From contig SYKE01000241.1 of assembly GCA_005798285.1 (NCBI GenBank), positions 1 through 34,178 of the forward strand: a stretch of DNA of 34,178 nucleotides, read 5' to 3'. The stretch is from Actinomycetota bacterium. GTDB taxonomy: Bacteria > Armatimonadota > SYMT01. Positions 1 to 34,178 of the stretch are shown piece by piece. The notes beneath the pieces are model-generated. The model worked only from the letters and a program-made list of their open reading frames with translations. It had not been told where the DNA came from and did no database searches. The stretch's first letter is position 1; each line of letters starts with the position of its first letter. The translations under genes were made by a program, and so were the position numbers.

Positions 1-1
1 G

Positions 2-64
2 TACCGGATCTCGGAAGTTCGCGGCGGCCAGCCGCAGCGGACAAACACGCGCAACATCATCTAG
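2..64 (+). CDS. 3' end of an unidentified protein gene (partial)
   Basis: One open frame runs from the window edge to a TAG at 62-64. It encodes 20 residues ending in RTNTRNII. Seventeen of the 20 codons end in G or C, as in the real genes of this window, whereas the other two frames look random. The family cannot be recognised from so short a tail. A terminator lies about 190 bases downstream. Confidence 0.4.
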   Translation, partial: YRISEVRGGQPQRTNTRNII

Positions 65-143
65 AGTTTTGCGCCCCGCCTGAGGCGCCGGCGGAATGTT
101 GAGACTTGGAGCCCGCTTCGAATGGAGGGGTCCAATGCTTGAT

Positions 144-174
144 TTCCCGGAGGCGGAACGCCACAGTGTATGCT
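144..174 (+). promoter_or_regulatory. Upstream motif copy A (shared with copy B at 5815-5847)
   Basis: The stretch contains TTCCCGGAGG (144-153), GGAACGCC (155-162), CAGT (164-167) and TGCT (171-174), in the same order and almost the same spacing as at 5815-5847. It lies about 170 bases before ugd and is followed by a direct repeat of GGATCCGG (186-193 and 208-215, 22 bp apart), a small hairpin (220-234) and a terminator (258-283). GGAAC resembles the -35 element of ECF-sigma promoters, so a promoter is one reading and a structured leader another. Apart from these items, nothing gene-like is seen at 65-257. Confidence 0.35.
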
Positions 175-257
175 GAGGCGTTGTCGGATCCGGCTGGACC
201 GGCTACAGGATCCGGATGTCGGCATAAAATGCCGGACTAACTCGATCTCTCTGGTGA

Positions 258-283
258 CGCCCCGCTTGTGCGGGGCGTTTTTT
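258..283 (+). terminator. Rho-independent terminator
   Basis: A perfect 8-bp GC stem (258-265 with 270-277) with loop TTGT is followed by six T residues. It ends transcription from the left-edge gene, or acts as an attenuator if the leader starting near 144 runs into ugd, whose ATG is 62 bases downstream. Confidence 0.85.
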
Positions 284-345
284 GTTTGAATCCGTCTCCC
301 AGCTCCGAGTCTGGTTCGGTTGAGACGAGTTGCGGCGGGGGCCCC

Positions 346-1773
346 ATGCAGATCACGGTAGTAGGCACGGGATATGTCGGACTGGTCACCGGGACCTGTC
401 TGGCACAGTTGGGGCACCAGGTGACCTGTCTGGACGTGGACCATGCCAAGATTCTGGCCCTACGAGCCGGTAAAGTCCCGATCTTTGAGCCCGGACTGGA
501 GCCCCTGGTTCACGGCCAACAGGCGTCCGGCAGGCTCCAGTTCGTCGACAACTACGAGGATGCGGTCCGACGGGCCGAGGCGCTCTTCATTTGCGTGGGC
601 ACCCCATCCCTCCCCAACGGCGGCGCGGACATGTCGTACGTCGAGGCCGCTGCGCGCTCCATCGGCGAGCATCTCGGACCGCAGTACTGCGTCATTATCA
701 ACAAGAGCACGGTCCCCATCGGCAGCGGGGACTGGGTCGGCATGCTGGTTCGACAGGGCATTACCCGGGCTGCAGCTCTGAGCGCCGCCTCGCCCGCCCG
801 TGTGATGGCCGAGGCGGAGGGGCGCGACACACCCACGCCGAAGGCGGGAGCGGCCACCCTCACAACGCCCGGGGCTCGACCGGACTTCGACGTCGTCTCC
901 AACCCGGAGTTCCTGCGAGAGGGGAGCGCCGTTGAGGACGCCCTCAATCCGGATCGGATTGTAATCGGCGCCGACACGGAGCGCGCCGTCGAGCGGATGC
1001 GCGCCCTCTATGCGCCTCTGCTCCGGCGGAACGAGACGCTGGGGCGACACGTCCCCTTCGTGGTGACCGATCGCGCGAGCGCCGAGATGGTGAAGTACGC
1101 GTCCAACGCTTTTCTGGCCACGAAGATCAGCTTCATCAACGAAATCGCCAACATCTGTGAGCGGGTCGGCGCCGACGTGACTGAGGTCACCCGCGGCATC
1201 GGACTGGATGATCGCATCGGCCGCGCGTTTCTCAACGCCGGCATTGGATGGGGCGGCTCGTGCTTCCCGAAGGATCTCGCTTCCCTGAGTCATACCGGCC
1301 GAGAGTATGGGTATGAGTCGCGGCTCCTCGACGCGGTCGTGGACGTGAACGATTCCCAGAAGCTGGTGGTGATTCGGAAACTTCAGGAACGACTCAAGCT
1401 GGTCAAAGGGAAAACCATCGCACTGTGGGGGCTCGCCTTCAAGCCCGGCACGGATGACATGCGAGATGCGCCTTCCCTGCTCATCGCCGATCGCCTCTCG
1501 GAAATGGGCGCCGCGGTTCGTGCTTATGACCCTGAGGCCATGGACGCGGCTCGGCGAAGGGGCGTACGGGCCGAACTGTGCAAGGATCCTTACGATGCAG
1601 CCCAGGATGCAGACGCTGTCATTCTGGTGACCGAGTGGAGTGAGTTTGCGGCGCTGGATTGGCCACGCCTCCATGCCGTCATGCGGCGGCGCCTCATCGT
1701 GGATGGCCGGAACTGTCTCGACCGGACCCTCCTGCTGTGGCAAGGCTTTGAATACTGCGGCATCGGCCGCTGA
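346..1773 (+). CDS. ugd: UDP-glucose 6-dehydrogenase
   Basis: This NAD-dependent cytoplasmic enzyme oxidises UDP-glucose to UDP-glucuronate, a precursor for exopolysaccharide, capsule or lipid-linked sugars. The 475-residue product starts with the Rossmann motif GTGYVGLVTG (residues 7-16). It has FICVGTP near residue 81, the SNPEFLREGSAVED segment at 185-198, and the catalytic-cysteine motif GWGGSCFPKD with Cys306. The C-terminal UDP-binding domain has GLAFKPGTDDMRDAPS. I chose the ATG at 346 because the Rossmann strand begins right after it; the frame is open upstream to 268, but that part looks non-coding. It carries an Ala/Pro/Thr-rich insertion of about 33 residues at roughly 138-178 that common homologues lack. 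It is convergent with the next gene. No other polysaccharide gene is in the window. Confidence 0.95.
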   Translation: MQITVVGTGYVGLVTGTCLAQLGHQVTCLDVDHAKILALRAGKVPIFEPGLEPLVHGQQASGRLQFVDNYEDAVRRAEALFICVGTPSLPNGGADMSYVEAAARSIGEHLGPQYCVIINKSTVPIGSGDWVGMLVRQGITRAAALSAASPARVMAEAEGRDTPTPKAGAATLTTPGARPDFDVVSNPEFLREGSAVEDALNPDRIVIGADTERAVERMRALYAPLLRRNETLGRHVPFVVTDRASAEMVKYASNAFLATKISFINEIANICERVGADVTEVTRGIGLDDRIGRAFLNAGIGWGGSCFPKDLASLSHTGREYGYESRLLDAVVDVNDSQKLVVIRKLQERLKLVKGKTIALWGLAFKPGTDDMRDAPSLLIADRLSEMGAAVRAYDPEAMDAARRRGVRAELCKDPYDAAQDADAVILVTEWSEFAALDWPRLHAVMRRRLIVDGRNCLDRTLLLWQGFEYCGIGR

Positions 1774-1838
1774 ATGGGTGCACGGGCGAGTGCGGCGAAG
1801 ACTCCCCGGGGATTCCTCCGGGTCTGAATGACGATGGT

Positions 1839-3170
1839 TTAGCCCGGCCCTGCGCCGAGCTTCTCCAGCAGAGACCTCAGCACCCCCCAGGTACCGGCGA
1901 GGGCGACCGCCATAAAGAGCGCCATTCCCACGTTCACCGGGAGGCTGTTCTTGTGAGTCGCGCCGATGAACTTCGACCTCGCCGTCAGTGCCCAGATGCC
2001 ACCGGCAAGTACGGGGAGCAAGATGATCTGAACGGCATTCACCAGGACCGTGAGGGCTACGAAACTCGGGCTAGATGCGATCACCCACACCAACGGCGAC
2101 CAGATGCCCCACGCGACCAGCCACCGGTACCATGGGTGACTGCGGTAGTTTGCATTGGCGCCCTCTCCCTTCCAGAGCAGCAGCGCGTGAGTCGCCATGT
2201 AGCTGTAGGCCATTGCGTTCCCAACGATGCTGCTTGCCACGGCGGCAAACACGCCGAGATAGATGAGGATGCCGCCCGCCGCGCCGAGCGATTGGGTGAG
2301 CATGGCGGCCAGATCCTTCACCGACTCCACGCGGAGGCCCTGGGGATGCAACACCTGAGCGCCGAGGGCCCATACTGCGAGATCGAGCAAGATAATGACG
2401 ACGATTCCGAGTGCGAGATCGTATTGCTGAACTCGACGATGCTCCGGGAGGACCCAACCTTTCTCGCGCATCAGGTACGGATACATCAGATTGGCCAGGG
2501 ATCCGGCAACGGCCCCGACGATCGAAACGGCGATCACCTCCGGCTTGAAGGCGCCTCGCGCATCCGGCATCTGAAACAGAAAGGTCCCTTTGAGAATCGC
2601 AACAACGTCTGGCTTAGCCATCGCAGCAGCGCCGAGGAGCGAAACGGACAGCAGTCCCAGGAACACCAGGAACAGGGTCTCAATCCCCTTGAAGGCCGAG
2701 CGTGCAAGGAGCACCGCTGTGATGGCGGCCCAGAGAACGGCCCAGAACCAGGACGGTCCACCCTCCATAGGCGCACCAGCCATTTGCGCGAGAGCTTTAC
2801 AGGAGTCGCCGAGCCCCTGGTACATGTACACGTTCACGGAATGGCAGAGCAGAATCGTAGCGAAGCCCACGAACGGCATGAATGCCGGGTGGAGTCGCTT
2901 CAGGCCCTCCATCACGCTCTCTCCGTGCTGGTTCAGGAGTTGATAGCGGGCGATGGTCGAGACAAACAGCCACCGGATCCCTAAAGCGAGCGCCAGCACC
3001 CACATCAACGCATAGCCGTAATCGGCTCCGGCGACGGAAGCGTCGACGATGTCGCCGGCCCCAAGCCATGTCAGGACGACGATGACACCGGGGCCCATGG
3101 AACGCACAAACTCCATGAAGGTCCGCGGTATCGGCGCAGGAACGACTTCGTCCGCGCGGCCAGTCGACAT
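1839..3170 (-). CDS. Nramp-family (SLC11-like) membrane transporter, non-canonical metal site
   Basis: The product is a 443-residue polytopic inner-membrane protein with about 11 hydrophobic segments. The first helix reads GPGVIVVLTWLGAGD, and the AGADYGYALMW that follows matches the Nramp TM1-TM2 pattern. The canonical TM1 metal motif DPGN is GAGD here, and the TM6 MPH motif is replaced by a segment containing SLANLMYPY. Transport of a metal or other cation is therefore inferred from the fold only. The ATG at 3170 is preceded by GGGGGAGAGC and comes just before the first conserved segment; the 52 upstream in-frame residues look non-coding. A terminator (3236-3278) separates it from the upstream VIT-VWA gene, so it probably has its own promoter, though none is obvious. 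Confidence 0.85.
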   Translation of the reverse strand: MSTGRADEVVPAPIPRTFMEFVRSMGPGVIVVLTWLGAGDIVDASVAGADYGYALMWVLALALGIRWLFVSTIARYQLLNQHGESVMEGLKRLHPAFMPFVGFATILLCHSVNVYMYQGLGDSCKALAQMAGAPMEGGPSWFWAVLWAAITAVLLARSAFKGIETLFLVFLGLLSVSLLGAAAMAKPDVVAILKGTFLFQMPDARGAFKPEVIAVSIVGAVAGSLANLMYPYLMREKGWVLPEHRRVQQYDLALGIVVIILLDLAVWALGAQVLHPQGLRVESVKDLAAMLTQSLGAAGGILIYLGVFAAVASSIVGNAMAYSYMATHALLLWKGEGANANYRSHPWYRWLVAWGIWSPLVWVIASSPSFVALTVLVNAVQIILLPVLAGGIWALTARSKFIGATHKNSLPVNVGMALFMAVALAGTWGVLRSLLEKLGAGPG

Positions 3171-3235
3171 GGCGCTCTCCCCCAGATTCTCTGCCGCCCG
3201 GCGGCCCAGACCCGTGGGCAACTTGGCGCCGTCAC

Positions 3236-3278
3236 CAAAAAAATCGGGGTGAAGCTTCGTCGGCGAAGCTTCACCCCG
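3236..3278 (-). terminator. Rho-independent terminator of the VIT-VWA gene
   Basis: A perfect 15-bp inverted repeat (3245-3259 with 3264-3278) has a 4-base loop. On the minus strand it is followed by a T-rich run (plus-strand A run near 3236-3242). It lies 58 bases after the VIT-VWA stop and ends that transcript ahead of the Nramp-like gene. Confidence 0.9.
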
Positions 3279-3336
3279 GTGCAGATTGGAGAGCCGGATA
3301 CGGCAAGTCCTGCCTGCCGCATCCATTTCCCGCTCC

Positions 3337-5679
3337 CTACTCGCGAAGCTGGGCCAGCTCTGCGGCGGTGAGGGTGTCCTTCCCTCGGGAGGCGTAGATC
3401 GCGACCACCGACTGTGCGCCGGACTGGAACGTAACCTCGCGCTCCACAGCCAGGTAGCGCGCCCACTCCGGGGATGCGCTTACGAGCTGGAAGTAGGCCG
3501 GCGAGCCGAACTTGATCTCAACGGTGCGGGCGGGTTTCGCGGGCAGCTTCTCCTGAACCCACCGTCCAGAGGCGCGACGGAACGAGCGTCCGCCGGCCTG
3601 GCGGCTCGTCTCGACTTCAGCGGAGCCCTGGGTTTGCTCCTTCAGGTCTCGAATGCGCTGGCTGTAGGCCACGGCATCCTTGCCGGAAGCTGACTTGCTG
3701 GCGCTCGCGCCGGCATTCTGTCGATCTCGCCGAAATACTTGCTGCCTGGCTGCCTCCGACGTGGCGCCGCCTCCCACGCCGCCGAAGCCTCCGCCGCCAA
3801 AGCCCCCGCCACTGCCGCCGGGCACGCCCCCTGTCGACAGCGGGAACGTCCGATTCGTGCCACCGACTCCGCGGGTCTGCAGAGATGGAACTGGCCCGCC
3901 GGGCTCCTCAACCAGATAGGAGGTGTACGGCGTGACGATCCCGTGTTCCTTGCTGAGCGCGATGACCTCGTTCTTCAACTCCGACGACTCGCCGTTCCGA
4001 CGGATCGCCTCAAGCAGTCGCCCGATTCGGCGACCTGCCCAGATCCTGGGCACAAAGTCGTGCTGCGTGCTTCGTTCAGGCAGGGTGAGCTGGTACTCAT
4101 GCGACTGCGACTTGCCGGCGAGCTCCCCCGTGAGCCGAATCCGTGTTGTTCCGGCTTCGGCGTAGCGGGCTGCAATCAGAAGTTGACTTCCGGCGAACAG
4201 GTCGGGAATGTTGGCAGGCTCGATTTGAGTCAGGGGTCGTCCATCGACCTGCAGTCGGACGTTCGAGAGCACCGGGCGAGCGATCTTCTTGTAGAAGCTG
4301 CCCACTCGTACCTCGATGTCTTCACTCGGCGCCACGTAGTCGGAGACACCGTGATGATCGGCCGCGAGCCGATCGAGGAGGGTGGTGTTGACGTCGTGGC
4401 CGACGCCGAACGAGAAGATCCGAACGTCGGCGGGAGCTACTTTCGCCGTGTCCGCGAGGATCTGCTGTGGCTGAACCACGCCGATGGTAGGGAGGCCATC
4501 CGTGAGGAAGATGAGGAACGCCGCTCTCCCTCTCCGCTTCTCTTGGGTGGGAATCGACTCGAGCCCCGCCCGGAGGGAGTCGCCGATGGCGGTTCCCCCG
4601 ACCGCTCGGAATCCGGCAGCAAAGGCTCTGGCTTCACGAACGTTCGCCGCATCGGCCGTGACCACGGAGTCCCGGAACGGCGTCACGTCGCTGCTGAAGC
4701 GAACGATGTTGAAACGGTCAGTTGGCGCCAGCGCCCCAAGCATGGTCTGCATAGCGTTTCGCGCCTGCTCGATCTTCTCGCCCTGCATGCTGCCCGAGGT
4801 GTCGATCACGAACACCACATCCTTGGGTTGCAGTTGCGACTCGGGAACCTCGCGAGGCGGGGCCAGGCTCAACAGTACGTAACCCGGTTCACCAGCGCGG
4901 CGGTAGGGGATCGCATTGAGGCCGAAGGCCCGCTCGGAAACGGTGTAGTAGAAGACGAAGTCCCGATTCAATCGCTCCGAAGACGACTCAAAGGTGAACT
5001 GGGCCTTCCGCTCGCCCTCCATCTTGACATCCAGGTCGTGGCTGGGGCTGTAGACCGTACGGATTGCCTGCGGCGAGCGAATGACGCCGTGGATCGTTAC
5101 GCCGGCAGCCGGCTGACTCACCGCCCGTTCCTGATTCATCGGGAGGATCCCCCGATAGACACCCTCTTCGAAGGGCATCGCCTGGTGGTAAACCAGCGAG
5201 ATGTGGCGGTCTCCGTTCCCCGGGATCGGAAACACTCGGGCTCTCAGCGCCGTGCGGCCGACGAATTCGAGAATTGCCGGATCGACGCTGCGTCGAACGT
5301 AATCCTCATAGATCCTTCGAGCTTCCTCACGGGTGAGGATCTTGCCGTCGGTCGGCTCGTTGTTGATGGTCAGGCGAAAGTTGGAGACCTGAGCTCCGTC
5401 GGGGATAGGGAAGACATATGTGCCTTCCAGGGTCATCGGGTTGGGGTTGTGGAAGTCCTGTGCGACCTCTACCCGCATCACGCCGGCCTCCACTGAGACG
5501 TCGACCTTCTGATTGCGAATCGAGATCGGCAGCAGTCGAGGCCCAGGTCCCGGCGCCGGTGGCCCCGGGTGCCGTGGAAGAAGGAATCCCTGCGCAGCCG
5601 CCGGCGGGGCCACGCAAAGCAGCGACAAGGTGGCTGCGGCCCAGATCCAACCAACCCGCGGCCTGTGAAAACGACTCAT
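3337..5679 (-). CDS. Exported VIT-domain / von Willebrand factor A-domain protein
   Basis: The 780-residue product is related to the inter-alpha-trypsin-inhibitor heavy-chain type of VIT-VWA proteins. A signal peptide (residues 1-29, ending PAAAQ) is followed by a Pro-rich linker. The VIT domain (about 50-180) includes YVFPIPDGAQV and the EEARRIYEDYVR segment. The VWA domain (about 287-455) has an intact MIDAS: DTSGS (293-297), Thr363 in GGTAIGDSL and Asp393 in FLTDG, so it should bind a divalent ion and a protein ligand. After a beta-rich region comes a Gly-rich linker (about 617-638) and a basic, Ser/Ala-rich tail. No LPXTG, PEP-CTERM or C-terminal membrane helix is seen, so a periplasmic or secreted adhesion/scaffold role is inferred. 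GGAGAGG lies before the ATG at 5679; the open frame beyond it is not coding-like. Confidence 0.88.
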   Translation of the reverse strand: MSRFHRPRVGWIWAAATLSLLCVAPPAAAQGFLLPRHPGPPAPGPGPRLLPISIRNQKVDVSVEAGVMRVEVAQDFHNPNPMTLEGTYVFPIPDGAQVSNFRLTINNEPTDGKILTREEARRIYEDYVRRSVDPAILEFVGRTALRARVFPIPGNGDRHISLVYHQAMPFEEGVYRGILPMNQERAVSQPAAGVTIHGVIRSPQAIRTVYSPSHDLDVKMEGERKAQFTFESSSERLNRDFVFYYTVSERAFGLNAIPYRRAGEPGYVLLSLAPPREVPESQLQPKDVVFVIDTSGSMQGEKIEQARNAMQTMLGALAPTDRFNIVRFSSDVTPFRDSVVTADAANVREARAFAAGFRAVGGTAIGDSLRAGLESIPTQEKRRGRAAFLIFLTDGLPTIGVVQPQQILADTAKVAPADVRIFSFGVGHDVNTTLLDRLAADHHGVSDYVAPSEDIEVRVGSFYKKIARPVLSNVRLQVDGRPLTQIEPANIPDLFAGSQLLIAARYAEAGTTRIRLTGELAGKSQSHEYQLTLPERSTQHDFVPRIWAGRRIGRLLEAIRRNGESSELKNEVIALSKEHGIVTPYTSYLVEEPGGPVPSLQTRGVGGTNRTFPLSTGGVPGGSGGGFGGGGFGGVGGGATSEAARQQVFRRDRQNAGASASKSASGKDAVAYSQRIRDLKEQTQGSAEVETSRQAGGRSFRRASGRWVQEKLPAKPARTVEIKFGSPAYFQLVSASPEWARYLAVEREVTFQSGAQSVVAIYASRGKDTLTAAELAQLRE

Positions 5680-5814
5680 GGAACCTCTCCATCTCCGAGA
5701 CTGTCTTTCATTCGGACGAGGTTCGATGGGGGCAGGGTTACAGGAAATCCGGCGCCCCGTGCGGAACCACCCGTCTGAACCGCGCCTCGGTTGGCAAGAA
5801 AGAGCGGCGAAATC

Positions 5815-5847
5815 TTCCCGGAGGAAGGAACGCCGCAGTTTTCTGCT
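5815..5847 (+). promoter_or_regulatory. Upstream motif copy B (shared with copy A at 144-174)
   Basis: TTCCCGGAGG (5815-5824), GGAACGCC (5827-5834), CAGT (5836-5839) and TGCT (5844-5847) repeat the order seen at 144-174. The motif lies about 123 bases before the secreted-protein gene at 5970. GGAAC followed 15 bases later by TCAAA fits an ECF-sigma -35/-10 pair. A 6-bp inverted repeat (about 5891-5905) lies between the motif and the gene. Nothing else is recognised in the gap 5680-5969. Confidence 0.35.
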
Positions 5848-5969
5848 CAAATTAGGGAGGCGTGGGAAGCGTCGACGTCGTCTGATAGGTGGATGAGTTT
5901 CATCCGCGTCAGGCGCACCGTATCGTCGAGAGCGTCTTGGCCCAGGGCTTTTTTCGGAGATCACCCGAC

Positions 5970-6443
5970 ATGATGAAGCGACGTACGTTGGCCGCCGGCC
6001 TTTTGGCGGTCTCCGTGTGCGCCCTATTAGGCGGCGCGAGCCAGGTTTCGGCTCAAGCGCGGCCGAGCGTTTCGATCGGTAAGGCGCGGTTGGACGTCGC
6101 CCGTGTAGCTGCGCTTGGCCGTGTCCGAATTCTTTCGTTGGATGTGAGGCCGGGTCGTGGGAGCACTGTCCAGAGTGTGACCGCCCGAGCGGTGTTCAAG
6201 GGTCGTTCGAGGACCGCCGGTTCCTCTTCGGCACTCACCAACATCGGGGGTACCATCTATGCCACCAGCACCAATGCGGTCGGTGTGCCAAACACCACTA
6301 CTCGCGTGAACGCGAGCATTGAGGTCTCGGTCGTGGTGACCAACGGCGGCGTTGGGAAGACGTTTACCAAGGTGGTCGGCTCCGTAACGGTCGATCCGTC
6401 CCTGGTCGATCCGAATTCCCCTCCGCCCCAGCCGCCGATCTAG
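5970..6443 (+). CDS. Small secreted protein of unknown function
   Basis: The 157-residue product has a clear signal peptide (MMKRRTLAAG, a hydrophobic core, then cleavage near VSAQA). The mature part is rich in Ser, Thr and Val with alternating hydrophobic residues, suggesting a single beta-sandwich-like domain, and it ends in a Pro-rich tail (PPPQPPI). I recognise no family. The start is set by CGGAG about 10 bases before ATGATG at 5970; the open frame reaches back to 5889 but would put 27 residues before the signal peptide. It is a single-gene unit: motif B lies upstream and a terminator directly follows. Confidence 0.75.
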   Translation: MMKRRTLAAGLLAVSVCALLGGASQVSAQARPSVSIGKARLDVARVAALGRVRILSLDVRPGRGSTVQSVTARAVFKGRSRTAGSSSALTNIGGTIYATSTNAVGVPNTTTRVNASIEVSVVVTNGGVGKTFTKVVGSVTVDPSLVDPNSPPPQPPI

Positions 6444-6486
6444 TCGTCGCCCGCTGGTCGATCCCTGGGATCATCTGCCACGCATC

Positions 6487-6515
6487 AAGGGCGCTCCGAG
6501 AGGAGCGCCCTTCTT
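6487..6515 (+). terminator. Rho-independent terminator
   Basis: A perfect 11-bp stem (6487-6497 with 6502-6512) with loop GAGA is followed by CTT. The T-run is short but the stem is very stable. It lies 43 bases after the secreted-protein gene and before the moaA promoter. Confidence 0.8.
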
Positions 6516-6532
6516 CGTGCTCCCATCGCGCC

Positions 6533-6538
6533 TATAAT
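6533..6538 (+). promoter_or_regulatory. Consensus -10 box placing moaA on a leaderless transcript
   Basis: A perfect TATAAT ends 8 bases before the moaA ATG at 6547, so transcription would begin at or within a base or two of the start codon. No Shine-Dalgarno sequence lies between. The -35 region (around 6510-6515) is weak. Confidence 0.5.
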
Positions 6539-6546
6539 GAGTCCAA

Positions 6547-7602
6547 ATGGCTCAACTCATCGCGCCTGAACAGCTCCTGGCCCCACGTCTCAACTCGCAC
6601 GTGGGCGAGATCCTCCCGTCGACCCTGGTGGACGGTTTTGGCCGTGTTCACAACAACCTTAGGATCTCCATCACCGATCGCTGCGACTTTCGCTGCGTTT
6701 ACTGCATGCCGGAGGAGATGGAGTTCTATGCCCGCGAGGTGCTGCTCACGTACGAGGAACTCCAGCGACTGGCGGGGATCTTTGTGCGTCTGGGCGTGGA
6801 CAAGATTCGCCTGACGGGTGGGGAACCCCTCGTCCGACGCGATGTCACGCGGTTGGTGGAGGCCCTCACCCGTCTCCCGGGGATCCGCGACCTGAGCCTG
6901 ACCACGAACGGCGGGCGATTGGAGCAGTTTGCACAGGGCCTCTGGGACGCCGGGCTGCGGCGGATCAATGTCAGCCTGGACACGCTCGATGCGGAGCGCT
7001 TCAAGGAACTGACCCGGCGGCCCTTCTTCGATGCGGTACTTCGGGGCCTGGAAGAAGCCGGCCGAGTCGGCTTTCATCCGATCAAGGTCAATGCGGTCGC
7101 CATGCGTGGCTACATTGACGATGAGCTGATCCCCTTCGCGGAACTGGCGCGCTCCCGCCGATTTCAGGTTCGCTTCATCGAGTTCATGCCGTTGGATGGG
7201 GATGGCGGTTGGGGCCGAGCGCAGGTCTTAACCGCCGCCGAGATCGTTCAGACCATTCATGCGGTTTACCCCCTGGAGCGAGTTTCTCCGGCGGGCTCCT
7301 CAGACCCCGCCACGCTGTACCGGTTTCTTGATGGCGGGGGAGAGATCGGTGTGATTCCGACCGTTTCGGAACCGTTCTGCGCCACGTGCAATCGGGTTCG
7401 ACTAACTGCGGACGGAAAGCTCCGGTACTGCCTGTTCGCTAATCAGGAAACCGACTTGAAGGGTCCGATGCGGGCTGGAGCTTCCGATGAGCAGATCGCC
7501 TGGCTCATTGTCGACACGGTGCGGCAGAAGTGGGCGGGCCATCTCATCAACCAGACAGGTTTTGAGAAGCCCATCCGGAACATGAGCCAGATTGGCGGTT
7601 AA
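6547..7602 (+). CDS. moaA: GTP 3',8-cyclase, molybdenum cofactor biosynthesis
   Basis: This radical-SAM enzyme converts GTP to 3',8-cyclo-7,8-dihydro-GTP, the first step of molybdopterin synthesis, in the cytoplasm. In the 351-residue product the N-terminal [4Fe-4S] motif C46-x3-C50-x2-C53 (DRCDFRCVYCMP) is intact. The SAM-binding GGEPL motif is present, and the second cluster is given by FCATC and the later cysteine in LRYCLF. The chain ends with the conserved Gly-Gly needed for activity in this family. Length is typical. It stands alone; no other moa, moe or mob gene is in the window. The start at 6547 lacks a Shine-Dalgarno site but follows a TATAAT box, consistent with leaderless translation. 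Confidence 0.95.
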   Translation: MAQLIAPEQLLAPRLNSHVGEILPSTLVDGFGRVHNNLRISITDRCDFRCVYCMPEEMEFYAREVLLTYEELQRLAGIFVRLGVDKIRLTGGEPLVRRDVTRLVEALTRLPGIRDLSLTTNGGRLEQFAQGLWDAGLRRINVSLDTLDAERFKELTRRPFFDAVLRGLEEAGRVGFHPIKVNAVAMRGYIDDELIPFAELARSRRFQVRFIEFMPLDGDGGWGRAQVLTAAEIVQTIHAVYPLERVSPAGSSDPATLYRFLDGGGEIGVIPTVSEPFCATCNRVRLTADGKLRYCLFANQETDLKGPMRAGASDEQIAWLIVDTVRQKWAGHLINQTGFEKPIRNMSQIGG

Positions 7603-7667
7603 TCCCCGCCCGGCGCCGCTCCCGGTCCCACTCGCAGGGGATTGAAGCAGTCCCCGAGAAGACCCGC

Positions 7668-8414
7668 ATGATCAATGGCTTTCGCGTCTTCGACGCACAT
7701 GCTCACCTCGGAGCGGCGCTCCACAGCGGTCGGGTCCACACAGCAGATTCGATGCTTCGCGCTATGGACGCCGCCGGCGTGGAGCGGTGCCTGCTCATCC
7801 CATTCCCCGTCGTGGAAGACGTTCGGCTTGAGCATACGAAGATCGCCTCGGCTCTCCGAGAGCACCCGGGCCGCTTCGCGGGAGCTGCCTGCATCCCGCC
7901 GTTCATTCCGCGAGCCGCGTTTCTGGATGAATTGCGGCGGTGCGCCGAGGAGTACGGGTTTCGAGCGCTGAAGCTGCAACCTCAATACCAACCCCTCAAC
8001 CCGATGTCGCCGGACAGTGACTGGTTCTTTCAGGCAGCCGAGGAACTCAAGCTCTCTCTCGTCTGCCACACGGGTACGGGCGCTCCCTTTGCCCTGCCCT
8101 CGCTGTTTCTCCCGGCCGCACTCCGACACCCGCAACTCCCGATCGTACTCTCGCACTGCGGCGGCAGCTCCTACTACCTCGAGGCGATCGTGGCGGCTGG
8201 GATCGCACCGAACATTCTGCTCGAGCTCTCGTCTCTGGTTCCGCACCAGGTGCTGGAGGTGTTGAAGTACGTTCCGGCGACTCGGCTGATGGTAGGGTCG
8301 GATCTGCCGAGCAGCATCTCATCGGAGCTGGGTAAGATTGCAGCTCTGGAAGTGGATATTGAGATACGGCGGTCGATTCTCTGGGACACTCCAAGTCGGC
8401 TCTACGGCGCCTGA
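7668..8414 (+). CDS. Amidohydrolase-family (TIM-barrel, Amidohydro_2-like) metal hydrolase
   Basis: The 248-residue product has the amidohydrolase metal-site pattern: HAH at residues 11-13 (FDAHAHLG), a histidine in SLVCHTG, another in LSHCGGSS, and the late aspartate in MVGSDLPSS. This fits members of the family that hydrolyse or decarboxylate small ring or carboxylate substrates. The substrate cannot be told. It is shorter than many homologues (about 280-330 residues) but complete at both ends. The ATG at 7668 follows a weak GAGAAG. It is 65 bases downstream of moaA and could be on the same transcript; no functional link to molybdopterin is evident. Confidence 0.82.
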   Translation: MINGFRVFDAHAHLGAALHSGRVHTADSMLRAMDAAGVERCLLIPFPVVEDVRLEHTKIASALREHPGRFAGAACIPPFIPRAAFLDELRRCAEEYGFRALKLQPQYQPLNPMSPDSDWFFQAAEELKLSLVCHTGTGAPFALPSLFLPAALRHPQLPIVLSHCGGSSYYLEAIVAAGIAPNILLELSSLVPHQVLEVLKYVPATRLMVGSDLPSSISSELGKIAALEVDIEIRRSILWDTPSRLYGA

Positions 8415-8503
8415 CACCCACGGGTGGGACTCGACGCAACATCTCCGGTTTGTGATGAATCATGCGAACCGAACGCCTCACGCAGCCGTCAACACTTGCT
8501 GAT

Positions 8504-10600
8504 ATGCCCGGCACTCTCCTCAGGAATCGATTTCTACCCCTCGCTCTCGCGGTGTTCGCACTGGCGGCTCCACTCGTCGGAAAGGCGTCCCCCGAAACGG
8601 GATCCGTCCGAGTGCTGATTGGATTTCGGCCCGGACCCTCGGTGGCCGCACGGGCGGCGCAGTGGCGAGGGTTGAGGTCGATCCACTTGCCCACTGGTCT
8701 GGCGTGTTTGGACCTGGACTCTCACCCGGCGGCAACCTTGAGCCGAACGCTGGCCGCGTGGCGCAAACAGCCCGGGGTTGACTTCGTGGAACTCGACAGT
8801 GAAGTTCATGCGCTCGGAGTCCCCAATGATCCGGGATACCTCGGACGACAGTACGGTCACCAGCTGGTGGGGGCAGAGACCGGTTGGGAACTCTGGCAAC
8901 CGCAGGGAACTGCGATTCTCGCCGTCCTCGACTCGGGCGCCGATCTAAACCACCCGGACTTGCGCCCGTCGCTGCTGACGGACGACGGTGGAAGAGTAAT
9001 CGGCTTCAACGCAATCCAGCAAACGCAGCTTCCCCAGGACGACCATGGGCACGGAACGCACGTCAGTGGGATTGCTCTCGCCGCTGCGAACAATGGTCTC
9101 GGCATCGCGGGACTGGCGAGCCATCATCCCAACCAGCCTTCCGATGCGGTCGGCGTACGATTGATGCCGGTAAAGGTTCTGAACAGCCGAGCGGGGGGCC
9201 GACAGTCAGACGTCGCGAACGGGATCACGTGGGCAGCCGATCACGGCGCCGACGTGATCAATATGAGCCTTGGCGGCGACGAATTCTCGGAGACCGTTGC
9301 GCGTGCTGTGGATTACGCCTACCGAAAGGGAGTGGTTGTGATTGCTGCCGCGGGGAATTCCGGCGCTTCATCGCCGGTCTATCCGGCGGGCTATCTACAC
9401 GTGACGGCCGTGGCGGCAACGGACCCGCAAGACCGCCTGGCGGATTACTCCAACTGGGGCGCCGGCATTGATGTCTGCGCGCCGGGCAGCTCCATCTTCT
9501 CCACGGGGATCGGTGGAGGCTTCTTGCTCCAGAGCGGCACCTCCATGGCCGCCCCGATGGTCTCTGCAGCGGCCGCAATGCTGCGAAGCCAACGACTGGA
9601 TCTCGATCCCGATACCACCGCCCAGTTGATCGTCGATCAGACCGATGCGGTTACGCTGCGGCCGGGGCGCTCACTTCCGGCCGGGGTCGGGCGCATGAAT
9701 CTTGCCGCAGCCCTGCAGGCGGTGGGCGCGAGTGGCACGGGGCTCAGCTCCGTGACCGTTGGGACAGGACGTGTTGTTGCGGGCACGACGACTCGGGGTC
9801 GCGTGCGGCTGTCGCTCCCTGCGTCCGGTTCCGGCGTTCTGGTAAGTATGGAGTCCGAGGAGCCGGAGCTGATTTCGGTTCCGCCGAGTGTTTTCGTGGC
9901 GAACGGACTTCGAACTGCGGATTTTGACGTTCAAACGCAAGATGCAGGCGCCGGGCAGGTGGTTCGAGTAACGGCGACACTCTTCGGCGTGACCCGTGAG
10001 GCGCCGATCCATCTGTCTCGACCGCTCCCGCGAGTGACATCCCTCGAGGCATCCCCTCCGATCCTCGTGGGTGGGGATCCATTCCGGCTGGAGATTCACC
10101 TCGATCGGCTCGCCCCTCCCGGCGGCATGACTCTGTTCCTCACCGGACTGGGAGATCGGGTGACATTGCCCGAAACGGCGACCATCGCGGAAGGCACGGA
10201 CTCCGCATCGGTGACAGTCACCACACGCGCCGTGCGCGATCCGACCCCGATAGACGTGACCGCCGCCTCAAGCGAGGGGGGAATGACGTCCAGAGTCACC
10301 CTGGTGCCACGCCTCCAGTCGGTGGAAGTGACGCCATCCGTGATTGTCGGACCTCAGCGCGTGAAGTCGTTGGTTCGACTCGCCTCCCCGGCAGGGCTGC
10401 GCGGCGACCTGGTGAGTTTCATCACGTCCGACCGAAAGGTGTTGACGACGCCGTCCCGCGTGAAGATTCGTCCTGGGGAGCGAACGGGCGAGTTTATTGC
10501 AAACGTCAAGCGCGTCAAGACTCGAACCGATGTCGTGCTGACCGCCTTGCTCGATGGAGCGCGCGTGGAGGCACGGCTGCAGATATCCCCCGTGCCCTGA
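8504..10600 (+). CDS. Exported subtilisin-like (S8) serine protease
   Basis: A signal peptide (hydrophobic core FLPLALAVFALAAPL) is followed by a short I9-like propeptide region. The catalytic domain has Asp in VLDSGADLNH, His in DDHGHGTHVSG and Ser in QSGTSMAAPM (Asp157, His197, Ser361 counted from the upstream ATG at 8462). The oxyanion Asn sits in AAAGNSG. The last 270 or so residues are beta-rich with repeated Ig-like character (MTLFLTGLGDRVTLPET and similar) and no catalytic motif. The product is 698 residues from 8504. An in-frame ATG at 8462 adds 14 residues; neither start has a good Shine-Dalgarno site, and 8504 gives the more usual signal peptide. A role in extracellular protein degradation is inferred. 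Confidence 0.9.
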   Translation: MPGTLLRNRFLPLALAVFALAAPLVGKASPETGSVRVLIGFRPGPSVAARAAQWRGLRSIHLPTGLACLDLDSHPAATLSRTLAAWRKQPGVDFVELDSEVHALGVPNDPGYLGRQYGHQLVGAETGWELWQPQGTAILAVLDSGADLNHPDLRPSLLTDDGGRVIGFNAIQQTQLPQDDHGHGTHVSGIALAAANNGLGIAGLASHHPNQPSDAVGVRLMPVKVLNSRAGGRQSDVANGITWAADHGADVINMSLGGDEFSETVARAVDYAYRKGVVVIAAAGNSGASSPVYPAGYLHVTAVAATDPQDRLADYSNWGAGIDVCAPGSSIFSTGIGGGFLLQSGTSMAAPMVSAAAAMLRSQRLDLDPDTTAQLIVDQTDAVTLRPGRSLPAGVGRMNLAAALQAVGASGTGLSSVTVGTGRVVAGTTTRGRVRLSLPASGSGVLVSMESEEPELISVPPSVFVANGLRTADFDVQTQDAGAGQVVRVTATLFGVTREAPIHLSRPLPRVTSLEASPPILVGGDPFRLEIHLDRLAPPGGMTLFLTGLGDRVTLPETATIAEGTDSASVTVTTRAVRDPTPIDVTAASSEGGMTSRVTLVPRLQSVEVTPSVIVGPQRVKSLVRLASPAGLRGDLVSFITSDRKVLTTPSRVKIRPGERTGEFIANVKRVKTRTDVVLTALLDGARVEARLQISPVP

Positions 10601-10611
10601 ACAGGACTGTA

Positions 10612-10631
10612 GACTTCCGCGCGGGGAAGTC
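10612..10631. terminator. Hairpin between convergent genes, possible bidirectional terminator
   Basis: A 7-bp inverted repeat (GACTTCC at 10612-10618 with GGAAGTC at 10625-10631) fills most of the 36-base gap between the convergent subtilase and GHMP kinase genes. It has no T-run on either strand, so intrinsic termination is uncertain. Confidence 0.35.
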
Positions 10632-10636
10632 GGCGA

Positions 10637-11632
10637 TCAGTCGGCGCGCCACACCCGGAGGCCGGAGGAGTCGAGCTTGCAAGGGAGTACGGTCATCCCC
10701 AGTTGCTCCACGGCGCGCCGTACCAGGTGATCTTTGTTCCGGCGCGCCAGGATGGTTACCGTACCGCCGCCGCCGGCGCCGTTCGCCTTGAACCCCGCCG
10801 CTCCCGCCGCGACAGTCACCTCGTGGAGTTGCTCGATGGAGGGGGTGGTGATATCCGGGTGGAGCGCTTTCTGCGCTTCCCAATTCGCGTTCATCGCCTC
10901 GGCAAAGCCGTCGAGATCCCCCGACAGCAGCGCTTCTTTACCTCGTACCGCGCACTCCGCCAATCGTTCGAATACGGCCACGTTGTGACCCGCCTCGTAC
11001 TCGGCGATGACCTTCTGGTGCATCCCCGAAGAGAAGTGGGAATGCCCTGTGTACACCAGCACGAACCGGTCCTCCAGTTCACAGTGGGTGGCATCGTCAA
11101 GCTGAACCCGCTGGACCCGGGCGTGCGGATAGTTCACATCCATGTAGTTGACGCCGCCGTGGGCTGAGGCGAGCTGGTCCTGCACGCCGCACTCCAAACC
11201 GAGTTCCTCAGTTTCGAGCGCCTGGGACTCCCGAGCAACTTCGTAGGGGAGCAGCCGCCACTGCAAGTACTCTGCGAGCGCGGCGATGGTTGCCACACCC
11301 AGGGCCGCCGACGAGCCCAGACCGCTTCCGGGTGGAGCGTCCGAGCGTACGAGCAGCCTCACTCCGCGCTGGATGCCGGTGCGGCGGATGGCGGCCTTGA
11401 AGAGATCCAGTACGCCGTCACATTCAAGTTGTCGAATATTCCGAATTTCGGCGTGTTCATCGGTGTCAAAACTCTCAATGGTGATTCGAGAGAATCCCCC
11501 GGCCTGGAGGGTGACCTGCGTATAGAGAGTGGCGGTAAAGTTAAGTACGGCCCCTGACGGAACGATCCGTGTGTCGGTCCACCCGCCGAGATCGCAGAAC
11601 CGGACGGGCGCACGTGCGCGGATCGTTTGCAC
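10637..11632 (-). CDS. GHMP-family sugar kinase (heptose-7-phosphate / L-fucose kinase-like)
   Basis: The 331-residue cytoplasmic kinase has the GHMP ATP-binding motif PPGSGLGSSAALGVA (about 100-114). Its N-terminal APVRFCDLGGWTD is typical of the branch containing D-glycero-D-manno-heptose-7-phosphate kinase (HddA) and bacterial fucokinase-like enzymes. Near the C-terminus, GFKANGAGGGGTVTIL is the third GHMP motif. It presumably phosphorylates a sugar at the anomeric carbon, feeding nucleotide-sugar synthesis; the exact sugar is not determined. It starts with GTG at 11632, preceded by GGGAGAGTGGA. The upstream gene is divergent, so the two share a promoter region of only a few dozen bases. 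Confidence 0.85.
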   Translation of the reverse strand: MQTIRARAPVRFCDLGGWTDTRIVPSGAVLNFTATLYTQVTLQAGGFSRITIESFDTDEHAEIRNIRQLECDGVLDLFKAAIRRTGIQRGVRLLVRSDAPPGSGLGSSAALGVATIAALAEYLQWRLLPYEVARESQALETEELGLECGVQDQLASAHGGVNYMDVNYPHARVQRVQLDDATHCELEDRFVLVYTGHSHFSSGMHQKVIAEYEAGHNVAVFERLAECAVRGKEALLSGDLDGFAEAMNANWEAQKALHPDITTPSIEQLHEVTVAAGAAGFKANGAGGGGTVTILARRNKDHLVRRAVEQLGMTVLPCKLDSSGLRVWRAD

Positions 11633-11667
11633 TCCACTCTCCCTGGCCGATAGGACGGTTCACGTTA

Positions 11668-14571
11668 TTGCTCCGATGCTGGCTTAGTTTGGGGAAGGAT
11701 CGACCCGGTTCCTCCGGGGCCGCGAAGACCGGACGGCTCGCGGGCCTCTGCTTGTGCCTCGTCCTTGCGACGTGGAGCACACCCGCCCCCAGCGAAGAAC
11801 CGCCGGATCCGATGGGGACCGCGCGCTTTCGGGAGGCGTTCGAGCTGCTTAGCGCCGGAAAAAACGACGCGGGGGCGGTGGCGTTGCAGGACTTCGCGTC
11901 GCGTTATCCCACTCACCCCAGCGCCGGGTTTGCCGCGGTGCGATTGGCGGATCTGCTCCTGGCGGGAGGCAAGAAACCAGAGGCTGAGCAATGGCTGCAG
12001 AAGTCACTCTCGCTCAAGCTGGCGCCGGAGTTGAGGGTTCGCGCATTGCTGGGTCTGGCGGAACTACAGGAAGCCGCTCGGAAGTTTGACCCACTCCTGA
12101 CGACACTCGCACTTGCAGAGCAGGCCGTCCGGGGCCAGCCGGCGAGTGCTCTTCGCGTAGCGGTTTGGGGTGGTAGGATCGCCTTTCAGCTCAACCGATT
12201 CGAGGAGTGCCTTCGTTTCCTTAAGGCGGTTCCCGAGGCCGCCGAGGGTGCTGCCGCTGAAGATGCGGCGCTTCTCCGGGCGAGCGCGTGCCTCAGTTTG
12301 AGTCGCTTCGCAGACGCCGCGGAGGCATATCGCCGTGCCGCACAGATTCGTCCGGCATCGGAGGCGCTGCTCCTGGCGGCTAAGGCCTCTCTCGATGCCG
12401 GTTCGCCGGAAGCTGCGGCCCGCGACTCTCGCCGCTTCCTCGTCACCGCGTCCGGCCGTTCCGATGTCTGGAAGGGCCAGGTGCTGTTGGGCCGTTCGCT
12501 GCTGCGTTCCGGCCACCTCGACGCCGGGAGATCGGCGCTGGAGTCGGCGGGCATTCTGTTTGCTTCGACTCCGGCGCCTGCTTTTGCCGCGCTGGAACTA
12601 TCCGATTTGCGACTGGCTTCGGGAGATCTTGCCGGCGCCGAAGCGGTTTTGTCGCCGGCTCTGGCGTCGGGCGAAGCCGAGGCCATCCGGGGCGCTCGGT
12701 ATCGTCAGGCGGACCTCCGTTTCCGCAGAGGAGAGGCTCCAGCGGCGCGATCCGGCTGGGCTGAACTGGCCACGGGCAGCGACGACCTGGCATCTCGCTC
12801 CAGGCTTGCGCTCGCCCGCAGTGCGCCCGCACCGTCGCGGGAGGCAGCGCTGCGGGCGCTCGCCGGCACGGGGATCGACTTGCCGGTGATGCGGGCGCGC
12901 TGGGCTCTCGCGGCGCACCTGGCCTCGGAAGCGGGAGGGTCGCGGAAGGCGGAAGCCCGCATGCTGCTATCCGGCGTGCCGGACGGGATCCCGCACGCCG
13001 GGAAGATGGAGTGGCTCCTGGAAGAATCGCGGGTGCATCTGGCGCTCGGCGATCACGCCGTTGCCGTGACGGCTCTCCGCGCGCTCCTTGCAAGCGATCC
13101 CCCGCCCGTCCTTCAGTCCGAGGCCGAGGCGCTGCTCGGCTGCGCACTGATCGGAAGTCCCACGACCGCGATGGAGGGAGAGACGGCGCTCCTGCGCGTT
13201 GTCGCCGGCAGTGTGAACCGGCCCGGGGCCGACGAGGCGTTTCTAGCGTTGACTGCTCACCTTAAGCAGACGATGCGGACTGCAGCGGCGGAGTCGCTGG
13301 AACGCAAGTTCCGGCCCGTGGTCGAACCCGTGCGGAGCCTGGAGCAGCGCTTCGCCGATGCGGATGCGCTCCTGGCGGCCCGAAAAGCTCCTGAAGCGCT
13401 AGCGGCTTTCCGCGCGATCGAGGCGCTGCCGCCTGCTGCCGGAGCGGGGGGCCGATTGCAGGAGGGCTTGCTCCGAAGCTACCTGGCGCTGAAGCGACAT
13501 CCGGAGGCGCTCGGGATGGCCGAGGCGCTCTGGTCCGGGGCGCCGTCTGGGCTGCAAAGCTCGGCGCTTGCCCTCAGGGTGTCGGGCTACTTCGAAGGCG
13601 CGGAGTTGCTCGGAGACGCGGAGAAGTGGCTCCTCAGGGCGATCTCGGGGCCGGGAGAGAGAACTCAAAACCCGGCGACTCGCGCGGACCTGTGGCGACG
13701 AGCTGCGGAGTTCCAACTGCGCCGGGGCGACTCTGGAGCGGCGATCGACTCTTTGACCCAGGGGCTCAAGGACTCGGCAGCGGGCGCGCCCGCTGCGCTC
13801 TTGCTGCAGCTCCGGGCAAAGGCTCTGGAGTCTGCGGGGGTCCTTACGGCGGCCGCCGCCGACCTGGAACGGGCGGCCAGGCTCCTGCCGGATGGGAACG
13901 GAACCCCCCTGCTCGTCCGCGCTTCAGAGCTTCGAACCGCACTGGGCGACCGGCCTGGTGGCGGCAACGCTCAGTCGGAGGCGGAGGCGGTCATCTCCCT
14001 GACGAGGAAGCGACTTCAGAAGGTCGTGGCATTGCTGACGGTTGGAGATCTCGAGCGGGCGCTGGACCTCGAGGAACACACGGTGCTGGGATTTGCCTGG
14101 ACCCTGTACCGATCGACGCTGGGGAAGTCGGCGCTCGTTGGGGGGGAGTCCCGGGTAAAGGCGCTGCTCTTCGCCGAGTATCGTGCCGGGCAAGGGGACA
14201 TCGCCGGGGCCGCGGCCCTCCTCAAGGAACTTGGCGCCCCCCGCGGCAGCTCGGAAGAGGGCCGTCGCCGTTGGATTGAGCAAGGAATCCAGTCGCCGGC
14301 GGCAAAGCCGGAGGAACTGCTCCGCGCCGCTGCGGGCGCCGGAAACGGGGTTGATCCCGACTTTGAAGCCCGGATGAGGCTTCGAGCCGGCGAGGCCTGG
14401 ATGGCGATGGGGGATACTGTGCGGGCCCAACGAGAATGGAATCTGGTGGTGCTCAGGTTTGGGTCCAGCCTCCCGGCTGCGTTGTGCCGGGTTCGGCTCC
14501 AGAAACTCGCGCCACCGCCGATGGCTCCGGTCTCGGCGAGTTCCTCAGCTCCGAGGAGTGATAAGAAGTGA
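11668..14571 (+). CDS. Large exported TPR-repeat protein
   Basis: The product is about 967 residues. After a signal-like hydrophobic stretch (LAGLCLCLVLATW) nearly the whole chain is Ala/Leu-rich paired helices with TPR spacing, for example the early repeats around FREAFELLSAGKNDAGAV and later ones such as EALAAFRAIEAL. It resembles periplasmic TPR scaffolds that hold multi-protein complexes. No catalytic domain is seen. The start is uncertain: the frame is open from 11569, but that would overlap the divergent kinase gene. TTG codons at 11668 (AGGA 12 bases before) and 11689 are candidates, and there is no ATG until after the hydrophobic stretch. The stop overlaps the start of the FHA gene by four bases, so the two are translationally coupled. 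Confidence 0.8.
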   Translation: MLRCWLSLGKDRPGSSGAAKTGRLAGLCLCLVLATWSTPAPSEEPPDPMGTARFREAFELLSAGKNDAGAVALQDFASRYPTHPSAGFAAVRLADLLLAGGKKPEAEQWLQKSLSLKLAPELRVRALLGLAELQEAARKFDPLLTTLALAEQAVRGQPASALRVAVWGGRIAFQLNRFEECLRFLKAVPEAAEGAAAEDAALLRASACLSLSRFADAAEAYRRAAQIRPASEALLLAAKASLDAGSPEAAARDSRRFLVTASGRSDVWKGQVLLGRSLLRSGHLDAGRSALESAGILFASTPAPAFAALELSDLRLASGDLAGAEAVLSPALASGEAEAIRGARYRQADLRFRRGEAPAARSGWAELATGSDDLASRSRLALARSAPAPSREAALRALAGTGIDLPVMRARWALAAHLASEAGGSRKAEARMLLSGVPDGIPHAGKMEWLLEESRVHLALGDHAVAVTALRALLASDPPPVLQSEAEALLGCALIGSPTTAMEGETALLRVVAGSVNRPGADEAFLALTAHLKQTMRTAAAESLERKFRPVVEPVRSLEQRFADADALLAARKAPEALAAFRAIEALPPAAGAGGRLQEGLLRSYLALKRHPEALGMAEALWSGAPSGLQSSALALRVSGYFEGAELLGDAEKWLLRAISGPGERTQNPATRADLWRRAAEFQLRRGDSGAAIDSLTQGLKDSAAGAPAALLLQLRAKALESAGVLTAAAADLERAARLLPDGNGTPLLVRASELRTALGDRPGGGNAQSEAEAVISLTRKRLQKVVALLTVGDLERALDLEEHTVLGFAWTLYRSTLGKSALVGGESRVKALLFAEYRAGQGDIAGAAALLKELGAPRGSSEEGRRRWIEQGIQSPAAKPEELLRAAAGAGNGVDPDFEARMRLRAGEAWMAMGDTVRAQREWNLVVLRFGSSLPAALCRVRLQKLAPPPMAPVSASSSAPRSDKK

Positions 14572-14948
14572 CGGAACCCTCTCCCTATCCCTTGTCGCAA
14601 CCGGCCCCGAGTCCCAATAAGAACTGCTGGGTGGCGGACCTCGCGACCGGTCCTGTCGCGCTCCGAGTGGTCGCGGGACCGGATGTGGGTCTCGGAGTGC
14701 TCCTCATGCGAGATCCCATCTCCACTGGTCGCGGCCGGCAAAACCAGCTTGTGCTCACGGACCGCAAGGTCTCACGAGACCACATCCGATTTGAACTCAG
14801 GGACGGATTCTGGGTTGTTCAGGACCTCGATAGCCGGAATGGAACTCGCCTGAACGGCACCCCGGTGAAACGTGGTGGTCTCGCAATCGGAGATTTTGTC
14901 TACCTCGGCGACACAATTCTTCGAGTAGACCCCGTCTCGGAACCATAA
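14568..14948 (+). CDS. FHA-domain protein
   Basis: The 126-residue protein is essentially one forkhead-associated domain, a phosphothreonine-peptide binder. The conserved GR in STGRGRQNQ, the SRDH motif in KVSRDHIRFEL, and the NG in DLDSRNGTRLNG are all present, so the phospho-peptide pocket looks intact. The first 35 or so residues are Pro-rich. It starts with GTG at 14568 inside the TPR gene's stop codon (GTGA overlap). With the TPR protein exported and this one lacking a signal peptide, they may act on opposite sides of the membrane. No Ser/Thr kinase is in the window. Confidence 0.88.
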   Translation: MTEPSPYPLSQPAPSPNKNCWVADLATGPVALRVVAGPDVGLGVLLMRDPISTGRGRQNQLVLTDRKVSRDHIRFELRDGFWVVQDLDSRNGTRLNGTPVKRGGLAIGDFVYLGDTILRVDPVSEP

Positions 14949-15015
14949 ACGATTGCAACACCAGGGCTTCTGCCAACGTCTCACGCACCGCAAGGGAATC
15001 TGAGAGACCGCCAAA

Positions 15016-16413
15016 ATGTTATTCGACTGCTCCAAGAACCGTATCCGACGAGGGCCGACGACACGCCGCGAGATGCTCGTGAGATTCGGGGACGCGGGCC
15101 TCGGGCTCAGCCTGCCGATGCTGCTGGCGCCGCAAGCCGTTGCCGGCGCTGCCGAGTCTCGGAAGCGGTCCGGCTCGGCGGACCGCTCCCTGATCCTTCT
15201 GTTTCTTTCGGGTGGGCCCAGTCAGTACGAGACCTTCGATCCGAAGCCGGATGCTCCCAGCGAGATCCGGGGGACGTTTCAGCCGATTGAAACGAATGTA
15301 TCGGGGATCCGAATCTCTGAGACCATGCCGCTGCTGGCCCGGCAGGCTCACCGTTACGCCCTGCTCCGCAGTGTGACACACACCGAGAGCAATCACCCGG
15401 CGGGGGTCTATTGGATGATCACGGGCCGCAAGTACCCCCGAGCCACCGGGCTCTCGGTGGCGCTCTCCCGCCAGGATCATCCTCACATCGGGTCGGTCGT
15501 CTCTGCCCTGCGTCCTCCGACATCCCGGTCAGTGCCCGGGTTTGTGACGCTTCCGGAACAGATGAATCCGAACGGTCCCATCCGGTCGGGCCAGCACGCC
15601 GGATTCCTGGGCGCCGCGGCGGACCCCATGGTCATCAATGGCGACCCGAACTCTCCGGCCTTCACTCCCGGAGAGCTTCGGATCCGAGACGGTTACACCG
15701 AGGGACGAATCCTTCGTCGCCGGGTGCTCCTCGAGCAGGCGAACATTCGGGCTCGGATGGAAGAAGAAGGCGGCAGTATCGGGCTGCAACCGCACTTCTC
15801 ACAGGCATTCGATCTCATCACCGGTGGAAGAGCCGCCCAGGCGTTTGACTTGAGCCGCGAGCCTTCCGCGATGCGAGATCGTTACGGACGCCACATTTTC
15901 GGGCAGGGCACCCTCATGGCCCGCCGGCTCGTGGAAGCCGGGGTGCGGACTGTGGCCGTCAACTGGGTTCGGCACGATGACGGCGCCGGGGGACAGGGTT
16001 GGGATAGCCATGCCGACCACCTGCCGTGGTCGAAGAATGAGTTGAACCCGCCGACTGACCGTGCGCTCGCCGCGCTCCTGTCCGATCTGGATGATCGCGG
16101 GATGCTGGAAACCACCACGGTGGTGCTGATGGGTGAGTTCGGCAGGACGCCTCGCTTCAACAAGGACGGCGGACGGGACCACTGGCCCCATGTCTTCTCG
16201 GTGTTGATGGCGGGCGGCGGCATCCGAGGCGGCCAGGTCTACGGCTCCAGCACGGTTGACGGCGCCTATCCCGCATCGGACCCGGTATCGCCGGCGGATG
16301 TGACGGCGACGATTGCCCACTGTCTGGGCATCGATCCCGAGGAAGAGTACCACGATCCGGTCGATCGACCGTGGAAGGTGTCCGAGGGACAGGTCATCCG
16401 CGGGATCCTGTGA
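15016..16413 (+). CDS. DUF1501 family exported protein
   Basis: The 465-residue product has a Tat-type leader (TTRREMLVRFGDAGLGLSLPML) and the alkaline-phosphatase-superfamily-like features of DUF1501. These are LLFLSGGPSQYETFDPKP, the SVTHTESNHPAG segment, GQGWDSH and the late VVLMGEFGRTPRFNKDGGRDHWP. The Asp/His pattern suggests a metal site, but no activity is established for this family, which is frequent in Planctomycetota, Verrucomicrobiota and Acidobacteriota. The length is typical and the chain appears complete. It starts 67 bases after the FHA gene with only a weak Shine-Dalgarno site, and ends 9 bases before the ROK gene. Confidence 0.9.
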   Translation: MLFDCSKNRIRRGPTTRREMLVRFGDAGLGLSLPMLLAPQAVAGAAESRKRSGSADRSLILLFLSGGPSQYETFDPKPDAPSEIRGTFQPIETNVSGIRISETMPLLARQAHRYALLRSVTHTESNHPAGVYWMITGRKYPRATGLSVALSRQDHPHIGSVVSALRPPTSRSVPGFVTLPEQMNPNGPIRSGQHAGFLGAAADPMVINGDPNSPAFTPGELRIRDGYTEGRILRRRVLLEQANIRARMEEEGGSIGLQPHFSQAFDLITGGRAAQAFDLSREPSAMRDRYGRHIFGQGTLMARRLVEAGVRTVAVNWVRHDDGAGGQGWDSHADHLPWSKNELNPPTDRALAALLSDLDDRGMLETTTVVLMGEFGRTPRFNKDGGRDHWPHVFSVLMAGGGIRGGQVYGSSTVDGAYPASDPVSPADVTATIAHCLGIDPEEEYHDPVDRPWKVSEGQVIRGIL

Positions 16414-16422
16414 GGCTGTAAC

Positions 16423-17388
16423 TTGGGGGTCTACATCGGGGCGGATCTGGGTGGGACGCACTTCAGGCTGGCGTTTCGCCTGGCGGAAGCCCCGAACATC
16501 CGTTCGGAGGTGGTCACTCTTCCATCCGACGAACGGTGGGACTCTGCGACAATCCTTACCCTGATTCGCGACTACGCCGCCGGTCTGAGTCCGGATTTAG
16601 GCCCGGTTCTGGGGGTCGGACTGGGCATGACCGGTGACGTGGATCCCGCGACCGGTGTGACGGAGGTCGCGCCTCGATTCCCGCGCCTCAGCTCCACACC
16701 GCTCGGTGAGCGACTCAGGCGGGGGCTCGACCTCCCCACGTTCGTGATGAACGACGGACTGGCCGCCGCGTTGGGGGAACTCACCCTTGGCGCCGGTCGC
16801 GGAGTTCGGTCCTTTCTGCTGCTGACTCTGGGCACCGGCATCGGGTGCGGCTTGGTGGCAAACAACCGTGTTCTTGCCGGCCCCCACGGCCGGTGGGGCC
16901 GTGCCGGACATCAGATCCTCGAAATCGATGGGCCGGTGTACTGCCACTGCGGTCTGCCCGGCTGCTGGCAATCGCTTGCGGGGAAGCGCGCGGTGGAGCA
17001 CCGGGCGCTGGATGTCGCTCGCTCCCACCCGGAGTCCCCACTTGCGAGGCTTCTCGCACAGGGTGGGGGAGTGGATCTGGCGGCCGTCTCGGAACTGGCT
17101 TCGCACGGGGATGGCGCTTCGGCGGACGTGCTTACTGAAACCGGGAGGCTGGTCGGGATCGGAGCCGCGAATCTGATCAAGTGCTTTGCGCCGGAGTTGG
17201 TGCTTATCGGCGGCGGGATCGCGGAGCGGGGCGGCCCGCTGCTTCAGTCCCTGGAGAGGACCGTTGCCCGGTATGCGGTGAAACCGTATCAGAGAGTGCC
17301 GGTGCGACCCGCGGGACTCGGCAAGGATGCCGGGGTGTTCGGGGCGACCGTTCTGGCGGAGGGTCTCGCTCATGTTCGGATGGAATAG
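16423..17388 (+). CDS. ROK-family protein (glucokinase-like) with altered sugar-site residues
   Basis: The 321-residue product has the N-terminal phosphate loop IGADLGGTHFRLAF, the catalytic MNDGLAAALGE with Asp111, and LTLGTGIGCGLV. The ROK zinc motif is present as CHCGLPGC (Cys174, Cys176, Cys181, with His163). Two positions that are normally Glu and help hold the sugar differ: GE-x-GH is GRAGH (Arg160), and CGxxGCxE ends in Gln183. It is therefore a sugar-kinase homologue whose substrate or activity is uncertain. It has no DNA-binding domain, so it is not a repressor of this family. It starts with TTG 9 bases after DUF1501, and its end overlaps the hydrolase start by 17 bases. Confidence 0.85.
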   Translation: MGVYIGADLGGTHFRLAFRLAEAPNIRSEVVTLPSDERWDSATILTLIRDYAAGLSPDLGPVLGVGLGMTGDVDPATGVTEVAPRFPRLSSTPLGERLRRGLDLPTFVMNDGLAAALGELTLGAGRGVRSFLLLTLGTGIGCGLVANNRVLAGPHGRWGRAGHQILEIDGPVYCHCGLPGCWQSLAGKRAVEHRALDVARSHPESPLARLLAQGGGVDLAAVSELASHGDGASADVLTETGRLVGIGAANLIKCFAPELVLIGGGIAERGGPLLQSLERTVARYAVKPYQRVPVRPAGLGKDAGVFGATVLAEGLAHVRME

Positions 17389-18436
17389 CCCCACGTCGCC
17401 GTCTCGCCGCTTGATTCTGGGCGGCGTGCTCGGTGCGGCCTTCGCGCCGGGAACGCTCCTCGCGGCTCTGAAGACTGATCCAGCGTCGGACTTCAAGCAA
17501 TTCCTGAAGCGACCGGTTTGCCCGCTCTCGCCGAACCTCAGCCGGGAAACCCGTGAGGGCGTGCTGCACCTGTCCGGAAGCTTCGAGAGCGAGCCCGGGG
17601 AGCGAGTGCCGGTGCTGGCGATGTCGTCGGCCTCTCGTGCTGGGAGGCGTCCCGCGGTGCTTGTGCTGCACGGTACCGGGGGCAACAAAGAGCAGATGCT
17701 GCCGACCCTCGAGGAGTTGTCGCGACGCGGGTTCTTCGCCATCGCGATCGACGGCCGCCACTTCGGGGCGAGGGCGCCGGGCGCCAGGGGTTCCGAAGCC
17801 TACCAGGACGCCATTCTGCAAGCGTGGCACGAAAAGAACCCAGCCCGACAACGTCATCCGTTTTTCTATGACACGGTCTACGACGTGTGGCGCACCGTCG
17901 ACTTCCTCCAGTCGCTGCCAGAGGTGGATCCGGATCGAATCGGCTGCATCGGGTTCAGCAAGGGGGGAATCGAGACATGGATGGCAGCCGCCTGCGATCC
18001 CCGGATTCGCGTTGCCGTCCCGGCAATTGCAGTTCAGAGCTTTCGTTGGAGTCTGGAGAACGACCGGTGGCAGGGTCGCGCTGGAACCGTTCGGCGAGCG
18101 CACGAAGTGGTAGCCTCCGAACTGGGTGAGCCCGGGATCAATCAGAGGGTATGCCGAGCTCTCTGGACCAAAATCCTGCCGGGTATTCTGGACGAGTTCG
18201 ACGGACCATCCATGGTTCCGCTGATCTCGCCCCGACCGCTTCTGATCCTGAGTGGTGAGAACGATCCCAACTGTCCGCTCCCCGGGGCGGAACTCGCGTT
18301 TGCGACCACTCGCACGGCCTACGCCGCCCACAAGGAGCGGCTCGACATCGATGTCGCTGCCGGAGTGGGTCATCTGGTGACTCCGGAGCAGCGACAGAAG
18401 GCGATGGCGTGGTTCGAGCGGTGGTTGAAGCCGTAG
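17372..18436 (+). CDS. Exported alpha/beta hydrolase (dienelactone-hydrolase-like)
   Basis: The 354-residue product has a Tat-like N-terminus (SPSRRLILGGVLGAAFAPG), suggesting export. The alpha/beta-hydrolase core shows the oxyanion-region motif VLHGTGG, the nucleophile elbow GFSKGG (Ser196), Asp in SGENDPNCPL and His in AGVGHLVTPEQ, so the triad is complete. It matches acetyl-xylan-esterase or dienelactone-hydrolase-like enzymes in layout; the substrate is unknown. The ATG at 17372 overlaps the ROK gene by 17 bases and has GGAGGG about 10 bases upstream, indicating co-translation. The gene is convergent with glmS, 16 bases away. Confidence 0.85.
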   Translation: MFGWNSPTSPSRRLILGGVLGAAFAPGTLLAALKTDPASDFKQFLKRPVCPLSPNLSRETREGVLHLSGSFESEPGERVPVLAMSSASRAGRRPAVLVLHGTGGNKEQMLPTLEELSRRGFFAIAIDGRHFGARAPGARGSEAYQDAILQAWHEKNPARQRHPFFYDTVYDVWRTVDFLQSLPEVDPDRIGCIGFSKGGIETWMAAACDPRIRVAVPAIAVQSFRWSLENDRWQGRAGTVRRAHEVVASELGEPGINQRVCRALWTKILPGILDEFDGPSMVPLISPRPLLILSGENDPNCPLPGAELAFATTRTAYAAHKERLDIDVAAGVGHLVTPEQRQKAMAWFERWLKP

Positions 18437-18452
18437 GTCGGTCAGGAGCGGC

Positions 18453-20276
18453 CTATTCCACCGTAACGCTCTTGGCCAGGTTGCGAGGCTGATCGATCTC
18501 ACAGCCCGCGATCCGCGCTACGTAGTAGGCGAGGAGCTGGAGCGGTACAATCGCCAGCACGGGTGCGAGTTCGGGCTCGGTACGGGGCACTTCAATCCGC
18601 CACCGACAGAGCTCGGCGAGTTCCCCGCAATCGGGCGGCACCACTCCGAAGATCTGTGCGCCGCGCGCTGTCACTTCCCGAATGTTGCTCTGCAGCTTTT
18701 CGCGGAGCGCTTCCTGGGTCGCGACGGCAATGGCTACGACCTCCGGTGTGACGAGAGCAAGAGTGCCGTGCTTCATCTCCCCCGCGGCAAGGGCCTCGCT
18801 GTGGCGGTAGCTGATCTCCTTCAGCTTGAGGGCGCCTTCTTGCGCGACTGCGTAGTCGAGTCCTCGTCCGACAAAGAAGAAGTCGTGGAAGCGCTCCAGC
18901 TCGGCTGCGGCTGCCTCAATCGCCGGCGCCTGCTGAAGCAACTCCGCCACCTGTGACGGGAGCACCTGGAGCGCGTCTCCGATCCGATGCAGCTCGGCGT
19001 CGCCGATCTGGCCGCGAAGTTCCGCGAGCCAGAGCCCCAGCAGACTCAACGAGGCCACCTGAGCCGTATAAGCCTTGGTGGATGCGACGCAGATTTCCGG
19101 GCCGGCCTGAGTGTAGAGCACGCCGTCCGCCTCACGGGACAACGTGCTGCCGACGACGTTGACCACGGCCTGAGTGCGCGCTCCGGCGGCCGAGGCCAGT
19201 CGCAGCGCGGCCAGCGTGTCGGCCGTCTCTCCCGACTGTGAGATGAGCACCACCAGCGTCGTATCGTCGATGGCCGGCTCCCGGTAGCGAAACTCCGAGG
19301 CGACTTCCACGGTAACCGGCACTCGGAGCCGTCGCTCCCAGGTAGAGGCAACGACGAGGCCGGCGTGGTACGCCGTGCCGCAGCCTACGAGATAGATCCG
19401 ACGGATGGCTGCCGCGGCGGCGGCGGCGAGACCCGTCTCCGTGAGGTTTAGACCGGCATCCGTCCACCGGCCTCTAAGCGCAGTCCGGAGGGTCTCCGGC
19501 TGCTCAAAGATGTCCTTGAGCATGAAGTGCTCGAAGCCGCCTTTCTCGGCGGAGGTGGCGTCCCAGTCAACCTGTACCGGATCGCGATGGATCGGCGAGC
19601 CGTCCGCCGTTCGGATCAGAGACACGCTTCCGCGCCGGATGAGAGCGAGGTCGCCGTCTTCGAGGATCAAGACAGATCGGGTGTACGGAAGCAGCGCCGG
19701 GATGTCGGATGCGAGGAAGGACTCCCCCTCGGCCAGCCCGATGACGAGCGGACTGTCGTGGCGGGCCGCGAGGATCAGGTCGGGCTCGTCGGCACAGACG
19801 ACGGTTAGTGCGTAGGATCCGCGAACGCGACGCAGCGCCTCTCTGAGGGCCGTCACGATACACCCCTGATAGTGCCGCCGGATGAGGTGTGGGAGCACTT
19901 CGGTATCGGTTTCGCTGGCAAACGTGCAGCCGTCGTCCATCAGGCTCCGGCGAAGGTCGGCATAGTTCTCGATGATCCCATTGTGCGCCACGACGATACG
20001 GCCAAGCTGGTCGGCATGAGGATGGGCATTTCGGGTTGTTGGCCCCCCGTGGGTCGCCCAGCGAGTGTGCGCGATGGCCACCGACCCGCTGGGCGAGTCC
20101 ACGCTCAGGAGGTCTTGAAGCGACCGGAGCTTCCCCTCGGACTTGACGATGGTGACGTCGCCGTCGAGGGCCGCCACGCCAGCGGAGTCATACCCCCGAT
20201 ACTCCAGCCTCTTGAGCTGATCCATGACAATCGGGACTGCTTCCCGGGATCCGATGTATCCTGCGATTCCACACAT
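18453..20276 (-). CDS. glmS: Glutamine-fructose-6-phosphate aminotransferase (isomerizing)
   Basis: It makes glucosamine-6-phosphate from fructose-6-phosphate and glutamine, the first committed step to UDP-GlcNAc for peptidoglycan and LPS. The 607-residue product has the usual length: N-terminal Cys2 nucleophile (MCGIAGYIG), the glutaminase segment HTRWATHGGPTTRNAHPH, two SIS domains (VGCGTAYHAGLV and VGRGLDYAVAQEGALKLKE), SQSGETADT, and the conserved C-terminal AKSVTVE. GGAGGG lies before the ATG. It follows the deoR gene on the same strand with a 69-base gap, which has a small hairpin and is too short for a glmS ribozyme. Control by the adjacent DeoR-type protein is inferred. Confidence 0.97.
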   Translation of the reverse strand: MCGIAGYIGSREAVPIVMDQLKRLEYRGYDSAGVAALDGDVTIVKSEGKLRSLQDLLSVDSPSGSVAIAHTRWATHGGPTTRNAHPHADQLGRIVVAHNGIIENYADLRRSLMDDGCTFASETDTEVLPHLIRRHYQGCIVTALREALRRVRGSYALTVVCADEPDLILAARHDSPLVIGLAEGESFLASDIPALLPYTRSVLILEDGDLALIRRGSVSLIRTADGSPIHRDPVQVDWDATSAEKGGFEHFMLKDIFEQPETLRTALRGRWTDAGLNLTETGLAAAAAAAIRRIYLVGCGTAYHAGLVVASTWERRLRVPVTVEVASEFRYREPAIDDTTLVVLISQSGETADTLAALRLASAAGARTQAVVNVVGSTLSREADGVLYTQAGPEICVASTKAYTAQVASLSLLGLWLAELRGQIGDAELHRIGDALQVLPSQVAELLQQAPAIEAAAAELERFHDFFFVGRGLDYAVAQEGALKLKEISYRHSEALAAGEMKHGTLALVTPEVVAIAVATQEALREKLQSNIREVTARGAQIFGVVPPDCGELAELCRWRIEVPRTEPELAPVLAIVPLQLLAYYVARIAGCEIDQPRNLAKSVTVE

Positions 20277-20321
20277 GCGCTGACTCCCTCCAGGGGCATC
20301 CCCGGGGATTGGTTGGGCTCA

Positions 20322-20336
20322 CCCGACTCAGTCGGG
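20322..20336 (-). other. Small hairpin in the deoR-glmS spacer
   Basis: A perfect 6-bp inverted repeat (CCCGAC with GTCGGG) has a 3-base loop and lies in the gap between deoR and glmS. It has no T-run, so it is more likely a processing or stability element than a terminator. Confidence 0.3.
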
Positions 20337-20345
20337 CGGCTGTTG

Positions 20346-21299
20346 CTAAGCGGCTCCGGTGAACGGTCCTCGCGCGAGGACCGTGCAGGCGCCCTCTGAC
20401 TCGACGGCCTCAAACCCGGCCATCGGAAAGGCGGTCTGAAGCATTTCCTTCAAGACGGCTCGCTGCTCCGGTGTGGCTCGCGAGTCGGTCACCACCCGAA
20501 CCGAGCGCTTCTCGCCGAGCTCGGAGAGCCGAAGCACGCTGTGCGGCTGATACCCCAGCCGGCGTGCAAACAGCTTGCTGCTGTCCGCGACGATCGTGAG
20601 ATCCTCCGCCAGCTCCGCCATCAGGCTCTTCTGCTGGCGCTCACGGGACTCGTCGGTGAAGAGCCCGCCATCGGGCGAGATCTGATTCACATCGAGCACG
20701 CAATGTACTCCGGGATAAGGGCCTGTCGCCTGGGCAGCGCAGCCATCCTGGAGGGACCGGAGGGCGCGCACGGTTTCATCCCCGGCAACCGCGAAGTACT
20801 CCGACTGGTACTCTCCGCCCAGCACGCGCACCGAAATCCCCCGACTGCCCGCGAGCCGAGTGGCTGCGGCGACATTCGGGGTCCAGACAATGACATCGAG
20901 CCCCGTGCTCTCGGAGAGCCGATCAGCAAGGTAGTAGGTGGTGGTGCCGGCATCCAGCAGAACGACTCGGAGATCCGACTGGGTGAGGAGCACGCCTGCG
21001 ACGGATCCTGCGATCGCAATCTTCTGCTCCGCGCGATGCAGCAACCGGGTCCCGAAGAGCGAGCCTGTGGAGAGCGAAGGCGACGTGTGATCCCGAACCG
21101 CTTCATAGGTGCCCCGTGAGAGCTTTCGAACCCCGCTCAGGGAGCAGAGAGCCGCGAGATCGCTGCGAAGCGTGACCTCGCTGACGCCGTACTCCCGATG
21201 CGCCAGCAGAGCCAGCTCGCTGACCGGCACTGCGCGCTCCTGGGAGTTCAGGTACTCCAGCAGTCCGAGGATTCGCACCGCCCGTTCCTCACCCGCCAT
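20346..21299 (-). CDS. DeoR-family transcriptional regulator
   Basis: The 317-residue product has an N-terminal winged helix-turn-helix (about residues 5-65, SEVTLRSDLAALCSLSGVRKL) followed by the DeoR sugar-phosphate sensor. The sensor shows LLDAGTTTYYLADRL (about 114-128), the LGGEYQSEYFAVAG segment and the late VADSSKLFARRLG. Such proteins usually repress sugar or amino-sugar genes and release DNA on binding a sugar phosphate. The gene directly precedes glmS on the same strand, which suggests glucosamine- or N-acetylglucosamine-phosphate as effector (inference). The promoter carries a consensus -10 box and two CACTTTCG repeats between the start site and the ATG, as expected for autoregulation. 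Confidence 0.88.
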   Translation of the reverse strand: MAGEERAVRILGLLEYLNSQERAVPVSELALLAHREYGVSEVTLRSDLAALCSLSGVRKLSRGTYEAVRDHTSPSLSTGSLFGTRLLHRAEQKIAIAGSVAGVLLTQSDLRVVLLDAGTTTYYLADRLSESTGLDVIVWTPNVAAATRLAGSRGISVRVLGGEYQSEYFAVAGDETVRALRSLQDGCAAQATGPYPGVHCVLDVNQISPDGGLFTDESRERQQKSLMAELAEDLTIVADSSKLFARRLGYQPHSVLRLSELGEKRSVRVVTDSRATPEQRAVLKEMLQTAFPMAGFEAVESEGACTVLARGPFTGAA

Positions 21300-21306
21300 C
21301 CGGTCT

Positions 21307-21336
21307 CACTTTCGAAGTCAAATCAAAACACTTTCG
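21307..21336 (-). promoter_or_regulatory. Candidate DeoR operator (direct repeat, 22-bp spacing)
   Basis: CACTTTCG occurs at 21307-21314 and 21329-21336, exactly 22 bp (about two helical turns) apart, in the leader between the predicted start site and the deoR ATG. TTTCRTT-type repeats continue upstream (TTCATTATATTTCATTTTG around 21346). DeoR-family proteins such as AgaR bind repeated TTTCR-like sites. Confidence 0.5.
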
Positions 21337-21347
21337 TTCACTCCTTC

Positions 21348-21377
21348 ATTATATTTCATTTTGTCTGCGAATGTCTT
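21348..21377 (-). promoter_or_regulatory. Predicted sigma-70 promoter of deoR
   Basis: Read on the minus strand, TATAAT lies at 21353-21348 and AAGACA (4 of 6 matches to TTGACA) at 21377-21372, with an 18-base spacer. The surrounding 21300-21400 stretch is the most AT-rich sequence in the window. The leader to the ATG is roughly 40 bases. The remainder of the gap up to 21513 holds no gene. Confidence 0.5.
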
Positions 21378-21513
21378 TGTTATCTGGCGATGAATCCTTG
21401 TCGCCGTCCCGGACTTCGCATCTCGTCAGGGATCTAAGGGCTTCAGGGAGAACTTTGCAGGTGGACAGTGTCGGCCGGAGGGCCGCCGGGGTTTGGGGTG
21501 GAAGGGTAGATCC

Positions 21514-22245
21514 ATGGGGAAGTTGCAGGGGAAAGTCGCCATCGTGACGGGAGGCAATCGCGGCATCGGAGCCGGCATTGCCCGTGCCTTTGCGGGAGAG
21601 GGCTGTACGCTGGTGCTGGCGGCCCGCGATGCCGCCCGGCTTGAAGAGGCTGCGGCAGAGTTTCGTGGACTTGGGGTCGAGGTGCTGACCGTTCCCACCG
21701 ACATCACTTCGGAGGAGCAAATCCTGAACCTGTTCGCCGCAACCATGGAGCGGTTTGGACGGTTGGATATCCTGGTGAACAACGCCGGGGCGTTCGATGG
21801 GGGACCGCTGGAAGAGTTGACGCTCGCGGATTGGGAGAATGTGATGGCGGTCAACTTGCGGGGACCGTTCCTTTGCACTCGTGAAGCGTTCAAGATCATG
21901 AAGGAGCAGGGGGGCGGACGGATCATCAACGTCGCATCCATCTCCGCGCAGAGAGTCCGGTTCAACTCGGCGCCATACAGCACGAGTAAGCACGGCCTCT
22001 GGGGTCTCACCCAGGTGACGGCGCTGGAGGGGCGGGCGCACGGGATTGTGGCGAGCTGCATTCACCCCGGCAATGTGCTGAACGAGCGCCGGGCGCTCCG
22101 ACAGACGGTGGCCGATCAGGAACCGATGATGACCGCCGATGAACTCGCCGAGGTGGCGCTGGTCATGGCAACGCTGCCGCCACACGTTAATCTGCTGGAA
22201 GCGATCGTACTGCCGACGGAACAGCTTTACGTCGGGAGAGGATAG
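21514..22245 (+). CDS. Short-chain dehydrogenase/reductase (SDR)
   Basis: The 243-residue cytoplasmic NAD(P)-dependent oxidoreductase has the cofactor loop TGGNRGIG (12-19), the structural NNAG (89-92), NVASIS (139-144) and the catalytic Y155-x3-K159 (PYSTSKHG). This is the classical SDR fold, close in style to 3-oxoacyl-reductase or sugar-dehydrogenase-like members; the substrate cannot be assigned. The ATG at 21514 has GGAAGGGTAG upstream. It is divergent from deoR and 13 bases ahead of the CPBP gene, with which it forms an operon. Confidence 0.92.
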   Translation: MGKLQGKVAIVTGGNRGIGAGIARAFAGEGCTLVLAARDAARLEEAAAEFRGLGVEVLTVPTDITSEEQILNLFAATMERFGRLDILVNNAGAFDGGPLEELTLADWENVMAVNLRGPFLCTREAFKIMKEQGGGRIINVASISAQRVRFNSAPYSTSKHGLWGLTQVTALEGRAHGIVASCIHPGNVLNERRALRQTVADQEPMMTADELAEVALVMATLPPHVNLLEAIVLPTEQLYVGRG

Positions 22246-22258
22246 CGGGAGACGACCG

Positions 22259-22981
22259 ATGCGCGACTATCTGGATCAAACGCGGAGCGCCTGGGGGAGC
22301 TACCTCTTTGTGCTGCCGCTGCTCTTCGCGTATCAGATCGTCGCGCTGGTCGGAAACCTGGGCCAGCCGCGTCACGTCATCAACGGAGCGGACGCCATCT
22401 TGCAGGTGGCGCTCCGTGGGATGGGTTTGAACGGCTGGCTCGGCTCGTGGTTGGTCGTGGCGCTCCTGGTGGGGTTGGTCCTCAGGTGGCGCTGGTCTCC
22501 GAAGAAGCCGGTGGCGTTGGGTTACTTCAGCTTTGTGCTGCTCGAGTCCACCGCTTACGCGCTCGTGTTCGGCAGCCTGGTGTCGATGCTCACCTCGCTG
22601 GTGCTCCCGATGGCGCCCTTTCTGCAGATGGGCGGCGGCGGATTAGGGTTTGGGCAGAAGTTGGCTGCCAGCCTGGGCGCTGGATTGTACGAAGAACTGG
22701 TGTTCCGGGTCATCCTCACCGGCGGCGCCATCGGGCTTCTGAAGGCGAGTGGGGTGAAGCGCGGAGCGGCGGTTGCCGTCGCGGTGATCTTCTCATCCGT
22801 CATCTTTTCGGCGTTCCACTACATCGGGCCTAGCGGCGATCTCTTCTCGATCGGCAGCTTCACCTTCCGCGCCATCGCCGGGCTGGTGCTCGCGGGTCTC
22901 TTTGCTGCACGGGGCTTTGCCGTGGCAGCCTGGACCCATGCGCTCTACGACGTGTTTCTGCTGCTGGTGGGACGCGCCTGA
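22259..22981 (+). CDS. CPBP-family intramembrane metalloprotease
   Basis: The 240-residue polytopic membrane protein (about 6-7 helices) has the family's motif 1 EE-x3-R (Glu145, Glu146, Arg150 in YEELVFRV), motif 2 His187 (FSAFHYIG) and a further histidine at His227 (WTHALYD). These ligands make it a likely active Rce1-like intramembrane protease; targets are unknown, and members act in bacteriocin immunity or protein processing. The ATG at 22259 follows GGGAGACG 13 bases after the SDR stop, so it is co-transcribed. An in-frame ORF reaches back to 22139 but overlaps the SDR gene and is not coding-like. Confidence 0.88.
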   Translation: MRDYLDQTRSAWGSYLFVLPLLFAYQIVALVGNLGQPRHVINGADAILQVALRGMGLNGWLGSWLVVALLVGLVLRWRWSPKKPVALGYFSFVLLESTAYALVFGSLVSMLTSLVLPMAPFLQMGGGGLGFGQKLAASLGAGLYEELVFRVILTGGAIGLLKASGVKRGAAVAVAVIFSSVIFSAFHYIGPSGDLFSIGSFTFRAIAGLVLAGLFAARGFAVAAWTHALYDVFLLLVGRA

Positions 22982-22985
22982 AATC

Positions 22986-23023
22986 AAAAAAAACCCTCGC
23001 CTGAGTGAAAGACCTGGCGAGGG
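22986..23023 (-). terminator. Rho-independent terminator of the DUF1080 gene
   Basis: Read on the minus strand, an 8-bp stem (CCCTCGCC at 22994-23001 with GGCGAGGG at 23016-23023, 14-base loop) is followed by eight T residues (plus-strand A run 22986-22993). It lies beyond the DUF1080 stop and also faces the CPBP gene end, whose last codon is only a few bases away. Confidence 0.88.
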
Positions 23024-23026
23024 GTT

Positions 23027-23098
23027 CCGGAGCCCGAAGGCTCCGGGAAAGGGCTGTTCGTCGTAGCCATAACTAGGGTGTCATGAAGCCCTACGACG
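23027..23098 (-). ncRNA. Structured 3' untranslated region, possibly a small RNA
   Basis: Between the DUF1080 stop and its terminator, the minus strand carries an 8-bp hairpin with a UUCG tetraloop (plus 23027-23034 with 23039-23046). It also carries an outer 8-bp stem (CGTCGTAG at 23059-23066 with CTACGACG at 23091-23098). GGGCT (23051-23055) and AGCCC (23087-23091) could pair across it to form a pseudoknot-like arrangement. This may be just a stabilised 3' end, or a separate transcript. No open frame explains it. Confidence 0.35.
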
Positions 23099-23152
23099 GA
23101 TAGCTCGCAAAGTTTGGGATTTTACTGAGTTGCGGCGCCGTGTCGGTGCGGC

Positions 23153-23851
23153 TCAGTTCAGAGGTTCGATCCAGACATTGCGGTAGTAAAGTTCGGCGCC
23201 TTCGGACTGCAGATTGATGCGGCCACGGGTCAGGCTAGCGCTGTTTCCGACCAGATTGCACTTGCCGTTGGTCCAGTGCCAGATCTTGTTGCCACGCGCG
23301 ACGACCTCGGCGGTGTTCCACTCGCCGTTCGGCTTCTCGTGGTCGGTCCACTTCACCACACGGCCACCCGTGTAGGTCTTGCCCAACACGGTGAGGGATG
23401 GCGGGCCGCCTTCGCCGCCCGTCAGCCACATGTCGCCGCAGTCGCCTTCCTGAATCTGGTACTCGAGCGACTTGTTCCAGACCTTGTCGGGTCCCACGCA
23501 GTGGTAGAGGATGCCGGCGTCCCGCTTGGCGTTTTCGCGGGGCGGATACTTCTTCTGGCCCCACTTGAACTCCACGTGGAAGCGATAGTTCTCCCAGTCC
23601 TTCTCGGTGCTGATGAACGCGAACTTTTCACCGCTGACGTGGATCTCGCCGTTCTCCACCTTGAAGATCCCGCGGGAGTCCTTGTTCCGCTCCTCGCCGG
23701 GCACGAACACGTACCAGCCGCTGAGATCCTTCCCATTGAAGAGTTGAACCCGCTTGCTCTGAGCGCCCGCGGGGCCGGAGCCGGCCACGGAAAGGAGGGC
23801 GATCCCGCCGGCAACCATCGCGGCGGCAAGCCCGCTGCACCACATTTTCAT
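23153..23851 (-). CDS. Exported DUF1080 (3-keto-disaccharide hydrolase / laminin-G-like) protein
   Basis: The 232-residue product has a signal peptide (MKMWCSGLAAAMVAG, cleavage near PAGAQ). The rest is a concanavalin/laminin-G-like beta-sandwich with family hallmarks: LFNGKDLSGWYV, FKVENGEIHVSGE, NYRFHVEFKWG, SLEYQIQEGDCGDMW and a final LQSEGAELYYRNVWIEPL. DUF1080 members are linked to 3-keto-glycoside or beta-glucan-type sugar breakdown at the cell surface, abundant in Planctomycetota and Bacteroidota. The start is set at 23851 because AGGAG lies about 10 bases before it; a TTG at 23860 is only about 1 base from AGGAG. It is divergent from the SIS-domain gene; a 7-bp hairpin lies in the gap at 23876-23900. 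Confidence 0.92.
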   Translation of the reverse strand: MKMWCSGLAAAMVAGGIALLSVAGSGPAGAQSKRVQLFNGKDLSGWYVFVPGEERNKDSRGIFKVENGEIHVSGEKFAFISTEKDWENYRFHVEFKWGQKKYPPRENAKRDAGILYHCVGPDKVWNKSLEYQIQEGDCGDMWLTGGEGGPPSLTVLGKTYTGGRVVKWTDHEKPNGEWNTAEVVARGNKIWHWTNGKCNLVGNSASLTRGRINLQSEGAELYYRNVWIEPLN

Positions 23852-24060
23852 CGACAGCAATCTCCTCGTAAGTCAGCGCCGCGCCTGGTTCTGGCGGCGC
23901 GGGCTCCTGGGGTCAGTTCGCCGCAGTCTGTGAAATTCATCCTCTGCTAAACTTGGGTGGCTTCGTGAGCGGCTCGAAGCGGGCACACAACGCCGAGGGT
24001 TCGGGCGTCGAGCACACGTCGGAAGGGTTGGGCAGGGGAGTGACATCACCGGGAAGTCTG

Positions 24061-25086
24061 ATGCGCAGCGAAATCGGCGAACAGCCGGCGGCTCTCGCGC
24101 GAGTACTCACCGAACAGGAGCCCGCCGTGTCGCGTCTGGCGGATGCTGCTCGGGCACGAGACAGCCGCTTCTTCTACCTGGCTGCCCGTGGCACCAGCGA
24201 TCATGCGGCGGTCTATTGCAAGTACCTCACCGAGATTACGACCGGACTTCCCGTAGCCCTTGCGGCGCCGAGCGTGGTGACTCTCTACGGGGGACGGCCG
24301 CAGCTCGCCCACGGCCTGGTGTTGGGGATCAGTCAGAGCGGGCGCGCCGCAGATGCCATCGAGTTTCTCCATGCGGCTCGTGAGGGTGGGGCGCTGACCG
24401 GCTGCATCACCAACAACTCGGACTCGCCGATGTTTGCCGCAGTCGAGCACGGGCTCGCCTGCTCCGCCGGCCCGGAACTCTCTCTCCCGGCGACCAAGAC
24501 CTACACCACCTCGCTGATGCTCGTGGCCATGCTCGTCGCGCGGTACTCCGGTTCTGAGACTCTCTTCGCGGAGTTGCAAGGTCTTCCTGCCGCTGCCGCT
24601 GCCGTGCTCGCCACCGAGGATCACATTGCGGCGCACGCCGAGCGCTACCGGTACATGGAAGAGTGCGTGATTCTGGCTCGCGGGATCAATCTGTGCGGCG
24701 CTCTGGAGACGGGCCTCAAGTTGTCCGAGACGTCTTACCTACGAGCCCATCCCTACTCTTCCGCCGACTTTCACCACGGACCGATCGCCATCGTTGACGA
24801 GGGCTATCCGTGCATTCTGGTGGCGCCGTCCGGGAAGGGGCTTGCCTCAATGCGGGAGCTGGCTGCGGCGCTGGCGGAGCGGGGCGCCGAGTTGATCGTC
24901 ATCTCGGATGACGAATCGATGCTGAGCCTAGCACGAACGCCGCTCCCCATCCCCAGCGTTCCGGAACTCTTGACGCCGATCATCTCCATCATCGCATCCC
25001 AGCTCTTTGCCTATCACCTCGCACGGGTGAAAGGGAGAGATCCGGACCGGCCCCGCGGACTGAAGAAGGTGACTTACACTCTGTAG
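24061..25086 (+). CDS. SIS-domain sugar isomerase/deaminase-like protein (AgaS/GlmS-C-like)
   Basis: The 341-residue product has two SIS domains with the phosphosugar-binding pattern of the GlmS C-terminal half: LAARGTSDHAAVYCKYL, GISQSGRAADAIEFL, SLPATKTYTTSL, and later ARGINLCGALETGLKLSET and the conserved DFHHGPIAI. It lacks a glutaminase domain, so it belongs to the AgaS / glucosamine-6-phosphate deaminase-isomerase-like group and probably acts on an amino-sugar phosphate. The family usually starts near the MRSEIGEQP seen here; GGGAAG lies just before the ATG at 24061. Upstream GTG (24040) and TTG (23953) codons are possible but add a low-quality tail. The gap 23852-24060 otherwise holds no gene. 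Confidence 0.88.
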   Translation: MRSEIGEQPAALARVLTEQEPAVSRLADAARARDSRFFYLAARGTSDHAAVYCKYLTEITTGLPVALAAPSVVTLYGGRPQLAHGLVLGISQSGRAADAIEFLHAAREGGALTGCITNNSDSPMFAAVEHGLACSAGPELSLPATKTYTTSLMLVAMLVARYSGSETLFAELQGLPAAAAAVLATEDHIAAHAERYRYMEECVILARGINLCGALETGLKLSETSYLRAHPYSSADFHHGPIAIVDEGYPCILVAPSGKGLASMRELAAALAERGAELIVISDDESMLSLARTPLPIPSVPELLTPIISIIASQLFAYHLARVKGRDPDRPRGLKKVTYTL

Positions 25087-25151
25087 CGACGCGGCGCCCC
25101 ATTTGGCGGGATGACCGGCGATGGGCTCCGGCGCCGGATAGGAAAGAGCGA

Positions 25152-26261
25152 ATGGCGGCCCATGGCGTACAGCCCGAGCGATTGCGCCGGCTGTTCCTCG
25201 AACTCCTGGACATCGACAGTCCCTCCGGCGATGAGCGCCGGCTGGCTCGGGCGACGATGGAGTGGCTGCGCGACGCAGGGTTCGTCTGCCAGCTCGACCC
25301 GATGCTGAACGTCATCGCCCAACGGGCCGGGGACGTGGTGGACGCCCCTCGGATCTTCTTCGCGGCCCACACGGACACCGTCGCGTCGACCGCGGGACTG
25401 CGGGTGCGAGAGGTCGATGGCGAATTTCGAACATCCGGCGACACCATTCTCGGGGCCGACGACAAGGCGGCCGTCGCAGCAATCCTGGAGGCCATGCTGG
25501 CAATCGATGGGAGTGGGGCTGCGGTCGGCGATCTGCAGGTGGTCTTCACGGCTCAAGAGGAGCTGGGACTGCGAGGAGCGAGAGCGCTGTCGCCGGCCAT
25601 ACTCGCGGGATCCATCGGTTTCGTTCTCGATGCGAGTGGACTCACGGGGTCCTGGATCTCCTCAGCGCCGTTCCACGACAGCCTGGAAGTCGTGATCCGC
25701 GCCAGGCCGGCCGACACGCGGCGAGAGACGGAGCGAGTCGTGAGCTCCATCCGCGCGACCTGCCTCGCCTCGATGCGGCTCGGCGCAGTGGATCGATCCC
25801 GGGAAGGGGCGGTCCATCCCGCGGCCTCCTGCGCCGATCCGGCCCCCGCCGAGCCGGGAGCGGGAGTGCTCCGCTTCGAAGCCAGGGCTCCAACCCGCGA
25901 GGCGCTGGATCGCCAGATCCGGCACATGGTGCTGAGCCTGGAGCAGACGGCGGCGGAGACCGGCGCGGGGGTCGAGATCCGGCGTCGGGCCGAGTATGCC
26001 GGCTACTCGTGGAACGGGGACGAGCGACCGATCCAACTGGCGGAGGCGGCGTGGCGCTGGCTTGGGCGCCCCCCGAGTTCCCGACCGGGCGATGGGGGCA
26101 GCGACACCAATGTCTTCAATGCACGAGGCATTCCCTCGGTCACGCTGACCTGCGGCTTTCGGAACCAGCACACCGTCGACGAAGCAGTCTCGATGAGCGA
26201 GTTGACGGCGGCGGCGGAGTGGGTGGCTTCAATCGTCCGCACCGCCGCCGCACCCCGGTAA
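25152..26261 (+). CDS. M20-family metallopeptidase (PepT/YqjE-like) with divergent lid domain
   Basis: In the 369-residue product the catalytic-domain zinc ligands are all present: His73 and Asp75 (AAHTDTV), Asp103 (ILGADDK), the Glu pair 136-137 (QEELGLRG), Asp160 and the late His340 (CGFRNQH), with GGSDTNVF. This pattern fits peptide-trimming M20 enzymes such as tripeptidase T. The lid domain (about 170-245) is unusual: the AHAG motif and its His are missing, and the region reads IRARPADTRRETERV. The protein may therefore be monomeric or have a changed substrate. The ATG at 25152 has GGAAAG upstream; it follows the SIS gene by 65 bases on the same strand. Confidence 0.8.
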   Translation: MAAHGVQPERLRRLFLELLDIDSPSGDERRLARATMEWLRDAGFVCQLDPMLNVIAQRAGDVVDAPRIFFAAHTDTVASTAGLRVREVDGEFRTSGDTILGADDKAAVAAILEAMLAIDGSGAAVGDLQVVFTAQEELGLRGARALSPAILAGSIGFVLDASGLTGSWISSAPFHDSLEVVIRARPADTRRETERVVSSIRATCLASMRLGAVDRSREGAVHPAASCADPAPAEPGAGVLRFEARAPTREALDRQIRHMVLSLEQTAAETGAGVEIRRRAEYAGYSWNGDERPIQLAEAAWRWLGRPPSSRPGDGGSDTNVFNARGIPSVTLTCGFRNQHTVDEAVSMSELTAAAEWVASIVRTAAAPR

Positions 26262-26432
26262 GGGGAAGTCCGACGACGCCGCGCATCGCCAAAATGCCAA
26301 AAAGGGCCGCAAAGGAAGGTCCGAAGTCCAACTGCAACATTAGCGGAGGCGCGCCGCGGGTACGACCCCTCCACGAGAGTCGGCGCCGATGGTCCATCTC
26401 GGCGACCGGCATCGGCATCAGGTCATAAACAC

Positions 26433-27755
<1,323 letters not shown>

Positions 27756-27786
27756 CCGGGCTCCCGAGTTGTAACCCTACCGACAG

Positions 27787-27837
27787 GGCGGTCGTCCGAG
27801 GAGTAGAGACCTCGAACGACCGCCTTTGCTGTTTTTT
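27787..27837 (+). terminator. Rho-independent terminator of the MFS gene
   Basis: A long stem (9 bp outer, 27787-27795 with 27816-27824, plus a 5-bp inner pair 27797-27801 with 27810-27814) is followed by TTTGCTG and six T residues. It lies about 30 bases after the stop and before the DUF4349 gene. Confidence 0.88.
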
Positions 27838-27860
27838 CTGGGGGCTCCCTGGAGGCAATG

Positions 27861-28922
27861 ATGCGGCGACCAGCGGTTTCTTGGGGTACGAGCCGGGGGT
27901 GTTGGATCGCAGGGATCGGCATCCTCGCCATCCTCGCGGGATGCGCCGGCTCGCGAAGTTCCAAATCCAGTGCTCCGGGAGAAGCGAGTCCTGCCGGTCT
28001 GATGGACCAATCTGTCGCCGATTCCACGCCCAGCTCAGAGGCTCCGGGGGGCGGAGATCCCAACGAATTTGCGCGGCAGATGCAGACTGTGGCCCCCATT
28101 GCCCCCAGTTCGCCTGCCCGAAAGCGCATGAACGGGGACCCATACGCGGGGGGGGAGGCCCCCACCATAGGCTCCCAGGAGCAGCGGTCGTACCAGCGCA
28201 AGATCATCTACACCGCCGAACTGACCCTTGTCGTTCCGCGCCTGGAGCCGGTGCGGGAGAAACTCCTGACGCTGGTGCGATCGGCGAAGGGCTATGTGGC
28301 GAACAGCAGCGTGAGCGGATCCGCGGGAGAAACCCGATCGGCGCACTGGACGCTGCGAGTGCCGGTCTCGGCATATGGCAAGTTCCTCAGCGACGTGGCG
28401 ACGCTCGGGGAGGTCCAGACTCAGTCGAGCGACTCGCAGGATGTGAGCGAGGAGTTCTACGACGTGGAGGCGCGGCTCCGAAACGGCCGGGCAGCCGAGT
28501 CTCGGCTACTCGAGCATCTGAAGCGGAGCGCGGCCCGGCTTTCGGACATCCTATCCGTCGAGCGTGAACTGACGCGGGTGAGAGGCGAGATCGAGCAGAT
28601 GGAAGGACGCATTCGCTTCCTTCGGAATCAGACCGATCTCACGACGGTGACCCTCACCATCAACGAGGCACGGGAGTACGTCCCCCAGTCGCATACCAGT
28701 TTCTCGGCCCGACTCGGCCGAACCTGGACATCCGCGCTGGAGAGTGTCCGCGACGCCGGTGCCGGCATCGTGCTCGGGCTCGTGTTTGCGGCGCCCTGGA
28801 TCGTGATCTGGGGAATCGTACTCTTCATCCTCTACCGCGCCATTCGGAACTGGATTGGACGCCGAAAAGCAGCTCGCAGCGCAATGAGCGAAGGAACCTC
28901 GACCCCGCCTTCCCAATCGTGA
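27861..28922 (+). CDS. DUF4349 lipoprotein with C-terminal membrane helix
   Basis: The product is about 353 residues. The leader has a lipobox (ILAGC, the Cys becoming the lipidated N-terminus). It is followed by a low-complexity Ser/Ala/Pro linker (about 30-110) and the DUF4349 domain (about 112-275, KIIYTAELTLVVPRL, then APVSAYGKF-type strands and a coiled-coil-like ERELTRVRGEIEQMEGRIRFL). It ends in a hydrophobic helix (about 300-325, IVLGLVFAAPWIVIWGIVLF) and a basic tail. The domain has no assigned enzymatic role; the layout suggests a lipid- and membrane-anchored envelope protein. GGAGG at 27851-27855 fits the ATG at 27861 better than the one at 27858. Confidence 0.88.
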   Translation: MRRPAVSWGTSRGCWIAGIGILAILAGCAGSRSSKSSAPGEASPAGLMDQSVADSTPSSEAPGGGDPNEFARQMQTVAPIAPSSPARKRMNGDPYAGGEAPTIGSQEQRSYQRKIIYTAELTLVVPRLEPVREKLLTLVRSAKGYVANSSVSGSAGETRSAHWTLRVPVSAYGKFLSDVATLGEVQTQSSDSQDVSEEFYDVEARLRNGRAAESRLLEHLKRSAARLSDILSVERELTRVRGEIEQMEGRIRFLRNQTDLTTVTLTINEAREYVPQSHTSFSARLGRTWTSALESVRDAGAGIVLGLVFAAPWIVIWGIVLFILYRAIRNWIGRRKAARSAMSEGTSTPPSQS

Positions 28923-29018
28923 TGTGGTTTCCGGTTGAGACGGATGTGCGTCCTGCCACCGTCTTTACACGTTGAAGGCATAGTGTCTGTCGTTTGTCGA
29001 CGGAGGATCTACTCGAGC

Positions 29019-29447
29019 ATGAACATCCGATCATGGGTGGTGGGAGCGAGCGTTTTCGCCGCCTGCGTCGGTCTGGCTGTGAGCCAGAGCGACGCCCAGA
29101 TCAAGGCGGGCAAATCTCGCCCGCTGAAGACCAAGCACCTGATGTCCGCGGTGGTGGTGACCAACTGCGGCGCGTTGCGAAAGGCGCTTGACGGGGCCGG
29201 CCCGGCCGATGACCAGGCGTGGGAAGCGGCGGAGATCAACGCCGCTCTGCTGAACGAAGCCGGTCACAGCCTGATGGCCGACGGGCGATGCCCGGATGCC
29301 ACCTGGGCGGCCGCTTCCAAGGCGCTTCAGGACGGTGGGGCCGCTGCTGTGGCGAAAGTCCAGGCCAAGGATGTCGCCGGCGCGAAGGAAGCGCTCGGCG
29401 TTGTCCTGGGCTCCTGCAAGTCCTGCCACACCGCCCACAAGAAGTAG
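29019..29447 (+). CDS. Small periplasmic c-type cytochrome with C-terminal heme motif
   Basis: The 142-residue product has a signal peptide (MNIRSWVVGASVFAAC, cleavage near SDAQ). The mature chain is Ala-rich and helical, and the single heme motif CKSCH (Cys133, Cys136, His137) sits a few residues from the C-terminus. That placement is typical of cytochrome c' four-helix bundles, which bind heme with one axial ligand and may sense or detoxify NO. No second axial Met is evident near the heme. GGAGGA lies about 12 bases before the ATG at 29019; the frame is open to 28935 without coding character. Confidence 0.82.
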   Translation: MNIRSWVVGASVFAACVGLAVSQSDAQIKAGKSRPLKTKHLMSAVVVTNCGALRKALDGAGPADDQAWEAAEINAALLNEAGHSLMADGRCPDATWAAASKALQDGGAAAVAKVQAKDVAGAKEALGVVLGSCKSCHTAHKK

Positions 29448-29472
29448 TCCCGTCGGTCCGTTGGGCAAACTT

Positions 29473-29518
29473 GAGGGGCGCGACTGCCATTTGGCGGATC
29501 GCGCCCCTCTCTGCGTTT
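29473..29518 (+). terminator. Rho-independent terminator of the cytochrome gene
   Basis: An 11-bp stem (29473-29483 with 29499-29509) has an inner CTGCC/GGCGG pairing and is followed by TCTGCGTTTT. The T-run is short but the stem is strong; it lies 25 bases after the cytochrome stop, just before the GGT-like gene. Confidence 0.75.
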
Positions 29519-29531
29519 TCGGAGGAATCGC

Positions 29532-31130
29532 ATGCTGACTGTCAGCCGCCGCGTGCTTCTGGGGTCCGGACTCGGCGCCGTTTTGGCCGGTCCGGAACTG
29601 GTGCGGGCCCAGGGTCGAACCGGGCAGGTCTTCGGGAATCCGGAGGCCGCCGTGGTGGGCAACCGGGTGCTGGCCCAGGGCGGCACGGCTGCTGACGCTC
29701 TCTTTGCCGCCGCCCTGATGGCGGCGGTGGTTTCGATCCACAACTGCGGCTTCGCCGGCTACGGTGGGACCGCCACTATCGCCCGGGGCGATGGGACCCC
29801 TCCGGAGTGCCTTGACTTCAACTCCACGGCGCCGGCCGCCGCGCGGCCGGACATGTACTCGCTGCTCCCGTCCGGCGCGGTTGAGGGCGGCTCCAACACC
29901 TTCGGTTGGCTGGCTGTAGGAGTGCCCGGCATCCCCGCCGGGCTGGATCAGTTCCATCATCGGTATTGCACCCGCTCCATGGCGGAACTGGCGGCGCCCG
30001 CGATCCGTGCGGCGCTCGATGGATTTCGGATGTCGGAAGCGCCTGCCCGCGCAATCCAGGCCGGAATGAAGCGAATTGCGGTCGATCCCGGCGCGGCGGC
30101 GGTGCTCCTCCCCAGCGGGCGGCCGCCCGTGGTGGGCGAGACCTACCGGAATCCCAGGTTGGGAGAGTTGCTAACCACCCTAGTTTCACGCGGATCGCTT
30201 CAAGGCTTTTATGAGGGAGAGATCGCATCTCGAATTGCGGCCGAATTCAAGAAACGCGGCGGGTTGGTCACGTCCGCAGATCTGGCGGCCTACCGTGCCC
30301 TGACGCCGAAACCCTCAACGGCTGCGCTGAACGGCTTCGTGATTCACACGCCTCCGCCCACCGCCGGCGGCGCCACGGTGCTTCAGGCGCTGCTCGCCAT
30401 GCGCGAGATTGAACTCCGACAGAAGTGGGACTCTGGGCAGCACGCCCATGCAAAATTGGAGGCCCTTCGAGTCGCCTGGGGAGACCGGCTTCGAACCATT
30501 GGCGACCCGGCGTTCGTCAACATCCCTCTGGGGCGGCTCCTTTCCTCCGAGTATGCCGAGACCACCGCACTCAAGGTGATCGCCGCGGTGCAGAACCGGG
30601 CGCGACTCGCCGTGGAGACCGACGGTCGCCCCGCGGGAGGAACGGTCAACCTCTCTGCGGTGGATAAGACCGGGACCGTGGCCGCCCTGACGCTGACCCA
30701 CGGAGGCGGTTTCGGCGCACAGGTCGGCATGAGCGAGTTCGGACTGATCTTCGGACACGGGATGTCCCGCTTCGACCCCCGGCCGAGCCATCCCAATTCG
30801 CCGGGGCCCGGCAAGCGCCCGCTGCACAACATGTGTCCGACGGTGGTCACCCGCGGCGGCAAGCCGGTGCTCGCCATCGGCGGAGCCGGGGGCCGCAAGA
30901 TCGTGAACGGAGTCTTCGACGTCCTCTACCATGTCTTGAGGAAGCCGGAAGATCTCGTGGGAGCCCTCGCGGCGCCGCGGATGCACACGGAAGGCGGTCT
31001 CGACCTGTGGCTCGACTCGAAGTGGGAGGACGAGACCGCAGGGTACCTCGTCGACCTGGGGTATGCGGTGAAGCGCTCCGCCATGGCGAATATCAGCGCC
31101 GCACAGCCCGCCGATGCCCAGCCCAGATAA
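29532..31130 (+). CDS. Gamma-glutamyltransferase-like Ntn hydrolase, altered substrate pocket
   Basis: The 532-residue precursor has a Tat-type leader (SRRVLLGSGLGAVLAG), so it is probably exported. It would self-cleave before Thr371 (AGGTVNLSAVD), the expected Ntn nucleophile. Around it VAALTLTHGGGFGAQVG, PGKRPLHNMCPT and GGAGGRKIVNG follow GGT. Key pocket residues differ from classical GGT: the arginine that binds the glutamate carboxylate (DYRE in the E. coli enzyme) is replaced in DFNST (Asn97); the TTH near the nucleophile is TVN; the NNEMDDF region is GHGMSRF. Glutathione hydrolysis is therefore doubtful. GGAGGAATCGC precedes the ATG. Confidence 0.88.
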   Translation: MLTVSRRVLLGSGLGAVLAGPELVRAQGRTGQVFGNPEAAVVGNRVLAQGGTAADALFAAALMAAVVSIHNCGFAGYGGTATIARGDGTPPECLDFNSTAPAAARPDMYSLLPSGAVEGGSNTFGWLAVGVPGIPAGLDQFHHRYCTRSMAELAAPAIRAALDGFRMSEAPARAIQAGMKRIAVDPGAAAVLLPSGRPPVVGETYRNPRLGELLTTLVSRGSLQGFYEGEIASRIAAEFKKRGGLVTSADLAAYRALTPKPSTAALNGFVIHTPPPTAGGATVLQALLAMREIELRQKWDSGQHAHAKLEALRVAWGDRLRTIGDPAFVNIPLGRLLSSEYAETTALKVIAAVQNRARLAVETDGRPAGGTVNLSAVDKTGTVAALTLTHGGGFGAQVGMSEFGLIFGHGMSRFDPRPSHPNSPGPGKRPLHNMCPTVVTRGGKPVLAIGGAGGRKIVNGVFDVLYHVLRKPEDLVGALAAPRMHTEGGLDLWLDSKWEDETAGYLVDLGYAVKRSAMANISAAQPADAQPR

Positions 31131-31131
31131 C

Positions 31132-31151
31132 CTGCCGGAGTGGTCCGGCAG
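31132..31151. terminator. Hairpin between convergent genes, possible terminator
   Basis: A perfect 8-bp inverted repeat (CTGCCGGA with TCCGGCAG) has a 4-base loop and lies between the convergent GGT-like and trypsin-like genes. It has no T-run, so termination strength is uncertain. Confidence 0.45.
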
Positions 31152-31155
31152 ATCG

Positions 31156-31929
31156 TCAGCGGATGACTCTGTTCTCTCGCAGGTGAGCCCGAATCTCCTC
31201 CACGGGGTTGGCTGAGCCGATCCGACCCGACTCGTCGCCACTGATGAGCGTGCCAACGACTTCGCCGCTCGCATTGATCAACGGCGCCCCGCTGAACGCC
31301 ATCAGTTCGACCGGGGGCTCGAAGAGGATGGTGACGCTGTCGCTGTCGGTGAGCAACACGCGGCCGGGAAATAGGCGGGGGGTCTGCGGATTGTGCTTCA
31401 CTTCGTCTCCCAGCAGCCACACCCACTCCATCGACCCGGGGTTTCGAGCGGCGAGTTTCAGCGAAGTGGTCTGCGCCGTGGCTTTGAGTGAGAACGCTGC
31501 GAGGTCTCGCCTGGCTCCGTGCTTTTCACTGAACGGTTTGCCGGTCTTGAGCCGCGCCGGGCCGAGCGATCCAACCGGCTTGCCGGTGCGGAAGTCGAGG
31601 AGCGCGCCTCGCACGATGCGCTTGCTCATTTCCGCGGGTGGGATCTCCTTCGACAGTCCGCCAGCCTCACCGAAGAGATGCAGCGCAGTCAGCATGGTCG
31701 GCTTCCCCTGCGAGTCATGAATGACGAATGCGGTGCCGGCCTCCAGTTCCTCACCCCCGTTTGTCACAAATCGTGAGCGGAACACGGAATTCGGAGCCGC
31801 GACCGGCGGGGCTGGGGGCTTCTGGTTGACGAACCCGGACAAGGCGCGAGCGCCGAACACCACGCCGATCACGAGCAGAACCGCCAGACTCACACAGCCG
31901 ATGGCGCAGCCCTTCAGGACTCGAGGCAT
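31156..31929 (-). CDS. Membrane-anchored trypsin-like serine peptidase domain protein
   Basis: The 257-residue product has an N-terminal membrane anchor (hydrophobic residues 10-30, GCAIGCVSLAVLLVIGVVFG) and then a chymotrypsin-fold-like domain. The expected triad is present in divergent contexts: His84 in LTALHLF (instead of TAAHC), Asp142 in RRDLAAFSL and Ser213 in MAFSGAPLINASG (GDSGGP-like). The fold assignment rests on these motifs and spacing. No PDZ domain is seen. The ATG at 31929 has GGAGGAG 5-6 bases upstream, and the ORF's upstream extension is not coding-like. It is divergent from the SUMF1-type gene; an inverted-repeat operator candidate lies between them. Confidence 0.72.
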   Translation of the reverse strand: MPRVLKGCAIGCVSLAVLLVIGVVFGARALSGFVNQKPPAPPVAAPNSVFRSRFVTNGGEELEAGTAFVIHDSQGKPTMLTALHLFGEAGGLSKEIPPAEMSKRIVRGALLDFRTGKPVGSLGPARLKTGKPFSEKHGARRDLAAFSLKATAQTTSLKLAARNPGSMEWVWLLGDEVKHNPQTPRLFPGRVLLTDSDSVTILFEPPVELMAFSGAPLINASGEVVGTLISGDESGRIGSANPVEEIRAHLRENRVIR

Positions 31930-32064
31930 TTCACTCCTCCGGTGGGACCCCTCGTCGCGGGCCTTGCATGTCGAGGCTGAGGGGATTGACACCGAGCGAT
32001 CGAGTGGAACGTCAAGCACAATTCCGTGACTCGGGGCGGCTCCCCTCCGCCGGTGGGAGGAGGG

Positions 32065-32083
32065 TTCGCCGAATATCGGCGAA
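32065..32083. promoter_or_regulatory. Perfect palindrome between divergent genes, operator candidate
   Basis: TTCGCCGA (32065-32072) and TCGGCGAA (32076-32083) form a perfect inverted repeat with 8-bp arms and a 3-base spacer. It lies in the gap between the divergent trypsin-like and SUMF1-type genes, 43 bases before the latter's ATG. It could bind a dimeric regulator. Confidence 0.45.
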
Positions 32084-32125
32084 TGCTCGATGTGAGTGAC
32101 GTTCCCCGCTCCTCAGAGGCGCTTG

Positions 32126-33067
32126 ATGACAGTTGCGAGATGGCTGGTTCTGGTCTGCACCCTGGTGCTCTCGGCCGCAAGTGTTGGGTCGCAGGAGGCG
32201 CCGACTCGATTTTCGCGCGCCGAGTTGGGCGGCGAGGCGGTGGAGTTCTCTGCGATCCCCGCTGGCGAGTTTTTGATGGGGACGGACGCCGAGGAGGGCG
32301 CGCGGATCCAGTCGCGTCTCGATCTCGTGGTTTCGCCCGACGAGGCCCCGATGCACCGTGTCAAAGTCAGCGCGTTCGAGCTTGGAGTGACCGAGGTGAC
32401 ATTGGGCCAGTACCAGGCGTACTGTCGAGCCACCGGCAAGGAGATGCCTCGACAGGAAGAGTGGAACAGCACGCCACAGCATCCGGTCCACTACGTGAAC
32501 TGGGACGAGGCGGTGGCCTACTGCGCCTGGGCTTCGAGCGAGTTGAAGCGACAGGGCCAGCCGGGAACCATTCGCCTTCCGACCGAGGCCGAATGGGAGT
32601 TCGCCGCACGGGGAAGGGACACGGGCGTCAACGGCCGCGCCCGAAAACTATTCGTTTGGGGAGACGACCTCCCCCGAACGGAGGCGCCCGTCGCCAACCT
32701 CTCGGACGCCCGCACCCGATCCGCCTACCCGAAACTGAATGCGAAGTTCTTCTTCCCGAACTACGACGACGGCTACGCCCAGGCGGCCCCGGTCGGCAAG
32801 TTCCCGGCGAACTCCTACGGCCTCCGAGACATGGCCGGAAACCTCTGGGAGTGGTGCCAGGACCGCTACGATCGCGAGTATTACGCCCGGAGCCCGCTGG
32901 AGAATCCGCGGGGCTCGGACAATCCCGAGGACGGCGCCCGAGTCTTCCGCGGCGGCTCGTGGTATGTCAGCCCGACCTCGCTCAGAGTCTCCAAGCGCAA
33001 CTGGAGCGGCCCCAGCTTCCGCTACCTCTTCGTCGGCTTCCGTCTCGTCCGCTCGGCACAACCGTAG
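32126..33067 (+). CDS. Exported formylglycine-generating-enzyme/SUMF1-type protein
   Basis: The 313-residue product has a signal peptide (MTVARWLVLVCTLVL, cleavage near SVGSQ) followed by the FGE-sulfatase domain: IPAGEFLMGTD, FELGVTEVTLGQYQAYC, HPVHYVNWDEAVAYCAW, IRLPTEAEWEFAARG, YGLRDMAGNLWEWCQDRYD and the final FRGGSWYV with VGFRLVR. The two cysteines used by aerobic FGE in the segment before the C-terminus are not evident (this segment reads RVSKRNWSGPSFRYLF). A true sulfatase-activating role is therefore doubtful; many bacterial homologues are lectin-like or scaffold proteins. No sulfatase is nearby. I chose the ATG at 32126 (AGAGGCGC upstream) over the GTG at 32096. Confidence 0.88.
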   Translation: MTVARWLVLVCTLVLSAASVGSQEAPTRFSRAELGGEAVEFSAIPAGEFLMGTDAEEGARIQSRLDLVVSPDEAPMHRVKVSAFELGVTEVTLGQYQAYCRATGKEMPRQEEWNSTPQHPVHYVNWDEAVAYCAWASSELKRQGQPGTIRLPTEAEWEFAARGRDTGVNGRARKLFVWGDDLPRTEAPVANLSDARTRSAYPKLNAKFFFPNYDDGYAQAAPVGKFPANSYGLRDMAGNLWEWCQDRYDREYYARSPLENPRGSDNPEDGARVFRGGSWYVSPTSLRVSKRNWSGPSFRYLFVGFRLVRSAQP

Positions 33068-33359
33068 TCGCGTCTTCCTTTCCCAGGCAACACCCCCGGC
33101 AACGCTGCATGTTTCAATCGACCCGCCCTGAGATCATCGTCCTCCTGGGCGAGACCCGAGGATCCAGCGTTGCAGATGCCGCAAGCAGTCCTCGCCAGGC
33201 GCGTCCGGCTATCGGAAGCCACTCGGGGCGACGCGACGCGCCGTGCTGAATGGATCCCCGCTCCATGGAGCGATTCTCCGCCCAGTGCAACTTCTGCGGG
33301 GATAACGACGGGGGCGTGCGCACGCGGGGAAAATCCGCACGAAGCAAAGGGCCGGGCGC
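33068..33359. other. Region without a supported gene
   Basis: After the SUMF1-type stop I see no frame with coding character on either strand. The open frames here are short, rich in rare residues and match no family. No terminator hairpin with a T-run is evident. It borders an IS21 fragment on its right, so it may hold other decayed accessory DNA. Confidence 0.4.
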
Positions 33360-33509
33360 CGGTTCCCGATGATACCGGCGTGGCTCGGTGTCCGCCGCAG
33401 TTCGGGCCACAGCGTTCCGAGACATCCCAAGTTCTCGATCAACGCGGCGCTTCGACCACGCGCTGGCAATCAGGTCCCGCACCTCTATCCACGTTTCCTC
33501 CGAGAGCAC
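33360..33509 (-). pseudogene. IS21-family transposase (IstA) 5' fragment
   Basis: Starting at GTG 33509 the minus strand encodes MLSEETWIEVRDLIASAW, then SKRRVDRELGMSRNAVARTAADTEPRRYHRE. This matches the N-terminal helix-turn-helix of IS21-type IstA (pattern LSxExWxEIRxL ... ARELGxSRNTVRxAL ... EPPRYxR). After about 50 residues no frame continues the IstA pattern; the catalytic DDE region and istB are missing. It is a remnant. No clear IS21 terminal repeats are seen beside it. Confidence 0.7.
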
Positions 33510-33932
33510 TCCTACCCCCTATCCCGGCTACATTCCGGATAGTGAAGCTTGGGATCGCTCAGTTTCTCCAGTCCAGCCGGCTCTGCTTTGCGGGGAAGAG
33601 TGGCTCAGATTCCGATGGGAATCCGCATCACGTCCGGACACAAGCTGGGGACCCACAGCGCGTCGGACCTGATCCGAGTGGGGGCGCGGCTCGCGCGGGG
33701 TGGTCGCGTGGCGCTGCGTCTGCGCGAGAGGCTGGACTTCTGGTGTTCGCCGCGAGAGGGACGACCGGAATGAGGAGGTGAGAGGATGAGATCCAGCGGC
33801 ACCCGGACAAGCTAACGCCTTTGACGAAGGGGTGCTTGCCTGCGGGTTGCGCTTTGCAGCGTAACTGCTTATCCCGATCAGCGTTAATCATCCTGTCACC
33901 ACCGGTCGGCCTTGGCGTAGAAGGAAACACCG
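33510..33932. other. Accessory stretch without a recognised gene
   Basis: Several short open frames overlap here on both strands, none with a family match or a good start. An imperfect inverted repeat (CTATCC with GGATAG) lies next to the IS21 fragment around 33519-33543. GC falls towards the right (33800 onward), consistent with foreign or decayed DNA. The end of the stretch carries the ribosome-binding site (AAGGAAA) of the gene starting at 33933. Confidence 0.4.
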
Positions 33933-34058
33933 ATGATCGCTTATCGAGATTTTGCCCCCCGACAACTCAGTGCGCCGAACCGTATTACGGCACAGTTGTC
34001 GCTCAACGTCCAAGGGGAGCACGAGGCGTTCGACGTTGCGCTAGGAGCCTGTCCGTGA
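33933..34058 (+). pseudogene. 5' end of an unknown gene interrupted by an IS
   Basis: An ATG at 33933 with AAGGAAA 8 bases upstream opens a frame reading MIAYRDFAPRQLSAPNRITA, then QLSLNVQGEHEAFDVAL. The codon use is regular. The frame reaches a stop at 34056-34058 only after entering what looks like the terminal repeat of the IS1182 element at about 34045. So roughly 37 genuine residues remain and the rest would lie beyond the right edge of the IS, outside the window. I do not recognise the family. Confidence 0.45.
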
Positions 34059-34178
34059 TTTACTCCAATCAAGCATGATTTTCGACGGGGAACGGTGAAT
34101 CTACCTGTATGGCCCGCTCATTCCGCCCCTACACGCCCGATCAGCCCTATCTCTTGCCGCCATCGCCGCAGGATTGGA
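34045..34178 (+). mobile_element. Left end of an IS1182-family insertion sequence (partial)
   Basis: A sequence starting GAGCCTGTCCGTGA at about 34045 resembles the terminal inverted repeats of IS1182/IS5-type elements, whose ends commonly contain GTCCG. It is followed 64 bases later by the transposase start. CTAG directly precedes the end and may be part of the target site. The right end lies outside the window, so the boundary is inferred. Confidence 0.65.
34109..34178 (+). CDS. IS1182-family transposase (partial, N-terminus)
   Basis: The ATG at 34109 opens MARSFRPYTPDQPYLLPPSP followed by QDW, a close match to the conserved N-terminus of IS1182-family transposases (pattern FRPYxPDQxxLLPPSxxxWLPEGHLAYF). 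Only the first 23 residues are inside the window, so the catalytic core is not visible. A Shine-Dalgarno-like site before the start is weak. Confidence 0.88.
   Translation, partial: MARSFRPYTPDQPYLLPPSPQDW

Follow-up and report, generated by a model that had tools for sequence, protein, structure and literature searches.

The GGT-like gene of the window, the 34,178-nucleotide stretch of DNA analysed here, encodes a protein in which all six side chains that hold glutamate in E. coli GGT are replaced by a different, conserved set, and which sequence comparison places in a distinct, widely spread branch of the known superfamily. Its substrate is very likely something other than a gamma-glutamyl amide; another substrate is favoured because the non-glutamate donor site is conserved in 39/39 complete sites among close relatives. 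A fuller reading is that of a Tat-exported, self-cleaving Thr Ntn-hydrolase of GGT fold, acting on an amide with an acyl part that lacks a free alpha-amino group and probably bears an acid, and this we regard as about evenly poised between right and wrong.

The gene occupies 29532..31130 (+) as an open frame with an ATG start and the stop codon included, its position exact, and encodes 532 aa; all features described below lie on the same (+) strand. Homology of the protein to PF01019 is far above chance. The Pfam G_glu_transpept model matches residues 45-517 at 358.7 bits (E 7e-107), against a gathering score of 27 bits for this GGT superfamily (MEROPS T3-like), and many GGT-fold PDB structures are matched by sequence. 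With the NCBI GGT equivalog TIGR00066 the protein scores 265.7 bits, short of the cut-off of 357.85. An AlphaFold model (mean pLDDT 82.5) supports the Ntn-hydrolase fold that the first-pass annotation had proposed: comparison of the whole chain gave Z 43.2 to 2nlz and 42.7 to 4y23, which are tied, then 41.9 to 2e0w and 39.8 to LmbA2991 (6j3a), and Foldseek likewise matched the model to the GGT fold.

Both superfamily hallmarks, a Thr nucleophile opening the small subunit and a GG oxyanion hole, are found in the alignment at T371 and G453-G454. T371 is aligned with the nucleophile of E. coli and B. licheniformis GGT, chain position 1 of the mature small subunits, and is present in 41/41 close relatives, as expected from the earlier claim that this residue is kept. 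The claim that the cleavage context is kept holds for the nucleophile and not for the residue before it, which is Gly (40/41 close relatives) versus Gln in E. coli and Glu in B. licheniformis. From the aligned site, an autoproteolytic cut into two chains would be expected between G370 and T371 (30639..30644), and the putative small subunit would span residues 371-532 (30642..31127), aligned mature small chains starting at query residues 371/372. T389 (30696..30698), the counterpart of E. coli T409, is kept in 40/40 relatives with letters at this column. G453 and G454 align with E. coli G483 and G484 and are kept in 38/38 relatives with letters; R455, which follows them (30888..30896 for the three residues), is Arg in 32, Thr in 5 and Val in 1.

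According to PMC6769717, E. coli GGT binds the alpha-carboxylate of glutamate through R114, S462 and S463, and its alpha-amino group through N411, Q430 and D433. Alignment with an E. coli reference chain that is the T391A mutant finds 0/6 of these side chains kept. At the carboxylate side, R114 is replaced by N97 (29820..29822; Asn in 40 and Asp in 1 of 41 relatives), S462 by H432 (His in 33, Asn in 6) and S463 by N433 (39/39 with letters; 30825..30830 for the pair). At the alpha-amino side, N411 is replaced by G391 (30702..30704; 40/40 with letters), Q430 by G410 and D433 by R413 (30759..30770 from G410 to R413; both 39/39 with letters), the last a reversal of charge. The assignment of columns is supported by spacing, since the 43 residues from T371 to F414 equal the distance from E. 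coli T391 to F434. After F414 comes a loop (30774..30812) of 13 residues, in 39/39 members with letters, versus a 23-residue stretch with the lid loop in E. coli, and this difference offsets the later columns by ten. B. licheniformis GGT also has 13 residues in this loop. Three motif changes in the first-pass annotation were reproduced: Arg of the DYRE motif to Asn (DFRE to DFNS in the alignment, at N97), TTH to TVN (residues 371-373), and the NNEMDDF stretch to GHGMSRF (NNQMDDF in the alignment; residues 408-414). Beyond these, the serines of the PLSSM motif, S462/S463, correspond to H432/N433, so that none of the six donor-site side chains is left unchanged. The description of the glutamate-binding residues as lost is correct as to their absence, but what stands in their place is another fixed set, found in a large branch and not in one gene.

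Close relatives were sought with a nine-row profile (A1). The 41 non-redundant members (frames 300 aa or more in length with scores of 545 bits or higher, fragments L043 and L109 being dropped) were selected by overall score and not by pocket, and eight also served as rows of the search profile. Every one of the 39 with a complete site reads [N/D]-G-G-R-[H/N]-N, spelled NGGRHN in 32, NGGRNN in 6 and DGGRHN in 1. Across 26 full-length proteins, invariant positions make up only 63 of 524 columns, and these include G391, G410, R413 and N433. At E values up to 1e-130, close relatives occur in 25/293 genomes of the order of L037 (a Pedosphaera record), 9/297 genomes of the class of L041 (a Planctomycetaceae record) and 3/299 genomes of the class of L047 (an Acidobacteria record). 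In the window's own phylum 54/291 genomes match the profile at 1e-90, and the score range of the close clade is reached only in G000 and G001, from one family (816.8 and 731.8 bits; next 476.5). This patchy distribution of the close clade suggests horizontal transfer or loss.

A tree of 92 proteins, computed without 20 motif columns, contains one branch of 42 rows (SH-aLRT 98), made up of 39 with [ND]GGRxN and the near variants L009, L059 and L066; within it the close clade forms 26 rows, all NGGRxN, with support 100. FastTree on 102 rows agrees, with a 44-row set of which 40 are NGGRxN (support 96). Fragments are left out of both trees, near copies out of the 92-protein tree, and HpxW (5hft), an oxamate amidohydrolase, out of both, being represented by its small chain alone. 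The phylogenetic comparison suggested at the outset thus separates the window's branch from the canonical GGTs, from YwrD-like proteins (2nlz, the B. halodurans 'cephalosporin acylase', and its kin) and from LmbA, the rows of all of which are placed on the other side of the tree. Two other groups were observed in passing. L059 and L060 (in G232 and G231), near the branch, have Leu in place of D433 and Asp in place of R114 (DGGLNN) and represent a further pocket variant. L014, L015, L018, L020, L004 and L023, in which R114 is replaced by His, Pro or Ala and the N411 column falls in an 'LTH[ST]LGSxSG' motif, are a separate non-canonical pocket class on their own branch.

The N-terminus carries a predicted twin-arginine signal (SRRVLLGSGLGAVLAG...VRAQ; 29532..29609, with the R6-R7 codons at 29547-29552), in which a twin-Arg n-region and a hydrophobic stretch are recognizable by eye. 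R6 and R7 are aligned in 40/41 close relatives, two of the 40 (L134 and L167) being doubtful by eye, and are invariant among the 26 full-length close-clade proteins. This aligned count replaces a Tat-signal pattern that was positive in 20 of 31 close-clade rows (9 without it and 2 truncated) and also matches 3/25 canonical rows and 3/33 other rows. Wider-branch members are without the motif by the same pattern (0/17), and the Tat signal therefore appears to belong to the close clade. TatC is present in 14/16 genomes tested and was not found in the window's own genome, which is 69% complete. The signal agrees with the export proposed earlier for this enzyme, and the Tat system would be the probable route.

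Six PF01019 matches occur in the window's genome, including the window's own and L001-L004, one of the six being a contig-end fragment. L001 has the REEDSS pocket of B. licheniformis GGT and scores 519.3 bits to TIGR00066, and L003 (G000:C212:2227-3858) has the QGRMTT pocket of LmbA2991 and scores 461.9 bits to 6j3a, so that it is possibly an LmbA-like enzyme in the window's lineage. A PF01019 search of nine other host genomes found a paralogue with a canonical-type pocket in six (G291, G292, G293, G295, G297 and G299, with L086, L089, L091, L088, L090 and L087, respectively), and none among the loci read in G294, G296 and G298. With six of nine host genomes and the window's carrying one, the branch appears usually to be accompanied by a normal GGT. 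All-against-all ORF comparison around 19 loci and around 39 loci (the 39 including the window) found no conserved neighbour gene, and the neighbours, of which ten were compared with Pfam, therefore give no clue to the substrate. Sulfatase-like, ABC ATPase and prepilin-like starts recur near the loci, as seen by eye from ORF starts, at distances that vary. A link with phage defence was considered and dropped, there being no PADLOC match. In the window itself, the gene directly upstream (28935-29444, +) encodes a small protein with a C-terminal CKSCH motif and a weak cytochrome c' match below the Pfam cut-off (26.1 vs 26.5); farther upstream (27858-28919, +) lies a DUF4349 protein (207.6 bits), and downstream (32096-33064, +) a protein with an FGE-sulfatase (SUMF1-like) domain (187 bits).

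For an acylase of this kind, the precursor would cut itself between G370 and T371, and T371 would attack the carbonyl of the amide; G453/G454 would hold the acyl-enzyme, as their counterparts do in GGT. The alpha-amino side is rebuilt, all three glutamate-holding side chains being gone in favour of two Gly and one Arg, and at the carboxylate side the Arg and serines have given way to Asn, His and Asn. The simplest candidate is an acyl group that bears an acid and lacks the amino group, because no ligand for an alpha-ammonium group is left and an Arg stands in for D433. R413 could perhaps reach this acid, which might be glutaryl-, succinyl-, oxalyl- or sulfonate-like, and the bond would be hydrolysed outside the cytoplasm, in an open site that has no lid. 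There are two precedents in engineered GGTs. The D433N substitution in E. coli GGT is described as bringing in glutaryl-7-ACA acylase activity (PMC8062742), and D406N of PnGGT, which matches D433N, is described as hydrolysing glutaryl and 4-sulfobutanoyl amides (PMC11421214). LmbA2991, or LmbA, is a non-glutamyl Ntn-hydrolase of GGT fold that cleaves itself, cleaves a C-C bond and handles an oxalyl group (PMC5519988).

The proposal in the first-pass annotation of another amide or acyl substrate thus draws support from the fixed non-glutamate donor site (39/39), but gamma-glutamyl chemistry may persist. The protein could still be a hydrolase of glutathione or gamma-Glu peptides that holds glutamate by other contacts, which we consider rather unlikely though deserving of weight. 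The fold and catalytic core are kept, and L037, a sister within the close clade, exceeds the TIGR00066 cut-off (371.2 vs 357.85 bits). Extremophile GGTs are described with Ser at R114 and His or Thr at the two serines, native PtGGT, one of these enzymes, as hydrolytic only, and the mutants D445A of BsGGT and D433N of EcGGT as retaining 40% and 82% of hydrolysis, respectively (PMC8062742). Against such an activity, however, six positions are changed together, with the charge reversed at D433, and are fixed in 39/39; the window protein itself lies below the equivalog cut-off, and its genome carries the canonical paralogue L001. An enzyme of oxalyl or oxamate type, with amide or even C-C cleavage, is brought to mind by HpxW and LmbA, two known non-glutamyl relatives, which both handle oxalyl and have an additional Arg in the pocket, in place of Q430. 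In the window protein, however, the Arg occupies the D433 column, with Gly at that of Q430, and LmbA and the YwrD-like proteins branch elsewhere in the tree (in which HpxW was not included), so that this assignment is improbable.

With R114 gone from the carboxylate side and Arg in place of D433 on the amino side, the charge has moved across the pocket, which might alternatively be a mirror of the GGT donor site, in an enzyme hydrolysing gamma-D-glutamyl amides of cell-wall peptides, e.g., gamma-D-Glu-mDAP, or of poly-gamma-D-glutamate. R413 would take the alpha-carboxylate where L-Glu puts its amino group, and N97/H432/N433 would face the amino group, possibly acylated; the signal motif and open lid-less site would suit such a role. 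If true, the branch would be an enzyme family of its own, exported and hydrolysing gamma-D-glutamyl bonds by means of a GGT pocket with swapped charges. It is a long shot: E. coli GGT itself is described as taking D-glutamine as donor (PMC8062742), so that D-donors need no such pocket, and no cell-wall gene was recognised beside the enzyme. That the six changed binding residues mark a degenerate, non-enzymatic GGT relative is very improbable. The nucleophile is present in 41/41 and the oxyanion glycines in 38/38 with letters, and the alternative pocket is uniform, whereas degeneration would have scattered the changes.

Database calls for such genes would tend toward a glutathione-degrading enzyme. 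Because genes of the branch can pass the GGT threshold, as L037 does, glutathione degradation may have been wrongly assigned in Verrucomicrobia, Planctomycetes and related groups. Among the papers searched, judged by titles and the beginnings of abstracts, none describes the [ND]GGR[HN]N pocket or the branch; Verma 2015 (PMC4568574) sorted 47 proteins into six named GGT clades, and Verrucomicrobi-, Acidobacteri- and Planctomycetes do not occur in its main text. With the acylase reading favoured here, the fixed pocket would offer a clean natural parallel to the engineered GGT acylases, and the branch a candidate source of exported Ntn acylases with unusual specificity.

In comparison with known systems, the window protein shares with canonical GGT (E. 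coli 2e0w/2dbu and B. licheniformis 4y23) the fold, the Thr nucleophile, its partner T409, the GG oxyanion hole and a predicted two-subunit layout, and with 4y23 the short 13-aa loop. It differs in the six donor side chains, the Gly before the nucleophile and the twin-Arg signal, at ~30% identity. Class IV cephalosporin acylase and the engineered D433N GGT likewise have D433 replaced, but by Asn, where the window protein has Arg (R413) and five more changes. His at the S462 column is common to 2nlz and HpxW, and 2nlz further resembles the window protein in the absence of R114 and in GGTV at the cut site. Its pocket, however, is S-Y-R-N-H-T and it forms a separate branch with its kin, and the small chain of HpxW reads Y-R-A-H-T; where HpxW/YwrD-like proteins have the signature S-[YF]-R-x-H-T, the window protein has NGGRHN. 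LmbA2991 (6j3a) differs in both pocket (Q-G-R-M-T-T) and branch, and the window protein falls with LmbA-type enzymes in neither respect.
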